Shown one piece after another: positions 1-64,000 of a DNA stretch of 64,000 nucleotides (positions within the stretch are counted from its first letter, which is position 1; every line of letters begins with the position of its first letter). The DNA comes from Flammeovirga sp. SJP92. Its GTDB lineage: Bacteria; Bacteroidota; Bacteroidia; Cytophagales; Flammeovirgaceae. A program made the translations under genes and the position numbers. The DNA lies in NCBI RefSeq assembly GCF_001583495.1, contig NZ_LQAQ01000100.1, positions 62,001 to 126,000 on the forward strand. The letters run 5' to 3'. The notes under the pieces were generated by a model. The model saw only the letters and a list, made by a program, of their open reading frames with translations, did no database searches and had not been told where the DNA came from.

Positions 1-957
1 AAATTACAAACTGAAAACGGTTTGGATTATAAGATGGAAAATGTAGTTGTATCTGCGGGTGCAAAACACTCTATCGCTAATGTGATGCTCAGTATTCTTA
101 ATGAAGGTGATGAAGTGATTGTCTTCTCTCCTTATTGGGTGTCTTACACAGATCAGATTGTTTTGGCAGGAGGTAAGCCTGTTATTTTGAAAGGAGAGAT
201 TGAAAACGATTTTAAAGTTTCCGCTGATCAATTGAGAGCGGCGATTACTCCTAAAACAAAAGCGATATTATTCTCTTCACCTTGTAACCCTACAGGTACT
301 GTATTCACAAAAGATGAGCTGAGAGAGATTGCAGATGAAGTAAAAAAACACGACGACCTTTACATAGTTTCAGATGAAATCTATGAATACATTAACTTTG
401 GTGGCCCTCACGTGAGTATTGCTTCTTTTGATGACGTGAAAGATCGCACAGTAGTAGTGAATGGTTTCTCAAAGGGTTTTGCAATGACAGGGTGGAGAAT
501 TGGCTATATCGCTGCTCCAGTTCATGTAGCAAAAGCGTGTATCGTTATCCAAGGTCAAGTGACTTCGGGTATCAATACGATTACGCAACGTGCGGCTTTG
601 GCGGCATTAAAAGGTGACCGTTCGGTAATTGAAGAAATGAGAGCAGCTTATTTGAGAAGAAGAGACTTACTAAAAGGATTGTTAGATGATATTGAAGGTA
701 TAAAAACAAACCTTCCTCAAGGAGCATTCTATATTTTCCCTGATTTCAGCTCTTACTTCGGTAAATCATTCAACGGCCAAGTGATCAAAGATTCATCAGA
801 TTTAGCATTATACTTCCTAAACGAAGCACATGTTTCTACAGTAGCAGGTGCAGCTTTTGGAGCACCAAATTGCATCCGTATTTCTTATGCGGCTTCTGAT
901 GAAGAACTGGTAGCAGCTTGTGAAAAATTAAAAGTTGCATTAGCAAATTTGAAATAA
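1..957 (+). CDS. Class I/II PLP aminotransferase, aspartate aminotransferase type (5' partial)
   Basis: The reading frame is open from base 1, so the gene begins upstream of the window; the TTG at 22 is only an internal codon. About 318 residues remain of a family usually near 395. The PLP-binding lysine lies in GFSKGFAMTGWRIGY, the hallmark of fold-type I aspartate-type aminotransferases, and SSPCNPTGTV is the conserved Asn-Pro-Thr-Gly region. It probably transfers an amino group between aspartate or a related amino acid and 2-oxoglutarate in the cytoplasm. The exact substrate cannot be read from the sequence. The next gene follows after 82 bases on the same strand. Confidence 0.85.
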   Translation, partial: KLQTENGLDYKMENVVVSAGAKHSIANVMLSILNEGDEVIVFSPYWVSYTDQIVLAGGKPVILKGEIENDFKVSADQLRAAITPKTKAILFSSPCNPTGTVFTKDELREIADEVKKHDDLYIVSDEIYEYINFGGPHVSIASFDDVKDRTVVVNGFSKGFAMTGWRIGYIAAPVHVAKACIVIQGQVTSGINTITQRAALAALKGDRSVIEEMRAAYLRRRDLLKGLLDDIEGIKTNLPQGAFYIFPDFSSYFGKSFNGQVIKDSSDLALYFLNEAHVSTVAGAAFGAPNCIRISYAASDEELVAACEKLKVALANLK

Positions 958-1039
958 TTGGAAGAGAATAAGAACATGTGAACAGCATGTTCTTACTCAT
1001 TTTATATGAGTTATCTCTTTTTGTAAAATATTGATATAA

Positions 1040-2023
1040 ATGGCACTAAGTATAAGAGAGGCCTTAGAGAAATTTAATGGCCTAAAAGCTTTAGTTATTG
1101 GAGATGTAATGATTGACTCTTACATATGGGGGGCTGTAGATCGTATTTCTCCAGAAGCTCCTGTACCAATCGTTAATGTCAAAGAAAGAGAATCAAGAAT
1201 GGGAGGAGCGGCCAATGTGGCCAAAAACTTACATTACCTTGGTGCTCAACCTATTTTATGTGCTGTTATTGGCAAAGACAGTCAGGCAGATACTTTTTTA
1301 GAACTTTGTGATCAGTTAGGTATTCCAAAAGAAGGATTGATCCAAAGTGCTCAAAGAGTGACTACTGTAAAACACCGTGTGATAGCTAGTGCTCAACATG
1401 TGTTGAGAATTGATAATGAAGACAGTTCTCCAATCAATGCTGATGATACAGCTTTGTTGCTTGAAAGAATTGAAGAATTATCAGACCAAGCCGATGTAAT
1501 TATTTTTGAAGATTATGACAAAGGTGTATTGACACCGGAGTTAATTCAGAAAGTCGTGGAAATTGCTCGTAAAAAAGGTATTCCAACAACAGTTGACCCT
1601 AAGAAGAGAAATTTCTTGTCGTATGAAGGTGTAACGCTTTTCAAACCCAATCTTAAAGAAATGAGAGAAGGTTTGAAATTTGATTTCGACGGAGATGTTA
1701 TTGACGAAGTAAAAGCAGCGACTAAGCTTCTGAAAGATAAAATGGATAATGAACACACAATGGTCACTTTATCTGAACATGGTGTATTTATTTCTAATCA
1801 TTCCGATGATGTGCATATTCCAGCTCATAAAAGAGAAATTGCAGATGTCTCTGGAGCAGGTGATACAGTGATCAGTATTGCGTCATTAGCTTTAGCAGTT
1901 GGTTTGCCTATGGATAAGGTAGCAGGATTAGCTAACTTAGGCGGTGGCTTGGTGTGTGAGCACGTAGGAGTAGTGCCAATTGATAAAGTGGCGTTGCTGG
2001 AAGAAGCGGAAAAGAAACTTTAA
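1040..2023 (+). CDS. rfaE1: PfkB-family kinase, D-glycero-beta-D-manno-heptose-7-phosphate kinase type
   Basis: 327 residues with the full PfkB ribokinase fold. The N-terminal substrate motif is MGGAANVAKNLHYLGA and the C-terminal ATP/anion-hole motif is DVSGAGDTVIS with the catalytic Asp. The start region (GDVMIDSYIWGAVDRISPEA) is typical of the RfaE/HldE kinase domain, which phosphorylates heptose-7-phosphate at C1 for ADP-heptose and LPS inner core. The cytidylyltransferase domain of bifunctional HldE is absent, so this is the kinase-only form. The CDF transporter begins 2 bases after its stop, suggesting cotranscription. A related sugar kinase remains possible; family assignment is firm, substrate less so. 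Confidence 0.8.
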   Translation: MALSIREALEKFNGLKALVIGDVMIDSYIWGAVDRISPEAPVPIVNVKERESRMGGAANVAKNLHYLGAQPILCAVIGKDSQADTFLELCDQLGIPKEGLIQSAQRVTTVKHRVIASAQHVLRIDNEDSSPINADDTALLLERIEELSDQADVIIFEDYDKGVLTPELIQKVVEIARKKGIPTTVDPKKRNFLSYEGVTLFKPNLKEMREGLKFDFDGDVIDEVKAATKLLKDKMDNEHTMVTLSEHGVFISNHSDDVHIPAHKREIADVSGAGDTVISIASLALAVGLPMDKVAGLANLGGGLVCEHVGVVPIDKVALLEEAEKKL

Positions 2024-2025
2024 AT

Positions 2026-2928
2026 ATGATTTCAAAAGAAGAAAAAAAAGCTGCATTTAAGACGACTTGGCTGAGCATATTCGGGAATATCATCCTTACC
2101 ATAACCAAAGGTACAGTAGGGATTCTTGGAAACTCACAGGCGATGATAGCCGATGCCATAGAATCTTGTGCAGATATTATTTCTTCTTTTGTTGTTTTAG
2201 CGGGTTTGAATTTCTCAACCAAGGCTCCTGATGATAATCATCCCTATGGTCATGGAAAATTTGAACCTATTGCAACCTTCATTACTGTAGGTTTTTTAGT
2301 TGCTTCAGCTTTGATTATTGCAGAGCAAAGTATAGAAAGAATCTTGTCGGGTGCTATTGAGACGCCTTCCTCTTATACATTAATTGTATTGGGAGTGATT
2401 ATTTTGATTAAATATTTTCTGTATCGTTTTGTAAAATACAGAGGAAAAATTCTCAATAGCTCATCATTGGAGGCAGATGCTGGTCACCACAAAAGCGATG
2501 CATTGATTTCATTGTCGGCTTTTATCGGAATTGGAATCTCTATTTATGGTGGTGAAGGTTATGAAGCGGCAGATTCTTGGGCCGCACTCTTTGCAGTAGG
2601 AATTATCCTTTTCAACAGTTACTTGTTGTTTAGGCCTGCCTTTGGAGAAATAATGGACGAAAATCTATATGACGATCTTATTGATAAAGTAAAACAGGAA
2701 ACCGTGAAAGTGGAGGGAGTAATTGACACAGAAAAGTGTTTTATTCGCAAAATGGGTTTTAAATTTTATGTAGATCTTCATATTATTGTTGACGGTGATA
2801 TATCAGTGAGAGAAGGTCATGATATTGCACATAATGTCAAAGATTCATTGAAAGCTGATTTTAATGAAATTGCTGATATTCTTATTCATGTAGAACCAAG
2901 TCCACAACAAGACAAACAATATACTTAA
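2026..2928 (+). CDS. Cation diffusion facilitator family metal transporter
   Basis: 300 residues, usual for CDF proteins. An N-terminal stretch of about six transmembrane helices (roughly residues 12-210) is followed by a cytoplasmic ferredoxin-like tail. Metal-site and family signatures are visible: the HPYGHGKFE loop after the second helix and HKSDALISLSAFIGIG in the fifth helix, whose His and Asp contact Zn or Fe/Mn. The family exports divalent metal ions in exchange for protons. It starts 2 bases after the sugar kinase and is followed 14 bases later by the GH3-like gene, so it is probably in one operon. Metal specificity is not readable here. Confidence 0.88.
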   Translation: MISKEEKKAAFKTTWLSIFGNIILTITKGTVGILGNSQAMIADAIESCADIISSFVVLAGLNFSTKAPDDNHPYGHGKFEPIATFITVGFLVASALIIAEQSIERILSGAIETPSSYTLIVLGVIILIKYFLYRFVKYRGKILNSSSLEADAGHHKSDALISLSAFIGIGISIYGGEGYEAADSWAALFAVGIILFNSYLLFRPAFGEIMDENLYDDLIDKVKQETVKVEGVIDTEKCFIRKMGFKFYVDLHIIVDGDISVREGHDIAHNVKDSLKADFNEIADILIHVEPSPQQDKQYT

Positions 2929-2942
2929 GACTTCCTCTTATT

Positions 2943-4439
2943 ATGGGTTTTAAATCTTTTTTAAGTAAGCCATTGGCCGCTTACATTGTAAAGCAACAAA
3001 ATGAATGGGCCAATAATCCAAGCCGTTCTCAAGATAAAGTTTTTCAATCTTTGGTTCAAGGTGCGAAAAATACAGCCTTCGGGAGAGATCATAATTTTGG
3101 AGATATCAAAAATTATGAAGACTTCAAGAAGAATGTACCTATAGTAGATTATGAAGCCTTACGCCCTTATATAGATAGAATTATCAAAGGTGAGAGTGAC
3201 GTGCTTTGGAAAGGAGCACCTGCTTATTTTGCAAAAACTTCAGGTACCACTTCCGGGGCCAAATATATTCCTCTGACAAAAGAATCAATTCCTAATCATA
3301 TTAATTCGGCTAGAAATGCTATGCTGAATTACATTCATGAAACGGGCAATTCGAAGTTTTTAGATAAAAAATTAATTTTCCTTTCTGGCAGTCCTGTATT
3401 AGGAAAATCAGGAGAAATTCTTTCTGGTAGACTTTCAGGTATTGTCAATCACCACGTACCGGGGTATCTGAGAAGAAATCAAATGCCAAGTTATGAGACC
3501 AACTGTATTGAAGACTGGGAAATTAAGTTAGAGCGAATTATAGATGAAACAATCGCTCAGGATATGTCCTTGATCTCGGGTATTCCGCCATGGGTTCAGA
3601 TGTATTTTGATCGTATTATTGAAAGAACAGGAAAGTCTATTCAAGAGGTTTTTCCTAATTTCGAGTTGTTTATTTACGGTGGTGTAAATTTTGAACCTTA
3701 CCGTAAAAAGCTGTATGACTCTATTGGTAAGAATTTACCTTCTATTGAGTTATTTCCTGCATCAGAAGGTTTCTTTGCCTTTCAGGATTCTCAACATGAA
3801 GAAGGTATGTTGCTGCAATTGGATTCAGGTATTTTTTATGAATTTATTCCTTCAGAAGAATACTTTGATGAAAACCCGACACGTTTGAAAATTGATGAAG
3901 TAGAAGTAGGTAAAAACTATGCATTGATCATCAATTCTAATGCAGGACTTTGGGGCTATTCCATTGGAGATACCGTGAAATTTGTTTCTACCGATCCTTA
4001 CAGAGTAATTGTATCAGGCAGAATCAAGCATTACATTTCTGCATTTGGAGAGCACGTTATTGGTGAGGAAGTGGAGAAAACAATGAAGTACGCTTTAGAA
4101 CAACATCCTGAAGTGAAAATCACAGAGTTTTCAGTAGCTCCTCAAGTCAATCCTGCAGATGGATTGCCTTATCATGAATGGCTTATTTCCTTTGAAAATG
4201 CCCCTAATGATTTAGATGCTTTTGCACTGACACTGGATAATAAGCTCAGAGAACTGAACACTTATTATGATGACCTGATTACGGGTAGTATCACAAGGAC
4301 AATCGTAATTACACCTCTTCAAAGAGATGCTTTCCAGCAATACATGAAATCAATTGGTAAACTAGGTGGTCAAAACAAGGTTCCTAGATTGGCAAATGAC
4401 AGAAAAATTGCTGATAAGATCGTTGAATGGAAAAAATAA
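2943..4439 (+). CDS. GH3-like acyl-adenylating enzyme
   Basis: 498 residues matching the GH3 auxin-responsive promoter family of the ANL adenylating superfamily. The phosphate-binding P-loop FAKTSGTTSGAKYIPLT sits near residues 97-113. ELFPASEGFFAFQD is the second adenylation motif, and GRIKHYISAFGEHV carries the hinge before the C-terminal domain. Plant GH3 enzymes conjugate acyl acids to amino acids through an acyl-AMP; bacterial members are common in Bacteroidota and mostly uncharacterised. It is the last gene of the run that begins with the sugar kinase and is closed by a strong terminator. Substrate unknown. Confidence 0.85.
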   Translation: MGFKSFLSKPLAAYIVKQQNEWANNPSRSQDKVFQSLVQGAKNTAFGRDHNFGDIKNYEDFKKNVPIVDYEALRPYIDRIIKGESDVLWKGAPAYFAKTSGTTSGAKYIPLTKESIPNHINSARNAMLNYIHETGNSKFLDKKLIFLSGSPVLGKSGEILSGRLSGIVNHHVPGYLRRNQMPSYETNCIEDWEIKLERIIDETIAQDMSLISGIPPWVQMYFDRIIERTGKSIQEVFPNFELFIYGGVNFEPYRKKLYDSIGKNLPSIELFPASEGFFAFQDSQHEEGMLLQLDSGIFYEFIPSEEYFDENPTRLKIDEVEVGKNYALIINSNAGLWGYSIGDTVKFVSTDPYRVIVSGRIKHYISAFGEHVIGEEVEKTMKYALEQHPEVKITEFSVAPQVNPADGLPYHEWLISFENAPNDLDAFALTLDNKLRELNTYYDDLITGSITRTIVITPLQRDAFQQYMKSIGKLGGQNKVPRLANDRKIADKIVEWKK

Positions 4440-4443
4440 ATGC

Positions 4444-4489
4444 AATCTCTCAATAAAAGCTAATATTTATTGGGAGATTTTTTTTATTT
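4444..4489 (+). terminator. Intrinsic terminator after the GH3-like gene
   Basis: A 14-base stem (4444-4457 with 4466-4479, wobble pairs included) and an 8-base loop is followed by a run of T, five bases after the stop codon of the GH3-like gene. Confidence 0.85.
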
Positions 4490-4672
4490 TCGATTTCAGA
4501 ACGAATAAAAAAGTACAGTTTAAGAAATTCTTTAAATTATAAAAGAGCTAATAGTATTTAATTGAGAAATTGGTGCAATACTTATTATAATTTTTGTATT
4601 TTAAAGTAGAATTGAATCTTTAATATTAAACCAAGCTAGTTAAAAAATCAAACTACTATCAGGGGTCCAATT

Positions 4673-5074
4673 ATGAGTAAAAAAATAAAAACTATATTAC
4701 TTGTTGATGATAATGATACGGACAATTTTATCAACAATAGAATAATAGAGCTAACTGATTTCGCTGAGGAAATAGTCATTAAGAACTCTGGTAAAAAAGC
4801 GTTAGAGTTCCTTCAAGAACGTTTTGATTACAAAGGTAATTTGCCAAGCTTAATCCTTTTGGATATTAATATGCCAATTGTGGATGGGTTTGTATTTTTG
4901 TATGAGTTTGAGGCATTTCCTGAGGAATTAAGAAATCAATGTAAGATCGCCATTCTTTCAAGCTCAGATAACGAGTCAGATATAGAAAGAATTGTCAATA
5001 ATGAATATGTTATTAAGTTTATAACAAAACCACTTACCGAAGAAGGATTATTAGAAGTGGGAGAATTGCTTTAA
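4673..5074 (+). CDS. Single-domain response regulator receiver protein
   Basis: 133 residues consisting of one CheY-like receiver. Acidic pocket residues Asp12-Asp13 (LLVDDND), phosphoacceptor Asp64 in LILLDINMP and conserved Lys119 (FITKP) are all present. It has no output domain, so it would act by binding a partner or passing phosphate on. The NDTDNFINNRII helix resembles stand-alone receivers frequent in Cytophagales. It stands alone, with 233 bases upstream and a terminator behind it; its cognate kinase is not in the adjacent sequence. The converging SpoIIE-type phosphatase gene is the only signalling neighbour. Confidence 0.9.
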   Translation: MSKKIKTILLVDDNDTDNFINNRIIELTDFAEEIVIKNSGKKALEFLQERFDYKGNLPSLILLDINMPIVDGFVFLYEFEAFPEELRNQCKIAILSSSDNESDIERIVNNEYVIKFITKPLTEEGLLEVGELL

Positions 5075-5098
5075 GTATAAACCTAAGATATTAAATCA

Positions 5099-5137
5099 AA
5101 AAAGGTACTTGTTTTAGAAAAAGCAAGTACCTTTTTA
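5099..5137. terminator. Bidirectional terminator between convergent genes
   Basis: Stem 5100-5111 pairs with 5124-5135 (GGTACTTG/CAAGTACC core) with A-runs before and T-runs after, so it can stop transcription from both the receiver gene and the converging phosphatase gene. Confidence 0.85.
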
Positions 5138-5195
5138 TTTTGTATTCACCAATGTGACAAAACTCTTTTTAGTAGATTTATAATTGATATTTTGA

Positions 5196-6641
5196 TTAAT
5201 GATGAATTGCTACAAAAACAGTAATATCATCCCTTTGTTCAAAACCTTCAGTTTCATTATCCAGTAAAGTTTCCAGTTCATTTACACAATCTTTGGTGTA
5301 TTTTAAATAGTATTTCTTCAAGACCTCTCTGAAGCGTAGAGATCCAATTTTACCATCAATACCATTTTGATCTACATATCCATCCGTATACAAACAGATA
5401 AGTGTATCTGGCTGTATTTGCATTTCCGTCACTTCAAAACCTTTGCTCTTTTTAATACGTCCGCCAATTGATCTGTTCGTGGATTTTAAAGGAACAATAC
5501 CATTATTATCTACCAGTAAACCTTTACCTTTTGCACCAGCATATTGGAAACGATAATCGTGGTCTATATATGCCACAGAAATGTCCATTCCGTCATTATT
5601 TCCATCTATGTTGGACTGACGTAATTTTTCAAAGAAATAATGATCCAACTGTTCCAGTAATTCAGCAGGAGTATTAGGCAATTCTTCCAAACGGTCTAAC
5701 GCTTCCAAACCTACCATAGATAACAAGGCACCAGGTACTCCGTGGCCTGTACAATCCCCAACCACTATAAGTGTTCTGTTATCAAATTTTCTTGCGAAAT
5801 AGAAATCACCTGAAACGTGATCTTTAGGTCTGAATAAGATATTGACTTCTTTGAAAATCTTCTTCAATTCTTCCTGAGATGTCAGCAGTGCCATTTGTAT
5901 GGTTTTCGCATAACGGATAGAATCAGTCACATTATTCAGTGATTTGGCTAATTCGAGATGGTTTTTCTCAATTTTATCCCTCTGTGATTCTATTTCCTCT
6001 TTTTGAGCATTAATCTCTTCATTGGTTTGAGAAAGCTCTTCCCCAAATTGAATTAATTCATCTGTATTTTGCTGTAACTTATTCTGGAAGATGGAAGTTT
6101 GGAGATCAATAGCTTTAACATCGTTACTGATATTCAAAAGAATTCCTAAATCGATTGTCCAGTTAAAGATCACTTGGTGTGCAGGAGATAAACTATCCAT
6201 GATAGGACCGCCATTAATTAACTCTATGGCTAACAGACTACAAAGCAGTATGAAACTGAAGAGAAGAATGTATCTGCTTCTCTTTTTGCCTAGAAACCAA
6301 TAGGAGGTGACAATGGTAGTGGCCATCCATGCAACCGCATGAGATTTCATTCCTCCAGTTGTCAATGCCAGAACATACAGCATGACATTAATATAGAATA
6401 AGTAGAATGTACAGAGTGCCTCCCAATTGACTTTTTCTTTTAGAAGAAAGATACCGATAATGGCCAATATCCCAAAGGATGAAATGATAGTGCCAGGAAT
6501 AAAACTGATAAAGAAAAATCCAGCGAATGCAAAGAATGTAAAAAGTAAAAAACTATACTTCACTTTTCTCCAAAAGCTTTTCTCTTTGTCTAGCTCAATT
6601 TTATTGCCGTACAATAATTGAGTATGAGGGGTAGAATTCAT
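5196..6641 (-). CDS. Membrane SpoIIE-family serine phosphatase
   Basis: 481 residues from the ATG at 6641 (a TTG one codon upstream is less likely). Five to six hydrophobic helices occupy roughly residues 28-170. A Glu/Gln-rich coiled coil follows (about 190-235), then the linker SIRYAKTIQ and a PP2C/SpoIIE catalytic domain. Metal-binding signatures VSGDFYF, VGDCTGHGVPGA and the C-terminal EQRDDITV are intact. Such proteins dephosphorylate anti-anti-sigma or other phosphoserine proteins in response to an input sensed by the membrane part. No sensory domain beyond the helices is recognisable. A second protein with the same linker and phosphatase lies at 46642-50835. Confidence 0.87.
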   Translation of the reverse strand: MNSTPHTQLLYGNKIELDKEKSFWRKVKYSFLLFTFFAFAGFFFISFIPGTIISSFGILAIIGIFLLKEKVNWEALCTFYLFYINVMLYVLALTTGGMKSHAVAWMATTIVTSYWFLGKKRSRYILLFSFILLCSLLAIELINGGPIMDSLSPAHQVIFNWTIDLGILLNISNDVKAIDLQTSIFQNKLQQNTDELIQFGEELSQTNEEINAQKEEIESQRDKIEKNHLELAKSLNNVTDSIRYAKTIQMALLTSQEELKKIFKEVNILFRPKDHVSGDFYFARKFDNRTLIVVGDCTGHGVPGALLSMVGLEALDRLEELPNTPAELLEQLDHYFFEKLRQSNIDGNNDGMDISVAYIDHDYRFQYAGAKGKGLLVDNNGIVPLKSTNRSIGGRIKKSKGFEVTEMQIQPDTLICLYTDGYVDQNGIDGKIGSLRFREVLKKYYLKYTKDCVNELETLLDNETEGFEQRDDITVFVAIHH

Positions 6642-6882
6642 CAAAAAAATATCTTAGTAAAGTAATCATGAAACCTTCTGCAGTAGATCACATCAATGAA
6701 TAGAAGAAAAATGCATTAGGTTTGTTTGGTATATATAAGTGATAATAAATTATGTAGCAATAATATGACACTTTTGTAGCTATTACGCAGTGTTAAGTGA
6801 TATTTTTTATTAATAAATGTTTATAAAAAGAAAGTTGAAAGGTGAGGGGTAATAACAAGCTTTTACATTGTTATATGTTCAA

Positions 6883-6909
6883 CAAAAAAGGGTACCTTTT
6901 CAGCACCCT
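6883..6909 (-). terminator. Possible weak terminator after the SDR gene
   Basis: On the minus strand a short AGGGT/ACCCT stem followed by six T lies 11 bases past the SDR stop codon. The stem is only five pairs, so confidence is moderate. Confidence 0.45.
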
Positions 6910-6919
6910 AATTAAGTTT

Positions 6920-7720
6920 TTATTTTAAGCCATAGGCTCCACGTATCATTTTCTCCGCTACTTTGTCTGGTAGGAAGCGTTTTGCGAATGCTAATAATCC
7001 GGCATTGCCACCAGAAACATAAATTGGTGATGGTGCCTTCTTTTGGATTACTTTCATGACAGTATCTGAAATTACTTTTGAAGATTCAGCTTCAGACATA
7101 CTGCCTTTTACACTTTGACGAATATTGTCAGCATAAGGAAAGTATTCAGATCCTTCAGAGCAATTAAAATCAGGTACAATGTTGGATGCAATATGGTTGG
7201 GTTCTACCAAAGCTACTGTTACATTGAATTCTTTCATCTCACTTCTGAGTGATTGTGTAAAACCTGATACAGCAAATTTAGTGGATACATATGCAGAATA
7301 ATATGGAGCAGCAAAACGCCCGTTGAGTGATCCAATATTGATAATAGTTCCTGCACGTCTTTCTCTCATTTGAGGTAAAATCTTTTGAGTTAAATCAATC
7401 AAACCAAAGAAATTTACTTCAAATAAGTACCTATATTTTTCCATACTGGTTTCTTCAACGGGACCAATCTGCGATTGACCTGCGTTGTTGATCAGTACAT
7501 CAATTTTTTCATCTTTTATTTCTTCCCAGCATTGAACAATACTCTCAGGACTGGAAACGTCCAATGCTACATAACGAACTCCCTCTAATTTGTCTTTCGT
7601 TCTGTCTGGATTACGAGAAGTGCCAATGACATTATATCCATTTTCTACTGCCGCTTGTGCAATAGATTTACCTATACCTGAAGATGCTCCAGTAATGAAT
7701 AAGGTCTGCTGATTTTTCAT
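6920..7720 (-). CDS. SDR family NAD(P)-dependent oxidoreductase
   Basis: 266 residues, classical short-chain dehydrogenase length. The Rossmann motif TGASSGIGKS is at residues 10-19, NNAGQS in the middle, the catalytic serine in NIGSLNG, and the YxxxK pair in YSAYVSTK. The basic residues after the glycine motif (TSRNPDR) favour NADP(H). It oxidises or reduces an alcohol/ketone of unknown identity. The gene stands alone on the minus strand with about 120 bases to the downstream end of the permease gene. Nothing in the context names the substrate. Confidence 0.88.
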   Translation of the reverse strand: MKNQQTLFITGASSGIGKSIAQAAVENGYNVIGTSRNPDRTKDKLEGVRYVALDVSSPESIVQCWEEIKDEKIDVLINNAGQSQIGPVEETSMEKYRYLFEVNFFGLIDLTQKILPQMRERRAGTIINIGSLNGRFAAPYYSAYVSTKFAVSGFTQSLRSEMKEFNVTVALVEPNHIASNIVPDFNCSEGSEYFPYADNIRQSVKGSMSEAESSKVISDTVMKVIQKKAPSPIYVSGGNAGLLAFAKRFLPDKVAEKMIRGAYGLK

Positions 7721-7839
7721 AGTTTATTTATTTTTCACAAAGTTAAAAAGATATGTGAATCAACAGTGAAATAAAAAAAGGTTATCCATCTCAACTTTTC
7801 TTAATGTAAACAACTAGAGAGCTGAACAAAACCTGTTCA

Positions 7840-9270
7840 TTATTTTTGATTCATTCCAAATGTAGGGTCAATCTTCAGTTTCAGGCTCCATAGGAAAGCA
7901 GGAACTCCAGAACAGACAACAAACAAGAAGAAAGTACTATACCCTAAGTGCTCTTGAATGTACCCCGAAACCATTCCTGGCAACATCATTCCTAACGCCA
8001 TAAAACCTGTACAGACTGCATAATGTGCAGTTTCATTTTTACCTTTTGAAATATAAAGCATATACATCATTAAGGCGGTGAAACCAAAACCATAAAAGAA
8101 CTGCTCAATAGCAATTACAAAAGAAATGGCTATGGTATTTTTTAATTCAAAAAAGGCCAACGCCCAATATCCTAAATTGGGTAAATTGAGACAGACTAAC
8201 ATTGGAATCAGCCAAAACTTCAATCCTTTTTTATAAATGGCAACTCCGCCAAGTATTCCTCCAGCCACAAGACAGATAAAACCAATGGTGCCGTACATAA
8301 AACCTAAGTCTTCATTGCTCAATCCCATTCCTCCATTCTCGATACTGTCTATTAGAAATGGAGTTGCAATTTTGACTAACTGTGCTTCACCGAGTCGGTA
8401 TAACAGAATAAATACAATGGCGATATAGATGTCTTCTTTTTTGAAGAAAGTAATAATGGGTGAGTTTAAGATTTTAGAGTCTTTCTTAGCTTTCTTTTTT
8501 AAATCAAAGTAAACATAAATAATCACTAAACCTCCAATGACTAGATATGGAATGGTAGACTCAATCTCCAAGAATTTATTGGTTAGCCATCCTCCAAGAC
8601 CAATAATACAAAGTTGGCTTGCTATAATGGCTACTTCCTTTAATCCTTTGTCTTGTTCTTTTTGTGGTTTTAACGCCTCCTTATTGGGTAAAATAAATTT
8701 ATGTATAAAAGCAAATAAGACGGTTACAACTCCTAAACCAAGAAAACAATAACTCCAAATGCTAGTATAGTTTTGATCATATTTATATAAAACGCCTGTA
8801 AGTGTAACAATCAGTCCTTGACCAACCCACATGCCTATTTTATAAAAAGTACTTCTTATTCCAATAAAAAAAGCTTGTTGGTCATCCCTTAAACCTATCA
8901 TATAAAAACCATCTGACGCTATATCATTGGTGGCTGATGCAAAGGCTATAATCCAAAAAACAGCAAGAGAATATTGGAAGAAATTTTCCATGGGCAGTGT
9001 AAAAGCAACGCCTGCAAAACCACCTCCAATGATAATCTGCATCATGGAAATCCACCATTTTTTAGTGCGTAATACATCCACAATAGGACTCCATAGCGGT
9101 TTTATCACCCAAGGCAAGTAGAGCCACGACGTATAAAGAGCAATCTCTGCATTGCTGATCTTTAAGTTTTTATACATGGTTAATGCTACCACATTAACCA
9201 TAATATAAGGTAAGCCCTCTATTATATATAGACTTGGTAACCACTGCCATGGATTTCTTTCCTTTTGCAT
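7840..9270 (-). CDS. AmpG-like major facilitator permease
   Basis: 476 residues with about 12 to 14 hydrophobic helices and no signal peptide. The N-terminus (YIIEGLPYIMVNVVALTMYKN) and WVIKPLWSPIVD resemble the AmpG/PAT group of MFS transporters, which move anhydro-muropeptides or acetyl-CoA across the inner membrane. It is the last gene of a four-gene minus-strand run, 17 bases after a GHL10 hydrolase and downstream of a BadF-type sugar kinase. That context suggests import of an amino sugar or muropeptide fragment. The transported compound is inferred, not shown. Confidence 0.8.
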   Translation of the reverse strand: MQKERNPWQWLPSLYIIEGLPYIMVNVVALTMYKNLKISNAEIALYTSWLYLPWVIKPLWSPIVDVLRTKKWWISMMQIIIGGGFAGVAFTLPMENFFQYSLAVFWIIAFASATNDIASDGFYMIGLRDDQQAFFIGIRSTFYKIGMWVGQGLIVTLTGVLYKYDQNYTSIWSYCFLGLGVVTVLFAFIHKFILPNKEALKPQKEQDKGLKEVAIIASQLCIIGLGGWLTNKFLEIESTIPYLVIGGLVIIYVYFDLKKKAKKDSKILNSPIITFFKKEDIYIAIVFILLYRLGEAQLVKIATPFLIDSIENGGMGLSNEDLGFMYGTIGFICLVAGGILGGVAIYKKGLKFWLIPMLVCLNLPNLGYWALAFFELKNTIAISFVIAIEQFFYGFGFTALMMYMLYISKGKNETAHYAVCTGFMALGMMLPGMVSGYIQEHLGYSTFFLFVVCSGVPAFLWSLKLKIDPTFGMNQK

Positions 9271-9287
9271 CTGTAGAGTAGTTTATA

Positions 9288-10832
9288 TTAGTGAAGTACT
9301 TTGACTTTTTTAGATAAAAAGCCACCTGCCTTAAGCATAATCGCATTGCTTATACCGCTTTCATTATAATTGCCATCCAATGCTGTAACAATGTAAGTAT
9401 ATTTTTTTCCTTTTTGAAGGTCGCGGTCCACATAAACCTGCGTTTTATAAGGTTCTTTCTTTACGATAGCATGAATATACTTACCATCTAAATGCCCAAA
9501 TCCACCCTCCTCATAGCGGTAGATTACATATTTTTTGATGTCAGATCCTCTTTCTCTGTCTTCCCATTGCAACGTAACCCCACGGTCAACGTGCCCGTCA
9601 CTCCCCGTAATTCTTACTTTTGAAGGAGCTTCCAGTTCTTTAGTTGTCACAGAAGGAGGAAGGACATAGTTTTTATAATTGACCTTGATGGAAGTCGTAA
9701 CATTCATGGGGTCTTCAAACAGGTACTTCGCACTGAAGAAAGCATTTCCTTTTACTTTGTCATATTTTCTATTGATGTACATTTGTTCCGAAATCTCCTT
9801 AGGATCTTCCCACTTAGTGCCTACTTTATATAGCGCTTGACCGATGTATAAATTGGTATTGTAGCAGTTATTGTTCCACCACATCACCACTTCTTCATAA
9901 GGAGCAGCACCTAATTTTCTATGCCAGTATACTTGAGGAATCACATAATCAATCCATCCTCTTTTCATCCATTTTACAATATCAGCGTGCAGGTCATCAT
10001 AATTTGTGATACCGGCTCTTGTATTGGAACCTTTCGGATCTACATTATTATTTCTCCATACACCAAAAGGACTGATGCCAAATTGAACATCAGGTCGTTC
10101 TGCTTTCAGTTGCATAGATAAGCTTTGTACAAAGTAATCTACATTATCTCTTCGCCAAGCGTCTTTGTCTTGGAACTGACTTCCATATTTTTGAAATGAT
10201 TCTTCATCAGGAAATTCTTCACCTTGGATTTTGTAAGGGTAGAAATAATCATCAAAGTGCACACCATCTAAATTATAATGTCTTGCTACTTCCATAATAG
10301 CTTCTAATACAAATTTCCGCCCTTCAGGATGTCCTGGGTCGAAGTAGTATTTATTACCATATTTTACAAACCATTCTCTATGATGGAAAAAAGGGTGTCC
10401 GGGAGCTAAAGCTGTCGTATCGGCATTCATTGTCACTCTATAAGGATTGAACCAGCCGTGAAAATCCAAATTTCTTTTGTGCGCTTCCTCAATCATAAAT
10501 TGAAGCGGATTGAAATAAGGGGAAGGTGCTTTGCCTTGCTTTCCGGTAAGGTATTTACTCCAAGGTTCGTATGATGATGGGTAAAAAGTATCAGAAACGG
10601 GTCTTACTTGAACAATAACAGTGTTGAAACCAAGTTCTTGAATTTTGTCAAGATAACGGACGTAGTCTTCTCTTTGTTCTTCCGTAGTCGTAAGGTTAGG
10701 GGCAGGGAAATCAATGTTGTTCACCGTGGCAATCCATACACCACGAAACTCTCTATTACTTTGGCCTAAAAGATTAGAACAAGTACATAAAAGAGTAATA
10801 AAAAAAAGTTGAAGTTGTAAAAAATGCTTCAT
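9288..10832 (-). CDS. Exported glycoside hydrolase-like GHL10 (DUF187) protein
   Basis: 514 residues from the ATG at 10832, preferred because it opens directly into a signal peptide (MKHFLQLQLFFITLLCTCSN) ending near Gly-Gln; an upstream in-frame start adds six residues ahead of it. The mature protein begins REFRGVWIATV, the hallmark of the GHL10/YngK family, a TIM-barrel hydrolase-like fold. DGVHFDDYFYPY carries the likely catalytic acidic pair. A fibronectin-type segment ends the protein (about residues 400-500). It probably acts on a cell-wall or other glycan outside the cytoplasm, with the AmpG-like permease and the kinase handling the products. Substrate unproven. Confidence 0.82.
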   Translation of the reverse strand: MKHFLQLQLFFITLLCTCSNLLGQSNREFRGVWIATVNNIDFPAPNLTTTEEQREDYVRYLDKIQELGFNTVIVQVRPVSDTFYPSSYEPWSKYLTGKQGKAPSPYFNPLQFMIEEAHKRNLDFHGWFNPYRVTMNADTTALAPGHPFFHHREWFVKYGNKYYFDPGHPEGRKFVLEAIMEVARHYNLDGVHFDDYFYPYKIQGEEFPDEESFQKYGSQFQDKDAWRRDNVDYFVQSLSMQLKAERPDVQFGISPFGVWRNNNVDPKGSNTRAGITNYDDLHADIVKWMKRGWIDYVIPQVYWHRKLGAAPYEEVVMWWNNNCYNTNLYIGQALYKVGTKWEDPKEISEQMYINRKYDKVKGNAFFSAKYLFEDPMNVTTSIKVNYKNYVLPPSVTTKELEAPSKVRITGSDGHVDRGVTLQWEDRERGSDIKKYVIYRYEEGGFGHLDGKYIHAIVKKEPYKTQVYVDRDLQKGKKYTYIVTALDGNYNESGISNAIMLKAGGFLSKKVKVLH

Positions 10833-10879
10833 GTCTGTTGGTAAAATCAATTAAGCCATGAAGATACAGCATTTAACTA

Positions 10880-11740
10880 CTACGACAAATGATATTGAAT
10901 TAATCCTTCTGTAGGCGATTGAATAATTTCTGGGGCTTCTAATTCACAACTTTCAAAAGCTTGTAGAAGTAAAGGAGAGAAATGATGAGCAATAGAGCCA
11001 GTGATTTTTACTTGGGTTGTATTCTTGTTGAAAAAAGGGAGGATGTAATATTGAATAAATTGATGAAACTGTTCTAAAATTAATGCTTTTAGTCGTTCAT
11101 CATATTGATGATGCTCAATAATAAAAGGAGCAAAAGAAGCGCAGAAGGTATTAGGGTTTTTCTTTTTATAAAGTGCTTCTAATATGTCTTCAGTAGTCAG
11201 ATTAAAAGTATCTATGAAGTGACTGATCGTTTCCATAGACAGCTGAGTAGTCAAGAGTTTTTGGAGGAAAGCGAGGCCTAAAGTGGCACCACTACCAAAA
11301 TCACTCAACATATATCCCAATGAAATCGGCTTTTCAATAATTTGTTCTTGTCTATACAGGCAGGAGTTGGCACCTGTACCTAGAATTGCAGCAACACCAG
11401 ACTGTTTACCCAGCAAACCCCTAGCGGCTCCCATTAAATCTGTATCAATAGTAATATCAGTGGCAGGCAATACAATAGACAATGCATTTTTGACTTTCAA
11501 TTGTCTTTCCTCAGTACTGCATCCAGCACCATAGAAAAACACCTTCTCTATTTCATTGATTTCAATAGTTTCCTGTAAAGCATTCAGATCTTGTTGAAAT
11601 GCTTTGCTCAGCTCTTCTTTATCCCAGAAAAGAGGATTGTACCCTGCTGATTTGAAGGTGGAGACTACTTTTTTTTCTGAAACATTCAGTAAAGTCCAGT
11701 CTGTTTTAGTTGATCCGCTGTCTGCTATTAATTGAAAAAT
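10880..11740 (-). CDS. BadF/BadG-type N-acetylglucosamine/MurNAc kinase with an ATT start
   Basis: A GTG start at 11542 would give only 220 residues and lose the nucleotide-binding N-terminus. The same frame runs upstream without a stop to 11768 and encodes IADSGSTKTDW, the phosphate-1 loop of the ASKHA sugar-kinase fold, just after two ATT codons at 11743 and 11740. No ATG, GTG or TTG lies between the upstream TAA and that loop, so ATT is the most economical start (286 residues). FYGAGCS, GTGANSCLY and GSGATLGLAFLQ are further kinase motifs. It would phosphorylate a salvaged amino sugar. The gene begins 28 bases after the coiled-coil gene and leads into the hydrolase and permease. Confidence 0.8.
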   Translation of the reverse strand: MFQLIADSGSTKTDWTLLNVSEKKVVSTFKSAGYNPLFWDKEELSKAFQQDLNALQETIEINEIEKVFFYGAGCSTEERQLKVKNALSIVLPATDITIDTDLMGAARGLLGKQSGVAAILGTGANSCLYRQEQIIEKPISLGYMLSDFGSGATLGLAFLQKLLTTQLSMETISHFIDTFNLTTEDILEALYKKKNPNTFCASFAPFIIEHHQYDERLKALILEQFHQFIQYYILPFFNKNTTQVKITGSIAHHFSPLLLQAFESCELEAPEIIQSPTEGLIQYHLS

Positions 11741-11767
11741 AATGGAATGATTTAAGTTGAAAAAAGT

Positions 11768-12673
11768 TTAATCTTTATCCTGAGACTTTTGGAAAACCAT
11801 CAAGTCTGTGCCATTTCTTTGAAGTGCAAAAACAACGAAGATGATCAGTGCAATGACAAGTACAATGCTTGTAGCGGCCATAATCTTATAAATATCAGTA
11901 TTGGCCTGTGTTTCCAATTGTTTTTCTTTCAGCTGAATTTGTTGCTGTTGCAATTCCTTTTGCTGTGCTAGCTGAAGCTGAAGGTCTTTATCATTTGCAT
12001 TAAGTACAGCAGAGTTAAGTTCACCTCTTGTTTGAGCAAGTTCTTGCATTAGACTATTTGAAAGTTCTTTTTGTTTTCTCAACGCTTCCTGTGCTGCAAT
12101 TTCAGATTGCTCCGCTAATTTCTGTTCTTTTAAAGACTGTACATGTTTAGATTGAGCTTTCTCCAGCGACTCTTGCGTTTCAGCAAGTTGTTGCTGTGTA
12201 CTTTTCAGCAATTCATTATGTTCTTTGGCACGTTGACTCATATCCTGAATCACGCGGTTATTTTCATCAATATTTCTTTGAAGACGGAATTTATCATCCT
12301 TCAGTTCAGAGATTCTCATTTCCAGTGATCGGATAGACCCTTGTTTCATGTCCAGCTTCTGATCATTGGTATTGAGTTCCGCTTCTCTTTCATTCAATCG
12401 TTTTTCTAATCGGAGAATATCATCTTTCAGATCAAGGATGCGGTCATTCTGATGTTTTATCTTAGAAAGGTAAGCACCACTTTCAGCTTCAATTTGAGCA
12501 TTTTTCTTTTCCAACTCATTGATTCGCATTCTTTGATGTTTAGAACCGTCGGCACCAGAAAAAGCGGCATATACACCAAGTACCCCACAGACTAGTAGTC
12601 CTATGACTCCCACTCTTACCCAACTTTTTTGTTGAACGAGTTCTTCTTTGAAACCATTTGTATTATTTCTCAT
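11768..12673 (-). CDS. Membrane-anchored coiled-coil protein of unknown function
   Basis: 301 residues from the ATG at 12673 (a TTG at 12691 would add six). One transmembrane helix lies near residues 22-39 and another near 265-288. Between them is an almost unbroken coiled coil rich in Glu, Gln, Lys and Leu with no Pro. A helix at each end suggests a hairpin- or loop-like envelope protein with both ends in the membrane. I recognise no family. It is the first gene of the run that continues with the amino-sugar kinase 28 bases downstream, so a cell-wall role is plausible but only from position. Confidence 0.75.
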   Translation of the reverse strand: MRNNTNGFKEELVQQKSWVRVGVIGLLVCGVLGVYAAFSGADGSKHQRMRINELEKKNAQIEAESGAYLSKIKHQNDRILDLKDDILRLEKRLNEREAELNTNDQKLDMKQGSIRSLEMRISELKDDKFRLQRNIDENNRVIQDMSQRAKEHNELLKSTQQQLAETQESLEKAQSKHVQSLKEQKLAEQSEIAAQEALRKQKELSNSLMQELAQTRGELNSAVLNANDKDLQLQLAQQKELQQQQIQLKEKQLETQANTDIYKIMAATSIVLVIALIIFVVFALQRNGTDLMVFQKSQDKD

Positions 12674-13156
12674 TGACTGTTTCGCGAACAATAAATATTA
12701 ATATGACAGATATATAGAGGAAAAATAACTGAATTAAGCTAAGATAAATTTCCTGAATTTTAAACAGAATGTGATCAACATCCTCTAAGGAATAATGTAC
12801 TTTAAGTTGAATTATAATATTGTGATTTTCAATTTGTATTCAAAATAAAAATAAAAAAATCACAGGCAAAATATACTTTCATTATACCTGCTTATCACCT
12901 GCAATAATTAGTGTAATTAGTACTGTTAATGAGGTGTTTAACTTAAAAATAGATACAAATCCCTTATTTGTTACACAAATTTAATAATAAAACTCGATTT
13001 TTTTTGCTTCAAAACCTCGAAATGAAACTTATAAAACTGCTTATCGTACTATGTAAAATGCAATTTTATATGCGTTAAATCATGTGACCTTAGAATAGTA
13101 CAATAAAAGATTTGTATTGTATAAAATATAGGTTTCAAATAAGTGTTAAAATACTA
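12674..13156. other. AT-rich intergenic region between divergent genes
   Basis: About 480 bases between the coiled-coil gene (minus) and the glucosaminidase gene's promoter (plus). It is very AT-rich with no ORF of note, no RNA signature and no strong repeat that I can see. It should hold the minus-strand operon's promoter, but I could not identify a convincing box. Confidence 0.5.
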
Positions 13157-13186
13157 TTGTTATATTACAATTGTATGTTATATTTG
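13157..13186 (+). promoter_or_regulatory. Bacteroidota-type promoter for the glucosaminidase gene
   Basis: A TTG at 13157-13159 is separated by exactly 19 bases from TATATTTG at 13179-13186, matching the TTG/TAnnTTTG primary-sigma consensus of Bacteroidota. Transcription would start near 13194, leaving an untranslated leader of about 90 bases. Confidence 0.65.
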
Positions 13187-13285
13187 CATCCAATATTTTA
13201 ATAAACGAAAATTATTAGAATAACTCGCTGATAATCAGCACAAGCGTCAGACGGACACTTGATCTTTTTACGAAATAAACTTTTA

Positions 13286-13930
13286 ATGAGAAAGTTTTTA
13301 CTTATTTTAACCGCGTTTGTATTAAGTATAGGAACCACTGATTTTGCAGTAGCATCTTCAAATAATTCTATTACAAGTGTAAAGGATACGGATACAATAA
13401 AGAGAGAAGATTATATAAGAACTTTATATAAAGCTTTCGATCCAATCTGTAGAAAATACGGCATCAATACAAAAGTGGCTATATCCCAAGCAATAGCTGA
13501 GCAAGGTTGGGAACTGAGAAAAGACTTCAGAATTTTCAACATTGCATCCACAAACCCTACTAGAAGTAAATTAGTTTACGACAACGGGGAGCAACGTTTC
13601 AGACGCTATAGAGTATATACGTCTTTAGAACAAGCGGTGGAGGACTATTGTAAAGTGCTAACTAGTTTCCACACTTACCGCAAAAACGGATTGTTTGAGA
13701 CCTTAGATCCAAACATGCAAATCGAATCAATTGCGAAAGGTGGATATGCAACAAACCCAAAGTACCAGCAATTGGTAACTGCGGTAATGGAGAGATTTGT
13801 ATCTCCTGTTGTAGATTATTTACGTGAAGAAGAGGCCCTAGCGAGAAGATCAGAAGAACTTCAATCTGTGGCATCAATTAGTAGCGTGGAAGCACAACAC
13901 ATCCGCTTCTGTTTACCTTCAGGGTATTAG
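13286..13930 (+). CDS. Secreted glucosaminidase-domain (FlgJ/autolysin-like) protein
   Basis: 214 residues from the ATG at 13286; the TTG at 13259 only adds nine residues ahead of a good signal peptide (MRKFLLILTAFVLSIG, cleavage near Ala-Ser). The mature part has AISQAIAEQGWEL, matching the catalytic-Glu region of the GH73 glucosaminidase fold, followed by FNIASTNPTRSK and a YATNPKYQQ segment typical of the same domain. It is likely to cleave peptidoglycan glycan strands in the periplasm or at the surface. The leader is long and the promoter clear; a terminator follows about 40 bases after the stop. Confidence 0.82.
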   Translation: MRKFLLILTAFVLSIGTTDFAVASSNNSITSVKDTDTIKREDYIRTLYKAFDPICRKYGINTKVAISQAIAEQGWELRKDFRIFNIASTNPTRSKLVYDNGEQRFRRYRVYTSLEQAVEDYCKVLTSFHTYRKNGLFETLDPNMQIESIAKGGYATNPKYQQLVTAVMERFVSPVVDYLREEEALARRSEELQSVASISSVEAQHIRFCLPSGY

Positions 13931-13970
13931 AAGCTGACCCTTTTGACCTAACATATCGAAATTATACGAA

Positions 13971-14010
13971 ACAGGAGATCCTACGAATTGTAAGATCTCC
14001 TGTTGTTATT
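13971..14010 (+). terminator. Terminator after the glucosaminidase gene
   Basis: A nine-base stem (CAGGAGATC, 13972-13980, with GATCTCCTG, 13994-14002) and a 13-base loop is followed by a T-rich stretch. Confidence 0.75.
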
Positions 14011-14080
14011 TAAAGGGTGGAACAAATTTCTGTGTTAAATTTTCGTTATCTGATAATTTCTTGATTTTTTTCAAATAACG

Positions 14081-14419
14081 TTACTCGGGTTTAAGAATAG
14101 AGTTAATTGTGCCGTCCATATCTTTATACCCTCTGCGTCCAAGGTCGCGGACAACTTCTCCTTGTGCAAGGAGATCATCCCAGATGTTCATCTCTACGAT
14201 TTCATAGAAATTTCTTTCATCTTCCTCAGTAGCAAATTGGTAAAGATCTTTCAGACCTTTGCGCTGAATCTCATCTTTGATCAAGATGTCTTTCATGCGT
14301 TGAATGAGTTGAGCACATACACCTAATTCAAATTCTGAATTAGCACGGATGGAAACATTAAATTCATAACTGTCTCCTTGGGCAGTGGCCGTAACGCGGG
14401 GTTTGATAAAATGCTTCAT
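14081..14419 (-). CDS. Small protein of unknown function, second gene of an overlapping pair
   Basis: 112 residues, mixed charge, no signal peptide and no transmembrane segment. The N-terminal half (VTATAQGDSYEFNVSIRANSEF in pattern, alternating hydrophobics) looks like beta strands; the second half is helical and acidic. Its ATG overlaps the TGA of the preceding minus-strand gene by four bases, so the two are translationally coupled. I recognise no family. The tight coupling of two small unrelated proteins resembles toxin-antitoxin or other two-component accessory modules, but no antitoxin DNA-binding fold is visible. Confidence 0.65.
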   Translation of the reverse strand: MKHFIKPRVTATAQGDSYEFNVSIRANSEFELGVCAQLIQRMKDILIKDEIQRKGLKDLYQFATEEDERNFYEIVEMNIWDDLLAQGEVVRDLGRRGYKDMDGTINSILKPE

Positions 14420-14655
14420 GAGGCTCTGTTTACATAGTTTTTTGACTTTTTTCTAGACCGGTACACGGTAATGAGACGGGTGTCCTCAAAGATAAATATG
14501 TACGATTTGTACTTCCTTTTATCCCTTCGGCAGTGTGAACCATAGCTCTCTGATTTATACGCCTGGTACACGATGTTTAGATAATCTCTTTTTCGCCAAT
14601 GACGACATCTTTTGGACATCGCATTATAGGCATGGGTGCTGATTTCAATAAACAT
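14416..14655 (-). CDS. Small basic protein, possibly of the DUF4258/RelE-like type
   Basis: 79 residues, strongly basic. The pattern ISTHAYNAMSKRCRHWRKR near the N-terminus, followed by a YIFIF strand and LITVYRSRK at the C-terminus, resembles small RNase-like DUF4258 or BrnT-fold proteins (His-Ala near the start, a hydrophobic strand ending in Val-Tyr-Arg). This is a pattern resemblance only. It overlaps the following gene by ATGA. Codon use around here (many CGC/CGG Arg codons in the surrounding DNA) is less AT-biased than its neighbours, which hints at a separate history. Confidence 0.5.
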   Translation of the reverse strand: MFIEISTHAYNAMSKRCRHWRKRDYLNIVYQAYKSESYGSHCRRDKRKYKSYIFIFEDTRLITVYRSRKKSKNYVNRAS

Positions 14656-14957
14656 ATAAGCTAGAAAATAAAAAAACGCACAGTCTCCCGTCTAGAGCTT
14701 GCACGTCGATGATAAAAATAGATAAGTAACTAGAGTGCCAAGCACTTACATATAATTTAAGAAAAAAAAAGGAGAAATGCACTTTTTGAAGGTGAGCGCC
14801 TCTTTGTAATAGGATAGGGCAGGTGAGTTTGGATTTTTCCTAAATCAGATTTCATGAAAAGTTGACCCCATTTTTATTGTATTCTCAAATATGTTGCGTA
14901 TTTTGAAAGTCCGTGCTCTTAAGTTTAGTAACTTGCACAAAAAATAAATTTAAAGGT
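14656..14957. other. Intergenic region between divergent small genes
   Basis: About 300 bases holding the promoters of the minus-strand pair and of the DUF5522 gene. I see an A-rich tract near 14758-14772 and no repeat, RNA or further ORF that I can support. Confidence 0.4.
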
Positions 14958-15122
14958 ATGAGTAAAACTCCTCTCGAAGAAGGGAAAGATTATTACATTG
15001 AAAACGGCTTATATGTTTTCACAAAGGAGTATCACTTGAAAAGGGGATATTGCTGTAAGAATCAGTGCAAACACTGCCCTTGGGGATTCAAAAAGAAAAA
15101 GCAGAAAACCTCGGTTTTTTAA
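14958..15122 (+). CDS. DUF5522 small Cys-rich protein
   Basis: 54 residues from the ATG at 14958; the longer frame from 14913 adds 15 residues unlike the family. The core GLYVFTKEYHLKRGYCC followed by KNQCKHCPWGF matches DUF5522, with Cys-Cys, Cys and Cys-Pro residues that could bind a metal such as zinc. Members are widespread single-gene proteins in Bacteroidota with no known function. It ends in a basic tail and is followed by a strong terminator 20 bases downstream. Confidence 0.8.
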   Translation: MSKTPLEEGKDYYIENGLYVFTKEYHLKRGYCCKNQCKHCPWGFKKKKQKTSVF

Positions 15123-15141
15123 TCAGGTTGGAAACCATAAA

Positions 15142-15184
15142 AAAAGGATAGATTAAATGTTTGAATTTAATCTATCCTTTTCTT
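15142..15184. terminator. Bidirectional terminator between DUF5522 and purM
   Basis: A 16-base perfect stem (AAAAGGATAGATTAAA with its complement around 15164-15181) with A and T tracts on either side serves the two convergent genes. Confidence 0.85.
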
Positions 15185-15243
15185 TTTTCTATTGAAAAAA
15201 AGTAGGAGGTAAGAGTGAAGTACATAACTTACCTCTTACCTCT

Positions 15244-16410
15244 TTAGTAAGAATATGTTCCGTAAGGAGAGTGAATGTCTAATGACTTACTTCCTTCTTT
15301 TGTCTCTACACGACCAACGATTTGAGCATCAACATTGAATGACTTCGAGATGTCGATGATTGTCTGAGCATGTTCAGGAGCAACATAGATTTCCATACGG
15401 TGCCCCATGTTGAATACTTTGTACATTTCGCTCCAATCTGTACCACTGTTCTTGTGAATCATTTCGAAAAGTGGAGGGATAGGGAATAAGTTGTCTTTTA
15501 CAACATGTACATTGTCTACGAAGTGCAATACTTTCGTTTGAGCACCACCGCTACAGTGAACCATACCGTGAATTTCTGGTCTTAACTCGTCCAATACCTT
15601 TTTGATGATTGGAGCATAAGTTCTTGTAGGAGATAATACCAATTTACCAGCATCTAAAGTTAGATCAGCAATGGCATCTGTAAGTTTTTGCGTACCCGAG
15701 TAGATCAAGTCATTTGGAACTTGAGGATCGAAGCTTTCAGGGTATTTCTCTGCTAAATATTTTGCAAATACATCGTGACGAGCAGAAGTAAGACCGTTAC
15801 TTCCCATACCGCCGTTGTATTCAGATTCATAAGTTGCTTGACCGTAAGAAGCTAAACCTACAATCACATCACCACCTTGGATGTTGCTGTTGTCGATTAC
15901 TTCGTCACGTCTCATTCTTGTAGTTACTGTACTGTCTACAATAACAGTTCTCACTAGATCTCCAACGTCTGCAGTTTCACCGCCAGTACTGTGAATATCA
16001 AAACCATTGTCGCGAAGCATTTGTAATACTTCTTCCGTTCCGTTGATTAACTCAGAGATAACCTCACCCGGAATAAGGTTTTTGTTTCTACCAATTGTAG
16101 AAGATAAAAGTGTACTGCCTGTTGCACCAACGCAAAGCAGGTCATCCGTGTTCATGATGATTGCATCTTGAGCTATACCTTTCCAAACCGACATATCGCC
16201 CGTTTCTTTCCAGTATAAATAAGCCAAAGATGATTTAGTACCCGCACCATCAGCGTGCATGATTGCACAGTAATCTGAATCGCCTGTTAGAATATCAGGA
16301 ACGATTTTACAGAATGCTTTTGGAAATAAGCCTTTATCTAATTGCTTGATGGCATTGTGAATGTCCTCTTTTGAGGCGGAAACACCGCGCTGTGCATATC
16401 GCTCTTGCAT
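15244..16410 (-). CDS. purM: Phosphoribosylformylglycinamidine cyclo-ligase (AIR synthase)
   Basis: 388 residues from the ATG at 16410; a TTG at 16419 is less likely. The N-terminus (RYAQRGVSASKED), ADGAGTKS and the VGLASYGQATYESEYNGG segment match the AIR-synthase fold in its longer Bacteroidota form. The enzyme closes FGAM to 5-aminoimidazole ribonucleotide with ATP in de novo purine synthesis, in the cytoplasm. Paired domains run roughly 1-190 (ATP/Mg binding) and 200-388 (AIRS C-terminal). It is a single-gene unit. A hairpin in its leader (16441-16484) could be an attenuator, though no purine riboswitch core is visible. Confidence 0.88.
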   Translation of the reverse strand: MQERYAQRGVSASKEDIHNAIKQLDKGLFPKAFCKIVPDILTGDSDYCAIMHADGAGTKSSLAYLYWKETGDMSVWKGIAQDAIIMNTDDLLCVGATGSTLLSSTIGRNKNLIPGEVISELINGTEEVLQMLRDNGFDIHSTGGETADVGDLVRTVIVDSTVTTRMRRDEVIDNSNIQGGDVIVGLASYGQATYESEYNGGMGSNGLTSARHDVFAKYLAEKYPESFDPQVPNDLIYSGTQKLTDAIADLTLDAGKLVLSPTRTYAPIIKKVLDELRPEIHGMVHCSGGAQTKVLHFVDNVHVVKDNLFPIPPLFEMIHKNSGTDWSEMYKVFNMGHRMEIYVAPEHAQTIIDISKSFNVDAQIVGRVETKEGSKSLDIHSPYGTYSY

Positions 16411-16440
16411 GAGATTCAATAGGTTGTAATGAAAATGAAA

Positions 16441-16484
16441 AGCCCATACCCTGTTATTATTTTAATATTCAATGGGAATGGGCT
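16441..16484 (-). promoter_or_regulatory. Leader hairpin upstream of purM
   Basis: In the purM leader a perfect AGCCCAT/ATGGGCT pair with a 30-base A/T-rich loop is followed on the minus strand by TTTTC, 31 bases before the ATG. It could be an attenuator or a leftover terminator. Seven pairs and a long loop make the call weak. Confidence 0.3.
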
Positions 16485-16588
16485 GATGGCGCAAAATTAT
16501 ACTTTTTGCGGGGATTATTAAATGTTTTGTGTAAGAAAATCTATCTGACGGCTGACTTTCGTTTATATTTTAAATTAATTACAATGTA

Positions 16589-16987
16589 TTAACGCTCCAT
16601 TGCCACATCATCGGCAGTGATTATCGGTGCTTTATTTCCCCAAGAATTTCTAATATAATTCAATACATCAGCTGCTTCTTGATCAGATAATGCACCTTGT
16701 TCAGGCATTGCTCCCGTATACGTCACTCCATTGATCGTGATCGGTTCTTCTAACCCATGCAAAACCTGACGGATGGCCTGATGCTTATTTTCAACTAAAT
16801 ATTTAATGCCTGATAATGGGGGAACCTGTGGCTCAATTCCTTGTCCTTGCTCTAAATGACAATGCATACAGTTAACCATATATACCCCTTGACCTCTTTT
16901 AATACTTTCTTGTAATGGATTATAATTTATAAATGAAAATAAGGTTATGGCAGTTAATAATGATAGGTATAGTGTGATTTTTTTCAT
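16589..16987 (-). CDS. Secreted c-type cytochrome, single heme
   Basis: 132 residues with an N-terminal signal sequence (about 1-20). The heme attachment motif is Cys40-Met-His-Cys43-His44, and Met94 in YTGAMPEQG is the likely distal ligand, as in class I cytochrome c. It would carry electrons in the periplasm. It stands alone on the minus strand between purM and the TIGR02757 gene, so its redox partner is not shown. The short size and GAMP motif match stand-alone SorB/cytochrome c6-like monoheme proteins. Confidence 0.87.
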   Translation of the reverse strand: MKKITLYLSLLTAITLFSFINYNPLQESIKRGQGVYMVNCMHCHLEQGQGIEPQVPPLSGIKYLVENKHQAIRQVLHGLEEPITINGVTYTGAMPEQGALSDQEAADVLNYIRNSWGNKAPIITADDVAMER

Positions 16988-17150
16988 GATGAATATCTTT
17001 AGGTGTTAATTTTACAATTATAATTCAAATGTACTCTTTTTTACAATTACCACAAGTGATAATTATCAATATTCTGAGAAGAATTTTAAGGGTTAATATT
17101 CTATTTTCTTCTTGAAAAATGGGCTTTTTGAGTGAATTGAAAAGTATTTC

Positions 17151-17915
17151 TTAAGAAGACGCAAACTTTTCTAAACCCAACCCAAATAACGCGAAATCAT
17201 ATTTCACAGGGTCATTTTGATCAATCTTTTTTAAATTATCAGTCAGTTCTACTGCCGCCTTCCAATCGGACTGTTTTCGGGTCAATAACTTCAACTTTCT
17301 GCTCACTCTTTCTACATGAACATCCAATGGACAGATCAGCTGATGAGGCTGAATGGTATTCCAAATTCCAAAATCTACGCCTTGATCATCTTTCCTGACC
17401 ATCCATCTCAAAAACATATTGATTCTTTTACAAGCCGACTTTCTAGCAGGCGTAGCAATATGCTTCCTAGTACGCTGTGGAGCATCTTCGTCTTCAAAGA
17501 AATAATCATGAAAGGCGATAAGGGAGTTCCCTACATTTTCATCTTTGTCAGAATAACCAATCAGAAAAGCATCCTCTAGTGAATTGTATTTTTGATAATG
17601 CTTTTGGAAGAAAGAAAGGAAATACAACGTGTCCACATCATTGAAGGTGCGGTGCTTGAAATTCAGAAAAGGTTTTAAATCACTTTCTGTATGATTGATA
17701 ATAAAGTCATGAGGAGCATTGTCCATCAAAGTCACTAGCTCTTTGCACTTGTTGATGATGGTTTTTCTTTGCCCCCAAGCTAATACGGCCGCCCAGAATC
17801 CCATGATTTCAATATCTTCTTTTTTTGAAAAAGAGTGAGGGATACAGATAGGATCATCTGGTATAAAATTAGGCTGATTATATTTTTCGTAACTGTTTTC
17901 AAGAAGTTCGTACAT
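17151..17915 (-). CDS. TIGR02757 (DUF2400) family protein
   Basis: 254 residues, the usual length. GFWAAVLAWGQRKTI near residue 39 and the C-terminal FALFGLGLEK are the conserved blocks of TIGR02757, a family of cytoplasmic proteins common in Bacteroidota and other bacteria. The region MFLRWMVRKDDQGVDFGIW and CPLDVHVERVSRKLKLL resembles helix-hairpin-helix DNA glycosylases, which suggests nucleic-acid binding. The biological role is unknown. It sits just upstream, in the opposite direction, of the tRNA-Glu array. Confidence 0.85.
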   Translation of the reverse strand: MYELLENSYEKYNQPNFIPDDPICIPHSFSKKEDIEIMGFWAAVLAWGQRKTIINKCKELVTLMDNAPHDFIINHTESDLKPFLNFKHRTFNDVDTLYFLSFFQKHYQKYNSLEDAFLIGYSDKDENVGNSLIAFHDYFFEDEDAPQRTRKHIATPARKSACKRINMFLRWMVRKDDQGVDFGIWNTIQPHQLICPLDVHVERVSRKLKLLTRKQSDWKAAVELTDNLKKIDQNDPVKYDFALFGLGLEKFASS

Positions 17916-18015
17916 GTCAAAATTATATTTTTGAGTGTTTAGACCCCGAAAAATAGCCCTAAATCACCTTTTTTTCTTAATGATTGTAATATTTCTTCTT
18001 TTTTTTTGAAAAAGG

Positions 18016-18047
18016 TTTGGAGTGAATAGGGTTTTCAAATACCTTTG
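18016..18047 (+). promoter_or_regulatory. Promoter of the tRNA-Glu array
   Basis: TTTG at 18016-18019 and TACCTTTG at 18040-18047 fit the Bacteroidota -33/-7 pattern (20-base spacer) and place the start near 18054, about 12 bases before the first tRNA. Confidence 0.6.
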
Positions 18048-18065
18048 CACTCGCAAAAAACAGTT

Positions 18066-18137
18066 GCTCCGTTCGTCTAGGGGTTAGGACGCCAGGTTTT
18101 CATCCTGGTAGCACGGGTTCGAATCCCGTACGGAGTA
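18066..18137 (+). tRNA. tRNA-Glu (UUC), array copy 1
   Basis: A complete 72-base cloverleaf: seven-pair acceptor (GCTCCGT/ACGGAGT, first pair G-U), anticodon TTC in loop TTTTCAT, T-loop TTCGAAT. CCA is not encoded. It carries the universal A14 in the D-loop (CTAGGGG) and T44. Confidence 0.95.
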
Positions 18138-18169
18138 CAGGTCTGATTGAGGCTTAAAATCAATACCCC

Positions 18170-18241
18170 GCTCCGTTCGTCTCGGGGTTAGGACGCCAGG
18201 TTTTCATCCTGGGAGCACGGGTTCGAATCCCGTACGGAGTA
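18170..18241 (+). tRNA. tRNA-Glu (UUC), array copy 2, variant
   Basis: Same cloverleaf and anticodon as copy 1 but with C in place of A14 (CTCGGGG) and G in place of T44 (CTGGGAG). A14 normally pairs with U8 in the tRNA core, so stability may differ. Confidence 0.88.
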
Positions 18242-18273
18242 CAGGTCTGATTGAGGCTTAAAATCAATACCCC

Positions 18274-18345
18274 GCTCCGTTCGTCTCGGGGTTAGGACGC
18301 CAGGTTTTCATCCTGGGAGCACGGGTTCGAATCCCGTACGGAGTA
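18274..18345 (+). tRNA. tRNA-Glu (UUC), array copy 3, variant
   Basis: Identical to copy 2, including the C14 and G44 changes. Stems, anticodon TTC and T-loop are intact. Confidence 0.88.
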
Positions 18346-18377
18346 CAGGTCTGATTGAGGCTTAAAATCAATACCCC

Positions 18378-18449
18378 GCTCCGTTCGTCTCGGGGTTAGG
18401 ACGCCAGGTTTTCATCCTGGGAGCACGGGTTCGAATCCCGTACGGAGTA
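18378..18449 (+). tRNA. tRNA-Glu (UUC), array copy 4, variant
   Basis: Identical to copies 2 and 3, including C14 and G44. The spacer that follows has GAGACTT where the other spacers have GAGGCTT. Confidence 0.88.
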
Positions 18450-18481
18450 CAGGTCTGATTGAGACTTAAAATCAATACCCC

Positions 18482-18553
18482 GCTCCGTTCGTCTAGGGGT
18501 TAGGACGCCAGGTTTTCATCCTGGTAGCACGGGTTCGAATCCCGTACGGAGTA
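18482..18553 (+). tRNA. tRNA-Glu (UUC), array copy 5
   Basis: Identical to copy 1, with the standard A14 and T44. It is the last gene of the array and leads directly into a terminator. Confidence 0.95.
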
Positions 18554-18556
18554 CAG

Positions 18557-18591
18557 ATCCTGTTTCAGAAATGAGACAGGATTTTTTTTTT
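18557..18591 (+). terminator. Terminator of the tRNA-Glu array
   Basis: ATCCTGT/ACAGGAT stem with a short loop and ten T, three bases after the last tRNA. Confidence 0.88.
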
Positions 18592-18847
18592 GCTCATTAT
18601 TTTCAACCTCTTCTTTGCAATTTGTACTGTCATCGCGAACCACAATACATAACTTTTTTTCATCAAAGGATTCATCAAAATTAAGAAAGCTTAGTTTTAA
18701 TGTACTAATTGTATTAGATCTAATCTTTATTAGGTGTCATTAACATAGTATAACGATGTCTAATCGAGAGCTTAACATTACACAACACCAACTATGGATT
18801 TAGGTCGTTATATTGATAAAAACGATGTTCAATCAAATTACTCTTCC

Positions 18848-21800
18848 ATGAAAGTTCAACTATTACTACTATTCTTGCTGGTATCCGCTACTCTAAAAGG
18901 GCAAGTTATCCTTATCAATAATAGCGAAGGAGACTCAGTCGCGTTGAAAAAACTCTACATTGATGTGGTAGTCTTAGACAATATCGCTACTACTAAAATG
19001 GAAATGCACTTCTATAATTATGGTAGCAGGGTGCTGGAAGGAGAACTTAATTTTCCTTTGGAACAAGGTGCTACAGTCTCCGCTTTTTCACTTGATATTG
19101 GTGGAGAATGGAGAGAAGGAGTGGTGGTAAAGAAAGAGAAAGCCACTGAAGTTTTTGAGAACATTGTAAGGCAAAATGTGGATCCGGCAATATTAGAAAA
19201 GACTGTCGGTAATAATTTTAAGACAAGAGTTTATCCTATTTTCCCCAAAGAATATAAAAAGTGTATTGTCGCTTTTGATCAAGAATTAAGTAAGAATGAT
19301 AAAGGACATATTCTTTACAATCTTCCAATGTATTACAAGAACCTACTAAAAGAATTTGAGGTGCATGTAGAAATCATCAATAAATCAGATGTGGAAGTAG
19401 ATAGTGACAATGCATTGGATATTCAATTCCAAGATGTACACGAATCTACAATTGCGAATTACACAGCTAAAGATACTTTCGTTCAATCTAACTTATCTTT
19501 TACATTACCTCAAAAAGGAAAAACCAAAAAGACCAAGTCTACTAAAGGGAAGTTCTCGGCAGATCAGTTTTTCTATGTACAAAGTCAGCCCAAGGCTGTT
19601 TCAAAAGATAAAAAGAAACCGAGTAGTATAACTTTCCTTTGGGATGTTTCGGCACATTATAAAGGAAGAGATCTTGAGAAAGAGAAGGAATTGATTAATG
19701 AATATTTCAAGTGGAATCAAAATGTAAGTGTTGAGGTAAAGACCTTCAATTATGAAGTGACTACTTCTAAAAAGTTTCAAATCAGAGATGGGAATACATC
19801 AAAATTGCTTCAATATATTGAGGGTTTAGAATACGATGGTGGTTGTAAGCTAGGTGAATATTTAAGTAAAGGTATAGTTTCAGAAGAGGTGTGGTTGTTT
19901 TCTGATGGTATTTCTAATTTATCAATGGAAGCACTCTTCAGTTTCAATCAACCTTTATATACAATTTCCTCAAGCAGTAGTGTGAATCAAGCTTATTTAT
20001 CAGCCTTGGCTAATCAAAATTCAGGCGATTATCTTAACCTTTCTTCTCGTTCACAAAAAGACCTTTTAGAGAAAATCAAACAACCTGCGATCCGTTTTTT
20101 AGGCATTGAAGTGATTAATGGAGAAGTGGCAGAGGTATATCCTAGTAAGGTAGCTTTGGTGAAGAAGAATTTTGCAATTGCAGGAAAATTGAAGTCGAAA
20201 GAAGCGACATTAAAAATCAATTACGGTATTGGTGGAAAAGTCATGGGTTCTGAGCAGGTAACGATTCAGTCATCTGATAAAAAATATGAAATGGTTGAGA
20301 AACTTTGGGCACAGAAACAGATTGATGAGTTGAGTGAGTTATCAAAACAGAATGAGGAAGTGATCACTAATTTGGCTTTAAAATATGGTATTGTAACTGA
20401 TTTTACCTCTTTTATTGTATTGGACAATTTAGAAGATTATGTAACACATGAGATCGTTCCTCCTGCTTCTATGCGAAAGGAGTATTATGCGAAGCTGAAA
20501 GAAAAACAGGAGCACAAAACAAAAGAAATGACGACTCGCAAGGATCGTATTTATGCGTCTTTTCAAGAGGATATAAAATGGTGGGAGAATTCTAAGGACA
20601 TGAGTGAAGTCATTCGAAAGGAAAAATTGAATAAGCCAAAATCTCTTGGGCAGAACAATCGTCAACCTCTTCCTCCTAGAGAATATGTTTCGCAAAAGAA
20701 GATTGTATCTGGGATAGTAAAGGAAAACGGAGTGAATCAAGTATTACCTGGTGTGCAGGTGAAGTTAAGAGGAACTTCTCAAAGTGTAGTGACGGATTAT
20801 CAAGGGAAATTTAGTATTGAAGTGCCACTCAATGGGATATTGGTTTTTACTTTTGAAGGTTTTGATAGTCAAGAAGTAGATGTGCATCAACTTAGCAGGG
20901 AACTTTTGGTGACTATGGTAGAAACAATACAGTTTTCTGATGAATTTTTAGATGAGGAAATGATTGAAGTAGGTGTTTCTAGGCAAGCACCTGCACGTAC
21001 TCAGGCGGTAGAGAGTTTTGCTATTACAGAAGAGTTTGCAGAGGAAACAGTGGTTGAAGAAATGGAGATGTCGGATTCATGGGGAGGCTCAGCAGATGAA
21101 GCTGCCGATGTGAAAAGGAAACGCAAACCAAAGAAGACTGTAAAAACTACTTTGATTCCTTATGAGTCAGATGCGAAGTACTTGGAAGCATTAAAGTCGA
21201 CAGAAAAAAGTAGAAGGCCGTCCAAGTATTATGAATTGAAGAAGGAATATAAAAATGCACCATCCTTCTACTATGATGTCGCTTCCTATTTTTACAGCGA
21301 AGGGGACCAGAAAATGGCCTTTCAAGTGTTGAGTAATTTGGCAGAGATTGATTTGGAAAACCATGAAGTATTAAGAAATCTAGGAAGGAAACTACAAGAG
21401 TTTGAACGTTATGAAGAAGCGGAATATATCTTTAAGAAGCTGATTGACTTAAGACCTTTTGAACCTCAGAATTATAGAGATTTGGCTTTGTTGTATGTCG
21501 ATAAAGGAGAATATCAAAAAGCAGTGGATCAATATTACAGTATCATAGAGAGTGAATGGGATGCTGATATTATTTCCCGTTTTGGGAATATAGAGTTAAT
21601 CATTTTACATGAAATGAATAATTTAATCACCAAGTATCCAAAACAGATTGATACCTCTAAAATTGATGCTCGTTTTATTCATGCCATGCCTTTAGATGTC
21701 AGAATTGTGATTGATTGGGATATGCTGGATACAGATATTGATTTATGGGTGATTGATCCTATCAATGAAAAGTGTTTCTATTCTCATAAAAATACTAGAA

Positions 21801-22069
21801 TTGGAGGGAGAATGTCCAATGACTTTACGAGAGGTTATGGACCTGAAGAGTTTCGTTTGAAACACGCTATCGAAGGGCAATATATCATTAAGGTCAATTA
21901 CTTTGGAAGCTCTAAGCAGTCGTTGTTTGGGCCTGTCACGCTCAGAACCTTCTTGTATACTTCTTACAGTAATTCAAAGGAAGAAAGACAAGAACTAAGT
22001 TTACAATTGAAGAAGGCGGGTAAAAGTGTTTATGAGGTTGGAAGTTTGGATTACAAAATTGCGAATTAG
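18848..22069 (+). CDS. Exported VIT/VWA-like protein with carboxypeptidase-regulatory, TPR and DUF2135 domains
   Basis: 1073 residues from the ATG at 18848, which opens into a signal peptide (MKVQLLLLFLLVSATLKGQ); the ATG at 18794 adds 18 residues that would bury it. Order: VIT domain (about 20-145), a VWA-like domain with a degenerate metal site (FLWDVSAHYKG, about 255-420), a CarboxypepD_reg-like beta domain (about 620-700), an acidic linker, TPR repeats (about 790-900) and a DUF2135 domain (about 940-1040, WDMLDTDIDLWVIDP). It probably works in the periplasm or at the surface in protein-protein contacts. Function is unknown. It starts about 255 bases after the tRNA terminator and stands alone. 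Confidence 0.82.
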   Translation: MKVQLLLLFLLVSATLKGQVILINNSEGDSVALKKLYIDVVVLDNIATTKMEMHFYNYGSRVLEGELNFPLEQGATVSAFSLDIGGEWREGVVVKKEKATEVFENIVRQNVDPAILEKTVGNNFKTRVYPIFPKEYKKCIVAFDQELSKNDKGHILYNLPMYYKNLLKEFEVHVEIINKSDVEVDSDNALDIQFQDVHESTIANYTAKDTFVQSNLSFTLPQKGKTKKTKSTKGKFSADQFFYVQSQPKAVSKDKKKPSSITFLWDVSAHYKGRDLEKEKELINEYFKWNQNVSVEVKTFNYEVTTSKKFQIRDGNTSKLLQYIEGLEYDGGCKLGEYLSKGIVSEEVWLFSDGISNLSMEALFSFNQPLYTISSSSSVNQAYLSALANQNSGDYLNLSSRSQKDLLEKIKQPAIRFLGIEVINGEVAEVYPSKVALVKKNFAIAGKLKSKEATLKINYGIGGKVMGSEQVTIQSSDKKYEMVEKLWAQKQIDELSELSKQNEEVITNLALKYGIVTDFTSFIVLDNLEDYVTHEIVPPASMRKEYYAKLKEKQEHKTKEMTTRKDRIYASFQEDIKWWENSKDMSEVIRKEKLNKPKSLGQNNRQPLPPREYVSQKKIVSGIVKENGVNQVLPGVQVKLRGTSQSVVTDYQGKFSIEVPLNGILVFTFEGFDSQEVDVHQLSRELLVTMVETIQFSDEFLDEEMIEVGVSRQAPARTQAVESFAITEEFAEETVVEEMEMSDSWGGSADEAADVKRKRKPKKTVKTTLIPYESDAKYLEALKSTEKSRRPSKYYELKKEYKNAPSFYYDVASYFYSEGDQKMAFQVLSNLAEIDLENHEVLRNLGRKLQEFERYEEAEYIFKKLIDLRPFEPQNYRDLALLYVDKGEYQKAVDQYYSIIESEWDADIISRFGNIELIILHEMNNLITKYPKQIDTSKIDARFIHAMPLDVRIVIDWDMLDTDIDLWVIDPINEKCFYSHKNTRIGGRMSNDFTRGYGPEEFRLKHAIEGQYIIKVNYFGSSKQSLFGPVTLRTFLYTSYSNSKEERQELSLQLKKAGKSVYEVGSLDYKIAN

Positions 22070-22183
22070 GAATGTTAAAAAATAAGCTCACTTGAAACAC
22101 TTATCATTTAAATTCGTTAACTTATTTATTGAACTAAAAAATTAAGTTGAGTCAATCAACATGTCAAATTAATTAAATCAATT

Positions 22184-22579
22184 ATGAGTAGAAAAGACAA
22201 TCCATTTGAGGATATTCTTAGAGATTTTGTTTTCCCACGTATGACGGATGAACTCCAAAAAGAGAAAGTGAAGTCAACGATCAAAAACGTTTTCGAAGCT
22301 GTACAAGGAGCAGTGGAAGAAGCACAAGAAGCATCAAAAACAGTTGATGTGGAGGTAAACGAAATTAATACTGATGATCCAGAAACTCGAAATATCAGAG
22401 TGGACATCAAACAAAAGAAAAAGAAGAAGAAAAAAGTTGAGGAAGCTCAAGAAGAAGTCACCGCTTCGGATGAGGTAGCCCAATTGAAGGAGCAGGTAAA
22501 ACAATTAAAATCTCAATTAAAAGACAAAGAAGACATTATTCAACTGTTGAAAGATCAGGTTGAAATGTTGAAAAAATAA
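22184..22579 (+). CDS. Small charged coiled-coil protein of unknown function
   Basis: 131 residues without signal or membrane segment. The N-terminal third (NPFEDILRDFVFPRM) is amphipathic. The middle holds a run of eight Lys interrupted once (QKKKKKKKVE), and residues 95-131 form a heptad coiled coil (VAQLKEQVKQLKSQLKDKE). It may oligomerise and bind something acidic through the Lys tract. I recognise no family. It follows the VIT protein by about 115 bases and is closed by a terminator. Confidence 0.65.
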   Translation: MSRKDNPFEDILRDFVFPRMTDELQKEKVKSTIKNVFEAVQGAVEEAQEASKTVDVEVNEINTDDPETRNIRVDIKQKKKKKKKVEEAQEEVTASDEVAQLKEQVKQLKSQLKDKEDIIQLLKDQVEMLKK

Positions 22580-22602
22580 CTTTATACAAAGTCGTCCAAT
22601 TT

Positions 22603-22634
22603 AAGGCATACTCTACGGGGTGTGCCTTTTTTTA
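22603..22634 (+). terminator. Terminator after the coiled-coil gene
   Basis: AGGCATAC pairs with GTGTGCCT (one wobble) around a nine-base loop, followed by seven T. Confidence 0.75.
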
Positions 22635-22748
22635 TGCCCGTTCCGCATTCATCATTTGTAATCTGCACTTATCAAATAGTGATACCGAATCGAGAGAATA
22701 AATGTGATCATTGTAGTGTAATCATTAATCACTCCAACGAAAACAACG
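22635..22748 (+). repeat. Upstream region shared by the two serine hydrolase genes, copy 1
   Basis: From CCGCATTCATCATTTGTAAT to the start codon this stretch closely matches 24710-24813 (for example TGATCATTGTAGTGTAATCA in both). The promoter and leader were therefore duplicated with the coding sequence, and both genes probably keep the same control. Confidence 0.75.
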
Positions 22749-24512
22749 ATGAAAAGGAAAACAATATTTTTAGTGCTGATGTTAGTCTCTCAAGTAGGTT
22801 TCTCTCAAACTTTCAACTCCATCAAGACAGAAACGAAAAGTGTCATTGACAGTATTTTTAATGCTAAGATAGAAAAGAAGAAAGCGGTAGGAATGAGTAT
22901 CGCAATTGTTGATAATGGAAAAATAGTTTACTCTAATGGCTACGGTTTTTCAAACAGAGAAAAAGGAATAAAGGCAAATGATCAAAGTAATTACAGAATT
23001 GGTTCTATCACGAAGTCTTTTACTGCCCTTTCATTATTAAAACTTCAAGAAGAACAAAAATTATCGATAGCTGATCCCATTCAGAAATACATACCAGAGT
23101 TGACCATTACTTCTGACTTTGATACAGATAATTCTATTTATATACAAGATATTTTAACGCATACCTCAGGCTTACCCAATGATATATTTAATGGAACCCT
23201 TGCAAAGGATTTGCCTACTAACGAATGGATCATACAAGCCTTGAATAAACAAAAAATGGCTTCGCCTAGAAATTATTTAAGTTCTTACTCAAATGCTGGC
23301 TATTCATTATTTGGTGAACTCATTGAACGTGAAAGTGGATTGACCTACGAAGAATATATCAGCAAAGAGATTTTTAATCCATTAGGAATGAAAAATACAA
23401 ATATCAATACTGACATTCCTGTGGGGTACGCAGATAATAAACAAGTTCAAGAGTCAGGGATTATTTCTTGTATTGGAGGAATTAATTCAAATGTATTGGA
23501 TATGAGCCAATTCATCATGATGATGATTAACGAGGGAAAGCATGCTTCAGGAAAAATAGTAAGTGAGTCTACAATCAATGCAATGCAAAAAGAAAGGTCT
23601 TCTAAAATGACATTAGTGGATGATTGGACAGGAGATGCTTATGGATTGAAGGTGCAGGAAGTAAATGTAGAGACTGAAAATAATTCACCCCAAAAGATGA
23701 AAATATATGGACATGGGGGAGATACGCCAATATTTCATGCAGATTATAAATACATTCCAGCACTAAAAGTAGGGGTAGTGGTCTTATCAAATACAGATAA
23801 AGGATATGTAAATGCGAGGTCATTATTATTTAAATATTTAAAATATGATAAAGACCAAAAGCTGAAATTATTAACAACGAAGAGATTTTTAAAGCAAAAA
23901 GAACTAGCGGTCTTGCCACAAGAAGAAGAAATAAGTGGGAGCTATGGTTTTGGGCCTTACAAATTAGATGTAGATTGTACTGAGAAATTTAAATTGAAAA
24001 TTGGCAGGTTTGATGTCGTTTTTGAAAAGAAAAATGATTCTTTAGAGTATACGATGAAGGTAAAAGTCTTTAATTTTATTACACTACAAAAAGCTGAAGA
24101 CATTTATAAATTTGTGAAAGTAGAGGATGAAATTTTATTAAAGATGGTGAGTGGGTATTCCCAAAGAGAATCCTATGTCGGAAAGAAAACCATCTATAAA
24201 GAAATTAGTAATTCATGGAAAAATCGATTGGGGACATATGAGGCAATCAATGCGATATCATGTGAGGGGGCTAAAACTTTCAATTTTTCGTCAGCTACTT
24301 TAGAACTGAAAGAACGAAAAGGTGTATTGAAAGTAAAATTAATTCCTCTTTCTAAAGATGGTTTGCCAGAACATGTATTAAATATAGTAGATGATCGCTC
24401 TGCTATTGAGACTGGAATTGGAAGAAATACGGGGACTTCATTGATGGTACTTGAAAATGGGAACTTATATTGTAGCGGGTTTGAATTTAAAAGAATTAAA
24501 CCATCTATTTAA
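22749..24512 (+). CDS. Secreted beta-lactamase-family serine hydrolase, paralogue 1
   Basis: 587 residues. A signal peptide (MKRKTIFLVLMLVSQVGFSQ) precedes a class C/PBP-like hydrolase domain of about 350 residues. Catalytic Ser86-x-x-Lys89 is in IGSITKSF, Tyr180-Ser-Asn182 in SSYSNAGY, and a YGHGGDTP segment supplies the third motif. A C-terminal beta-rich domain of about 200 residues follows, as in other Bacteroidota DUF3471-like hydrolases. It is likely to act on D-amino-acid peptides or esters outside the cytoplasm. The next gene is a tandem copy with upstream DNA conserved as well. Confidence 0.88.
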   Translation: MKRKTIFLVLMLVSQVGFSQTFNSIKTETKSVIDSIFNAKIEKKKAVGMSIAIVDNGKIVYSNGYGFSNREKGIKANDQSNYRIGSITKSFTALSLLKLQEEQKLSIADPIQKYIPELTITSDFDTDNSIYIQDILTHTSGLPNDIFNGTLAKDLPTNEWIIQALNKQKMASPRNYLSSYSNAGYSLFGELIERESGLTYEEYISKEIFNPLGMKNTNINTDIPVGYADNKQVQESGIISCIGGINSNVLDMSQFIMMMINEGKHASGKIVSESTINAMQKERSSKMTLVDDWTGDAYGLKVQEVNVETENNSPQKMKIYGHGGDTPIFHADYKYIPALKVGVVVLSNTDKGYVNARSLLFKYLKYDKDQKLKLLTTKRFLKQKELAVLPQEEEISGSYGFGPYKLDVDCTEKFKLKIGRFDVVFEKKNDSLEYTMKVKVFNFITLQKAEDIYKFVKVEDEILLKMVSGYSQRESYVGKKTIYKEISNSWKNRLGTYEAINAISCEGAKTFNFSSATLELKERKGVLKVKLIPLSKDGLPEHVLNIVDDRSAIETGIGRNTGTSLMVLENGNLYCSGFEFKRIKPSI

Positions 24513-24604
24513 AGCTTAAAGATATGAAACAGTCTGTTAGTGAGTTGTGTATTTAGGCATTTTGGAAGTACAGTGTTTCATTAAGAATGTAATTATTTAG
24601 AGGA

Positions 24605-24633
24605 AGGATTGAGCTAAGCTTGATCCTTTTTTG
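24605..24633 (+). terminator. Terminator after serine hydrolase 1
   Basis: AGGATTGAGC pairs with GCTTGATCCT (two wobbles), followed by six T, so the two paralogues are probably separate transcripts. Confidence 0.75.
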
Positions 24634-24709
24634 TGTTATATAAAATATATTTTTGTGCTGTAATTTTCTCAGGTATACTCTTTAGGCTGTACCTTTTTTA
24701 TGTTCTTCC

Positions 24710-24813
24710 GCATTCATCATTTGTAATCTGCACTCATCAAATATTGATATCTATTTGAGAGAATAAACCTGATCATTGTAGTGTAATCATTCATCACTTA
24801 AACAAAAACGACA
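24710..24813 (+). repeat. Upstream region shared by the two serine hydrolase genes, copy 2
   Basis: This is the second copy of the conserved upstream block seen at 22635-22748, ending at the start codon of serine hydrolase 2. Confidence 0.75.
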
Positions 24814-26547
24814 ATGAAAAAGCAAGTTATATTTTTAGTATTGATGTTAGCATCTCAAGTAGGTTTCTCTCAGACTTTCAATTCCATCAAGACAGAAACG
24901 AAAAGTGTCATTGACAGTGTTTTTAATGCTAAGATAGAAAAGAAGAAAGCTGTAGGAATGAGTATTGCAATTGTTGATAATGGAAAAATTGTCTACTCTA
25001 ATGGCTATGGTTTTTCCAACAGAGAAAAAGAAATCAAAGCCAATGATCAAAGTATTTATAGAATTGGGTCAGTTACAAAGTCATTTACGGCTTTATCTCT
25101 TCTTAAGCTTCAAGAGAAAAATAAATTAAGTGTTGAGGCTCCTCTTCAGAAATATATCCCAGAACTGACAATTCAAAATGATTTTGAGCAAGATCAGAAT
25201 ATTTATATCAAAGATATCTTGACGCATACTTCTGGACTTCCAAATGATATTATAAATGGCATGTTTGCAAAGGATCTGCCAAGCAATGAATGGATCATTG
25301 AGGCTTTGAACAAGCAAAGAATGGCTTCCCCAAGAAACTATATTACATCTTACTCTAATGTTGGATATATTCTTTTGGGAGAATTGATAGAAAGAGAAAG
25401 CGGGGTGTCTTATGAAGAATATATCAACGAAGAAATATTTGCTCCATTGGGAATGATCAATTCTTCAATCAACCGACAAATACCAGTAGGTTATTTGAAT
25501 AATGAGCAAATTCAAGAGGCAAATGTGATTTCGTCTATTGGAGGTATTAATTCAAATGTATTAGACATGAGTCAGTTCATGATGATGCTGATCAATAAAG
25601 GCAAATATCCATCAGGAAAAATTGCTAAAAAATCTACAATCCATGAAATGGAAGAAGACAGATCATCTAAAATAAAGTTGGTAGGTGATTGGGAAGGTGA
25701 TGCTTATGGATTGGCGGTTCAAGAAGTACATTTTGACGATAAGGATCAATCAAAAAAAGAAATGAAAATGTATGGTCATGGTGGAGATACACCAACTTTT
25801 CATGCAGATTATAAATACATTCCAGAATTGAAAGTAGGAGTAGTAGTACTATCAAATACAGATAGAGGATATGTGAGTGCTAGATCGTTATTATTAGAAT
25901 ATTTAAACTCAGAAAAAGAACTTAATGCAAAGCTTAGTGTAGTACGCCGAGATCTTCGTCAAGCGGGGGTGTCTGAGATTCCAACTGAAAGTGAACTATT
26001 GGGGAAATATAGTGTTGGAACTTATATGGTGGAAGTAGATAGTGTGGAAAGATTTCATTTAACGATCGGAAACTTTACTGCAGATTTTGAAAAGGTTAAT
26101 GATTCATTGGAGTACGTTATACCTCAATTGAATCAGAAATATAGATTTGTGAAGGTGGATAATGAGATTTTAGTGAAATCTGTAAGCGTATATACTGGTA
26201 GAGAGGAATATGTTGGAAAGAAAATTGATGATATAAAAATGACCAATTCATGGAAAAGCCGATTAGGTAAGTATGAGGCTATCAATGCTTTCTCAAGTGG
26301 TGATGCTAAAACTTTCAATTTTTCAACTGCTAAATTAGAACTTAAAGAAACGGATGGAACTCTTCAAGCTATTCTTCAATCACAAACGAATGACGCTCTA
26401 CCTCAACCATTTTTTGTAATCAAAGGTGATAACTCTGCTCAGGAAGTAGGAATTGGTAGAAATACAGGTACTTATCTAATGGTACTGGAAAACGGTAATT
26501 TATACTACAATGGATTCGAATTCAAAAGAAATAAATCAGCTCTTTAA
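24814..26547 (+). CDS. Secreted beta-lactamase-family serine hydrolase, paralogue 2
   Basis: 577 residues, collinear with its neighbour from signal peptide to C-terminus. The catalytic Ser86-x-x-Lys89 (IGSVTKSF), Tyr180-Ser-Asn and YGHGGDTP motifs are all kept, so both copies should be active. Identity is highest over the first 80 residues and in the hydrolase core and lowest in the C-terminal beta domain. Its last 38 bases overlap, in another frame, the start of the LytS-type kinase gene. That overlap is absent behind paralogue 1 and suggests translational coupling with the regulators. Confidence 0.88.
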   Translation: MKKQVIFLVLMLASQVGFSQTFNSIKTETKSVIDSVFNAKIEKKKAVGMSIAIVDNGKIVYSNGYGFSNREKEIKANDQSIYRIGSVTKSFTALSLLKLQEKNKLSVEAPLQKYIPELTIQNDFEQDQNIYIKDILTHTSGLPNDIINGMFAKDLPSNEWIIEALNKQRMASPRNYITSYSNVGYILLGELIERESGVSYEEYINEEIFAPLGMINSSINRQIPVGYLNNEQIQEANVISSIGGINSNVLDMSQFMMMLINKGKYPSGKIAKKSTIHEMEEDRSSKIKLVGDWEGDAYGLAVQEVHFDDKDQSKKEMKMYGHGGDTPTFHADYKYIPELKVGVVVLSNTDRGYVSARSLLLEYLNSEKELNAKLSVVRRDLRQAGVSEIPTESELLGKYSVGTYMVEVDSVERFHLTIGNFTADFEKVNDSLEYVIPQLNQKYRFVKVDNEILVKSVSVYTGREEYVGKKIDDIKMTNSWKSRLGKYEAINAFSSGDAKTFNFSTAKLELKETDGTLQAILQSQTNDALPQPFFVIKGDNSAQEVGIGRNTGTYLMVLENGNLYYNGFEFKRNKSAL

Positions 26548-27562
26548 AGCAAGAAAAGAGTTTTGGGTAACAAACGCGATAGGTTGGGTAATACTGTACG
26601 TTATCAATGTTACATTCCAAACACAATACTTTACATGCAATTTTGAAGCAATATATTATACAATAGTTATCGCAGGAACAGGCTTATTAATAAGTCTGTT
26701 CTTGAGGTATTTTTACTCAAAAATTATTCTTCAAAATGCACCTATTCTCATCACAATACTAAAAGGTATAGCAGTGTTAATGATAATATCTTTCTTAAAG
26801 ACGGTTATTGACCCATGTTTTTTTATTGTTTTTGGGTTTGAAGAGTTGAATTATCTTGAAGGTAATTTCGAAGTTCCTACTTATATGTTCAGTATGTTGA
26901 TGGTGCTTTCGATTTGGTCTCTGATTTATTTTAATTATAAATATTTCGAAAACCAGAAAAAGATAGAGACAGATAAATTAAAGTTATCTCTAGAGTTGAA
27001 ACAGTTGGAACTTTCCAATTTAAAAGATCAATTAAGCCCTCATTTCCTTTTTAATGCCATCAATAATATTCGCTCATTGATCTTGATTGACCCTGAAGGA
27101 GCAAGAGATTCCCTTGTAAATGTATCCGAGTTATTGAGGTACATTTTAAACTATCAGAATAAAACCTTGGTGAGTATTGGGGAAGAAGTAGAAGTGGTGA
27201 AAAGCTATATTCAGCTTAATCAATTGCACTTTGGGAATAAAGTAGATTTTATTTTGAATGTAGATGAAAGCTTAGATTCTATTGAAATTCCACCGCTTTC
27301 TATTCAGCTTTTACTTGAAAATGCGATTAAGCATGGCGAAATAAAAAATGGCAACAAGATTGAAGTCAATGTTTTTGAAGAGGAAGGTAAAGCTGTGATC
27401 ACAGTAAAAAATGCGGGAGAGTTGAAGGGAGATTTAAATAGTGGAATTGGTCTGAAAAACTTAGTACAAAGATTAAAATCTGAACTGTCAGAAAATGTAA
27501 ATTTTGCCATATTTCAAACTCAGAATATTGTCACTTCTCAAATCACTCTAAATACAAACTAA
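26510..27562 (+). CDS. LytS/YehU-type membrane sensor histidine kinase
   Basis: 350 residues. About four transmembrane helices (20-150) precede a His_kinase (LytS/YpdA type) domain with phospho-acceptor His178 in DQLSPHFLFNAINNIRSL, then an HATPase with LLENAIKHG. No periplasmic or cytoplasmic sensor domain is visible, so the helices themselves probably sense the signal. Its start ATG lies inside the end of the serine hydrolase gene. The LytTR regulator begins one base after its stop, forming the cognate pair. Target genes are unknown; the adjacent hydrolases are obvious candidates. Confidence 0.88.
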   Translation: MDSNSKEINQLFKARKEFWVTNAIGWVILYVINVTFQTQYFTCNFEAIYYTIVIAGTGLLISLFLRYFYSKIILQNAPILITILKGIAVLMIISFLKTVIDPCFFIVFGFEELNYLEGNFEVPTYMFSMLMVLSIWSLIYFNYKYFENQKKIETDKLKLSLELKQLELSNLKDQLSPHFLFNAINNIRSLILIDPEGARDSLVNVSELLRYILNYQNKTLVSIGEEVEVVKSYIQLNQLHFGNKVDFILNVDESLDSIEIPPLSIQLLLENAIKHGEIKNGNKIEVNVFEEEGKAVITVKNAGELKGDLNSGIGLKNLVQRLKSELSENVNFAIFQTQNIVTSQITLNTN

Positions 27563-27563
27563 C

Positions 27564-28262
27564 ATGAAAACTTTAATCGTAGAAGATTCTCATTTGGCGA
27601 GGCTAGAACTAAAGCACTTACTCAAAAAACATAAAGAAATAGAAGTCCTAGCCGAAGCCGACACAGGGGAAGAGGCGATCAAGCTGATTGATGAATTAAA
27701 CCCTGATCTGATTTTTCTAGATATTCATCTACCGGATATGGATGGTTTTAAAGTGTTGAATACCATTAATCATATTCCTCATATCATTTTCACTACCGCT
27801 TATGATCAATATGCCATCAAGTCGTTTGATTATAATACGATCGATTATTTACTGAAGCCCATCACACAGGAGCGTTTAAGTACAGCCATTCAAAAAATCA
27901 GAATTGAAGAAGAAGATATTCAAGAATTAAGTTTAGAAAACAGTATCTTTATCAAAGATTCAGACCAATGTTATGTGACAAAACTGTCTGATGTATCATT
28001 ATTTGAGACGGAAGGAAATTATACTAAAGTTTATTTTAATGATCAATCCCCACTACTTCATAAGTCTTTGAATCAAATAGAAAACCGCTTAGATAAGAAC
28101 TTTTTCTTTAGAGTAAACCGACAGCAGTTGGTCAATGTCAATCATATCAAGGATATCGATACATGGTTCAAGGGGAAATTACAATTGAAGCTGAGTTGTG
28201 GAAATGAAGTAGAAGTCAGTGAAAGACAAAGTGTCGCTTTTAAAAGATTATTAAGTATATAA
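27564..28262 (+). CDS. LytTR-family response regulator
   Basis: 232 residues. A receiver domain has phosphoacceptor Asp53 in LIFLDIHLP, acidic Glu7-Asp8 and Lys in YLLKPI. A C-terminal LytTR DNA-binding domain follows (about 130-232), with FFFRVNRQQLVNVNHI, which is typical. It would bind direct repeats upstream of target promoters once phosphorylated by the kinase immediately upstream. A VOC-family gene starts 6 bases later and may be cotranscribed. Confidence 0.9.
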   Translation: MKTLIVEDSHLARLELKHLLKKHKEIEVLAEADTGEEAIKLIDELNPDLIFLDIHLPDMDGFKVLNTINHIPHIIFTTAYDQYAIKSFDYNTIDYLLKPITQERLSTAIQKIRIEEEDIQELSLENSIFIKDSDQCYVTKLSDVSLFETEGNYTKVYFNDQSPLLHKSLNQIENRLDKNFFFRVNRQQLVNVNHIKDIDTWFKGKLQLKLSCGNEVEVSERQSVAFKRLLSI

Positions 28263-28268
28263 ATAAAA

Positions 28269-28658
28269 ATGCTCAAGCTAAATAAATTACACCATATCGC
28301 CATTATCTGTTCAGATTATCCCAAATCAAAAAAGTTTTATACAGAAATCATGGGTTTTGAGATTCTTCAGGAAGTGTACCGAGAAGAAAGAGATTCATGG
28401 AAACTAGATTTGTCTTTTAATGGACAATACCTAATTGAATTATTTTCATTCCCTAATAATCCACCAAGAGTTTCATGGCCAGAAGCGAGAGGTCTAAGAC
28501 ATATTGCGTTTGAGGTAGACAGTATAGAAGACAGCATCGTTTTTCTAAAAGAAAATGAAGTACCCGTTGGTGATATTATGGTAGATCCTCATACGGGTAA
28601 AAAGTTCTGTTTCTTTGATGATCCAGATGAACTGCCGATTGAGTTGTATGAAAAATAA
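28269..28658 (+). CDS. VOC-family protein, YaeR/glyoxalase-like
   Basis: 129 residues making two betaalphabetabetabeta modules. The start LHHIAIICSDYPKSKKFY and the end FFDDPDELPIELYE are typical of the SMU1112c/YaeR branch of the glyoxalase/bleomycin-resistance superfamily. The expected metal ligands are visible: His in LHHIAI, Glu in LIELFSF, His in LRHIAFEVD and Glu in IELYE. It probably binds a divalent metal and isomerises or detoxifies a small metabolite. It is the last gene of the kinase-regulator run and converges with the AraC regulator after 2 bases. Confidence 0.85.
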   Translation: MLKLNKLHHIAIICSDYPKSKKFYTEIMGFEILQEVYREERDSWKLDLSFNGQYLIELFSFPNNPPRVSWPEARGLRHIAFEVDSIEDSIVFLKENEVPVGDIMVDPHTGKKFCFFDDPDELPIELYEK

Positions 28659-28660
28659 AA

Positions 28661-29647
28661 TTAATTGAAATAATCAATATTCTTCCCTTTTAAGGCAGAA
28701 GGAGCATAGCCAAAGTGATTTTTAAAAGCTTGACTCAGATGTCCAACATGACTAAAATTTAAGTCCATGGATATTTCGGTTAAGCTTTTATTGGTATAAA
28801 TAATTTGTCGGTGAGCTTCTTCTATTTTTTGCTGATTATAAAACTGAAGAATAGGTTTATCAAAAATTGATTTGAAGAGACGGTTTAATTTTGAAACACT
28901 CATGCCGTATTTATCACTTAATTCAGTAAGGTTGGGAATTTCTGTAAAATCAGATAAGTGACTATCTCTTAAGTCAATCATCAATTTTAGATCTTCTGGA
29001 TGAATATTACTTTTATGCTTATCAGCGTCTTTTTCAATTTTTGTTTTTAATAGCTCAATAATTTCAATACTCTTTGTGAAAAAGAAAGCGTGTTTTCTTT
29101 TTTCTTTATCCACATTCTTAATGATCGCTCTTACTCTACTTTCGATTTCAGCGTTTTGTGAATAATAATTGATCCATGGACTGTCATTTTTAAAAAGCTC
29201 TTTCATTTTGAAATCAGTTTTTTTAGCAAACTGCAGAAAGAAGCTCAGTGAAAAACGAATAGAAACCCATTGACTGCCTTTACCCTGAGGAAATTCGAAG
29301 TCATGTACTTGTGTAGAGTTTAAGATCAAGATACCTGCATTATTAAACTTTTTGACAGTACCATCTCTTTTATAAGTAGCACCTAACCCTAATCGGATAG
29401 TAATGTAATGATCATCCGGTAGTACGGTATGTTTAGTGATGACTGGGCGATCGGAATCCATTTCAAAAACAGCAACAATGACTTTGTCTAAAAATTCAAA
29501 AGAATATCCTTTTATATCACACCAATCTGTTTTGATTCTAAGCTCTTCTCCATCCCAAGTGCCCCCTAAGTCATCAGCAAACTGTTGGTAGGCATCGTGT
29601 GGATGTGCTCCTTTAGGATCTATGGTGTATTTATCTTTTTCTAGCAT
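28661..29647 (-). CDS. AraC-family transcriptional regulator
   Basis: 328 residues. A long N-terminal sensing region with beta-strand character (about 1-220) precedes a C-terminal HTH AraC domain: ELSDKYGMSVSKLNRLFKSIF and SLTEISMDLNFSHVGHLSQAF are the two helix-turn-helix motifs. The ligand is unknown. It is divergently arranged to the ABM-domain gene at 29855, with about 207 bases between, so it probably controls that gene, itself or both. It ends 2 bases from the converging VOC gene. Confidence 0.87.
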   Translation of the reverse strand: MLEKDKYTIDPKGAHPHDAYQQFADDLGGTWDGEELRIKTDWCDIKGYSFEFLDKVIVAVFEMDSDRPVITKHTVLPDDHYITIRLGLGATYKRDGTVKKFNNAGILILNSTQVHDFEFPQGKGSQWVSIRFSLSFFLQFAKKTDFKMKELFKNDSPWINYYSQNAEIESRVRAIIKNVDKEKRKHAFFFTKSIEIIELLKTKIEKDADKHKSNIHPEDLKLMIDLRDSHLSDFTEIPNLTELSDKYGMSVSKLNRLFKSIFDKPILQFYNQQKIEEAHRQIIYTNKSLTEISMDLNFSHVGHLSQAFKNHFGYAPSALKGKNIDYFN

Positions 29648-29819
29648 TATGATTGATTTTGAGCTATAGGATCATTAAAAACATTATAAATAGCAATGTA
29701 CTAATCTAATGAATTACAGGTTATTTTGTCAAAAAAGTAGGGAAATAAACTTAAGGTAAAATGCTCAAATCATATAAATACTTAACCAAACCGTGACAAT
29801 AATTCCTTCACCTAACCTA

Positions 29820-29827
29820 TAATTTTG
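29820..29827 (+). promoter_or_regulatory. Possible -7 box for the ABM-domain gene
   Basis: TAATTTTG matches TAnnTTTG 27 bases before the start codon. No TTG lies at the expected -33 distance, consistent with an activator-dependent promoter. Confidence 0.4.
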
Positions 29828-29854
29828 CCTTATCAAAAATCAAATCAAAGAATT

Positions 29855-30196
29855 ATGTTAAACGAAAAGTCAATCAATTTCTGGTCGAAGCTAGAGGTAA
29901 AAGTATTAAACGGGACAGCAAAAGAAGCGGCGGATTATCATACACAAAGAAGAGCTATTGAAGAATGTGCGGCTACAATTGATGGTTTCCAATATGGAGA
30001 GTTGATGTTGTCATCAGAAGATGATAGTGCATTCATGATATTATGTGGATGGCACTCAGAAGAAGATTATGTGGAGTGGTTAAAAAGCCCAGTAAGAACA
30101 CAACAATTTGAAGACCTTTCAAAGTTATTGGAAGTGGAGACAAAGGAAAGTAAATATGATAGCTTCCATCAGTTCAGTCAGCTAAAACTTTCATAA
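29855..30196 (+). CDS. Antibiotic biosynthesis monooxygenase (ABM) domain protein
   Basis: 113 residues from the ATG at 29855; ten extra upstream residues (MPYQKSNQRI) are leader. It is a single dimeric alpha/beta ABM-type barrel: FWSKLEVKVLNGTAKEA, FQYGELMLSSED, and a C-terminal SFHQFSQLKLS. The family covers quinol monooxygenases and heme-degrading enzymes as well as many proteins of unknown chemistry. It lies divergent to the AraC regulator and upstream of two amide hydrolases. Specific substrate not shown. Confidence 0.7.
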   Translation: MLNEKSINFWSKLEVKVLNGTAKEAADYHTQRRAIEECAATIDGFQYGELMLSSEDDSAFMILCGWHSEEDYVEWLKSPVRTQQFEDLSKLLEVETKESKYDSFHQFSQLKLS

Positions 30197-30232
30197 AGAA
30201 ACTAATCATCGCCTATTAGTATTATCCGCAAT

Positions 30233-30268
30233 AAGGCCAAGGTGAAACCCACTTTGGTCTTTTTTTTA
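30233..30268 (+). terminator. Terminator after the ABM-domain gene
   Basis: GGCCAAGGTG pairs with CACTTTGGTC (wobbles allowed) around a short loop, followed by eight T. Confidence 0.8.
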
Positions 30269-30349
30269 TACAAAATGGGTGTTTTTGACTTTAACGAAAA
30301 CGTACAACCTGATGCCTAATTCGTGAAAGTAAATGGAATACCAACCCTC

Positions 30350-30357
30350 TACCTTTG
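30350..30357 (+). promoter_or_regulatory. Possible -7 box for Ntn hydrolase 1
   Basis: TACCTTTG matches TAnnTTTG and starts a block (about 30350-30442) largely repeated before the second Ntn hydrolase gene (about 31816-31910), where the box is GACATTTG. Confidence 0.5.
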
Positions 30358-30442
30358 TAATGTAATCAAAAGGGAAATCAATCTATTCACCTTCACCGAT
30401 TACAAAAATTAATTATTTATCATTCAAAAAAATAGTACAACT

Positions 30443-31414
30443 ATGTGTTCAAGAATTATTTATGAAACAGGCAACCAAGAATTTATTACAGGACGTGGAA
30501 TGGACTGGAACGATCCTAACGCTCAAACTTCATTATGGATTTTCCCTAAGAATATGAAAAGAGATGGAGGAGCAGGAGATAAGTCAATTCAATGGACTTC
30601 GAAATATGGTTCAGTTGTGGCAAGTTTCTATGATATCGCATCATCAGATGGTATGAACGAAAGAGGCTTGGTAGTCAACGCACTTTACTTAGCGGAATCA
30701 GAATATGGTGATGTTGCTCAAAGCGATAAACCTACATTGTCAGTTGGTGCTTGGGTACAATATTTCTTAGATAATTACGCATCAGTTGAAGAAGCTGTAG
30801 AGGCAATGCAAGATGCACCATTTATTATTTCCGCTCCATTATTACCTAACGGTAGAGGTGCTACAGTGCATTTATCCCTTTCTGATTCAACAGGAGACTC
30901 CGCAATTTTAGAATACCTAAATGATGGAGAATTAGTAATTCACCACAGCAGGGACTATAAAGTAATGACCAACTCACCGGTTTATTCTGAGCAAATTGCT
31001 ATCAATAAGTACTGGGAATTGATCGGTGGCAGTAAAATGTTGCCAGGTACGATCAGTGCGGCAGACCGATTTGTGAGATTGAACTATTCATTAGAGTCAT
31101 CACCAAAATATACAGATAAAGATATGGCAACAGCCTCAGTAATTTCTCAAATGAGAGCAATTGGTGTACCTCTAGGGATGGAAGATCCGGAGCATCCCAA
31201 TATCTCAGCTACTCTTTGGAGAACAATCGCTGATAGCCAAACCAATAGATACTACTTTGAGTCAGCAGTAAAACCTGCTATTTTCTGGGTAGACCTTGAT
31301 AATATTGATTTTGAGAATACAGAAGTAAAAACATTGGACTGCTGTTCAGATGCCATTTACTCCGGTGAAGTATCAAAAGAATTTACCCCTAAAGAAGCAT
31401 TTCCTTTTTTATAG
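30443..31414 (+). CDS. Linear amide C-N hydrolase (choloylglycine hydrolase family), paralogue 1
   Basis: 323 residues. Cys2 directly follows the initiator Met, so removing Met exposes the N-terminal nucleophile of this Ntn-hydrolase family (CSRIIYE). The oxyanion and stabilising residues are plausible in RGMDWND and VMTNSPVY. Relatives include bile-salt hydrolases, penicillin V acylase and acyl-homoserine-lactone acylases. No signal peptide is visible, so it is cytoplasmic as read. A near copy lies 496 bases downstream. Likely substrate is an acyl amide; which one is unknown. Confidence 0.88.
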   Translation: MCSRIIYETGNQEFITGRGMDWNDPNAQTSLWIFPKNMKRDGGAGDKSIQWTSKYGSVVASFYDIASSDGMNERGLVVNALYLAESEYGDVAQSDKPTLSVGAWVQYFLDNYASVEEAVEAMQDAPFIISAPLLPNGRGATVHLSLSDSTGDSAILEYLNDGELVIHHSRDYKVMTNSPVYSEQIAINKYWELIGGSKMLPGTISAADRFVRLNYSLESSPKYTDKDMATASVISQMRAIGVPLGMEDPEHPNISATLWRTIADSQTNRYYFESAVKPAIFWVDLDNIDFENTEVKTLDCCSDAIYSGEVSKEFTPKEAFPFL

Positions 31415-31449
31415 AAGATGGAATAATTTGATTAGACTTTTAACTTTTA

Positions 31450-31486
31450 CCCCATTGATGAATTTTTCATTAATGGGGCTTTTTAT
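31450..31486 (+). terminator. Terminator after Ntn hydrolase 1
   Basis: CCCCATT (31450-31456) pairs with AATGGGG (31472-31478) and is followed by CTTTTTATT. Confidence 0.85.
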
Positions 31487-31487
31487 T

Positions 31488-31717
31488 GAGTGCTAGCATG
31501 TATATGTTGTGCGTCCTAACTTCTACACCTTGCGAGTGCTAGCATGTACATGTTGTACGTCCTAGCTTCTACACCTTGCGAGTGCTAGCATGTACATGTT
31601 GTACGTCCTAGCTTCTACACCTTGCGAGTGCTAGCATGTACATGTTGTACGTCCTAGTTTCTACACCTTGTGAGTGCTAGCATGTACATGTTGTACGTCC
31701 TAGCTTTTACACCTTGT
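31488..31717. repeat. 46-bp tandem repeat, five copies plus a partial
   Basis: Five units of exactly 46 bases start at 31488, 31534, 31580, 31626 and 31672, and a decayed sixth start follows to about 31730. Copies 2 and 3 are identical; copies 1, 4 and 5 carry a few substitutions. Each unit contains palindromes GCTAGC and GTACATGTTGTAC. It has no spacers, so it is not a CRISPR array, and it is not coding. Confidence 0.93.
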
Positions 31718-31910
31718 AAGTGTTAGCATATCAGCTTTTATACTGGAGGATTGGATTGCCGAAATTTTGTAACTACTTACTCAAATCTTGTATATCATTT
31801 GATTTTGAACCAGCGACATTTGTAATGTGATCAATAAGGAAATCAATCTATTTATTATCAGCCTATTTGATTACAGAAATTAATTATTTATCAATCAAAA
31901 TATTGCTATT

Positions 31911-32882
31911 ATGTGTTCAAGAATTATTTATGAAACAGGAAATCAAGAATTTATCGTAGGTCGTGGTATGGACTGGAATGATCCAACAGCTCAGACGTCA
32001 TTATGGATTTACCCTAGAGGAATGCAAAAAGATGGAGGAACGAATAACAACCCTATCGAATGGACTTCAAAATATGGATCAATAGGAGCTAGTTTTTATA
32101 ATGCAGGTACTGCGGATGGAATGAATGAAGCAGGTTTGACAGCAAATCTTCTTTACTTAGCAGAATCAAATTATGGTGATGTGGCAACAAGCAATAAGCC
32201 AACACTTTCTGTAGGAGCTTGGGCTCAATATTTCTTAGATAATTATGCAACTGTAGAAGAAGCCGTAGAGGCGATGGAAGATGTACCTTTCATTATTGTA
32301 GCACCAATTCTTCCTAACGGTAGAGGAGCAACAGTCCACCTTTCTATTTCAGATAAAACAGGTGATTCGGCCATTTTAGAGTTCTTGGATGGAGAATTAG
32401 TGATTAATCATAGCAGAGAATATAGAGTGATGACCAATTCACCAATATATTCGGAGCAGATTGCCATCGATAAATATTGGAAATTGATTGGTGGTAGCAA
32501 AATGTTGCCAGGAACGATTAATGCGGCTGACCGTTTCGTGAGATTAAGTTATGCTTTGGAATCTTCTCCAAAATATGCTGATAAAGCAATGGCTACAGCT
32601 TCTGTAATGTCTCAAATGAGAGCAATTGGTGTGCCTTTAGGAATGGAAGACCCTGACCGTCCAAATATCTCAGCGACACTTTGGAGAACAATTTCTGACA
32701 ACCAAACCAACAGATATTATTTTGAGTCGGCATTAAAGCCTACTATTTTCTGGGTGGATTTGGATAAAGTAGATTTTTCAGAAGGTGCGGAAATTAAAGC
32801 ATTAGATTGTGATTCAGATACAGTTTATGCAGGAGAAGTTTCTGAACACTTTACAGCTGCTACGCCATTCCCTTTCTTATAA
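31911..32882 (+). CDS. Linear amide C-N hydrolase (choloylglycine hydrolase family), paralogue 2
   Basis: 323 residues, collinear with paralogue 1 without length change. Cys2 and the RGMDWND and MTNSPIY segments are kept, so activity is expected. Differences cluster around residues 30-80 and in the last 30 residues, which may alter substrate choice. The upstream DNA of the two genes is also similar, including GGAAATCAATCTATT and AATTAATTATTTATCA blocks. The gene's terminator lies beyond the MITE-like element at 32907-33067. Confidence 0.88.
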   Translation: MCSRIIYETGNQEFIVGRGMDWNDPTAQTSLWIYPRGMQKDGGTNNNPIEWTSKYGSIGASFYNAGTADGMNEAGLTANLLYLAESNYGDVATSNKPTLSVGAWAQYFLDNYATVEEAVEAMEDVPFIIVAPILPNGRGATVHLSISDKTGDSAILEFLDGELVINHSREYRVMTNSPIYSEQIAIDKYWKLIGGSKMLPGTINAADRFVRLSYALESSPKYADKAMATASVMSQMRAIGVPLGMEDPDRPNISATLWRTISDNQTNRYYFESALKPTIFWVDLDKVDFSEGAEIKALDCDSDTVYAGEVSEHFTAATPFPFL

Positions 32883-32906
32883 GATTGAAATAGTATTTTA
32901 GGTTTA

Positions 32907-33067
32907 TAAGTACAAAGTCAAAATTATCTCATACTAATTCTATTTATTTTTTGTGAGTACTGCCTTCAAAAAACTTTAAATAGAACCACTATTCATACGT
33001 TTTTTAGCGTTGTACTCACAAAAAATAAATTAGAATTAACTATGATTTATTTTTGACTTAGTACTTA
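32907..33067. mobile_element. MITE-like element with 54-56 bp terminal inverted repeats
   Basis: The left arm (32907-32960, beginning TAAGTACAAAGTCAAAA) and right arm (33012-33067, the reverse complement beginning TAAGTACTAAGTCAAAA) pair along almost their whole length with about ten differences and a 51-base spacer. A TA dinucleotide flanks both ends (32905-32906 and 33068-33069), as expected for a target duplication of the IS630/Tc1-mariner type. It is too short to encode a transposase. It separates the Ntn hydrolase 2 stop codon from its terminator. Confidence 0.75.
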
Positions 33068-33072
33068 TATGA

Positions 33073-33110
33073 AGCCCCATCTTGTTTATAATAAGTTGGG
33101 GCTATTTGTA
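33073..33110 (+). terminator. Probable terminator of Ntn hydrolase 2, displaced by the inverted-repeat element
   Basis: AGCCCCA pairs with TGGGGCT, and the arms extend with partial TCTT/AAGT pairing; the downstream sequence is A/T-rich (ATTTGTATT). It lies about 190 bases after the stop codon. Confidence 0.6.
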
Positions 33111-33271
33111 TTCAAAAGAAAAAATACCCATCTTTTTTATTCTTCAGAAAACTGTCTTTTTAAGCCGTTAAACCCATATTTTTTATTTCTCATGAAAAAA
33201 AATCAAAAAAATATCACTTTTCTTAAAATATAATCTGCCCTTATCCGACTTAAGAGATAGATACAATAATT

Positions 33272-33820
33272 ATGGCAGAGAAAAATCAAAATATAGAAAA
33301 CACATTCCAGCAGGAACAAGGCCGTTTGAAGAATTACATCAAAGGAAAGGTTGGTTCTATGGAAGACGCTGAAGACATTGCTCAGGATGTGTTTTTGAGT
33401 TTTGTAGGGGGATTTGATGATATCTCTGATTTGCGCAAATCAATCTCCTGGCTCTATACTGTCGCGAAAAATAAGATTGTGGATTACCGTAGGAAAAAGA
33501 AACCGCTCTCTATTGAAGATCAAAAAGTAAATGATGAAGAGGAAGGATTGAACCTAATGGATTTATTGCCTTCGCTAGAAACAATGCCTGATGATCAATT
33601 GATGAAAGACATGATTTGGGAGGAAATACAATTGAGGTTGGAAGAGTTGCCCAAAGAACAAAAAGAAGTTTTTGAGTGGCATGAACTTGAAGGACTCAGC
33701 TTCAAACAGATTTCAGAGATGACAGGGGAAACGGTGAATACATTAATCAGCAGAAAGCGATATGCTGTATTGTATCTAAGAGAACAATTGGATAGTCTCT
33801 TCAAATTGATGAAGTCCTAA
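33272..33820 (+). CDS. ECF-type RNA polymerase sigma factor
   Basis: 182 residues. Region 2 includes SMEDAEDIAQDVFLSF and SWLYTVAKNKIVDYRRKK. Region 4 includes LEELPKEQKEVFEWHELEGLSFKQI, followed by the recognition helix in TGETVNTLISRKRYAVLYLRE. The length is normal for group 4 (ECF) sigma factors. No classical anti-sigma factor gene follows; instead a small membrane protein gene starts 60 bases later. Two copies of TGGTCAAAATT sit between them (33822 and 33858). Regulon unknown. Confidence 0.9.
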   Translation: MAEKNQNIENTFQQEQGRLKNYIKGKVGSMEDAEDIAQDVFLSFVGGFDDISDLRKSISWLYTVAKNKIVDYRRKKKPLSIEDQKVNDEEEGLNLMDLLPSLETMPDDQLMKDMIWEEIQLRLEELPKEQKEVFEWHELEGLSFKQISEMTGETVNTLISRKRYAVLYLREQLDSLFKLMKS

Positions 33821-33879
33821 TTGGTCAAAATTAATAGTACAACAGATCACTACAGGGTGGTCAAAATTGATAAAAAGAC

Positions 33880-34194
33880 ATGGAAAAGTTTTCAAAGAAA
33901 AAGTTTATAGCTAAAAAGATCGTATTTGGAGCAGTCATCATTACTGCCATTACCTTTATTTTTATGCAGTTATGGAATTGGTTGATGCCTGTAATATTTG
34001 GGTTGACTACTATTTCATTCCTTCAGTCATTAGGGTTATTAGCAATGTCTAAAATCTTATTTGGCAGGGGTGGAAGACCACGTTTCAAAGGTCGTGGTGG
34101 AAGTAGAGCCATGATGCATAGAGAGAAATTTATGCAGAAATTTAAGGCGAGAGAATCGAAATGTGCTGAAGAAAAAGAAGACAATAATGAATAA
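33880..34194 (+). CDS. Small membrane protein downstream of the sigma factor
   Basis: 104 residues. One or two transmembrane helices (about 12-62) precede a Gly/Arg-rich segment (FGRGGRPRFKGRGGSR) and a charged C-terminal tail. I know similar small proteins next to ECF sigma factors in other Bacteroidota but no function for them; an anti-sigma role is possible because of position and membrane anchoring, yet no ZAS or RskA motif is present. It precedes the YedZ-like gene across a palindromic repeat. Confidence 0.6.
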   Translation: MEKFSKKKFIAKKIVFGAVIITAITFIFMQLWNWLMPVIFGLTTISFLQSLGLLAMSKILFGRGGRPRFKGRGGSRAMMHREKFMQKFKARESKCAEEKEDNNE

Positions 34195-34212
34195 TTTTTA
34201 GTGGTTTTTTGG

Positions 34213-34330
34213 TGGTTCGTGAGCCACAAGGCATTGTGGCTCTACAAAACGATACTCTTTCAATTTAGTATCTACATTTAATTGAAAGAGTGCCGTTGTA
34301 GAGACGCAATGCTTTGCGTCTTACGAACCA
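34213..34330. repeat. 118-bp nested palindromic repeat
   Basis: Outer arms TGGTTCGT/ACGAACCA enclose two small hairpins (GAGCCACAA/TTGTGGCTC at 34221-34242 and GACGCAA/TTGCGTC around 34303-34320), a TCTACAA/TTGTAGA stem and a 12-bp perfect central stem (34254-34265 with 34280-34291). The whole can fold as a branched cruciform. It resembles intergenic REP-type elements with GTAGAGACGCAA cores. Confidence 0.85.
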
Positions 34331-34377
34331 TAACAAGAACCATAAGTAATATAAAATCTAACAAACAAAAAGACAGA

Positions 34378-34998
34378 ATGGCATTTTTAAAGCGAAACTA
34401 CGGGTGGATCATCGTCACGATCCTTGCGGTATTACCTCTGATTATTTTAAGTAAAATGATTCACATTGACTGGACGAATGGCCTATCAATGTCATTGGTA
34501 GAAAGTGCAGGAAAAGGGGATCGTACCACATTGGATATGTTGTATCATATCTCAGGTGAATTTGCCATCCGATGGTTGACAGCCGTTCTGACTTGTACTC
34601 CACTTTTTATACTGTTTGGAGTCACAAATCTTTTTGTTCGTCAAGCGATGGGTATTGCGGCTGCCGTTTGGAGTATTCTTCATTTTGTCATTTTTATAGC
34701 GATGGAAGGCTTTCTGGAAACGTTCACGGAGGTGAATTATGTAGCTGGTTTTATTGCTGTATTGATATTAATACCATTGTTATTTACATCGAATAGAAAA
34801 TCGATGAAGCGTTTAAAAAGCAAATGGAAGAAACTTCAGAAGTATGCTTATATCGCTATCATTTTAAGTTTAGTGCATGTAGCACTTTTAGAAAAAACAT
34901 GGATTATCTATGCTGTAGTGGTAGGAGTAGGTTTTATCATTAGAATACCTGCGGTGAAGGAACGCATCATAGGGTTCAGATTGAAAAGGAAAAAATGA
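34378..34998 (+). CDS. YedZ/MsrQ-like heme-binding membrane protein (ferric-reductase-like)
   Basis: 206 residues from the ATG at 34378; a start at 34282 would run through the palindromic repeat and is rejected. Five to six transmembrane helices carry three in-membrane histidines, His57 (YHISGE), His102 (ILHFVIF) and His167 (LVHVALL), the arrangement of the YedZ/MsrQ heme-b proteins. It would transfer electrons across the inner membrane to a periplasmic or cytoplasmic partner. The next gene overlaps its stop by four bases (ATGA) and encodes an FAD-binding reductase, a natural electron donor. No msrP gene is in view. Confidence 0.75.
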   Translation: MAFLKRNYGWIIVTILAVLPLIILSKMIHIDWTNGLSMSLVESAGKGDRTTLDMLYHISGEFAIRWLTAVLTCTPLFILFGVTNLFVRQAMGIAAAVWSILHFVIFIAMEGFLETFTEVNYVAGFIAVLILIPLLFTSNRKSMKRLKSKWKKLQKYAYIAIILSLVHVALLEKTWIIYAVVVGVGFIIRIPAVKERIIGFRLKRKK

Positions 34999-35723
34999 AA
35001 ATCATAGAAAATATATTGAAATCTGTCGTTTTGGACGAAGCCGTGATTTCAGAAAAAGAACAACTATCAAAATCTGCTTACAGAATTCGTATTCAAAGTG
35101 AAAAAATAAAAGGATTAGACTTTCACCCTGGTGCATTTCTGAGAATGGGTATCGGAATTGGAAAAGAAGAACTTTCCATGAAAGACAAAGTCAGAAGCTA
35201 CAGCATTTGGGACATAAATCATCAAGAAGGCTTTATTGATATTGCGATCGCTACTCATAGCAATGGTATTGGATCACATTGGGTGACGAATTGTGAAGTG
35301 GGAGAAAAACTTTATTTTAAGTTGAAAAAAGGGAAGTTCTTAGCCGATGATTCAGCAGACAGTTATTTGATGATTGGAGACCTCTCGGCACTTTCACACC
35401 TTTATATGATTCAAAAAAATATTGGTGCAAATAAGAATGTCAAAGGGATAGTGTATAGTCATGATCAAAATGAATTGTTTGAAGATTTGGATGGGAATAC
35501 TCCTTTCGACTTCTACGAATTACCTCAAAATCCATCTCAAGAAATCATTGGGAAAATAAAAGAGATCTTACCAGACTTGGAAGGGAAAAGGATGGTTTAC
35601 ATAGCGGGAGATAGCCGATTATGTGTGGCCCTTACTCAATTTTTCAGAAAGGAATTAAATTGGGAATCTTCTCAAATTAAAACGAAACCCTTTTGGAACC
35701 CTGAGAAGAAAGGTTTAGAATAG
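34995..35723 (+). CDS. FAD-binding reductase, siderophore-interacting-protein-like
   Basis: 242 residues of a ferredoxin-reductase-like fold. RSYSIWD is the FAD-binding RxYS motif (about residue 71), and a C-terminal NAD(P)-binding half follows (MIGDLSAL and VYIAGDSRLC). This combination is seen in siderophore-interacting proteins and flavin reductases, which use NAD(P)H to reduce an acceptor. Its start overlaps the YedZ-like gene by four bases, so the pair likely forms one electron-transfer unit. A terminator follows about 12 bases after the stop. Confidence 0.8.
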   Translation: MKIIENILKSVVLDEAVISEKEQLSKSAYRIRIQSEKIKGLDFHPGAFLRMGIGIGKEELSMKDKVRSYSIWDINHQEGFIDIAIATHSNGIGSHWVTNCEVGEKLYFKLKKGKFLADDSADSYLMIGDLSALSHLYMIQKNIGANKNVKGIVYSHDQNELFEDLDGNTPFDFYELPQNPSQEIIGKIKEILPDLEGKRMVYIAGDSRLCVALTQFFRKELNWESSQIKTKPFWNPEKKGLE

Positions 35724-35734
35724 TTAAAAACAAA

Positions 35735-35775
35735 ATAGCTTGTAAAGAAAATCTTCAGCAAGCTCTTTTATTTTC
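35735..35775 (+). terminator. Terminator after the FAD-binding reductase
   Basis: AGCTTG (35737-35742) pairs with CAAGCT (35759-35764), followed by a T-rich run. Confidence 0.7.
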
Positions 35776-35836
35776 ATTTATAATTAACTTATATACTGAT
35801 AGTTGTAACCGTTTGACGATTTTTAAGGGAAATTCT

Positions 35837-36388
35837 TCATCTAGGAAATACAAGCTTCCCTACAATAAAAAGAGCCCCAAAAGCAAATACTCCTAGAAAT
35901 AACAAAAATGACCCTATTTGCCCTGATCGTTGTATTTCAAGGTAATCTTCATAGCTTTTTATGACATCATCATTGATTTGAATAATAAAGTGAGCATTAA
36001 CTCTTGGCGGATTGTTGTAAAGTTCTTTTTTGGGAATTCCTAATTTAAAAATAACAGATTGTGAATTACTCTCAATGTATTTATTAATAGTATGAATAGA
36101 AACATCATTATCTAGATTAAATTCAATTCGAGGGTAATTTTTTAGGTATATCAGTGTATTGGGAATCTTGTTTTTCCCAACCTCTATTTGTTTAAAATGT
36201 TTTAATTCTCCAGTGATAGTTACGAAATCATTTTCGGGGAGTGTAGGATCCGTGATAACTTCAATTATAGCTACAAAGGCTAAGATCGCGGACATAGCTA
36301 TTATACTAAGACCTGCTATTGTATAGCTTCTGCCGTTCCTCTGAAATTCTCTTTCATTTCTAAAATCAATTAGTTCACGTAAAGTCAT
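35837..36388 (-). CDS. Two-helix membrane protein of unknown function
   Basis: 183 residues. A transmembrane helix lies near 23-45 and another near 160-180, with a soluble mostly beta segment between them (FVTITGELKHFKQIEVGKNK). The topology suggests that the middle part sits outside the cytoplasm. I recognise no family. It is a lone minus-strand gene between the reductase terminator and the divergent DUF4105 gene, whose start is only about 67 bases away. Confidence 0.65.
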   Translation of the reverse strand: MTLRELIDFRNEREFQRNGRSYTIAGLSIIAMSAILAFVAIIEVITDPTLPENDFVTITGELKHFKQIEVGKNKIPNTLIYLKNYPRIEFNLDNDVSIHTINKYIESNSQSVIFKLGIPKKELYNNPPRVNAHFIIQINDDVIKSYEDYLEIQRSGQIGSFLLFLGVFAFGALFIVGKLVFPR

Positions 36389-36416
36389 TTTATTAAAAAG
36401 TGATTGGTAATTAAGT

Positions 36417-36424
36417 TATATTTG
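36417..36424 (+). promoter_or_regulatory. Possible -7 box for the DUF4105 gene
   Basis: TATATTTG matches TAnnTTTG 31 bases upstream of the ATG. No TTG is found at the standard upstream distance. Confidence 0.45.
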
Positions 36425-36455
36425 CCGATGTATTTTGCCAAAATTAACCATCTAA

Positions 36456-37640
36456 ATGAGAAGAATAATTAAACTAACTTTATTTTTTGTAGCTCTTTTT
36501 ACACTAAAATCATTCGGTAGACAAAAAATCATTTTATCAGAAGAAAGCGAAATCAGTGTTATCACATGTGATATTGGAAAAGAACTTTATTCTTCATTCG
36601 GACATACAGCTTTGCGAGTGAAAGATGAAAAAAACAAATTGGATGTTGTCTTCAATTATGGCTCCTTTGATTTCAGTACGTCCAATTTTTATCTAAAATT
36701 CTCAAGAGGGTCCTTGAACTATTACCTGACAGTGACAACCTATGACAAGTTTATCAGAGAATATACTTATACAGATCGGTCTTTATTCGAACAAATCTTG
36801 GATTTAACAGTACAAGAAAAAAATAAGTTGTTTACAGTTTTAAGTGAAAATATAAAACCTCAGAACAGGTTTTACAGGTATCAATTTTTTAAAGACAATT
36901 GCACCACTCGTATTCGTGATTTTATTCAGAAAGTGACCTATTCCAATTTAGTACAAGACAGCAGTTATATTGAAGAAAGTAAAAGTTACAGAACACTATT
37001 TACGGGTTATTTGAAAAAAGGATCTTGGGTTGATATTGGATTAAATTTATGTTTAGGACTTCCTGCAGATCATAAAACAACATTTGATGAAAGCTTATTT
37101 CTTCCTTTTGAGTTGGAGAAAGCATTAGATCATTCTTATTTAAATGGACATCCTCTTGTAAAAGAAAAAAGAGTATTGTACTCTTCAAGAGCAGGTGCTT
37201 TTATGAACGCGTCTAAGAAGCAGGAAACGTTTAATCCTTTCATTTTGCTGACTTTACTTTCTGTGATTTTAGGAGGTTTAGCCTTCAATCAAAACTATGC
37301 TCCAAAGGTAGATGTATTAGTGTTTGGAGTTTCTGCATTGGTGGGGTTGATTCTTTTCTATTTGGCCGTTTTCTCACTTCATACTCCCACTCATTATAAT
37401 TTGAACCTTTTATGGTTATCGCCTTTCAATCTTATTTTGATTACAAAAAAAGAAAAATTTAAAAAGATGTACTGTAAGCTTTATCTCATTCTGCTTGCAC
37501 TCGTTTTTATCATAAATAGTATTGTAGGTTATTTCAATCCCATTTTCTTTCCCATTACAATTGTTTTGATGGTAAGGCTTTCTACCCTATCAGGTTGGTT
37601 GTACTACCCCAGACTTGAAGGGAAAAGCGTCACGTATTGA
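36456..37640 (+). CDS. DUF4105 domain membrane protein
   Basis: 394 residues. A signal peptide or anchor (about 1-21) precedes a DUF4105 (Lnb N-terminal periplasmic) domain: SSFGHTALRVKDE, NYGSFDF and FKDNCTTRIRDF with its Cys are the conserved blocks, which resemble papain-like/NlpC-type catalytic residues His and Cys. Four to five transmembrane helices then fill residues 260-385. The architecture matches the N-terminal part of lacto-N-biosidase-like helper proteins found widely in Bacteroidota. Function is unknown; an envelope cysteine-protease or acyltransferase role is possible. Confidence 0.82.
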   Translation: MRRIIKLTLFFVALFTLKSFGRQKIILSEESEISVITCDIGKELYSSFGHTALRVKDEKNKLDVVFNYGSFDFSTSNFYLKFSRGSLNYYLTVTTYDKFIREYTYTDRSLFEQILDLTVQEKNKLFTVLSENIKPQNRFYRYQFFKDNCTTRIRDFIQKVTYSNLVQDSSYIEESKSYRTLFTGYLKKGSWVDIGLNLCLGLPADHKTTFDESLFLPFELEKALDHSYLNGHPLVKEKRVLYSSRAGAFMNASKKQETFNPFILLTLLSVILGGLAFNQNYAPKVDVLVFGVSALVGLILFYLAVFSLHTPTHYNLNLLWLSPFNLILITKKEKFKKMYCKLYLILLALVFIINSIVGYFNPIFFPITIVLMVRLSTLSGWLYYPRLEGKSVTY

Positions 37641-37694
37641 GCCGTTAAAAATATTTTTTGGTTTGAGCTTTAGCTAGTATATAATCATTTAGGC

Positions 37695-37755
37695 GAAAGA
37701 AATGGAATTTTACTTTTGACTTCAAAGCCTTGATTTTTTTGTTTCGTTTTTTGCT
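37695..37755. repeat. Dispersed intergenic repeat, copy 1
   Basis: About 60 bases match, at roughly 84% identity by eye, the reverse complement of 54485-54545; the shared core includes CTTTTGACTTC and AAGCCTTGATTTTTTTG. Both copies lie in long noncoding stretches. Confidence 0.65.
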
Positions 37756-37802
37756 CCCCGTCCATAAACCTTGAAGTTGGAATTGTGATTAGAATTCAAG
37801 AA

Positions 37803-37843
37803 TAAAAAAAGAGCTTGCAGAAACTAAATTCCACAAGCCCTTT
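37803..37843 (-). terminator. Terminator after the alcohol dehydrogenase gene
   Basis: On the minus strand GGGCTTG and CAAGCTC pair across a 16-base loop and are followed by seven T. Confidence 0.75.
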
Positions 37844-37864
37844 CCCATTATTGTGCATTCTAAA

Positions 37865-39034
37865 TTAGATACTCATTTCTACAATTTCTTGTACTTTTTC
37901 TAAAGTGATATCACCTCTTTCACCAAGTCCTAACCACTTTCTTTCTTCAAAGCGAGAGGTAATAGTCTTTGCTACTTCAGCGTGATCTTCAGTGTAATCA
38001 GAGATTTTTGTTTTGATGCCCATAGAGTGGAAGAATTCTACAGTTCTTTCGATAGTAGCTTGTGCTTTATCTTCTTCAGAACCTTCAGTAATTCCCCATA
38101 CTCTTTCACCGTACTGTACTAGTTTATCTTTCTTGTTGTTGAACATTACTCTATACAAGTTAGGTCCAATGATGGCCAATGTTCGTGCGTGATCAATTTC
38201 ATACAATGCTGTCAATTCGTGACCGATCATGTGAGTAGCCCAATCTGTTGGTACACCTTGCTGAATCAATCCATTCAATGCCATTGTACAGCACCACATA
38301 AAGTTACCCGCCAAAGTACTGTCGCCTGGATTAGCAATTACTTGAGGAGCAATTTCTACTAAAGTCTGTAAAATACCTTCAGCAAAACGATCTTGAAGTG
38401 GAGCTTGAGCAGGGTAAGTCAGATATTGTTCCAATACGTGAGTGAAAGCATCTGTAAGACCATTCACTACTTGTCTTTCTGGAAGAGAAGCGACAACTCT
38501 TGGATCAAGAACAGAGAATTTCGGGAAACAAAGAGGTCCGCCAAATGCTAATTTCTCTTTAGTGCCTTCTCTTGTCACAACAGAGCCAGAGTTCATTTCA
38601 GAACCAGTGGCAGGAAGTGTAAGCACAGTGCCAAATGGAACGGCTTCTGTCACTTTCTTACCTAATCCTTTTTTGATAATATCCCAAGGGTCACTTTCTG
38701 TAAATGGAATAGCAACGCAAAGGAATTTAGTAGCGTCAATCACAGATCCGCCACCTACAGCAAGAATAAAGTCAATATTTTCTTTGATGGCCAATTCTCT
38801 CGCTTTCATGATGGTTTCATAACGAGGGTTTGGCTCAATACCACCAAAATCAACAACATTTCGATCTGCCAGTGATTTTTTCACATCATCATAGATACCG
38901 TTTTTCTTGATACTACCACCTCCATATACTAAAAGGATGTTTTTAGCATCAGCGGGAATATGTTTGTTGACTTCCTCAATTCTGTTTTCACCAAAAACGA
39001 GACGGGTTGGGTTCCAAAGTTCAAAATTTTTCAT
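37865..39034 (-). CDS. Iron-containing alcohol dehydrogenase, YqhD type
   Basis: 389 residues. The NAD(P) loop GGGSVIDATKF is near residue 95 and TLPATGSEMNSGSV follows. Metal ligands of the group III Fe-ADH fold are visible in HVLEQYL, HMIGHELTALYEIDHARTL (two His). It is closest in pattern to the broad-substrate, NADPH-linked YqhD aldehyde reductases, with NFMWCCTMALNGL. It reduces short-chain aldehydes in the cytoplasm, a detoxification role. It is a single-gene transcription unit. Confidence 0.87.
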   Translation of the reverse strand: MKNFELWNPTRLVFGENRIEEVNKHIPADAKNILLVYGGGSIKKNGIYDDVKKSLADRNVVDFGGIEPNPRYETIMKARELAIKENIDFILAVGGGSVIDATKFLCVAIPFTESDPWDIIKKGLGKKVTEAVPFGTVLTLPATGSEMNSGSVVTREGTKEKLAFGGPLCFPKFSVLDPRVVASLPERQVVNGLTDAFTHVLEQYLTYPAQAPLQDRFAEGILQTLVEIAPQVIANPGDSTLAGNFMWCCTMALNGLIQQGVPTDWATHMIGHELTALYEIDHARTLAIIGPNLYRVMFNNKKDKLVQYGERVWGITEGSEEDKAQATIERTVEFFHSMGIKTKISDYTEDHAEVAKTITSRFEERKWLGLGERGDITLEKVQEIVEMSI

Positions 39035-39209
39035 TACTAAGTATGTATTATTAAGCGGTTATTGTAGTTGTGATTTCAATTCATCAACTACTTATGTGTT
39101 CTAACAACTATTTACTTAAAGTGTTCAAGAAAAGCTAGTAAAAGATTTAAAAAAATGGAGGTTGAAGAAAGATTTTAACCTACATCAATTTTTTATGAAT
39201 TGATAAAAG

Positions 39210-39243
39210 AAAAACCTCCAGTAATATTGAATTACTGGAGGTT
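39210..39243. terminator. Terminator between the dehydrogenase and lipoprotein genes
   Basis: A 12-base perfect stem (ACCTCCAGTAAT with ATTACTGGAGGT) with a five-base loop; on the minus strand T follows, so it serves the lipoprotein gene. Confidence 0.8.
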
Positions 39244-39269
39244 CATGATCAATGGAGAAAAAGTAATTT

Positions 39270-40487
39270 TTAGTTCATTTTACCAATTCCATCGATGGTT
39301 CCATCAATATTTTGTTCAATGATTGTATAGGTACCATCATTGTGTAAATGACCAACCGCAGTTTTACCATTATGTTGGGAAGTACCCCAGAAAATACTTT
39401 CTCCTAAATCATTAGAAGCAATATCATAAACAGTAATACCTTCAAATTGCATGATATGTTGTGATGAATAATCAACTGGATCGATCTTAAGCAACAGAGG
39501 ATTACCAGTAGTATTGATTCCAGCAATTACCATTTTATCTTTTGACTTTTCAGTCGTTTGGTTATTGATAATATTAAAATCTCTCAGCGATGTAATTAAA
39601 ACTTCTTCACTCTCTTCTGTATTAACAAGCTCATAGATTTCATTACAGCCAATACCCATGACCTTGTTTTCAAATGTCATTATTTTAGATAAACCACAAG
39701 AAAGTACAAAACGGTTGTCTCCATAATTTCTTGAAGTTTGCTGATCAGTATCTACTAACTGTACATTCGTTTCATTATCATTGTCTACAGGTTTGTAGTA
39801 GAAAAGTTCATTCTCATTTAAACCATTCCAAAGTACAGTAAATCCTACTTTATTGACGGTGTCAATTTTCTTTGATGAATTTGCTGTTTGCAGATGAATT
39901 TCGACAAAATTATCTACAGAGGCCGAGTAAAGGATATTACCTCTTGGGTCAGCAGCAAAACCTGTGATTGCACCATCGTGAGCAGTAGAAATAGGGACTT
40001 CAACTATTGAATTTTCACTTGTAACAATACTGTACAATTTACTATCATTACCAAGGTAAATTACCCCTGCACTAGTAGGAATAAATTGCTCACAAAAGAA
40101 AAACTTCCCTGAGATAGGAGGAGCTGACTGCATAGGAGTTGTGTTGCCATTTCTATTGTCTAAAATATAGTTTTCAACACCTTGAAACCCTAGGTAGAGT
40201 AGGTCATTATTGATTTGATGAAGATCAGTAGGTAACCACTGAGGAATAAAAGTTTCATCAAAATTATTGGTATAAGTCACCGTGTCGATCTCATTTTCAT
40301 TGGTTACCTTATACAGTCTTTTTCTGTTTTCAGTATCCACCACATTAGGACCAATAAAGATGCTTGAAGCATAACTCAGGTCAATGTTTTTGATATGCTC
40401 TTGAGGGACTAGTTGATCGTTCTCCTTGTTACATCCAACTGCAAAAAGGATCACAGCAAGGATCATAGACAGTTTTGTCGTTTTCAT
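39270..40487 (-). CDS. Lipoprotein with a beta-propeller-like body, function unknown
   Basis: 405 residues. The lipobox is FAVGC with Cys19 after a short basic and hydrophobic signal. The body is beta-rich with repeated SxDxN/GN patterns (YLGNDSKLYSI, FAADPRGNILYSASVD, NDLGESIFWGTSQHNG), suggesting a WD/propeller-like fold. It should be anchored to the outer or inner membrane. No family is recognised with confidence. It diverges from the SMC operon, with 332 bases between start codons. Confidence 0.72.
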   Translation of the reverse strand: MKTTKLSMILAVILFAVGCNKENDQLVPQEHIKNIDLSYASSIFIGPNVVDTENRKRLYKVTNENEIDTVTYTNNFDETFIPQWLPTDLHQINNDLLYLGFQGVENYILDNRNGNTTPMQSAPPISGKFFFCEQFIPTSAGVIYLGNDSKLYSIVTSENSIVEVPISTAHDGAITGFAADPRGNILYSASVDNFVEIHLQTANSSKKIDTVNKVGFTVLWNGLNENELFYYKPVDNDNETNVQLVDTDQQTSRNYGDNRFVLSCGLSKIMTFENKVMGIGCNEIYELVNTEESEEVLITSLRDFNIINNQTTEKSKDKMVIAGINTTGNPLLLKIDPVDYSSQHIMQFEGITVYDIASNDLGESIFWGTSQHNGKTAVGHLHNDGTYTIIEQNIDGTIDGIGKMN

Positions 40488-40819
40488 TTTTTTAATTGTA
40501 GAATTAATAAATTATTAGGTACGTTAATAGATTGCCAATCAATTATATTTATGAGGTATTTACTCTCTTGTTTTAGTAAATTTGTAGTATAAAAATGAAT
40601 ATTTTTATTGATGAATAAAGAGGGTGTTTCTGTTTATTATCATTCCTTTAATTCATTTAACCATACGCAGGTTGATTTAAATAATTTTTATAAATACTTT
40701 ATCAATCTTTAGGACGTGAGAAAAAAGTGGTGAATTACTTGCATAACTTCTCCCGTCTTTATTAATTATGAGGTTCTAGTTGATGAAGTTCATTCATCAT
40801 TATTCAAAACCAACGATAA
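40488..40819. other. Divergent promoter region of the lipoprotein gene and the SMC operon
   Basis: 332 bases, AT-rich, no ORF. TAAATTTG at 40577-40584 fits a -7 box for plus-strand transcription, leaving a leader of about 230 bases to the SMC operon. I see no operator or repeat that I can name. Confidence 0.45.
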
Positions 40820-42040
40820 GTGGCAGATATACAGACAGCTGATGAATTAATACGAGAACTTTACAGGCATCGGAAAGTGATCAATCATCTTTTTAAGAAG
40901 AAGAGTGCTTCTTTTGATGAACTCACGGAGATTGCTGATGGTAAGGAAAAGGAAATCTTGCAGGCCAATGCAAGAGGGATTATCTCTTTGCAGGAAGGGG
41001 AACCTGTACGTTTAGACGAACGTCTACTTAATTTTGTAGAGGATTTTCTGGAGATCAATGAGGATATCCGAAATTTTGAGATTGATGAGAGCATCAGAAT
41101 CTTGAAGAAGACGATTTACCTTTATGAAATTGATGAGGATAGCAGGGAGAGAGAGCGTTATTTAAATAGAGTAAAACGAAACCTGAACAGTATTGGGAGG
41201 GTAATTCGTAAGAATGCGGCCACGCTTAGTGCTTTAGTAAAACAAGAATATAAAACGGCATCTTCAATTGAACTCAAAAAAGTGAAAATTGAAGACCACA
41301 ACGAACAAGCTGAAAAGCTTCTACAATTGATTCAAAACGCTGAGGAATTGCTGGAAAATCCATTCTTCAGAGTAGTACAAGACGAAGGACTTCGTACCAT
41401 CGTCAATGAACTAAGAGGAAATCACCTGACCATGGCACGTCATAACTTGATTGCCTTACGTCAGGAAATTGTCCGCTTTATCAATCAGATTGCAGAGCTT
41501 GATCGTCAACATAAAAAGATCTTACAACTCAAGAAATACAGAGATTTGTATGAGTTGGAAGTGCGTACCAATGTGGAGGAAGTCTTCACACATGAAAATG
41601 CTTTGTTCTTCGATACGCAATTACGTTTTCAAACCATGTTGGATTTGGATTACCTAAGAGGTGATGAAGGGTTGGACATTATTGAAAGAGTAGCGATTCG
41701 TCGTCAGCACAAAATGAGAATGCAATTGCAGGCGGAGTTGGATATCGATGGGGATTTATTAGATCCTCAACAGCAGAAAATGTTGCATATCGATTTCAGT
41801 AAGCTGAAAAGAGCGTTCTTCTTACAGGACAAAGACTTATTCCACTTTGTGAAAGAATATGATTATGGATACGAAATGACAGAAGATCAATTGATCAAAA
41901 TTTACTGTCAGGTGGCATTGATTTTTGAAGATGAAATGGATTTTGGATTACCGAAAAACCCATTTGATGATGCCAAACAAATCGAACTCAATGGAAAACA
42001 GTTTGCCTTTATTCGTCCAAAATCAACAGAAAAGAAATAA
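40820..42040 (+). CDS. MksF/JetA-like kleisin-type subunit of an SMC complex
   Basis: 406 residues from GTG at 40820, forced because a TAA lies immediately upstream in frame. The protein is mostly helical: an N-terminal helical bundle, a long central segment and a compact C-terminal region (LKRAFFLQDKDLFHFVKEYDYG). Direct family signatures are hard to see, so the call rests mainly on size, helical make-up and gene order. It is followed by a small MukE-like gene 8 bases downstream and an SMC-type ATPase. In MukBEF, MksBEF and Wadjet systems this position holds the kleisin that links the ATPase heads. Confidence 0.6.
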   Translation: MADIQTADELIRELYRHRKVINHLFKKKSASFDELTEIADGKEKEILQANARGIISLQEGEPVRLDERLLNFVEDFLEINEDIRNFEIDESIRILKKTIYLYEIDEDSRERERYLNRVKRNLNSIGRVIRKNAATLSALVKQEYKTASSIELKKVKIEDHNEQAEKLLQLIQNAEELLENPFFRVVQDEGLRTIVNELRGNHLTMARHNLIALRQEIVRFINQIAELDRQHKKILQLKKYRDLYELEVRTNVEEVFTHENALFFDTQLRFQTMLDLDYLRGDEGLDIIERVAIRRQHKMRMQLQAELDIDGDLLDPQQQKMLHIDFSKLKRAFFLQDKDLFHFVKEYDYGYEMTEDQLIKIYCQVALIFEDEMDFGLPKNPFDDAKQIELNGKQFAFIRPKSTEKK

Positions 42041-42048
42041 CAAACAGC

Positions 42049-42600
42049 ATGAATATAGATCATAATAGTACCCGTCGAGTATTTGAGATGCTCAGTCGAG
42101 GACAATTTTTGAGTGCTAATACCATAAGACCGGAATTCAGAAAACTATACGATGAAGTAGAGGAATATTTTTCTGCATTCGAAAGCGTCTATGCCCCACT
42201 TGGGTTTCACCTAAAGAAAGGAAATAATTACTTCTATTTTTCTCGTGAAGGTGGTCGTCAAACCATTGAAGAGAAAATCGAACGTTTCTATAAATACATT
42301 GATCGATTGGCATTTTTTGCAACCTTCGCTCCTGGATTTGGAGAAGGAATGCGTTTTTATGTCAAAGATATTGTACATAAATGCAATGTTGAAACCGACT
42401 TGAATGATCAGCTTCAACGTTTTGGCTCCGACAAATCGATCTCTACACATGATAAAGTAAGAGACCTTGTAGACGAAATGAAAAGACAGGGTTTTATGGA
42501 GTGTGAGGATGATGAAAACGAAGGTTATATCGTTTTATCTTCTTACAACTACCTGAAAGATATTGTTGATTTAATAGACATTGATCCAACTAACGAATAA
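42049..42600 (+). CDS. MksE/JetB-like small subunit of the SMC complex
   Basis: 183 residues, the size of MksE/JetB (DUF4194-type) proteins, with winged-helix-like segments: FEMLSRGQFLSANT at the start and LVDEMKRQGFMECEDDENEGYIVLSSYNY at the C-terminus (in pieces, a wing-like strand pair). It starts 8 bases after the kleisin-like gene and overlaps the SMC gene by one base (TAATG), so the three are translationally coupled. Family call by position and pattern; no cytoplasmic export signal. Confidence 0.62.
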   Translation: MNIDHNSTRRVFEMLSRGQFLSANTIRPEFRKLYDEVEEYFSAFESVYAPLGFHLKKGNNYFYFSREGGRQTIEEKIERFYKYIDRLAFFATFAPGFGEGMRFYVKDIVHKCNVETDLNDQLQRFGSDKSISTHDKVRDLVDEMKRQGFMECEDDENEGYIVLSSYNYLKDIVDLIDIDPTNE

Positions 42601-45600
42601 TGAATACAAGACAATCACCTAAAAGATATTTAAATAAACTCGTCCTGATTAAAAGTGCGGGTTTTGATTATGCTGAAGTGGATCTTGGAGGAAATGTTCA
42701 CTTTGTGGGATCCAATGGTTTTGGTAAAACAACAGCATTAAGAGCCGTTTTATTCTTTTATCACGCCACTTCTGAAAAAAGGGAGTTGGGGATCAAAGAA
42801 CAGCAAATGTCTTTTTCTGAATATTACTTTCAAGACCTCAATGCACGTCTGATTTATGAAATTCAGACACCAAGAGGAAAGCATTTACTGACAGTGTATA
42901 AATCAGGAGGTCGTTTGAGATTCCGATTTATCGATGCTTCTTACAACAAAGATTTATTTATCAAAGACCGAAAAGCATGTACGCATGATGAGGTTGTTGA
43001 GAACTTAGAAAAAGCAGAAATTCCTTTCTCAGATGAGATCAGAAGGTTTGCGGATTTAAGAAAAGTGATCTATGGTGTAAGCAAATACAATACACAATTC
43101 AGCCTATTAAAACCATCTGCAGGTGTAAAAAGCCATCACGTAGAAGGTATTCCGAAGGCGATTACCAACATCTTTAGAAGTTCTGGCTTAAAGTCAGATT
43201 ACATCAAAAGAGCGATTGGCGAAGCGGCCTCTGCAGATTATGAAATGCAACCTATTTCTCTGGAGACGATTGCCAATTTCATTCATGAGTTTGATGATCA
43301 GTTAACCGACTTTGAAGACTTCGAAAGAAATAAAGGTAATGCTGAGGAAATCGTTTCATTAGAAGCTGAAATCACTCAACAGCAAGATTACCAACAACGC
43401 CTCGCCAAGCAGATTGGTGGTGGAGTTGCTTTAGCAGAAAAACACTTAGCCGACAGTGAAAAACTCTTAGCAGAAATGCAGAAAGAGGAAAATGAAATGA
43501 AGGCGAAGTACGAGAAAGCAGAAACCAACTATCAAGAGAAAACGGCTGAAGTCAATCAAGAATTAGGGGAGATTAAAGCGACCTTAAAGGAGATTGAAAG
43601 AAGAGAAAAGGAATATGAATCCATCAATATCGGTGGGGAAACATTCTCAATTGAGCAGGTTGTAGACTTGGTAGCGGAAGAACCACGTTTGAAAGATCAG
43701 TTGATTTATCAGCAGGAGATCAAGCAAATGTTGGTGGCGAAAACTGCTGAAGTGGAACGTTTGATTTCTGATCAAAAAGCGTCACTAGAGCAGAAGTTTA
43801 CCTCAAGAAAAGGGGAGTTCAATGAGCAGAAGCAATTACTCAAAGAGCAATTACACCTTCAGAAAGAAAAACTTCAAAGCGAAAAACAGGAGAAGTTAGA
43901 GGAAGTAAGAACCAAGTTCTTTACGCAGGAAGGAGAATACAGAACAGAATTAGATCAACTAAAAGAAGCGAAAACGAGAGCGGATGTTGCTTTGGAAATG
44001 GAGCAAGACAAAGATTTCGCAAAGAACCTTTTAGTAGAAAATAATACCCTGAGATTTAAACTTTCATCTTCTATCAAAGAAAATAAACACACTTTGGTAG
44101 AGACAGAAAACACGATTAAAAACACCAAAGAACGTAAGCGATTAGAAGAGCAGATTATCCGTAATGAAGCGAGAAATCAGCAAATCGAATTGGAACGTCA
44201 GGTGAAGATCGCTTCTGATGAGGTGGAAGAATGGAAAGTTCGTCAAGAGAACTATGAAGGTACATTCCGTGAATTCTTAGATCAAAATAAATCAGATTGG
44301 GCTGAAAATATCGGTAAAGTTTGTGATGAAGAATTGCTTTCTAGAAAAGATTTAGAACCTTCACTTTTAGAAGGGGAATCTTTCTATGGAGTGAAATTGG
44401 ACATCGCTTCACTGACTTCAAAAGTGACGGCTACTGATCATATTTCATCAACTTATGAAGCTAAAAAAGAAGCATTGGCGAAAGCTGAAAGTGATTTAGC
44501 GGAATTGGATGAAGTGATTGATAAGAAAGTTGAAAAGCTATTAGGAAACTATAGCAAGAAACTCGCAAAGCTGGAGCAAACGCTTTCAGACCTTTCTTCA
44601 GAAATTGTCAATCAGGAAAAAGAACTAAAAGAAGCAAGAGAGCAGGAAGCCTCAATCATCGAAAAAGGAAACACTCTGAAAGAGGAAGCCTTGGTAGATT
44701 TGAGAAGAAAGCTGAGAATTGCTCAAGAATCTTGTGATACTTTAGAAGGAAAACTAGCGGACTTAAAAGATGACCGTTGGGCACAAGAACGTGAGATTTC
44801 TGATATTTTCAACTCTAAAATCAATGCTTTAAAAGAAGAGATTGATGGAAAGCTAGCGAAGTTAGAGAAAGAATGGTCGGCATATCAAGGAGATCACGAT
44901 AAACGTATTACTGCACTTGAAGAAGAGCGTAAAGGTTTATTGGAGGAAAAAGGTATTGATACCGATAAGTTAGCAGAGGTTGAGGAAGAAATTACAATTC
45001 TAAATCACAAACTGAAACAGGTTGAGGAAGCTCAAATTGTAAAAAGAGGGTACGAAAAAGACAAAACGTACTATTTGGACAAAGCAGAGGAGACAAGAAG
45101 TAGAAAGAAATTCCAAGATCGAGAGCTAGAAAAACTTAAAGAAGAATACGACAAAGCAGTTGAGGAATACGAAGAACAACTCAACTACTTGGATGATAAA
45201 AGAGATGCTTACCGCAGAACGAAAGATCATTCCAATCATCTTTTAAAACAATTCAAAGCGGCAAGAGAAGAAGACGAACAAGCCTACGAACGTCTTCAAA
45301 AATACTTTGATGAAGGTGTTGAAAACCTCAATGAAGCAGAAATCAACGACAGCGATTTATCTTTCTTATTGACAGAACTAAGAAAGTCATTAAAAGAAAA
45401 AGCACGTTTGGTTTCTACCTTTAAATCAAAAGGACAAATCTTTACAGGTGTCTTCAGAAGAGACAATCATTTGAAGATTCCAGCACTTTTCGCTCAATCG
45501 ACTTTGCAAGAATTTATTTACTTGGCGAAGAAAGTCCTTCCGAGTTTATTGGATGGAGAGCGATTGTCACACATGAGGGATCAATTAGAGAAACAGCATA

Positions 45601-46319
45601 GAGAAATCATTAGTGCTGTTGCTCGTCAAGTGAAAGACCTTTCGGATACTTCAGATTTGATTAAGAAGATTGTCAAAGACATCAATAATGGGTTTGCGAA
45701 AAGTAACTTCGTGGGTGTAGTGAAGTCCATCGAATTGGAATACAATGAGAACAATACGCCATTGTTGACCACTTTAAAGAAAATCTACAAGCTCAATGAG
45801 AATGTATCATTCTCAGATCAAGGCGATATCTTTAAGGTCAATGTCAACTCTTCAGCAAAAGATTCTCGTTATTCAGTTCAGTTGTTGAAAGACCTTCGTA
45901 GAGTAATTAAAGAAAACGCTCAAAAGCAGATCACATTGGAAGATACTTTTATGTTACGCTTTAGGGTCATCGAAAATAATAACGATACAGGTTGGGTAGA
46001 GAAGTTGTCTAATGTAGGTTCGGAAGGTACGGACGTGTTGGTGAAGTCGATGATTTACATTACGCTCTTGACTGTATTCCAAGAGAACGCTTACAAAGAA
46101 CAAGAGGATTACTTCGTACACTGCGTGATTGATGAGGTGGGTAAATTATCAGATCGTTACCTAAGAGATCTGATCCATTATACCAACTCCAAAAATATCC
46201 GCTTGATCTTCGGTTCACCAAACGAAAATGATCCATCGATTTACGATCACGTATTGAAATTGGAAAGAAATTCTAAGACAAATAAAGCAAGCGTTGTGAA
46301 GCTTGTGAGTGAGATATAG
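42600..46319 (+). CDS. MksB/JetC/MukB-like SMC-type ATPase
   Basis: 1239 residues. Walker A GSNGFGKTTA is at residues 37-46 after an N-terminal strand typical of SMC/Rad50 heads. A Glu/Lys-rich coiled coil fills roughly 240-1010, broken by a short non-coiled hinge-like segment. The C-terminal head has Walker B HCVIDEVGKL, with catalytic Asp1178-Glu1179, and a preceding signature-like segment SNVGSEGTD (1137-1145) rather than the usual LSGGE. It would form ATP-driven loops with the two upstream proteins, as MukBEF or Wadjet do. No JetD nuclease gene follows. A terminator lies right after the stop codon. Confidence 0.78.
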   Translation: MNTRQSPKRYLNKLVLIKSAGFDYAEVDLGGNVHFVGSNGFGKTTALRAVLFFYHATSEKRELGIKEQQMSFSEYYFQDLNARLIYEIQTPRGKHLLTVYKSGGRLRFRFIDASYNKDLFIKDRKACTHDEVVENLEKAEIPFSDEIRRFADLRKVIYGVSKYNTQFSLLKPSAGVKSHHVEGIPKAITNIFRSSGLKSDYIKRAIGEAASADYEMQPISLETIANFIHEFDDQLTDFEDFERNKGNAEEIVSLEAEITQQQDYQQRLAKQIGGGVALAEKHLADSEKLLAEMQKEENEMKAKYEKAETNYQEKTAEVNQELGEIKATLKEIERREKEYESINIGGETFSIEQVVDLVAEEPRLKDQLIYQQEIKQMLVAKTAEVERLISDQKASLEQKFTSRKGEFNEQKQLLKEQLHLQKEKLQSEKQEKLEEVRTKFFTQEGEYRTELDQLKEAKTRADVALEMEQDKDFAKNLLVENNTLRFKLSSSIKENKHTLVETENTIKNTKERKRLEEQIIRNEARNQQIELERQVKIASDEVEEWKVRQENYEGTFREFLDQNKSDWAENIGKVCDEELLSRKDLEPSLLEGESFYGVKLDIASLTSKVTATDHISSTYEAKKEALAKAESDLAELDEVIDKKVEKLLGNYSKKLAKLEQTLSDLSSEIVNQEKELKEAREQEASIIEKGNTLKEEALVDLRRKLRIAQESCDTLEGKLADLKDDRWAQEREISDIFNSKINALKEEIDGKLAKLEKEWSAYQGDHDKRITALEEERKGLLEEKGIDTDKLAEVEEEITILNHKLKQVEEAQIVKRGYEKDKTYYLDKAEETRSRKKFQDRELEKLKEEYDKAVEEYEEQLNYLDDKRDAYRRTKDHSNHLLKQFKAAREEDEQAYERLQKYFDEGVENLNEAEINDSDLSFLLTELRKSLKEKARLVSTFKSKGQIFTGVFRRDNHLKIPALFAQSTLQEFIYLAKKVLPSLLDGERLSHMRDQLEKQHREIISAVARQVKDLSDTSDLIKKIVKDINNGFAKSNFVGVVKSIELEYNENNTPLLTTLKKIYKLNENVSFSDQGDIFKVNVNSSAKDSRYSVQLLKDLRRVIKENAQKQITLEDTFMLRFRVIENNNDTGWVEKLSNVGSEGTDVLVKSMIYITLLTVFQENAYKEQEDYFVHCVIDEVGKLSDRYLRDLIHYTNSKNIRLIFGSPNENDPSIYDHVLKLERNSKTNKASVVKLVSEI

Positions 46320-46321
46320 AG

Positions 46322-46357
46322 AAAAGCCTCTTGCTGATACAGTGAGAGGCTTTTTTG
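46322..46357 (+). terminator. Terminator of the SMC operon
   Basis: AAAGCCTCT pairs with AGAGGCTTT across a 13-base loop and is followed by T, closing the operon after three genes. Confidence 0.85.
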
Positions 46358-46485
46358 TACATGAATGAGGGGAGAATAATAAGTATAGAAGCAATCGTAG
46401 ATACGTTTTATCTTCTTTTATAAATACTTACTACTCATGCTGGATACTGTTCAATTCGCGATTTAAAGGGAGAAGAAATTTTGAA

Positions 46486-46547
46486 ATAAGGGGGGTATAA
46501 TTTCGAATCCGAAGAAAAAAAACTTATTCGCCCCTATAAGGGGGATT
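46486..46547 (+). promoter_or_regulatory. Paired ATAAGGGGG repeats upstream of the sensor phosphatase
   Basis: ATAAGGGGGGT at 46486 and ATAAGGGGGAT at 46536 are direct repeats exactly 50 bases apart, and the second is preceded by CCCCT to make CCCCTATAAGGGG. These G-runs stand out in AT-rich DNA about 100-150 bases before the start codon and may bind a regulator. Confidence 0.4.
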
Positions 46548-46641
46548 AAAACCATAACTTTTTATTACACTATTAAATTATTATACGCACTTTGTTCAAC
46601 AAATACTAACAAAGATTTTTTAAATACTCTTATTAAAGGAA

Positions 46642-49600
46642 ATGAAATTAACTAGAATAAAATTATTAGCTCTCGTAACTATTATTCTAACTGCGCTTGG
46701 TTTTTCTTCTTACAAAAAAGTAGATGTAGGTAAAGATTCACTCGCCTTTTTTACTACATCAAACCTCGTCAAGATAGGCTATAGAGTTTTTATCCCAGTG
46801 GAATATCACAGCTCAAAAAAGCAATTTATCAACATTGCTGTGAAGGATAAAGATAACAACACTATAGGTTACGGAAGGCAAGACGCACAATTAGGAAAGA
46901 ATATTACGTTCGTGCCTGTTCAGGTAAAAAATAACCTGAAAGAAAATAAAGGGTATTACATTGAATGCTTTTATACTGAGCCGAATAAGAAATGGGCTCA
47001 AAATAAATTAGTCCGCAAGTATGTTATTGCGAAGAAAAAAATTCCTTTCCACTTAAGGCAAAGTAATCTTTTCGATCAAAAAAAATGGGATCATTTAGAA
47101 GGCGATGTTATTACAAATACAGAAGAGAGTTCTTTTTATTTGAAAATGAAAGGAAAAGCATCTGCCTCTAAGAAAGTACCGATTTTACCCCACAAATATT
47201 ATCAAGTTACTTTTAATGCCACCAATCATAATACGGCATCAAAAGCTCTTGTTTCTTTAAGAGGTGCTCAACTTGATAATTTACATATAGAGATCGATCA
47301 ATCGGAAGATCAGCAATATGCTCTTGTTTTTAAATCAACAAACAATGAGGTCAAAGGAATTGATGTTGTTGCCTTTACAGAAGAGGGTGGATCGATTGAA
47401 ATCAATAATATGGCGGTAACTCCCGTTGCCGATCAGTGGGTAAAAAGAATAGGATTTTATCAACAACAACCTTCCATCAGTTCATTGAAGTTTTTTGAAC
47501 AGATAACAACCAACAATGGCCTTTCTCAAAACTCTATTCCTACAATTTTTCAGGATCACCAAGGTTTTATGTGGTTTGGCACTTATGATGGACTCAACAA
47601 ATACGATGGTTATAGTTTTAAGGTTTATAAAAAAGACAATCAAGGCTCTTCCAAATCATCGATCAGCAGTAATCTGATTTATGCGATTGATGAAGATATA
47701 GACGGCAACCTTTGGGTAGGAACATCAGGAGGAGGACTTAATATGTTCAATAAGGCATTGCAAGAGTTTGTGGTGTATAAGAACGACCCTGAAGATCCGA
47801 ATAGTATCACAAGTGATCATATCACAGATTTACTGATTGATTCGAAAAATAGATTATGGATCACTCACTCTAAGGGTATAGATTTATTGGATTTAAATCT
47901 TCCAATAGAAAAAAGAAGTTTTAGGTCCATTAATCTTCATGCAAGTGATAAATATCCAAAGAAAGTGTCATGTGTTTATGAGTCAAAAGCTGGAGAATTA
48001 TGGTTTGGTGGTAGTGCTACAGCCTTGTATCGCTTAAAAAGCGAGCTGAATGGAGATTTTGTCTTCGAAACTTATAAGGCAACAGGATTGGTCAGTGATA
48101 TTGAGGAAGATAAAAACGGAAGACTTTTGCTGGGAACTAATGCGGGTCTTAATTATGAGTTTAAAGATAAAGAAACAGGTAAATCCTACTTTTCAGTACT
48201 TGCTTATGGAGGTGTCAATGATTTAGAATTTACCAATGACAAAGAAGTACTGTGGATAGCAACTCGCGAAGGGTTGGTGGAGATGGATTATGATGAAAAG
48301 GGAAATTTAAAGTTTAAAGCAAAATATAAGGAGAACATTTACAATGAACATAGCCTAAACAATAGTGATATTTTTAAGCTTTATAAAGACAAGCAAGGTA
48401 CGTTGTGGATTGGTACAGTAGAAGGTGGGGTTAATAAATTGGATGTTTACCGCAAACCATTCTTCCACATCAAAAAAGTAGGAACGAAAGGCAGTTTACT
48501 CGCCAATGCTACACGTGGTTTACTGGGAGATAGTAAAGGCGGTCTTTGGGCAGGAACAGGAACGAAAGGATTAAACTACTTACCTCCGAATCAAAATTAT
48601 GATCAATTCCAGCATTTTGAAGAAATCAATAAGGTTTATGCCATCATTGAAGCAGAGTGTATTGGGAAGAAAAAGATCTTGATTGGTTCACGTGGAGGAT
48701 TATTTGTGACAGACCTTAATGCTGATAAAAATATTCCATTGGCTGAAAGAGTACATAAAGTGGAATATGATTTTTCATCGATTATGACACTCTTTCAAGA
48801 CAGCAGAGGTTTAGTTTGGGTGGGAAGCTACGGCAAAGGTTTGTTCAGAATGAATGATAATTTAGATCTTACAGCTGTTGTACAATTGCCCACTACACAA
48901 CAAGAAGGACAGTTGAATAGTGAGATCATAAGAAGTATTCAAGAGGACAGCTTTGGTAATATTTGGGTAGGTACAGCGAGTGGTTTGAATAAAATTCCAG
49001 TAGATCAAATTTATGAAGACAATCCTCAAGTTGTGGTCTACGAAAATGATATAAATAATAAAAACAGTATCAGTCAGGATTATATCCTAGACTTATTGCC
49101 TACAAAAAATGGAGACCTTTGGGTGGGTACAATGGGTGGAGGCTTGAATAAATTTATAGCGAAAGAAAATAAATTTGTCAGGTTTATAGACGCCAATGGA
49201 TTACCAAATAATACAATTAAAGGTCTTTTGAGTGATGACAAAAATCACATCTGGATTTCCACCAACAATGGTTTATCCAAAATACATGAAGAGACATTTG
49301 AAATAACGAATTACGACCGTAGTGATGGATTGCAAGGCAATGAATTCCAAGACCTCTCTAAATCGAAAACCAAGGACGGTTTTATGCTATTTGGCGGAGT
49401 GAATGGTATCACTATGTTTGAACCGGATAAAATCAAAGAAAACACTTTTGTTCCGTCTGTTGTTTTTACCAATTTTAAACTCTTCAATAAAATTGTACAT
49501 GTTGGAGATTCTGTGAAAGGAGAAGTGATTCTAGAGAAAAATATATCTCTAACCAATTCTTTGGTACTTGATCATGATGAGAAAAACTTCTCACTTGAAT

Positions 49601-50835
49601 TTGCAGCTTTACATTATGCCTCTCCACTTAGAAATAAGTACTCCTATAAATTAATGGGCTTTGACAAGGATTGGTTTGAAGTAACAGCTGAAAATAGATG
49701 GGTAAATTACACCAACCTTGACGCTGGAGAATATACGTTTATGGTACAAGGATCAAACAATGACGGTAAATTCAACCCTGTCATCACGGAAATGAAGATT
49801 AAGATCTTACCTCCATGGTGGGAAACGACGTGGTTTAGACTTATGTCTGCTATTATCTTGATCATATTGGCGATAGCTTTCTATCAATACAAAGTTTATT
49901 CCTATAAAAAGAGTAAGAAATTATTGCAGACATTGGTTAAAGAACGTACGGTTGATCTTCAAAGTGCTCATGATGAAATCATGTCGAATAATGCTAAATT
50001 AGAAGAGCAACATGAAGAATTAGAAATGCAGAGGGAGTCTTTATTGAGAAAGAATGATTTGATTACAGAGACCAATAATAAGCTGATAGATAGTATTCGT
50101 TATGCGAAAACCATTCAAAAAGCCATTCTTCCATCAGAACGTGATTTACGAAAAGCTTTTAAAAATATCTTCAGTTTATACCTTCCGAAAGATCTGGTCT
50201 CTGGTGATTTTGTTTGGTTGCATCAAGAAAAAGCACACACTTATTTTGTGGTGGCAGATTGTACAGGGCATGGCGTACCTGGAGGATTTATGTCAATGAT
50301 TGGCTCATCGATTTTGAATAACTTGATCAGAGAGCAAAAAATGGAGGATGTGAGCAGTATTCTTGATAAACTGCATGATAAAATCTACAATGCTTTCCGT
50401 GATGATGACACCTTCAAGGATGCAGGAATGGATTTGATTATTTGTAAATTCACACCTCAAGGTGGATTGACAATTTTGGAATTTGCAGGAGCCAAAACGC
50501 CTTTATACCATTATGATAATTTCCAGAAAGAAATCACTGTCTACCCTACAACCAAAAAGTCAATTGGCTCTTCAAGAAAAGCAGACCTGAAGTTTGAAAA
50601 ACATATGCTGACCATACTTCCTGATGATAGTATTTATTTAGCTTCTGATGGCTTTGTAGATCAAAATAGAACGGACCGTAAGAAGTTTGGTAAAGTGAGA
50701 TTCTTAGAAATGCTCAACAGCAATTCTGCATTGGACTTTAATACGCAGTTTGAAAATATTCAAAGAGAATTTGAGTTCTTTAAACAAGATGAAGAACAAC
50801 GAGATGACATTACTTTAGTCGGTATTGGATTCTAA
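46642..50835 (+). CDS. Regulator-propeller / Y_Y_Y / SpoIIE sensor phosphatase
   Basis: 1397 residues. A signal or anchor (about 1-22) leads into a beta-rich domain (23-280), then a two-component-regulator propeller from about 290 to 930 with repeats such as LWVGTSGGGLN and DSRGLVWVGSYG. A Y_Y_Y domain follows (about 970-1050), one transmembrane helix (about 1066-1086), a coiled coil, the linker SIRYAKTIQKAILP and a PP2C/SpoIIE domain (GDFVWL, DCTGHGVPGG, EQRDDITLVG). It should sense a ligand outside the inner membrane and dephosphorylate a cytoplasmic phosphoserine protein. The histidine kinase that usually follows Y_Y_Y is replaced here by a phosphatase. Confidence 0.88.
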   Translation: MKLTRIKLLALVTIILTALGFSSYKKVDVGKDSLAFFTTSNLVKIGYRVFIPVEYHSSKKQFINIAVKDKDNNTIGYGRQDAQLGKNITFVPVQVKNNLKENKGYYIECFYTEPNKKWAQNKLVRKYVIAKKKIPFHLRQSNLFDQKKWDHLEGDVITNTEESSFYLKMKGKASASKKVPILPHKYYQVTFNATNHNTASKALVSLRGAQLDNLHIEIDQSEDQQYALVFKSTNNEVKGIDVVAFTEEGGSIEINNMAVTPVADQWVKRIGFYQQQPSISSLKFFEQITTNNGLSQNSIPTIFQDHQGFMWFGTYDGLNKYDGYSFKVYKKDNQGSSKSSISSNLIYAIDEDIDGNLWVGTSGGGLNMFNKALQEFVVYKNDPEDPNSITSDHITDLLIDSKNRLWITHSKGIDLLDLNLPIEKRSFRSINLHASDKYPKKVSCVYESKAGELWFGGSATALYRLKSELNGDFVFETYKATGLVSDIEEDKNGRLLLGTNAGLNYEFKDKETGKSYFSVLAYGGVNDLEFTNDKEVLWIATREGLVEMDYDEKGNLKFKAKYKENIYNEHSLNNSDIFKLYKDKQGTLWIGTVEGGVNKLDVYRKPFFHIKKVGTKGSLLANATRGLLGDSKGGLWAGTGTKGLNYLPPNQNYDQFQHFEEINKVYAIIEAECIGKKKILIGSRGGLFVTDLNADKNIPLAERVHKVEYDFSSIMTLFQDSRGLVWVGSYGKGLFRMNDNLDLTAVVQLPTTQQEGQLNSEIIRSIQEDSFGNIWVGTASGLNKIPVDQIYEDNPQVVVYENDINNKNSISQDYILDLLPTKNGDLWVGTMGGGLNKFIAKENKFVRFIDANGLPNNTIKGLLSDDKNHIWISTNNGLSKIHEETFEITNYDRSDGLQGNEFQDLSKSKTKDGFMLFGGVNGITMFEPDKIKENTFVPSVVFTNFKLFNKIVHVGDSVKGEVILEKNISLTNSLVLDHDEKNFSLEFAALHYASPLRNKYSYKLMGFDKDWFEVTAENRWVNYTNLDAGEYTFMVQGSNNDGKFNPVITEMKIKILPPWWETTWFRLMSAIILIILAIAFYQYKVYSYKKSKKLLQTLVKERTVDLQSAHDEIMSNNAKLEEQHEELEMQRESLLRKNDLITETNNKLIDSIRYAKTIQKAILPSERDLRKAFKNIFSLYLPKDLVSGDFVWLHQEKAHTYFVVADCTGHGVPGGFMSMIGSSILNNLIREQKMEDVSSILDKLHDKIYNAFRDDDTFKDAGMDLIICKFTPQGGLTILEFAGAKTPLYHYDNFQKEITVYPTTKKSIGSSRKADLKFEKHMLTILPDDSIYLASDGFVDQNRTDRKKFGKVRFLEMLNSNSALDFNTQFENIQREFEFFKQDEEQRDDITLVGIGF

Positions 50836-50867
50836 TCCTCCTTTCTAATAATATAAATAAGCAATTA

Positions 50868-50921
50868 CGTAGCAGGCTACGTATCTACTCCCCGTAGATG
50901 CGTAGCCTGCTACGCTTTTTT
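50868..50921 (+). terminator. Long-stem palindrome acting as a terminator
   Basis: A 21-bp stem (50868-50888 with 50894-50914, a single wobble pair), a five-base loop and eight T make an exceptionally strong hairpin after the propeller gene. Its arms carry internal CGTAGCAGGCTACG palindromes, so it may belong to an intergenic repeat family. Confidence 0.85.
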
Positions 50922-51014
50922 TAGTACTACCCAGCGATGGTATTTTGATGCAATCACCTAAACCAAACAGTAATATTGTATCTCTTTTGATCAGTTATAT
51001 AACAGGCAACGTTT

Positions 51015-52211
51015 CTACTTATATTTCAATATTGGAGCCCCTATTTTTACCTCTTTATTGATAGTTAAGGCTTTAATTACACCCTCACGTTCAGCCACAA
51101 TCTCAAAAGTAGCTTTATCAGATTCAACTTCTACCAAAACATCATTAATATTGATATGGTCACCTTCCTTTACATGCCATTTTGTGATAGTGACTTTGTC
51201 GATATCAGGACTTAATGCAGGAATACGAACAAGATCTTCTTCATTCTCTTTTTTACGATTAGGATTATAGATAACCATAATGATATCATTGACCAAAACT
51301 TCTTTCTTGGGATTTAGATAAATGACTTCACCAGCTTCATAATTTTCTAATTCTATTGTCGCTTTGTCGGTTTCCACGTCAGCAATGATGTCTCCCACTT
51401 TCACAATGTCACCAAGTTTCACATGCCATTTAGAAATAATGGCTGATTTCATATCATCCATCATTTTTGGCATTCTAACCGCCTCACTGTCTTCAGGAAT
51501 CTCCACTTCAGTCATTTCTAAGCTCTCAGGAGCTACTATATCTTTAGCAACCTTTTTGTCTGATTGATTATTTTTAAAACCTGTTACAGTCAAAATAATT
51601 TCATTTACCAATAATTCCTTTTTAGGATTTATATATGTAACTACTCCATCATCATAACTTTCTAGTTCCATAACGGCTTTTTCCGTTTCAACCTCAGCTA
51701 GAATATCACCAGCTTTAATTGTCTTACCAACTTCTGTGAAGACATGAATGATACGAGCCATTTTCATATTCTCATGCATTATGGGCAGTCTTACAGCTTC
51801 GCTTCCTTCAGGAATCTCCACTTCGGTTATTTCAAGGTCTTTGTATTCAAAAGTCTTTTTTAGGGTTGGGTTTTTAGATTTTATAATCATGATAACATCA
51901 TTGACCAAAACTTCTTTCTTGGGATTTAGATAAGTGACTTCACCAGCTTCATAATTTTCTAATTCCATTGTCGCTTTGTCGGTTTCCACGTCAGCAAGGA
52001 TGTCTCCCACTTTCACAATGTCACCAAGTTTCACATGCCATTTCGAAATAACGCCTGATTTCATATCATCCATCATCTTTGGCATTCTAACCGCCTCACT
52101 GTCTTCAGGAATCTCCACTTCAGTCATTTGAAGGTTTTGCCCTATAGGTTTTATGCTAGGTGTAGTTTCTTTAGAAGAAGAACTAAAGAATTGAAGTAGT
52201 TTGCTTAACAT
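51015..52211 (-). CDS. Stand-alone tetra-lipoyl-domain protein
   Basis: 398 residues that contain four biotinyl/lipoyl-attachment domains and nothing else recognisable. Each has the E2-type lysine turn: Lys79 (VETDKAT), Lys178 (VETEKAV), Lys283 (VETDKAT) and Lys366 (VESDKAT). The ordinary E2 parts, a peripheral-subunit-binding domain and the acyltransferase core with its HxxxD motif, are absent. Linkers contain TEVEIPEDSEAVRMPKM. It could be a lipoate-bearing carrier for a 2-oxoacid dehydrogenase complex, or a lipoate reservoir. No lipoate ligase or dehydrogenase gene is nearby. Domains 1 and 3 are almost identical in DNA. There is no signal peptide, so it is cytoplasmic. Confidence 0.85.
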   Translation of the reverse strand: MLSKLLQFFSSSSKETTPSIKPIGQNLQMTEVEIPEDSEAVRMPKMMDDMKSGVISKWHVKLGDIVKVGDILADVETDKATMELENYEAGEVTYLNPKKEVLVNDVIMIIKSKNPTLKKTFEYKDLEITEVEIPEGSEAVRLPIMHENMKMARIIHVFTEVGKTIKAGDILAEVETEKAVMELESYDDGVVTYINPKKELLVNEIILTVTGFKNNQSDKKVAKDIVAPESLEMTEVEIPEDSEAVRMPKMMDDMKSAIISKWHVKLGDIVKVGDIIADVETDKATIELENYEAGEVIYLNPKKEVLVNDIIMVIYNPNRKKENEEDLVRIPALSPDIDKVTITKWHVKEGDHININDVLVEVESDKATFEIVAEREGVIKALTINKEVKIGAPILKYK

Positions 52212-52339
52212 TTGTGGTAATTCAAAATTTTTGTCTTAGTACTTATTTAATATACAGAAGTAATATAACGAACTTTTTTATTAGTAATAACAGGTAACTT
52301 TAAAATCATCATAAACTATTCGCTAAAGCGTATTGGCTT

Positions 52340-52347
52340 TATCTTTG
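52340..52347 (+). promoter_or_regulatory. Possible -7 box for the DUF4241 gene
   Basis: TATCTTTG matches TAnnTTTG 35 bases upstream of the ATG. The -33 position reads ATT, one base off TTG. Confidence 0.4.
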
Positions 52348-52382
52348 AACACATCAATAGAGCAAATTATATGTCATAAACT

Positions 52383-53450
52383 ATGGATAAGGTAATAGTA
52401 GCTTCTCCAGAAGCTAGAGTGAAACTTTTCACGGAACACTGGTACAAACAGTGGAAAACCATTTCAGATAGTCATCAAAAGAATGATAAAAAAGATTTTG
52501 ATTTTGAGGTTTGGAGAGAAATGGTCAATGAGGTTGATAAATCACATTTTCTTGAAAACTGTGGATCAGAGACACAGGGATCTTTTACTCATTCACAACC
52601 TCGTATACATAAAGATTTTACAGAAATATTGGATGTAAAAATAAAAGAAGATGAGGCAGATGTTATCACAAAGACGGAATATGAAACAAAGTATTCAGAT
52701 AGTTTTCTTTTTTTTAAGTTGAAATTCATAGACAATAATTGGTTGATTCAGTCTATGGATGTACATGCAAACCATCCTCATACTCTGATGGTTTCGGATG
52801 AACATCAACAAGAAATATTCTCTAAGTGTTCAGAGAGTGCTCCTTTTGTAAAAGTTATAGATCAACTTGACCTGAATGAGAATATACTTTTCCAACATGG
52901 AAGAAAAGTGGAAACCAAAAGGTTTGGAGAAGGTGTGACAGAAATGAATACAGTAGGTAATCTAAATCTGCAAACAGGTGTCATGTCGATATTAGACATT
53001 GGTTATGATTTTAAAGATTTTGAACCCTTACATATTAAAGTAAAACCGGGGCAATACAAAGTAGAATCGTTAACCGCATTTGGTAAAAGTATAGGCGTAC
53101 GAGTGTTATTTTCAGAAGAAAAGGCCGTGAAGTGGTATGCGGCAAACACATTGAATGGCTATGGAATTTATACTGTTGATGCTGGAAATTTAGCTATTTT
53201 CGATGCCGGAGATTTAACGAAACTCACTTTTGCACAAAAAGAATATGAGTTTAATAAATGGTCAAGAGTTGGAGGAACGCAATTGATCACATTAGAGAAT
53301 AAAAATGACTGTGTTATTACTGATGGTGATGGAGATGGTTCTTATCCGGCACTTTGGGGAGTCAATGAAAACGAAGAAATAGTTTCTTTATATATCGATT
53401 TTATCATTTTAGTTGAAGAAAATGAAAATGAAGTCATATATTCTGTCTAA
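52383..53450 (+). CDS. NTF2-like plus DUF4241 domain protein, immunity-type
   Basis: 355 residues. The first 150 (RVKLFTEHWYKQW and SDSFLFFKLKFIDNNWLIQSMDVHA pattern) look like an NTF2-fold domain as seen in immunity and related proteins. Residues about 200-355 match DUF4241: NGYGIYTVDAGNLAIFDAG and DGDGDGSYPALWGVNENE. DUF4241 proteins occur in immunity positions next to polymorphic toxins. No toxin gene is in view, so it is either an orphan immunity gene or has another role. No signal peptide. Confidence 0.7.
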   Translation: MDKVIVASPEARVKLFTEHWYKQWKTISDSHQKNDKKDFDFEVWREMVNEVDKSHFLENCGSETQGSFTHSQPRIHKDFTEILDVKIKEDEADVITKTEYETKYSDSFLFFKLKFIDNNWLIQSMDVHANHPHTLMVSDEHQQEIFSKCSESAPFVKVIDQLDLNENILFQHGRKVETKRFGEGVTEMNTVGNLNLQTGVMSILDIGYDFKDFEPLHIKVKPGQYKVESLTAFGKSIGVRVLFSEEKAVKWYAANTLNGYGIYTVDAGNLAIFDAGDLTKLTFAQKEYEFNKWSRVGGTQLITLENKNDCVITDGDGDGSYPALWGVNENEEIVSLYIDFIILVEENENEVIYSV

Positions 53451-53526
53451 AGAGTAGAACTATACATAACATTTGTAATCAAATATCACTTGTTCAAGGT
53501 GGTATTTTTTATTAAAATTTGGGCAT

Positions 53527-53560
53527 AAAAAAAGCATCAAACCGTAAGATTTGATGCTTT
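53527..53560 (-). terminator. Terminator of tRNA-Ser
   Basis: Stem AAAGCATCAAA/TTTGATGCTTT lies eight bases downstream of the tRNA (minus strand) and is followed there by more T. The same hairpin recurs at 54797-54828. Confidence 0.8.
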
Positions 53561-53567
53561 GTGTTTG

Positions 53568-53652
53568 CAGAGAGTGAGGGATTCGAACCCCCGGTACCTC
53601 GCGGTACAATGGTTTTCAAGACCACCGCATTCGACCACTCTGCCAACTCTCT
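53568..53652 (-). tRNA. tRNA-Ser (UGA)
   Basis: 85-base class II tRNA. Acceptor AGAGAGT/ACTCTCT, anticodon TGA in loop CTTGAAA, a long variable arm (GTACCGCGAGGTAC) and T-loop TTCGAAT. CCA is not encoded. Confidence 0.95.
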
Positions 53653-53821
53653 ATGTGCTATCTTTGTGTGATAGCGGGTGCAAATATGTAGGTTTATTTT
53701 TAAAGTGACAAGTCTATTGAGGATTAATTTTTAATAAAATTATTAATGCACTGTATTATAGTACTTTAAAATTATAATATTTCTTCTTTTTAATTTCAGG
53801 ACAGCATTTTAACCTAGCTTA

Positions 53822-54358
53822 TTAGTAATAAAAAAGCACTAAGTCTTGATTTTTTTCTTTTGCCAGATCAATCCAGCTTATGAATTGTAGGATTTGATCC
53901 TCCTCAAAGTCACTATTTCTGATAGAGTGGAGAGCGGTATTGAAATTATTTCTTTCAACGGTAAAAACTACAGGAAAATCATCAGAGGCAGGAAGACTTA
54001 TTTTATTTTCGGAATCGATGGTATACATCTTAAATTCATTCAAATTGAATAAAGGGTCAATGCCTATTGGGTACCAATAAGAATTATTGCAGGTAAAGCC
54101 TAGTATTTTGATAAGGCTTTCGAGAATGTACCAATGCTTGGCTCCGTTATAAGCTTCTGATGCTTTACCGTCTAGAAACTCAGTTAAGATATCAACGGCC
54201 TTTTCCCAGCCATCTTCTACTTCTAAGTTATCGTCAATCCTTTCCAGTTCATAAGAAGTTTTCTGAATCAGTTCTTTTTTGACGTCATCATCATTTACCC
54301 CATAGCATGTTTTAATGTACCCTAAGTCTATTCTGTAGGGCATAATACCGTATCCCAT
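53822..54358 (-). CDS. DUF7691-like protein
   Basis: 178 residues, acidic and without signal or membrane segment. The start MGYGIMPYRIDLGYIKTCYG and GAKHWYILESLIKILG are the pattern I associate with small proteins now grouped as DUF7691, which appear singly or near polymorphic-toxin immunity genes. The match is by memory, so the family is tentative. With the NTF2/DUF4241 gene on the other side of tRNA-Ser it suggests an accessory spot next to this tRNA, though no toxin is present. Confidence 0.5.
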   Translation of the reverse strand: MGYGIMPYRIDLGYIKTCYGVNDDDVKKELIQKTSYELERIDDNLEVEDGWEKAVDILTEFLDGKASEAYNGAKHWYILESLIKILGFTCNNSYWYPIGIDPLFNLNEFKMYTIDSENKISLPASDDFPVVFTVERNNFNTALHSIRNSDFEEDQILQFISWIDLAKEKNQDLVLFYY

Positions 54359-54794
54359 ACTGATTAATTGTTTTAGTTTTTATTTAAGAGTAAGTACATT
54401 GTAAGCTAAGCTTTCGTTAATTTTCAATCTATCTTTCTACATGAGCTTATAAGATTTACTTTCAAGTTTCCTTCATTTTGTCTTAACACAAAACAAAGCA
54501 AAAAAATCAAGGCTTGGAAGTCAAAAGCTAAATTCTATTTCTCTCACCTCAATGTTTTTAAACTCGCTTTATTCAAACAAGAGAATTACGGCTCATTGCA
54601 TAAAAATCTTAATGCTTTTCCCTTCAAGGCCGGGAAAGTACTATCAAACGAATTAGGTAGAAAGCCTACTGGAACGAATGTTAAGCGTTAGCATCATTCG
54701 TGCCCTTCAGATCATCAGAAATCTCTTGATTTCTAAATACTATAAATAACTAAAACTTAGTTTACAATCTAGTAAGTTCAGAAAAAGATACATA
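54359..54794. other. Noncoding region with a dispersed repeat and an imperfect palindrome
   Basis: About 435 bases with no ORF. It holds the second copy of a dispersed repeat (54485-54545) and, near 54678-54705, the imperfect palindrome CGAATGTTAAGCG/CGTTAGCATCATTCG. It may be the relic of a mobile or repetitive element; I cannot identify one. Confidence 0.5.
54485..54545. repeat. Dispersed intergenic repeat, copy 2 (inverted relative to copy 1)
   Basis: This is the reverse-complement counterpart of 37695-37755, sharing the core CAAAAAAATCAAGGCTT and GAAGTCAAAAG. Confidence 0.65.
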
Positions 54795-54830
54795 AAAAAG
54801 CATCAAACCGAAAAGATTTGATGCTCTTTT
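54795..54830 (-). terminator. Terminator of the cdsA operon
   Basis: GCATCAAA/TTTGATGC stem with an eight-base loop; on the minus strand it is followed by TTTTTTATG. It nearly repeats the hairpin after tRNA-Ser. Confidence 0.8.
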
Positions 54831-54890
54831 GAATGCAGAGTTGATAGCGTTGAATGCTTCTTTCTGCCAATTATCTCCTGGGATAGGTTT

Positions 54891-55730
54891 TTATAAATTT
54901 GGAGGGAATAACTTCAGAAACGCCGCAATAAAGGGAGCAGAGAGTAATAACCCATCAAATCTATCTAGAAAACCACCGTGCCCTGGAAGTGTTTTTCCTG
55001 AATCTTTGATACTCATTGATCTCTTGAAAAGTGATTCAACAAGGTCGCCATAAGTACCTGTAACTACAATGATGATGGCGATAGTCACCCATCTCCATGC
55101 TTCTAGAGAAGTAAAGAAATGAGAGAAAATTAAGCTGACTGTTACGCCAAGTGCCGCACCGCCAATACTTCCTTCCCATGTTTTTTTAGGAGAAACTCTT
55201 TCAAAAAGTTTTCTTCGTCCAAATGTTTTACCTGAGAAGTAGGCACCCGAATCATTGGCCCATAAGATGAGCATAGCGCCTATAAGTATTTCATAATGGT
55301 ATTTTGTATCAAAAAATACATAAGCATGAATCAACGAATAAGGTACTGCAACATACATCACTCCAAGGAAGGTGTAAGCTAAGTTTTTAAATGGTTTATC
55401 ATCTTTTTTGTTGTAAAGCTTAATAAGATAAGCGGAAGAAAAACCCAAAAAGATGAGGTATAGCCATTTTGATTCAATTATATCTAATTCAATAAAAAAT
55501 GTAAGACAGTAAATCAGAATCCCTAAGCAAGTACCATAAGTACGAAGAGGTAAGTGTGACTCCAAACGTAGCAGTTGATAAAACTCCAGAATGGTAGCAA
55601 CACTGATAAATAAAAATAAAATAAAATAGGTCCAAACTCCGTAGTATATGGCGCCAAGCATACCAATACCTCCTAAAAATCCAACGATGACACGTTGGGT
55701 GAGTTCAGAGCTTTTATTCAAATTGAACAT
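54891..55730 (-). CDS. cdsA: Phosphatidate cytidylyltransferase
   Basis: 279 residues from the ATG at 55730 (MFNLNKSSEL); a longer frame to 55778 adds 16 residues unlike the family and overlaps the upstream gene more. Seven to eight transmembrane helices are present. The family signature is complete in SLFKRSMSIKDSGKTLPG followed by HGGFLDRFDG near the C-terminus, and SPKKTWEGSIGG precedes it. The enzyme makes CDP-diacylglycerol from phosphatidate and CTP for all phospholipids. The start overlaps the DUF2007 gene by 17 bases, so the two are coupled. Confidence 0.92.
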   Translation of the reverse strand: MFNLNKSSELTQRVIVGFLGGIGMLGAIYYGVWTYFILFLFISVATILEFYQLLRLESHLPLRTYGTCLGILIYCLTFFIELDIIESKWLYLIFLGFSSAYLIKLYNKKDDKPFKNLAYTFLGVMYVAVPYSLIHAYVFFDTKYHYEILIGAMLILWANDSGAYFSGKTFGRRKLFERVSPKKTWEGSIGGAALGVTVSLIFSHFFTSLEAWRWVTIAIIIVVTGTYGDLVESLFKRSMSIKDSGKTLPGHGGFLDRFDGLLLSAPFIAAFLKLFPPNL

Positions 55731-55923
55731 CTTGTTTAATAATTTGTGTTGCCTTCTCAGCAACAGATTTCTCAACATAAACTTCCCTATAACCGAAGTT
55801 ATTGTAAGAAGAATCTCTTTTATCTAAAATAACGGCATTTACACCTTTTGCCTCTAATGTTTCTTTGACGATTTCAGCTTGGTATAGCTTTTCGCTGCTG
55901 AACACTTTTTCCCAATTATCCAT
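55714..55923 (-). CDS. DUF2007 small protein
   Basis: 69 residues. WEKVFSSEKLYQAEIVKETLEAKGV and REVYVEKSVAEKATQII match DUF2007, a small ACT-like or signal-transducing fold common in Bacteroidota. The gene sits between the CPBP protease (24-base gap upstream) and cdsA (17-base overlap downstream), an arrangement typical of the phylum. It probably modulates a partner; the role is unknown. Confidence 0.82.
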   Translation of the reverse strand: MDNWEKVFSSEKLYQAEIVKETLEAKGVNAVILDKRDSSYNNFGYREVYVEKSVAEKATQIIKQDVQFE

Positions 55924-55946
55924 GTTATTGTTTATTGAAATTTAGA

Positions 55947-56873
55947 TTAGTGATTAAAAGATAATTTTTCACCTCGTTTCTTATATAAGAATAAGATTCC
56001 AAAGGCGAAAATTGTAGACAGTATTACAATATACCATTCCGGAGCTTCCGTTGAAAATGGATCTGCCATTTCTTTTAATATTTCTTCTTTATTTACATAA
56101 ACACTGATAACAGTAATTGCATTATTTGTAATATGGGCTAATATAGCTGGATATAAACTTTTACCTGACCACAAAAATAAGTAACCTAGCAATACTCCCA
56201 AGAACATTCTTACAAAGAAACCATAAAATTGTAAGTGAATTGCCGAAAAGATGATGGCCGTCACCCAAATTGCTACGTGAGCATTTTTAAACATTCCTTC
56301 CAAATAGCCTTGGACATACCCTCTGAATAGTAACTCTTCACCAATGCCCGCAAGTACTGCAATGACAAGGAAGCCTACTAGAAATTCAGAAAAACTTTGG
56401 AAGTCAACTAAAAAGATGGTCAGTTTGGCCAGATCGAGTTCCGTGTTTTTCATGGCCATTTCTAGATCACGTAGTGCGGCAGGAAACTCAATATTTTGAT
56501 TCCAGACCAGCATAGCGGACCCTAGCGGCAGAAAAACCGAAATCACAATCATACTCAAAAGTAATTGACTTTTTTCAGGAAGTCTTTTACTTAATTTCTC
56601 TGTGAAAGATGAGTCATAAAAATAGCCGAAGAAAAGCGGCCCTAATATAAAGGTGAAAAGTGCTGATATCCCTTGCACGGTCAATAGTACCATTCTGTTT
56701 TCTCTATGCTGTAGTTGTGCAAACACTTCTTGTACGTCAAAGTCGTAAAGAGGCATTAAAACACCAACGATAACAGCTTGTCCAACAAACGTGGCCATGA
56801 TCACAAAAAGGATAAGTAAAAGAAATTTTTTAAAGAAATATCCAGGATTTTGCGCTTGAATATGGTCTGTCAT
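55947..56873 (-). CDS. CPBP-family intramembrane metalloprotease
   Basis: 308 residues with about eight transmembrane helices. The Abi/CAAX motifs are intact: EELLFRGYVQG (Glu-Glu plus Arg), the FSAIHLQF histidine, and HITNNAI near the C-terminus, together making the metal site. The family includes CAAX prenyl proteases and bacteriocin-immunity-type membrane proteins; substrates of bacterial members are mostly unknown. It is the first gene of the run leading to DUF2007 and cdsA. Confidence 0.87.
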   Translation of the reverse strand: MTDHIQAQNPGYFFKKFLLLILFVIMATFVGQAVIVGVLMPLYDFDVQEVFAQLQHRENRMVLLTVQGISALFTFILGPLFFGYFYDSSFTEKLSKRLPEKSQLLLSMIVISVFLPLGSAMLVWNQNIEFPAALRDLEMAMKNTELDLAKLTIFLVDFQSFSEFLVGFLVIAVLAGIGEELLFRGYVQGYLEGMFKNAHVAIWVTAIIFSAIHLQFYGFFVRMFLGVLLGYLFLWSGKSLYPAILAHITNNAITVISVYVNKEEILKEMADPFSTEAPEWYIVILSTIFAFGILFLYKKRGEKLSFNH

Positions 56874-57088
56874 GTTCTTTTATTACATTTGTATTTTAAA
56901 ACAAATAAGACCTAATATTCCTAATAGTTGTTATGAATTGACTCATAATTAGGAATTTAGGAACCTAAAGTGTTTTAATAGAGTTCACTAATGATAGCAA
57001 AGATACACTTCTTTTAATAAGTGTAGTAATCGCACGATTGGAATCAGGAAGTTCATACTTTGCTAAACGTATTAAAAGCTATAGAAAA

Positions 57089-58081
57089 GTGGTAAAAATA
57101 GGGGATTTAGAAATAAAAGATTTTCCATTACTGTTAGCACCAATGGAAGATGTGAGTGACCCTCCTTTCAGAGCGGTTTGTAAGGAAAACGGTGCAGACT
57201 TAATGTATACAGAATTTATTTCTGCAGAGGGGTTAATTCGCGATGCAGCAAAAAGTCGTCAGAAATTAGATATCTACGATTATGAACGCCCGATCGGTAT
57301 TCAGATTTTCGGAGAGAAAATTGAATCTATGAGAGAGGCGGCAGCCATTGCTGAAGAAGCAAATCCAGAAATTATTGATATCAACTATGGCTGTCCCGTG
57401 AAAAAAGTGGCAGGTAGAGGAGCTGGTGCAGGTATTCTTTTGGATATCGACAAGATGCAGAAGATGACCGAGGAAATTGTGAAGCAGGTGAAAAAACCTG
57501 TTACCGTAAAAACTCGTCTAGGTTGGGATCACGACAATATTCGCATTTTAGAAGTTGCCAAAAGACTTCAAGATGTGGGTGTGCAAGCATTGACAATTCA
57601 CGGCCGTACTCGTCAGCAGATGTACAAAGGAGTAGCGGATTGGAACCCGATTGCTGAGGTGAAGGCGCATCCGGATATTCACATTCCAATTTTCGGAAAC
57701 GGTGATATTGACTCTCCTCAAAAAGCGGTTGAATACAAAGAGAAATATGGTATCGATGGAATCATGATCGGTAGAGCTTCTATTGGCTATCCTTGGATTT
57801 TCAGAGAAATCAAGCACTACATGGAAACAGGAGAAATCCTTGATCCTCCATCAATGCAAGAAAGAATTGATACTGTAAAACGTCACCTGAATTTCTCAGT
57901 AGAGTGGAAAGGAGATAAAACAGGAATTTTTGAAATGAGAAGACATTACACGACTTATTTCAGAGGTGTACAGCATTTCAAGCCTTTCAGAACTCAGTTG
58001 GTGGAAGCAATGACTCATGATGAGGTATTAAATATCCTTTCAGAAGTAGAAGAGGCTTTTGATAAGCAAGTGATTTACTAG
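57089..58081 (+). CDS. dusB: tRNA-dihydrouridine synthase B
   Basis: 330 residues from the GTG at 57089 (VVKIGDLEIKDFP), the usual DusB beginning; a TTG at 57038 would add 17 residues without conservation. The FMN-binding TIM barrel has PLLLAPMEDVSDPPFR at the start, catalytic Cys in DINYGCPVKKVAGRGAGAG, and HGRTRQQMYKG and FGNGDI further on. It reduces specific uridines in the D-loop of tRNA with NADPH. It is a single gene closed by a terminator. Confidence 0.88.
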   Translation: MVKIGDLEIKDFPLLLAPMEDVSDPPFRAVCKENGADLMYTEFISAEGLIRDAAKSRQKLDIYDYERPIGIQIFGEKIESMREAAAIAEEANPEIIDINYGCPVKKVAGRGAGAGILLDIDKMQKMTEEIVKQVKKPVTVKTRLGWDHDNIRILEVAKRLQDVGVQALTIHGRTRQQMYKGVADWNPIAEVKAHPDIHIPIFGNGDIDSPQKAVEYKEKYGIDGIMIGRASIGYPWIFREIKHYMETGEILDPPSMQERIDTVKRHLNFSVEWKGDKTGIFEMRRHYTTYFRGVQHFKPFRTQLVEAMTHDEVLNILSEVEEAFDKQVIY

Positions 58082-58105
58082 TTGTAAGGAGAAAAGTAAG
58101 AATAT

Positions 58106-58151
58106 GGGATAAGGTTTTTGTACTTTATAGTATAAAATCTTATCCCTTTTC
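58106..58151 (+). terminator. Terminator after dusB
   Basis: A 13-pair stem (58106-58118 with 58134-58146, one wobble) is followed by TTTTCT. Confidence 0.78.
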
Positions 58152-58281
58152 TATTCATTAAAAAATATTTTTTTCAAATGTGAACAACTTTTCACTTTCA
58201 AATGCAGTATAAGTACATAAATTAAAAAGTTGCCAACATTAGTGTTGGTATTTGATATTTCGCTCAAAATAATCAACTACT

Positions 58282-58746
58282 ATGAAATTTAAATTGAAGG
58301 CACTGTTTGTATTCTTTTGTTTTTTCAGCTTTAATCAATGGAGTTATTCACAATCCACACAAGATTTGAACCTTTCGAAAGGAAAATTGGCAGTTGGTGG
58401 ATATGATGTTGTGAGTTATTTCGATACAAAAGCGGTTGAAGGTGAAAAAGAGTTTACAACTGAGTATAAAGGTGCTGAATATCGATTTATTTCACAGAAA
58501 CATGTTGATAAGTTTTTAGCCAATCCGGAAAAGTACCTTCCTGCCTATGGTGGTTGGTGTGCTTATGCCATGGCAGACAAAGGAGAGAAAGTAAGTGTGA
58601 ATTACGAAACCTTCGTTGTACAGAATGGCAGGCTGATGCTTTTTTACAATAAGTTCTTTTCGAATACCAAAGAGTATTGGCATGAGGAAGGGCCTGATAA
58701 GTTGGAAAAGAAAGCAGATGCCAATTGGAATAAACTTGTCAATTAA
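58282..58746 (+). CDS. Secreted YHS-domain protein
   Basis: 154 residues. A signal peptide (about 1-23, ending in Tyr-Ser-Gln) precedes a YHS domain: LAVGGYDVVSYFDTKA, YRFISQKHVDKFLANPEKYLPAYGGWCAYAMA, with a Cys and Tyr/His pattern able to hold metal or heme-like ligands. YHS proteins of this type are periplasmic and implicated in metal or redox handling, but function is unproven. Single gene with its own terminator. Confidence 0.88.
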   Translation: MKFKLKALFVFFCFFSFNQWSYSQSTQDLNLSKGKLAVGGYDVVSYFDTKAVEGEKEFTTEYKGAEYRFISQKHVDKFLANPEKYLPAYGGWCAYAMADKGEKVSVNYETFVVQNGRLMLFYNKFFSNTKEYWHEEGPDKLEKKADANWNKLVN

Positions 58747-58749
58747 CAT

Positions 58750-58790
58750 AAAAAGAGTAATCCTAAATAAATGGGATTACTCTTTTTTAT
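58750..58790. terminator. Bidirectional terminator between YHS and the polyamine operon
   Basis: AAAAGAGTAATCC (58751-58763) pairs with GGATTACTCTTTT, with A/T tracts on both sides. Confidence 0.85.
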
Positions 58791-58816
58791 TTTCTATCAC
58801 TTCTTCAACTTAGTAC

Positions 58817-59794
58817 TTACCAGCCCAGTATATAAGCAAACATCAGAGGAGCGACGATACTCGCATCTGATTCTACAATGAATTTAGGTGATTTGGTATC
58901 GAGTTTACCCCAAGTTATTTTTTCATTGGGAACTGCTCCTGAATAAGAACCATAAGAAGTGGTGGAATCTGAAATCTGACAGAAATAACTCCAGAACGGT
59001 GTGTCTGTTCTTTCCAAATCTTGATAAAGCATTGGTACTACGCAAATAGGGAAATCACCGGCAATACCACCACCAATTTGATAAAAACCAATTCCTAAAT
59101 CTGTTGCATTTTCAGTATACCAATCCGCCAAGAAAGTCATGTATTCAATTCCTGATTTCATGGTAGAAGTTTTCAATTCACCCTTAATACAATAAGAGGC
59201 GAAAATATTACCGAGTGTTGAGTCTTCCCAACCTGGAACAACAATAGGCAAATTCTTTTTGGCTGCGGCCAGCATCCAACTATTTTTAGGATCAATCTCA
59301 TAATACTGCTCCAAAACACCTGATAGCAATAATTTATAAAGGAATTCATGTGGGAAATAACGCTCTCCTTTATCTTCTGCCTCTTTCCATATTTGGAAAA
59401 TATGTTCTTGTATTCTTCTAAATGCTTCTTCCTCAGGAATACAAGTATCCGTAACTCTGTTCAAACCTCTTTCCAGTAAATTCCACTCATCCTCAGGAGT
59501 AAGATCTCTGTAGTTGGGTACTCTTTCATAATGATTGTGTGCTACAAGGTTCATCACATCTTCCTCTAGGTTGGCACCTGTACAAGAAATGATCTGCACT
59601 TTATCCTGTCGGATCATTTCAGCAAAAGATCGACCGAGTTCGGCAGTTGACATAGCTCCAGCGAGAGAAACCAACATTTTTTTCCCATCACTGATATGTT
59701 TGACATAGGCTTCAGAAGCATCGATTAAAGTAGCGGCATTGAAATGCTTGTAGTGGGCAAGCATGAATTCGGTTACTGGTCCTTTATTTCCCAT
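58817..59794 (-). CDS. Deoxyhypusine synthase-family protein
   Basis: 325 residues with the DHS fold. The NAD-binding blocks are SLAGAMSTAELGR and SCTGANLEEDV, and the catalytic lysine of human DHS is matched by the Lys in WGKLD near residue 299 within SYSGAVPNEKITWGK. VESDASIVAPLMFAY is the conserved C-terminal motif. Bacteria do not make eIF5A, so the substrate must differ; a polyamine aminobutyl-transfer product such as homospermidine is plausible. It overlaps the agmatinase gene by 11 bases as the last gene of a polyamine operon. Confidence 0.85.
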   Translation of the reverse strand: MGNKGPVTEFMLAHYKHFNAATLIDASEAYVKHISDGKKMLVSLAGAMSTAELGRSFAEMIRQDKVQIISCTGANLEEDVMNLVAHNHYERVPNYRDLTPEDEWNLLERGLNRVTDTCIPEEEAFRRIQEHIFQIWKEAEDKGERYFPHEFLYKLLLSGVLEQYYEIDPKNSWMLAAAKKNLPIVVPGWEDSTLGNIFASYCIKGELKTSTMKSGIEYMTFLADWYTENATDLGIGFYQIGGGIAGDFPICVVPMLYQDLERTDTPFWSYFCQISDSTTSYGSYSGAVPNEKITWGKLDTKSPKFIVESDASIVAPLMFAYILGW

Positions 59795-60638
59795 TGAATT
59801 TAAATTTATAGCTTAACAATTTATAGTAGAGTTTGGCAGCCAAGAAATCAGGACCTTTCAGGCCTTTGATTGGAGCCAATTCAACGATATCAAAACCCAC
59901 CACATTTTTTTGCTCAAAAACTTTTCTTAAATATTGAATGGTTGGGTTCCAAAGTAAACCTCCTGGTTCAGGAGTACCGGTAGAGGGCATAATTGAGGGA
60001 TCGAATGCATCGAGATCAATTGTGATAAAAACATCATCCGTCATTTGATCAATAGACTTTTGCATCCAATCTGTCGTGCCGTAAATCTCTTCAGCAAAAT
60101 ATGTTTTCTCTTTATTAAGATATTTCATTTCAGAAATGTCCATACTTCTGATGCCCACTTGAATCAAATTTGTATTCAGACTAGCATCATAAACAGCACA
60201 TGCATGATTATAAGGCGTACCTAAATAAGAGGGACGTAGATCTGTATGAGCATCCAATTGTAATACCGTCAGGTTGTCAAACTTTTCATAGAAAGCCTTT
60301 ATAATTCCAATACTAATGGAATGTTCACCACCGAAGAAAGTTAGAAACTTATCCGTCTTTAAAAGCTCTGTTGTGCTTTCATAGATGGCCTTAAAAACCG
60401 CTTCGGGAGTGCTTTTTTCAGTGATGGGATCAAGAATATGAACACCTTCATGATAGACTTCAGAGTCCGTTTCTATGTCATAAAGTTCCATATTTTCCAA
60501 GGCATCAAGAAAAGGAGCAAAGGACTTGTCAGCTCCTTTTCCCCATGTACTTGTACCATCATAAGGAATGGATTGCAACCATACTTTTGCCGTGTCTTTT
60601 TGGCAAAATTCATCTTCTAAACCTGCAAAATTTGGCAT
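59784..60638 (-). CDS. speB: Agmatinase (ureohydrolase family)
   Basis: 284 residues. Manganese-site motifs are intact: FFGGEHSIS, LDAHTDLR and ITIDLDAFDPSIMPSTG. Agmatinase splits agmatine into putrescine and urea. It follows the arginine decarboxylase gene by 3 bases and overlaps the DHS-like gene by 11, giving the expected order of steps from arginine. The C-terminal region LAAKLYYKL is typical. Other ureohydrolases are possible, but context favours agmatine. Confidence 0.87.
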   Translation of the reverse strand: MPNFAGLEDEFCQKDTAKVWLQSIPYDGTSTWGKGADKSFAPFLDALENMELYDIETDSEVYHEGVHILDPITEKSTPEAVFKAIYESTTELLKTDKFLTFFGGEHSISIGIIKAFYEKFDNLTVLQLDAHTDLRPSYLGTPYNHACAVYDASLNTNLIQVGIRSMDISEMKYLNKEKTYFAEEIYGTTDWMQKSIDQMTDDVFITIDLDAFDPSIMPSTGTPEPGGLLWNPTIQYLRKVFEQKNVVGFDIVELAPIKGLKGPDFLAAKLYYKLLSYKFKFNGK

Positions 60639-60641
60639 AAA

Positions 60642-62069
60642 CTATTCCGTTTCGTTTGTTCCTTTATACCCTAATAAATGGAACATGTCTTCCACAGATT
60701 GCTCGTTTCTATAGACATAATCCACAATATTTCCTTTCTCATCCCTGTCAATAATCACATGTTTTGGTGAAGGGATAAGACAGTGTTTGATTCCTCCGTA
60801 ACCTGAAATGGCATCTTGGTAGGCACCCGTATGGAAGAAGCCCAAGTAAAGCGGTTCTTCATCTTCATCACTGTATTCTGGCAAGAGAACTTCTTGATTG
60901 AGATCTTCAGAATTATAATAATCTGAATGATCACAAGAAATACCACCAATAATGACTTTCCTGTATCGATTTTGCCATTTGTTGATTGGGAGAAGGATAA
61001 ATTTTTCGTGAATAGACCAGGCATCTGGGATCGTATTCATCAAGCTATTGTTAATGATGTACCAGCATTCGGTATCATTCTGATGCTTTTGGTCAAGGAC
61101 TTGAAAAATAATAGCCCCACTTTCACCTACAGTAAATTTTCCGAACTCAGTAAATAAATGTGGATCAGGAATATTATGTTCAGTACAAGTTTCTTTGATG
61201 GTAGAGACGATATTATTGATGATTTCATCATAATTGTACTCAAATCCAAGGTTATTTCGGATAGGCAAACCACCACCAATATTAAAAGAATCCAAAGATT
61301 CAGAAACCTCTTTCAATTTGACATAGGTAAACAAGGCATTCTGGAACTCTCTCCAATAATAGAGGGTGTCCTTTACGCCGGAGTCTACAAAGAAGTGCAT
61401 CATTTTGAGTTGGATATTCTCCAATGGATTGACTTCATTCTGTACAAAATCAACAATTTCATTACTCGGAATTCCAAGTCTGGAAGTATTGTAAGGAGAA
61501 CCTGGTTCACCATTGATAGCGATTCGAACACCAATATTGAAGTTTTGATCAGAATCACTAACGAGATTTAGTAAACGCTGTAATTCATTTTTGCCATCTA
61601 GAATAATGGTGATATTAGAGAACCCTGATTCTTGAAGTTCAATGATCTTTTTGAGATAATTATCCGTCTTATAACCATTGCAAAGGATCTTTCTTTCCTT
61701 GTCTACTTTCCCCTCAGCATGTAAACTTTGGATCAAGTTGATATCAAATGTGGAAGAAGTTTCAAGGTTTACATTAAACTTTAGGGCTTCTGATACTACA
61801 TGTGAGAAATGATTACACTTGGTCACATAACAGTAATTATAACTTCCGTTATATCCATGCCTTTTTCTGGCTCTGTTAAACAAGTTTCGAGCTTTTTTTA
61901 TTTGTTCTCCGATTTTTGGTAGATAGAAAAACCGGAAAGGGGTGCCATACTTGTCTATTAAATGTTTCAGGCTGATTCCATGAAAAGCCAAAGAATCCTG
62001 TTTCAGATCAAAACCTTCTTGAGGAAAATAGTAGGTCTGATCAATCAAATCAAAGTACTTATTTTTCAT
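60642..62069 (-). CDS. Arginine decarboxylase, alanine-racemase fold
   Basis: 475 residues of fold-type III PLP decarboxylase. The PLP lysine is in YCYVTKCNHFSHV, the phosphate-binding glycines in FNIGGGLP, and the C-terminal sheet domain includes FGKFTVGESGA and HTGAYQDAISGYGG. Standard SpeA is about 630 residues, so this is a short form with no regulatory insert. With agmatinase directly downstream it most likely makes agmatine from arginine. Cytoplasmic. First gene of the operon, with about 120 bases to the next divergent or upstream gene. Confidence 0.82.
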   Translation of the reverse strand: MKNKYFDLIDQTYYFPQEGFDLKQDSLAFHGISLKHLIDKYGTPFRFFYLPKIGEQIKKARNLFNRARKRHGYNGSYNYCYVTKCNHFSHVVSEALKFNVNLETSSTFDINLIQSLHAEGKVDKERKILCNGYKTDNYLKKIIELQESGFSNITIILDGKNELQRLLNLVSDSDQNFNIGVRIAINGEPGSPYNTSRLGIPSNEIVDFVQNEVNPLENIQLKMMHFFVDSGVKDTLYYWREFQNALFTYVKLKEVSESLDSFNIGGGLPIRNNLGFEYNYDEIINNIVSTIKETCTEHNIPDPHLFTEFGKFTVGESGAIIFQVLDQKHQNDTECWYIINNSLMNTIPDAWSIHEKFILLPINKWQNRYRKVIIGGISCDHSDYYNSEDLNQEVLLPEYSDEDEEPLYLGFFHTGAYQDAISGYGGIKHCLIPSPKHVIIDRDEKGNIVDYVYRNEQSVEDMFHLLGYKGTNETE

Positions 62070-62191
62070 CCAGTAATTAGAAAATAGTTAGTTAAATATT
62101 ATCTGAGCATGTTGCAATATTCATTTCATAATATACTGAATTCTAACATGTTTAAGGATGATTTGTTTTAGATTGAGAAGAAAAAAAGTTT

Positions 62192-63022
62192 TTATGATAA
62201 CGAAATCTTTTTAGAAAATTCTGATGGAGAAACTCCTTTGATTTTTTTGAAGGTACGATTAAATTGACTGATACTGTCAAACCCCACTTCATAGGCAATC
62301 TGACTTTTTGTAAGGGTAGAGTTTTTAAGCAGATGACAAGCTTGTTCTATTCTAAATTGATGAAGATAAGTTACAAAGCTGATGCCTTTTGCCTGTTTAA
62401 ACCACCTACAAAAAGAGGTTTTGGTCATATTGACTTTTGTAGATAAAGTATCTAATTCAATTTGCTGTTGATAGTTTTCAAAAATAAATCGATGAATAAT
62501 GTCTAGTCTTTCATTCCCAACAATTTGTTGCGTACTGTTTTTCATCATTGGAATGACCTCAGCTTTACATTTTCCTAATTGATGTATTAAATCCAGTAAA
62601 ATCAAGAGCTGTTTTGGATTACTATCCTCTTGAAAAAGAGAAATACAATTCAACTTTAGTTTAGTTTTGAGGGCTGTAAAATTAAGACCGCTTCCATTTT
62701 GGTCAAGTAAGTCCAGAAGGCTTTTGATCTCAGGTATTTGATTGAGCTTTTGAATATCAATTTGAATTACATAAGCTTCCACTTCTTCTACTTCTTTGGA
62801 AGAAACCCACTGATGCGGAACATTGGGGGCCACCCAAATAAAATCTCCCTCTTCAAAAGTACTTACTTCATCACCTACAAATCGTAAACCTCTTCCTTTT
62901 GCAATATAGGTGAGTTCCACTTCCGGGTGATAATGCCAATACGCCGTGAAGGCTTGCTGTTCCACCTTAAAGATTTTAAAAGAGGCGGAAGATTGCTCTG
63001 TATATTCTCTTTTTGCTTTGAT
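62192..63022 (-). CDS. AraC-family regulator with cupin domain and apparent ATC start
   Basis: A GTG start at 62965 gives 257 residues and removes a strand of the cupin. The same frame is open further upstream to a TAA at 63031 and encodes KAKREYTEQSSASFKIFK in family style; no ATG, GTG, TTG or CTG lies in it. The best upstream start is ATC at 63022 (276 residues), but GTG remains possible. The sensing cupin has WHYHPEVELTYI and GDFIWVAPNVPHQW; the C-terminal HTH has LSTKVNMTKTSFCRWFKQA and QIAYEVGFDSISQFNRTFKK. It faces the GH127-like gene divergently, so it probably controls it. Confidence 0.78.
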   Translation of the reverse strand: MKAKREYTEQSSASFKIFKVEQQAFTAYWHYHPEVELTYIAKGRGLRFVGDEVSTFEEGDFIWVAPNVPHQWVSSKEVEEVEAYVIQIDIQKLNQIPEIKSLLDLLDQNGSGLNFTALKTKLKLNCISLFQEDSNPKQLLILLDLIHQLGKCKAEVIPMMKNSTQQIVGNERLDIIHRFIFENYQQQIELDTLSTKVNMTKTSFCRWFKQAKGISFVTYLHQFRIEQACHLLKNSTLTKSQIAYEVGFDSISQFNRTFKKIKGVSPSEFSKKISLS

Positions 63023-63151
63023 ATTAGATTATATTTTCCTTGAAATTTACTGAATTATAATATAATGACAATATATGCATAGTAATTGAAAAAATATACA
63101 AAGTTTGATGCTGTTTCGTACATTACTTTTGAGTATTGAAAAAAAACTAAG

Positions 63152-64000
63152 ATGTACAATATGAAGAACTTATACTTAACCCTTCCCATTCTAGTATTTC
63201 TTTTAAACGGATGTCATGAAATGAAAAAGATCAATTCAACAATCAAAACAGTGCAGTTTGGAGATGTTCATCCGGAAGGTTGGATCAAACAGCAGATGGA
63301 GTATGACCTGAAAGATGGATTTGTAGGACACTTAGACGAACTTGTTCCTGATTTAATCCTAGAAGATGATATTTACGGTAAAGACCGTTTAACCAAAAAA
63401 GTAAAATCAAAAGACGTAGGGGCTGTCAACTCAGAAGGTGAGTGGAATGTGCAGTTTCTGTGGTGGAATTCAGAAACTCAATCCAATTGGTGGGACGGCT
63501 ATATCAGAAATGCTTTGCTGACAGGTGACAAGGAAGCGATAGCCAAAGTAGTGAAGTATGTCAATGAAAAACTGGCTACTCAAGATCCTGATGGATATAT
63601 TGGTGTATATGCAGATGATTTACGCTATGATCATACTACAGAAAATGGTGAATTATGGGCTCAAGCTTCATTATTCAGAGGACTGTTGGCCTATTATGAA
63701 GCAACGGATGATCAAAAAGTGTTAGAAGCAGTGGTCAAAGCGGTAGATGTGACAATGCAGGCGTATCCTATTGGGAAATCGACTCCTTTTAAAACAGTAA
63801 AACCCTTTGCTGGAGTAGGTCATGGATTGACATTTACGGATGTTTGTGATCAATTATTTGATATCACAGGAGAACAGAAATATTTAGATTTTGCCAAATT
63901 CTTGCTGGATGATTATAACCTTCATCAAATGGCGGAAGAGGATATTTTACTGAAAAATCTGGCGGATAAAAGTTATAAATTTAAAGGTCACGGGGTACAT
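63152..64000 (+). CDS. GH127-like (beta-L-arabinofuranosidase type) lipoprotein, 3' partial
   Basis: The frame stays open to the end of the window (283 residues so far). The start may be ATG 63152 or 63161; from the second a lipobox VFLLNGC gives a lipid-anchored Cys. The mature protein has IKQQMEYDLKDGFVGHLDEL, WWDGYIRNALLTGD and DGYIGVYADDLRY, typical of the DUF1680/GH127 (alpha,alpha)-barrel that releases L-arabinofuranose residues. It is divergent to the cupin AraC regulator, as in sugar-utilisation loci, so it was probably placed with a plant- or algal-glycan pathway continuing beyond 64000. Confidence 0.78.
   Translation, partial: MYNMKNLYLTLPILVFLLNGCHEMKKINSTIKTVQFGDVHPEGWIKQQMEYDLKDGFVGHLDELVPDLILEDDIYGKDRLTKKVKSKDVGAVNSEGEWNVQFLWWNSETQSNWWDGYIRNALLTGDKEAIAKVVKYVNEKLATQDPDGYIGVYADDLRYDHTTENGELWAQASLFRGLLAYYEATDDQKVLEAVVKAVDVTMQAYPIGKSTPFKTVKPFAGVGHGLTFTDVCDQLFDITGEQKYLDFAKFLLDDYNLHQMAEEDILLKNLADKSYKFKGHGVH

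Follow-up and report, generated by a model that had tools for sequence, protein, structure and literature searches.

The MksBEF complex of Pseudomonas aeruginosa is described as a three-subunit, MukBEF-like complex that is present beside Smc-ScpAB and takes part in chromosome organisation and segregation (PMC7485682). It has also been described as a form that lost JetD (PMC10586767). The SMC cores of Wadjet are reported to recognise circular DNA (PMC10586767). According to another account, mks genes often accompany other SMC complexes, and smc is usually found apart from its partner genes (PMC4255302).

Here, a three-gene mks operon of Flammeovirga sp. SJP92, termed operon I, is compared with these systems. 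The DNA stretch analysed, referred to as the window, is 64,000 bp long and lies within contig C100 of an 8.49 Mb assembly in 123 contigs. As in P. aeruginosa, a three-subunit SMC complex is encoded that coexists with Smc-ScpAB, a likeness drawn from the description and not from sequence comparison; the Flammeovirga genome differs in that it also holds a nuclease-bearing paralogue, operon II. The three-gene, nuclease-free MksBEF is already known from P. aeruginosa, and the Flammeovirga operon is a further member. Kleisin, KITE and SMC subunits are common to MksBEFG/Wadjet (JetABCD) and to both operons; operon II adds a JetD/MksG-like fourth gene, whereas operon I is without one and is matched weakly by the PADLOC Jet models. 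Smc-ScpAB is another bacterial condensin, found in the same genome, but it belongs to a different SMC family with its own kleisin, and MksB, MksE and MksF come in addition to it. No paper on operon I was found in the open-licence literature on Flammeovirga condensins, Bacteroidetes MksB or DUF7281.

Operon I and its predicted proteins

Operon I consists of three coupled genes on the forward strand, in the order mksF-mksE-mksB, with gaps of +8 and -1 bp. The first open reading frame, mksF (40820-42040), has a GTG start and encodes a predicted kleisin subunit of 406 amino acids, recognised by its homology to related operons. The second, mksE (42049-42600), encodes a KITE (tandem winged-helix) subunit of 183 amino acids that matches Pfam MksE (PF21980; 121.7 bits, cut-off 27, E 5e-35). 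The third, mksB (42600-46319), encodes an SMC-type coiled-coil ATPase of 1239 amino acids, residues 25-1210 of which match PF12128/DUF3584 (188.8 bits, cut-off 31, E 1.5e-55). The original prediction had given the same three reading frames, sizes and gaps, and all are present; in the profile searches that it proposed, both MksE and MksB score over the cut-off.

MksB displays a Walker A motif, GSNGFGKTT, at residues 37-45 (42708-42734, forward strand), where it had been predicted to start. An ABC signature, SNVGSEGT, is present at residues 1137-1144 (46008-46031, forward strand), and a Walker B motif, VIDEVG, at residues 1176-1181 (46125-46142, forward strand), with the core VIDE at 1176-1179. 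These motifs are intact, and they are aligned in relatives. MksB is thus a predicted SMC-type ATPase in which Walker A on one side and the signature and Walker B on the other flank a predicted long coiled coil. The terminator proposed to close the operon is real: an intrinsic terminator hairpin at 46320-46356 on the forward strand folds with -24.3 kcal/mol and a z-score of -6.53, although, unlike the fold calculation, the pattern-scanner listing does not include it.

The system had been called either MksF/MksE/MksB- or JetABC-like. Profiles, gene order and motifs uphold the MksBEF type. JetABC is the less apt name, because the PADLOC Wadjet models match operon I weakly (best JetB E 5.5e-4, JetC E 5.8e-3) and JetA has no PADLOC match there.

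The 406-amino-acid protein has no Pfam match above cut-off, and 18 relatives scanned against Pfam show no consistent family. It is called MksF because it can be aligned with the product of the first gene of related operons, with 13-41% identity outside the genus; identity is 87% to two other Flammeovirga. Its assignment as the MksF kleisin is a prediction resting on synteny and sister-operon homology. The AlphaFold model is of low confidence (pLDDT 58). In a Foldseek search with this model, the first rank is held by a 440-residue MukBEF chain (E 0.029), which is taken to be MukF because its length equals that of E. coli MukF (440 amino acids). The seventh rank is a chain of a MukE-MukF complex (E 0.10); unrelated helical bundles also rank, and no match reaches E≤0.001. 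Operon I has the gene order F-E-B in common with E. coli MukBEF, but profile comparison gives a probability of 0.1% with E. coli MukF and 1.4% with MukE. PDB sequence and profile searches have no Muk, Mks or Jet chain among the matches listed. The structure model of MksE (pLDDT 44) is unusable.

The nuclease gene and operon II

The six frames of the whole window were searched with a profile built from 13 MksG-like proteins, and there is no match at E≤1. The same profile recovers the gene in seven of seven positive-control loci. Three of these (L147, L148, L149) lie outside the profile and are found at E values of 2e-68 to 7e-84; it is therefore sensitive to relatives that it had not included. 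The claim that the window holds no JetD-like gene stands. A remnant of the nuclease was likewise sought by six-frame profile search (E≤1), and there is none in the window nor in 20 other nuclease-free loci. Operon I is without the in-operon JetD/MksG nuclease by which Wadjet and MksBEFG are recognised.

The Pfam model PF09983 has no match in the genome, but reading this as genome-wide absence of JetD is misleading, as the operon II protein scores 19.7 bits, under the cut-off of 22. A blank result with PF23947 in Flammeovirga genome G007 is also misleading, as its operon II gene is found with our own nuclease alignment. Statements of absence therefore rest on our own alignment and profile searches. 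With the nuclease profile against the PDB, the sole match listed is MMS21, which is non-significant (E 1.1).

Operon II is a second mksFEB operon, unlinked to operon I (contig C12 of the same genome, locus L067, 4696-10964). It has mksF (403 amino acids), mksE (196 amino acids) and mksB (1214 amino acids), followed by a JetD/MksG-like gene encoding 285 amino acids. The MksB proteins of the two operons are 29% identical. The fourth protein matches DUF7281 (PF23947) over the cut-off (E 2.5e-9), JetD_C under the cut-off (E 5.7e-4) and the PADLOC JetD models at E 2.7e-6. Residues E153, D203 and D205 are invariant in 13 aligned JetD/MksG-like proteins, a pattern that we take to be TOPRIM-like. Two Pseudomonas relatives of the nuclease have a strong DUF7281 match, with the Top6A/Spo11 TOPRIM model just under its cut-off. 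In operon II the fourth gene is of the JetD/MksG kind and its product shows a TOPRIM-like motif; the operon is likely a plasmid-defence system. The genome search proposed at the outset does find an MksG/JetD-like gene, of the DUF7281 type, on contig C12. A nuclease-like gene is thus encoded elsewhere, but its recruitment by operon I, as had been suggested, is unneeded: the gene sits in its own complete mksFEB-G operon, and five of nine Flammeovirga have operon I with no match to the nuclease family.

The mksB gene of operon I is found in all nine Flammeovirga genomes, that of the window included, with 78-100% identity. It is adjoined by mksF and mksE, and all three genes are open in the nine genomes. 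Nor do homologous operons always carry JetD, as related operons without a nuclease exist. The operon II nuclease (282-285 amino acids) is present in three of the nine (G000, the genome of the window, G003 and G007). Five others (G001, G002, G005, G006, G008) have operon I and are blank in a whole-genome search with the nuclease alignment. In the ninth, G004, operon II is represented by mksF, mksE and the start of mksB alone, which lie where two contigs end; its genome yields neither the remainder of mksB nor the nuclease. Its contigs C27 and C103 (L074, L075) both end inside the start of operon II mksB. The truncated operon may represent an assembly gap or a broken duplicate.

ScpA and the Smc hinge are each found in all nine Flammeovirga genomes. 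In the genomes taken as L12M1, YS10 and NBRC 100898 (G001, G006, G008), operon I is on the contig taken as chromosome I (PMC8653839). Genes flanking operon I recur in groups of strains. Downstream of mksB there is a sensor-like gene in the same direction in four strains and an opposite-direction gene, of several kinds, in five; no conserved fourth gene follows operon I across the nine. Elsewhere in the window, 51015-52211 on the reverse strand encodes a protein of 398 amino acids which, as read by eye, strings together repeated lipoyl/biotinyl-like domains and has no catalytic one. The F. aprica counterpart (L020) has 194 amino acids.

Relatives, gene arrangement and phylogeny

A DUF3584 match at E≤0.001 is found in 37 of 390 genomes of the order and exceeds the cut-off in 29, which leaves 361 without a match over cut-off. 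Loci were taken from these 29 and from the weaker G555; G239 came in through an MksE search. Two were left out of the trees, G575 because its mksB is in two open reading frames and G527 because it is a fragment at a contig end. Open reading frames of relatives were labelled with our own profiles. In G575 it is the nuclease-free operon (L120) whose mksB is split; the gene is intact in three others of the same genus (g231).

As the loci were checked for a nuclease beside mksB, a whole-genome search serves as a check against scattered nucleases. With the 13-row nuclease alignment as the query, nine of 26 genomes have a strong match. All nine are rows of the alignment, so what the search shows is that it picks up no further copy of that kind. 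Among the 17 without a strong match, G004 has a stop-riddled match (E 0.029) that is treated as noise, and in G461, whose contig stops 238 bases past mksB, absence of the nuclease is that of the whole-genome search alone.

Three-gene and four-gene forms are found in other organisms too. In Persicobacter psychrovividus, plasmid pPP3 carries a three-gene operon and pPP6 one of four genes, and Persicobacter sp. JZB09 has such a pair, also on two plasmids. The Persicobacter operons closest to operon I are on secondary replicons of 380 kb and 859 kb. The three-gene form is also present in Parabacteroides distasonis, and Phocaeicola massiliensis has two operons of the four-gene form.

In five relatives from four genera, either mksF or the whole set of mks genes is unlinked (loci L138, L139, L140, L141, L142, L154, L155, L156). 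G012 and G476 have mksF far away from mksEB, whereas the three genes are all separate from one another in G013, in G448 and in the nuclease-free set of G495, G448 and G495 being of the same genus. Such scattering resembles the separation of smc from its partners. Some of the scattered genes sit tightly beside housekeeping-like ones: a riboflavin-synthase-like gene precedes mksF in G012, and an aspartokinase-like gene precedes mksE in G495 and G448 (names read by eye from the sequence). In all 21 nuclease-bearing loci the genes are together: 15 in the order F-E-B-G, four in B-G-F-E (L086, L122, L123, L124) and two in B-E-F-G (L152, L153), although most F and E genes of these last six are named by place and size alone. 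Over 27 systems, the pairwise distances of the B, F and E proteins are correlated with r 0.94-0.97, although a correlation of this kind is to some extent expected from common descent by itself.

In a wider sample of the phylum, an MksE match is found in 60 of 395 genomes, of which seven belong to a different order within the same class. One family (f37), mostly of small genomes, accounts for 44 of the 60. Its loci L095 and L097 contain a different four-gene system (482, 210-211, 1150-1171 and 399-403 amino acids). A Smc hinge match is absent from 13 of 24 genomes searched (G402, G630 and several Bacteroidia), and an ScpA match from two of 22 (G402 and G630). These gaps accord with a report in which no condensin was recognised in two Bacteroidetes (PMC10197239). 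The idea that nuclease-free MksBEF is the missing condensin of Bacteroides is generally unsupported, given that MksE is found in 60 of 395 genomes and that the closest relative of G402 has a nuclease-like gene. Two Bacteroidales "plasmids" of PLSDB, NZ_OY725754 and NZ_OY725907 (L146, L150), contain genes of chromosome type (in L146 these are rplU, rpmA and gcvT), so that both resemble pieces of a chromosome.

A tree of 37 MksB sequences, rooted at the midpoint, requires three changes in the nuclease label, and its starred branches force three. The window belongs to a nuclease-free clade of 11 rows (support 98/100), a second such clade has five rows (100/100), and two further nuclease-free rows, G402 and Parabacteroides, are nested in a nuclease-bearing clade. 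A single loss that places all 18 nuclease-free rows in one clade is rejected (p-AU 4.28e-6), with the proviso that the test presumes a group named beforehand and that this grouping was chosen after the tree was seen. Without G402 and Parabacteroides, the 16 main rows are set apart from the rest by a single, weakly supported branch of the best tree (63/55), and they may form one clade. In the first MksB tree, of 36 rows, the second nuclease-free clade grouped with the nuclease-bearing clade (94/92), and in the second, of 37, its placement is an unresolved fork. The second tree omits eight rows of the first, namely seven near-copies and the long-branched G555, and has nine new ones.

The seven outgroup rows all have a nuclease-like gene. 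Loss is the simpler direction for this reason: the nuclease-free form probably goes back to a four-gene ancestor of the MksBEFG/Wadjet-like type whose nuclease gene was lost, a gain being the less likely course under the midpoint root. The label of Pseudomonas sp. FeN3W (L152) comes from DUF7281 over the cut-off (E 7.6e-24). The fourth genes of L082, L083, L086, L122, L123, L124, L147 and L148 are under the Pfam cut-offs and owe their labels to our own profiles, L082 being a seed of the first profile.

Proposed function of the nuclease-free complex

Operon I probably encodes a complete nuclease-free MksBEF system, descended from a four-gene ancestor, that acts together with Smc-ScpAB on the large replicons of its own cell and leaves DNA uncut. 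In such a complex, an MksB dimer with its ATPase heads would be bridged by the kleisin MksF carrying MksE. The complex would load on the large replicons, in Flammeovirga two chromosomes, and extrude loops, working alongside Smc-ScpAB with no DNA cleavage. It would be one of two paralogous Mks systems, with plasmid defence taken by operon II, and would have originated through loss of the nuclease gene. For operon I, the genes, their motifs, the lack of a nuclease of this family, the phylogeny and the distribution are observed, whereas complex formation, loop extrusion, the chromosome role and the direction of change are inferred.

Of the functions proposed, chromosome organisation is the most likely. 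It is favoured indirectly, because the operon is genus-wide, persists where there is no nuclease match and coexists with Smc-ScpAB, and because the genes are scattered among housekeeping-like genes in some relatives. Several observations count against it. Operon I is compact in Flammeovirga, as defence cassettes are, and the closest Persicobacter operons are on secondary replicons. Since G402 and Parabacteroides lie inside a nuclease-bearing clade, an operon without the nuclease does not have to be one with a long-standing housekeeping role. A nuclease of a different family may also exist. In the order as a whole the complex is dispensable, given the 361 genomes in which DUF3584 does not exceed its cut-off.

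Operon I might instead be a plasmid defence that has no nuclease, binding or compacting circular extrachromosomal DNA and so silencing or sequestering it. Recognition of circular DNA by Wadjet SMC cores (PMC10586767) and the JetD-like gene of the paralogue in the same genome fit this proposal. It is unlikely, however, as plasmids of roughly 0.06 and 0.05 Mb are reported from Flammeovirga L12M1 and YS10 (PMC8653839), and the genomes taken as these strains have operon I and no nuclease match. Presence in all genus genomes examined and scattering in relatives are also unlike a portable cassette.

Defence with a nuclease supplied in trans, for example by the MksG-like protein of operon II, has been considered as well, as such a protein is encoded along with operon I in G000, G003 and G007. 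Against this, F, E and B subunits of its own are encoded in operon II, the MksB proteins of the two operons have diverged to the low identity given above, and the five Flammeovirga genomes with a blank nuclease search nevertheless have operon I. The proposal is improbable.

That operon I is merely what is left of a decaying Wadjet-like system after nuclease loss has next to no probability and is largely refuted by the selection test: relatives and outgroup rows with a nuclease do exist, but the three genes are open in nine genomes, the ATPase motifs are intact, and dN/dS is 0.012-0.052 in nine of nine gene comparisons (three strain pairs, a small sample). For operon II, dN/dS is 0.018-0.081 for F, E and B, again in a small sample; for its nuclease it is 0.137 in one pair, the other pair being saturated.

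Chromosome organisation by a nuclease-free MksBEF thus remains the preferred reading. A broader and more tentative proposal, to which we give somewhat less than an even chance, is that a Cytophagales Wadjet-like system became a resident condensin through nuclease loss, perhaps one suited to several large replicons. With the same reserve, it might have become genus-wide, and its genes could then scatter among housekeeping genes yet co-evolve. Equally tentatively, this resident condensin would now coexist with a nuclease-bearing sister in the same cell, in Flammeovirga, Persicobacter and G495.

How SMC complexes that are identical or close kin can safeguard the chromosome in one context yet act against extrachromosomal DNA in a different one has been posed as an open question (PMC10586767). 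Some Flammeovirga have both Mks forms in one cell, operon I being in every genome examined and operon II accessory; the two roles could therefore be compared in a single marine, polysaccharide-degrading host. As a kind, operon I is ordinary, but it is useful because in this strain its nuclease-bearing sister shares the cell. The pair of operons provides a useful natural comparison.
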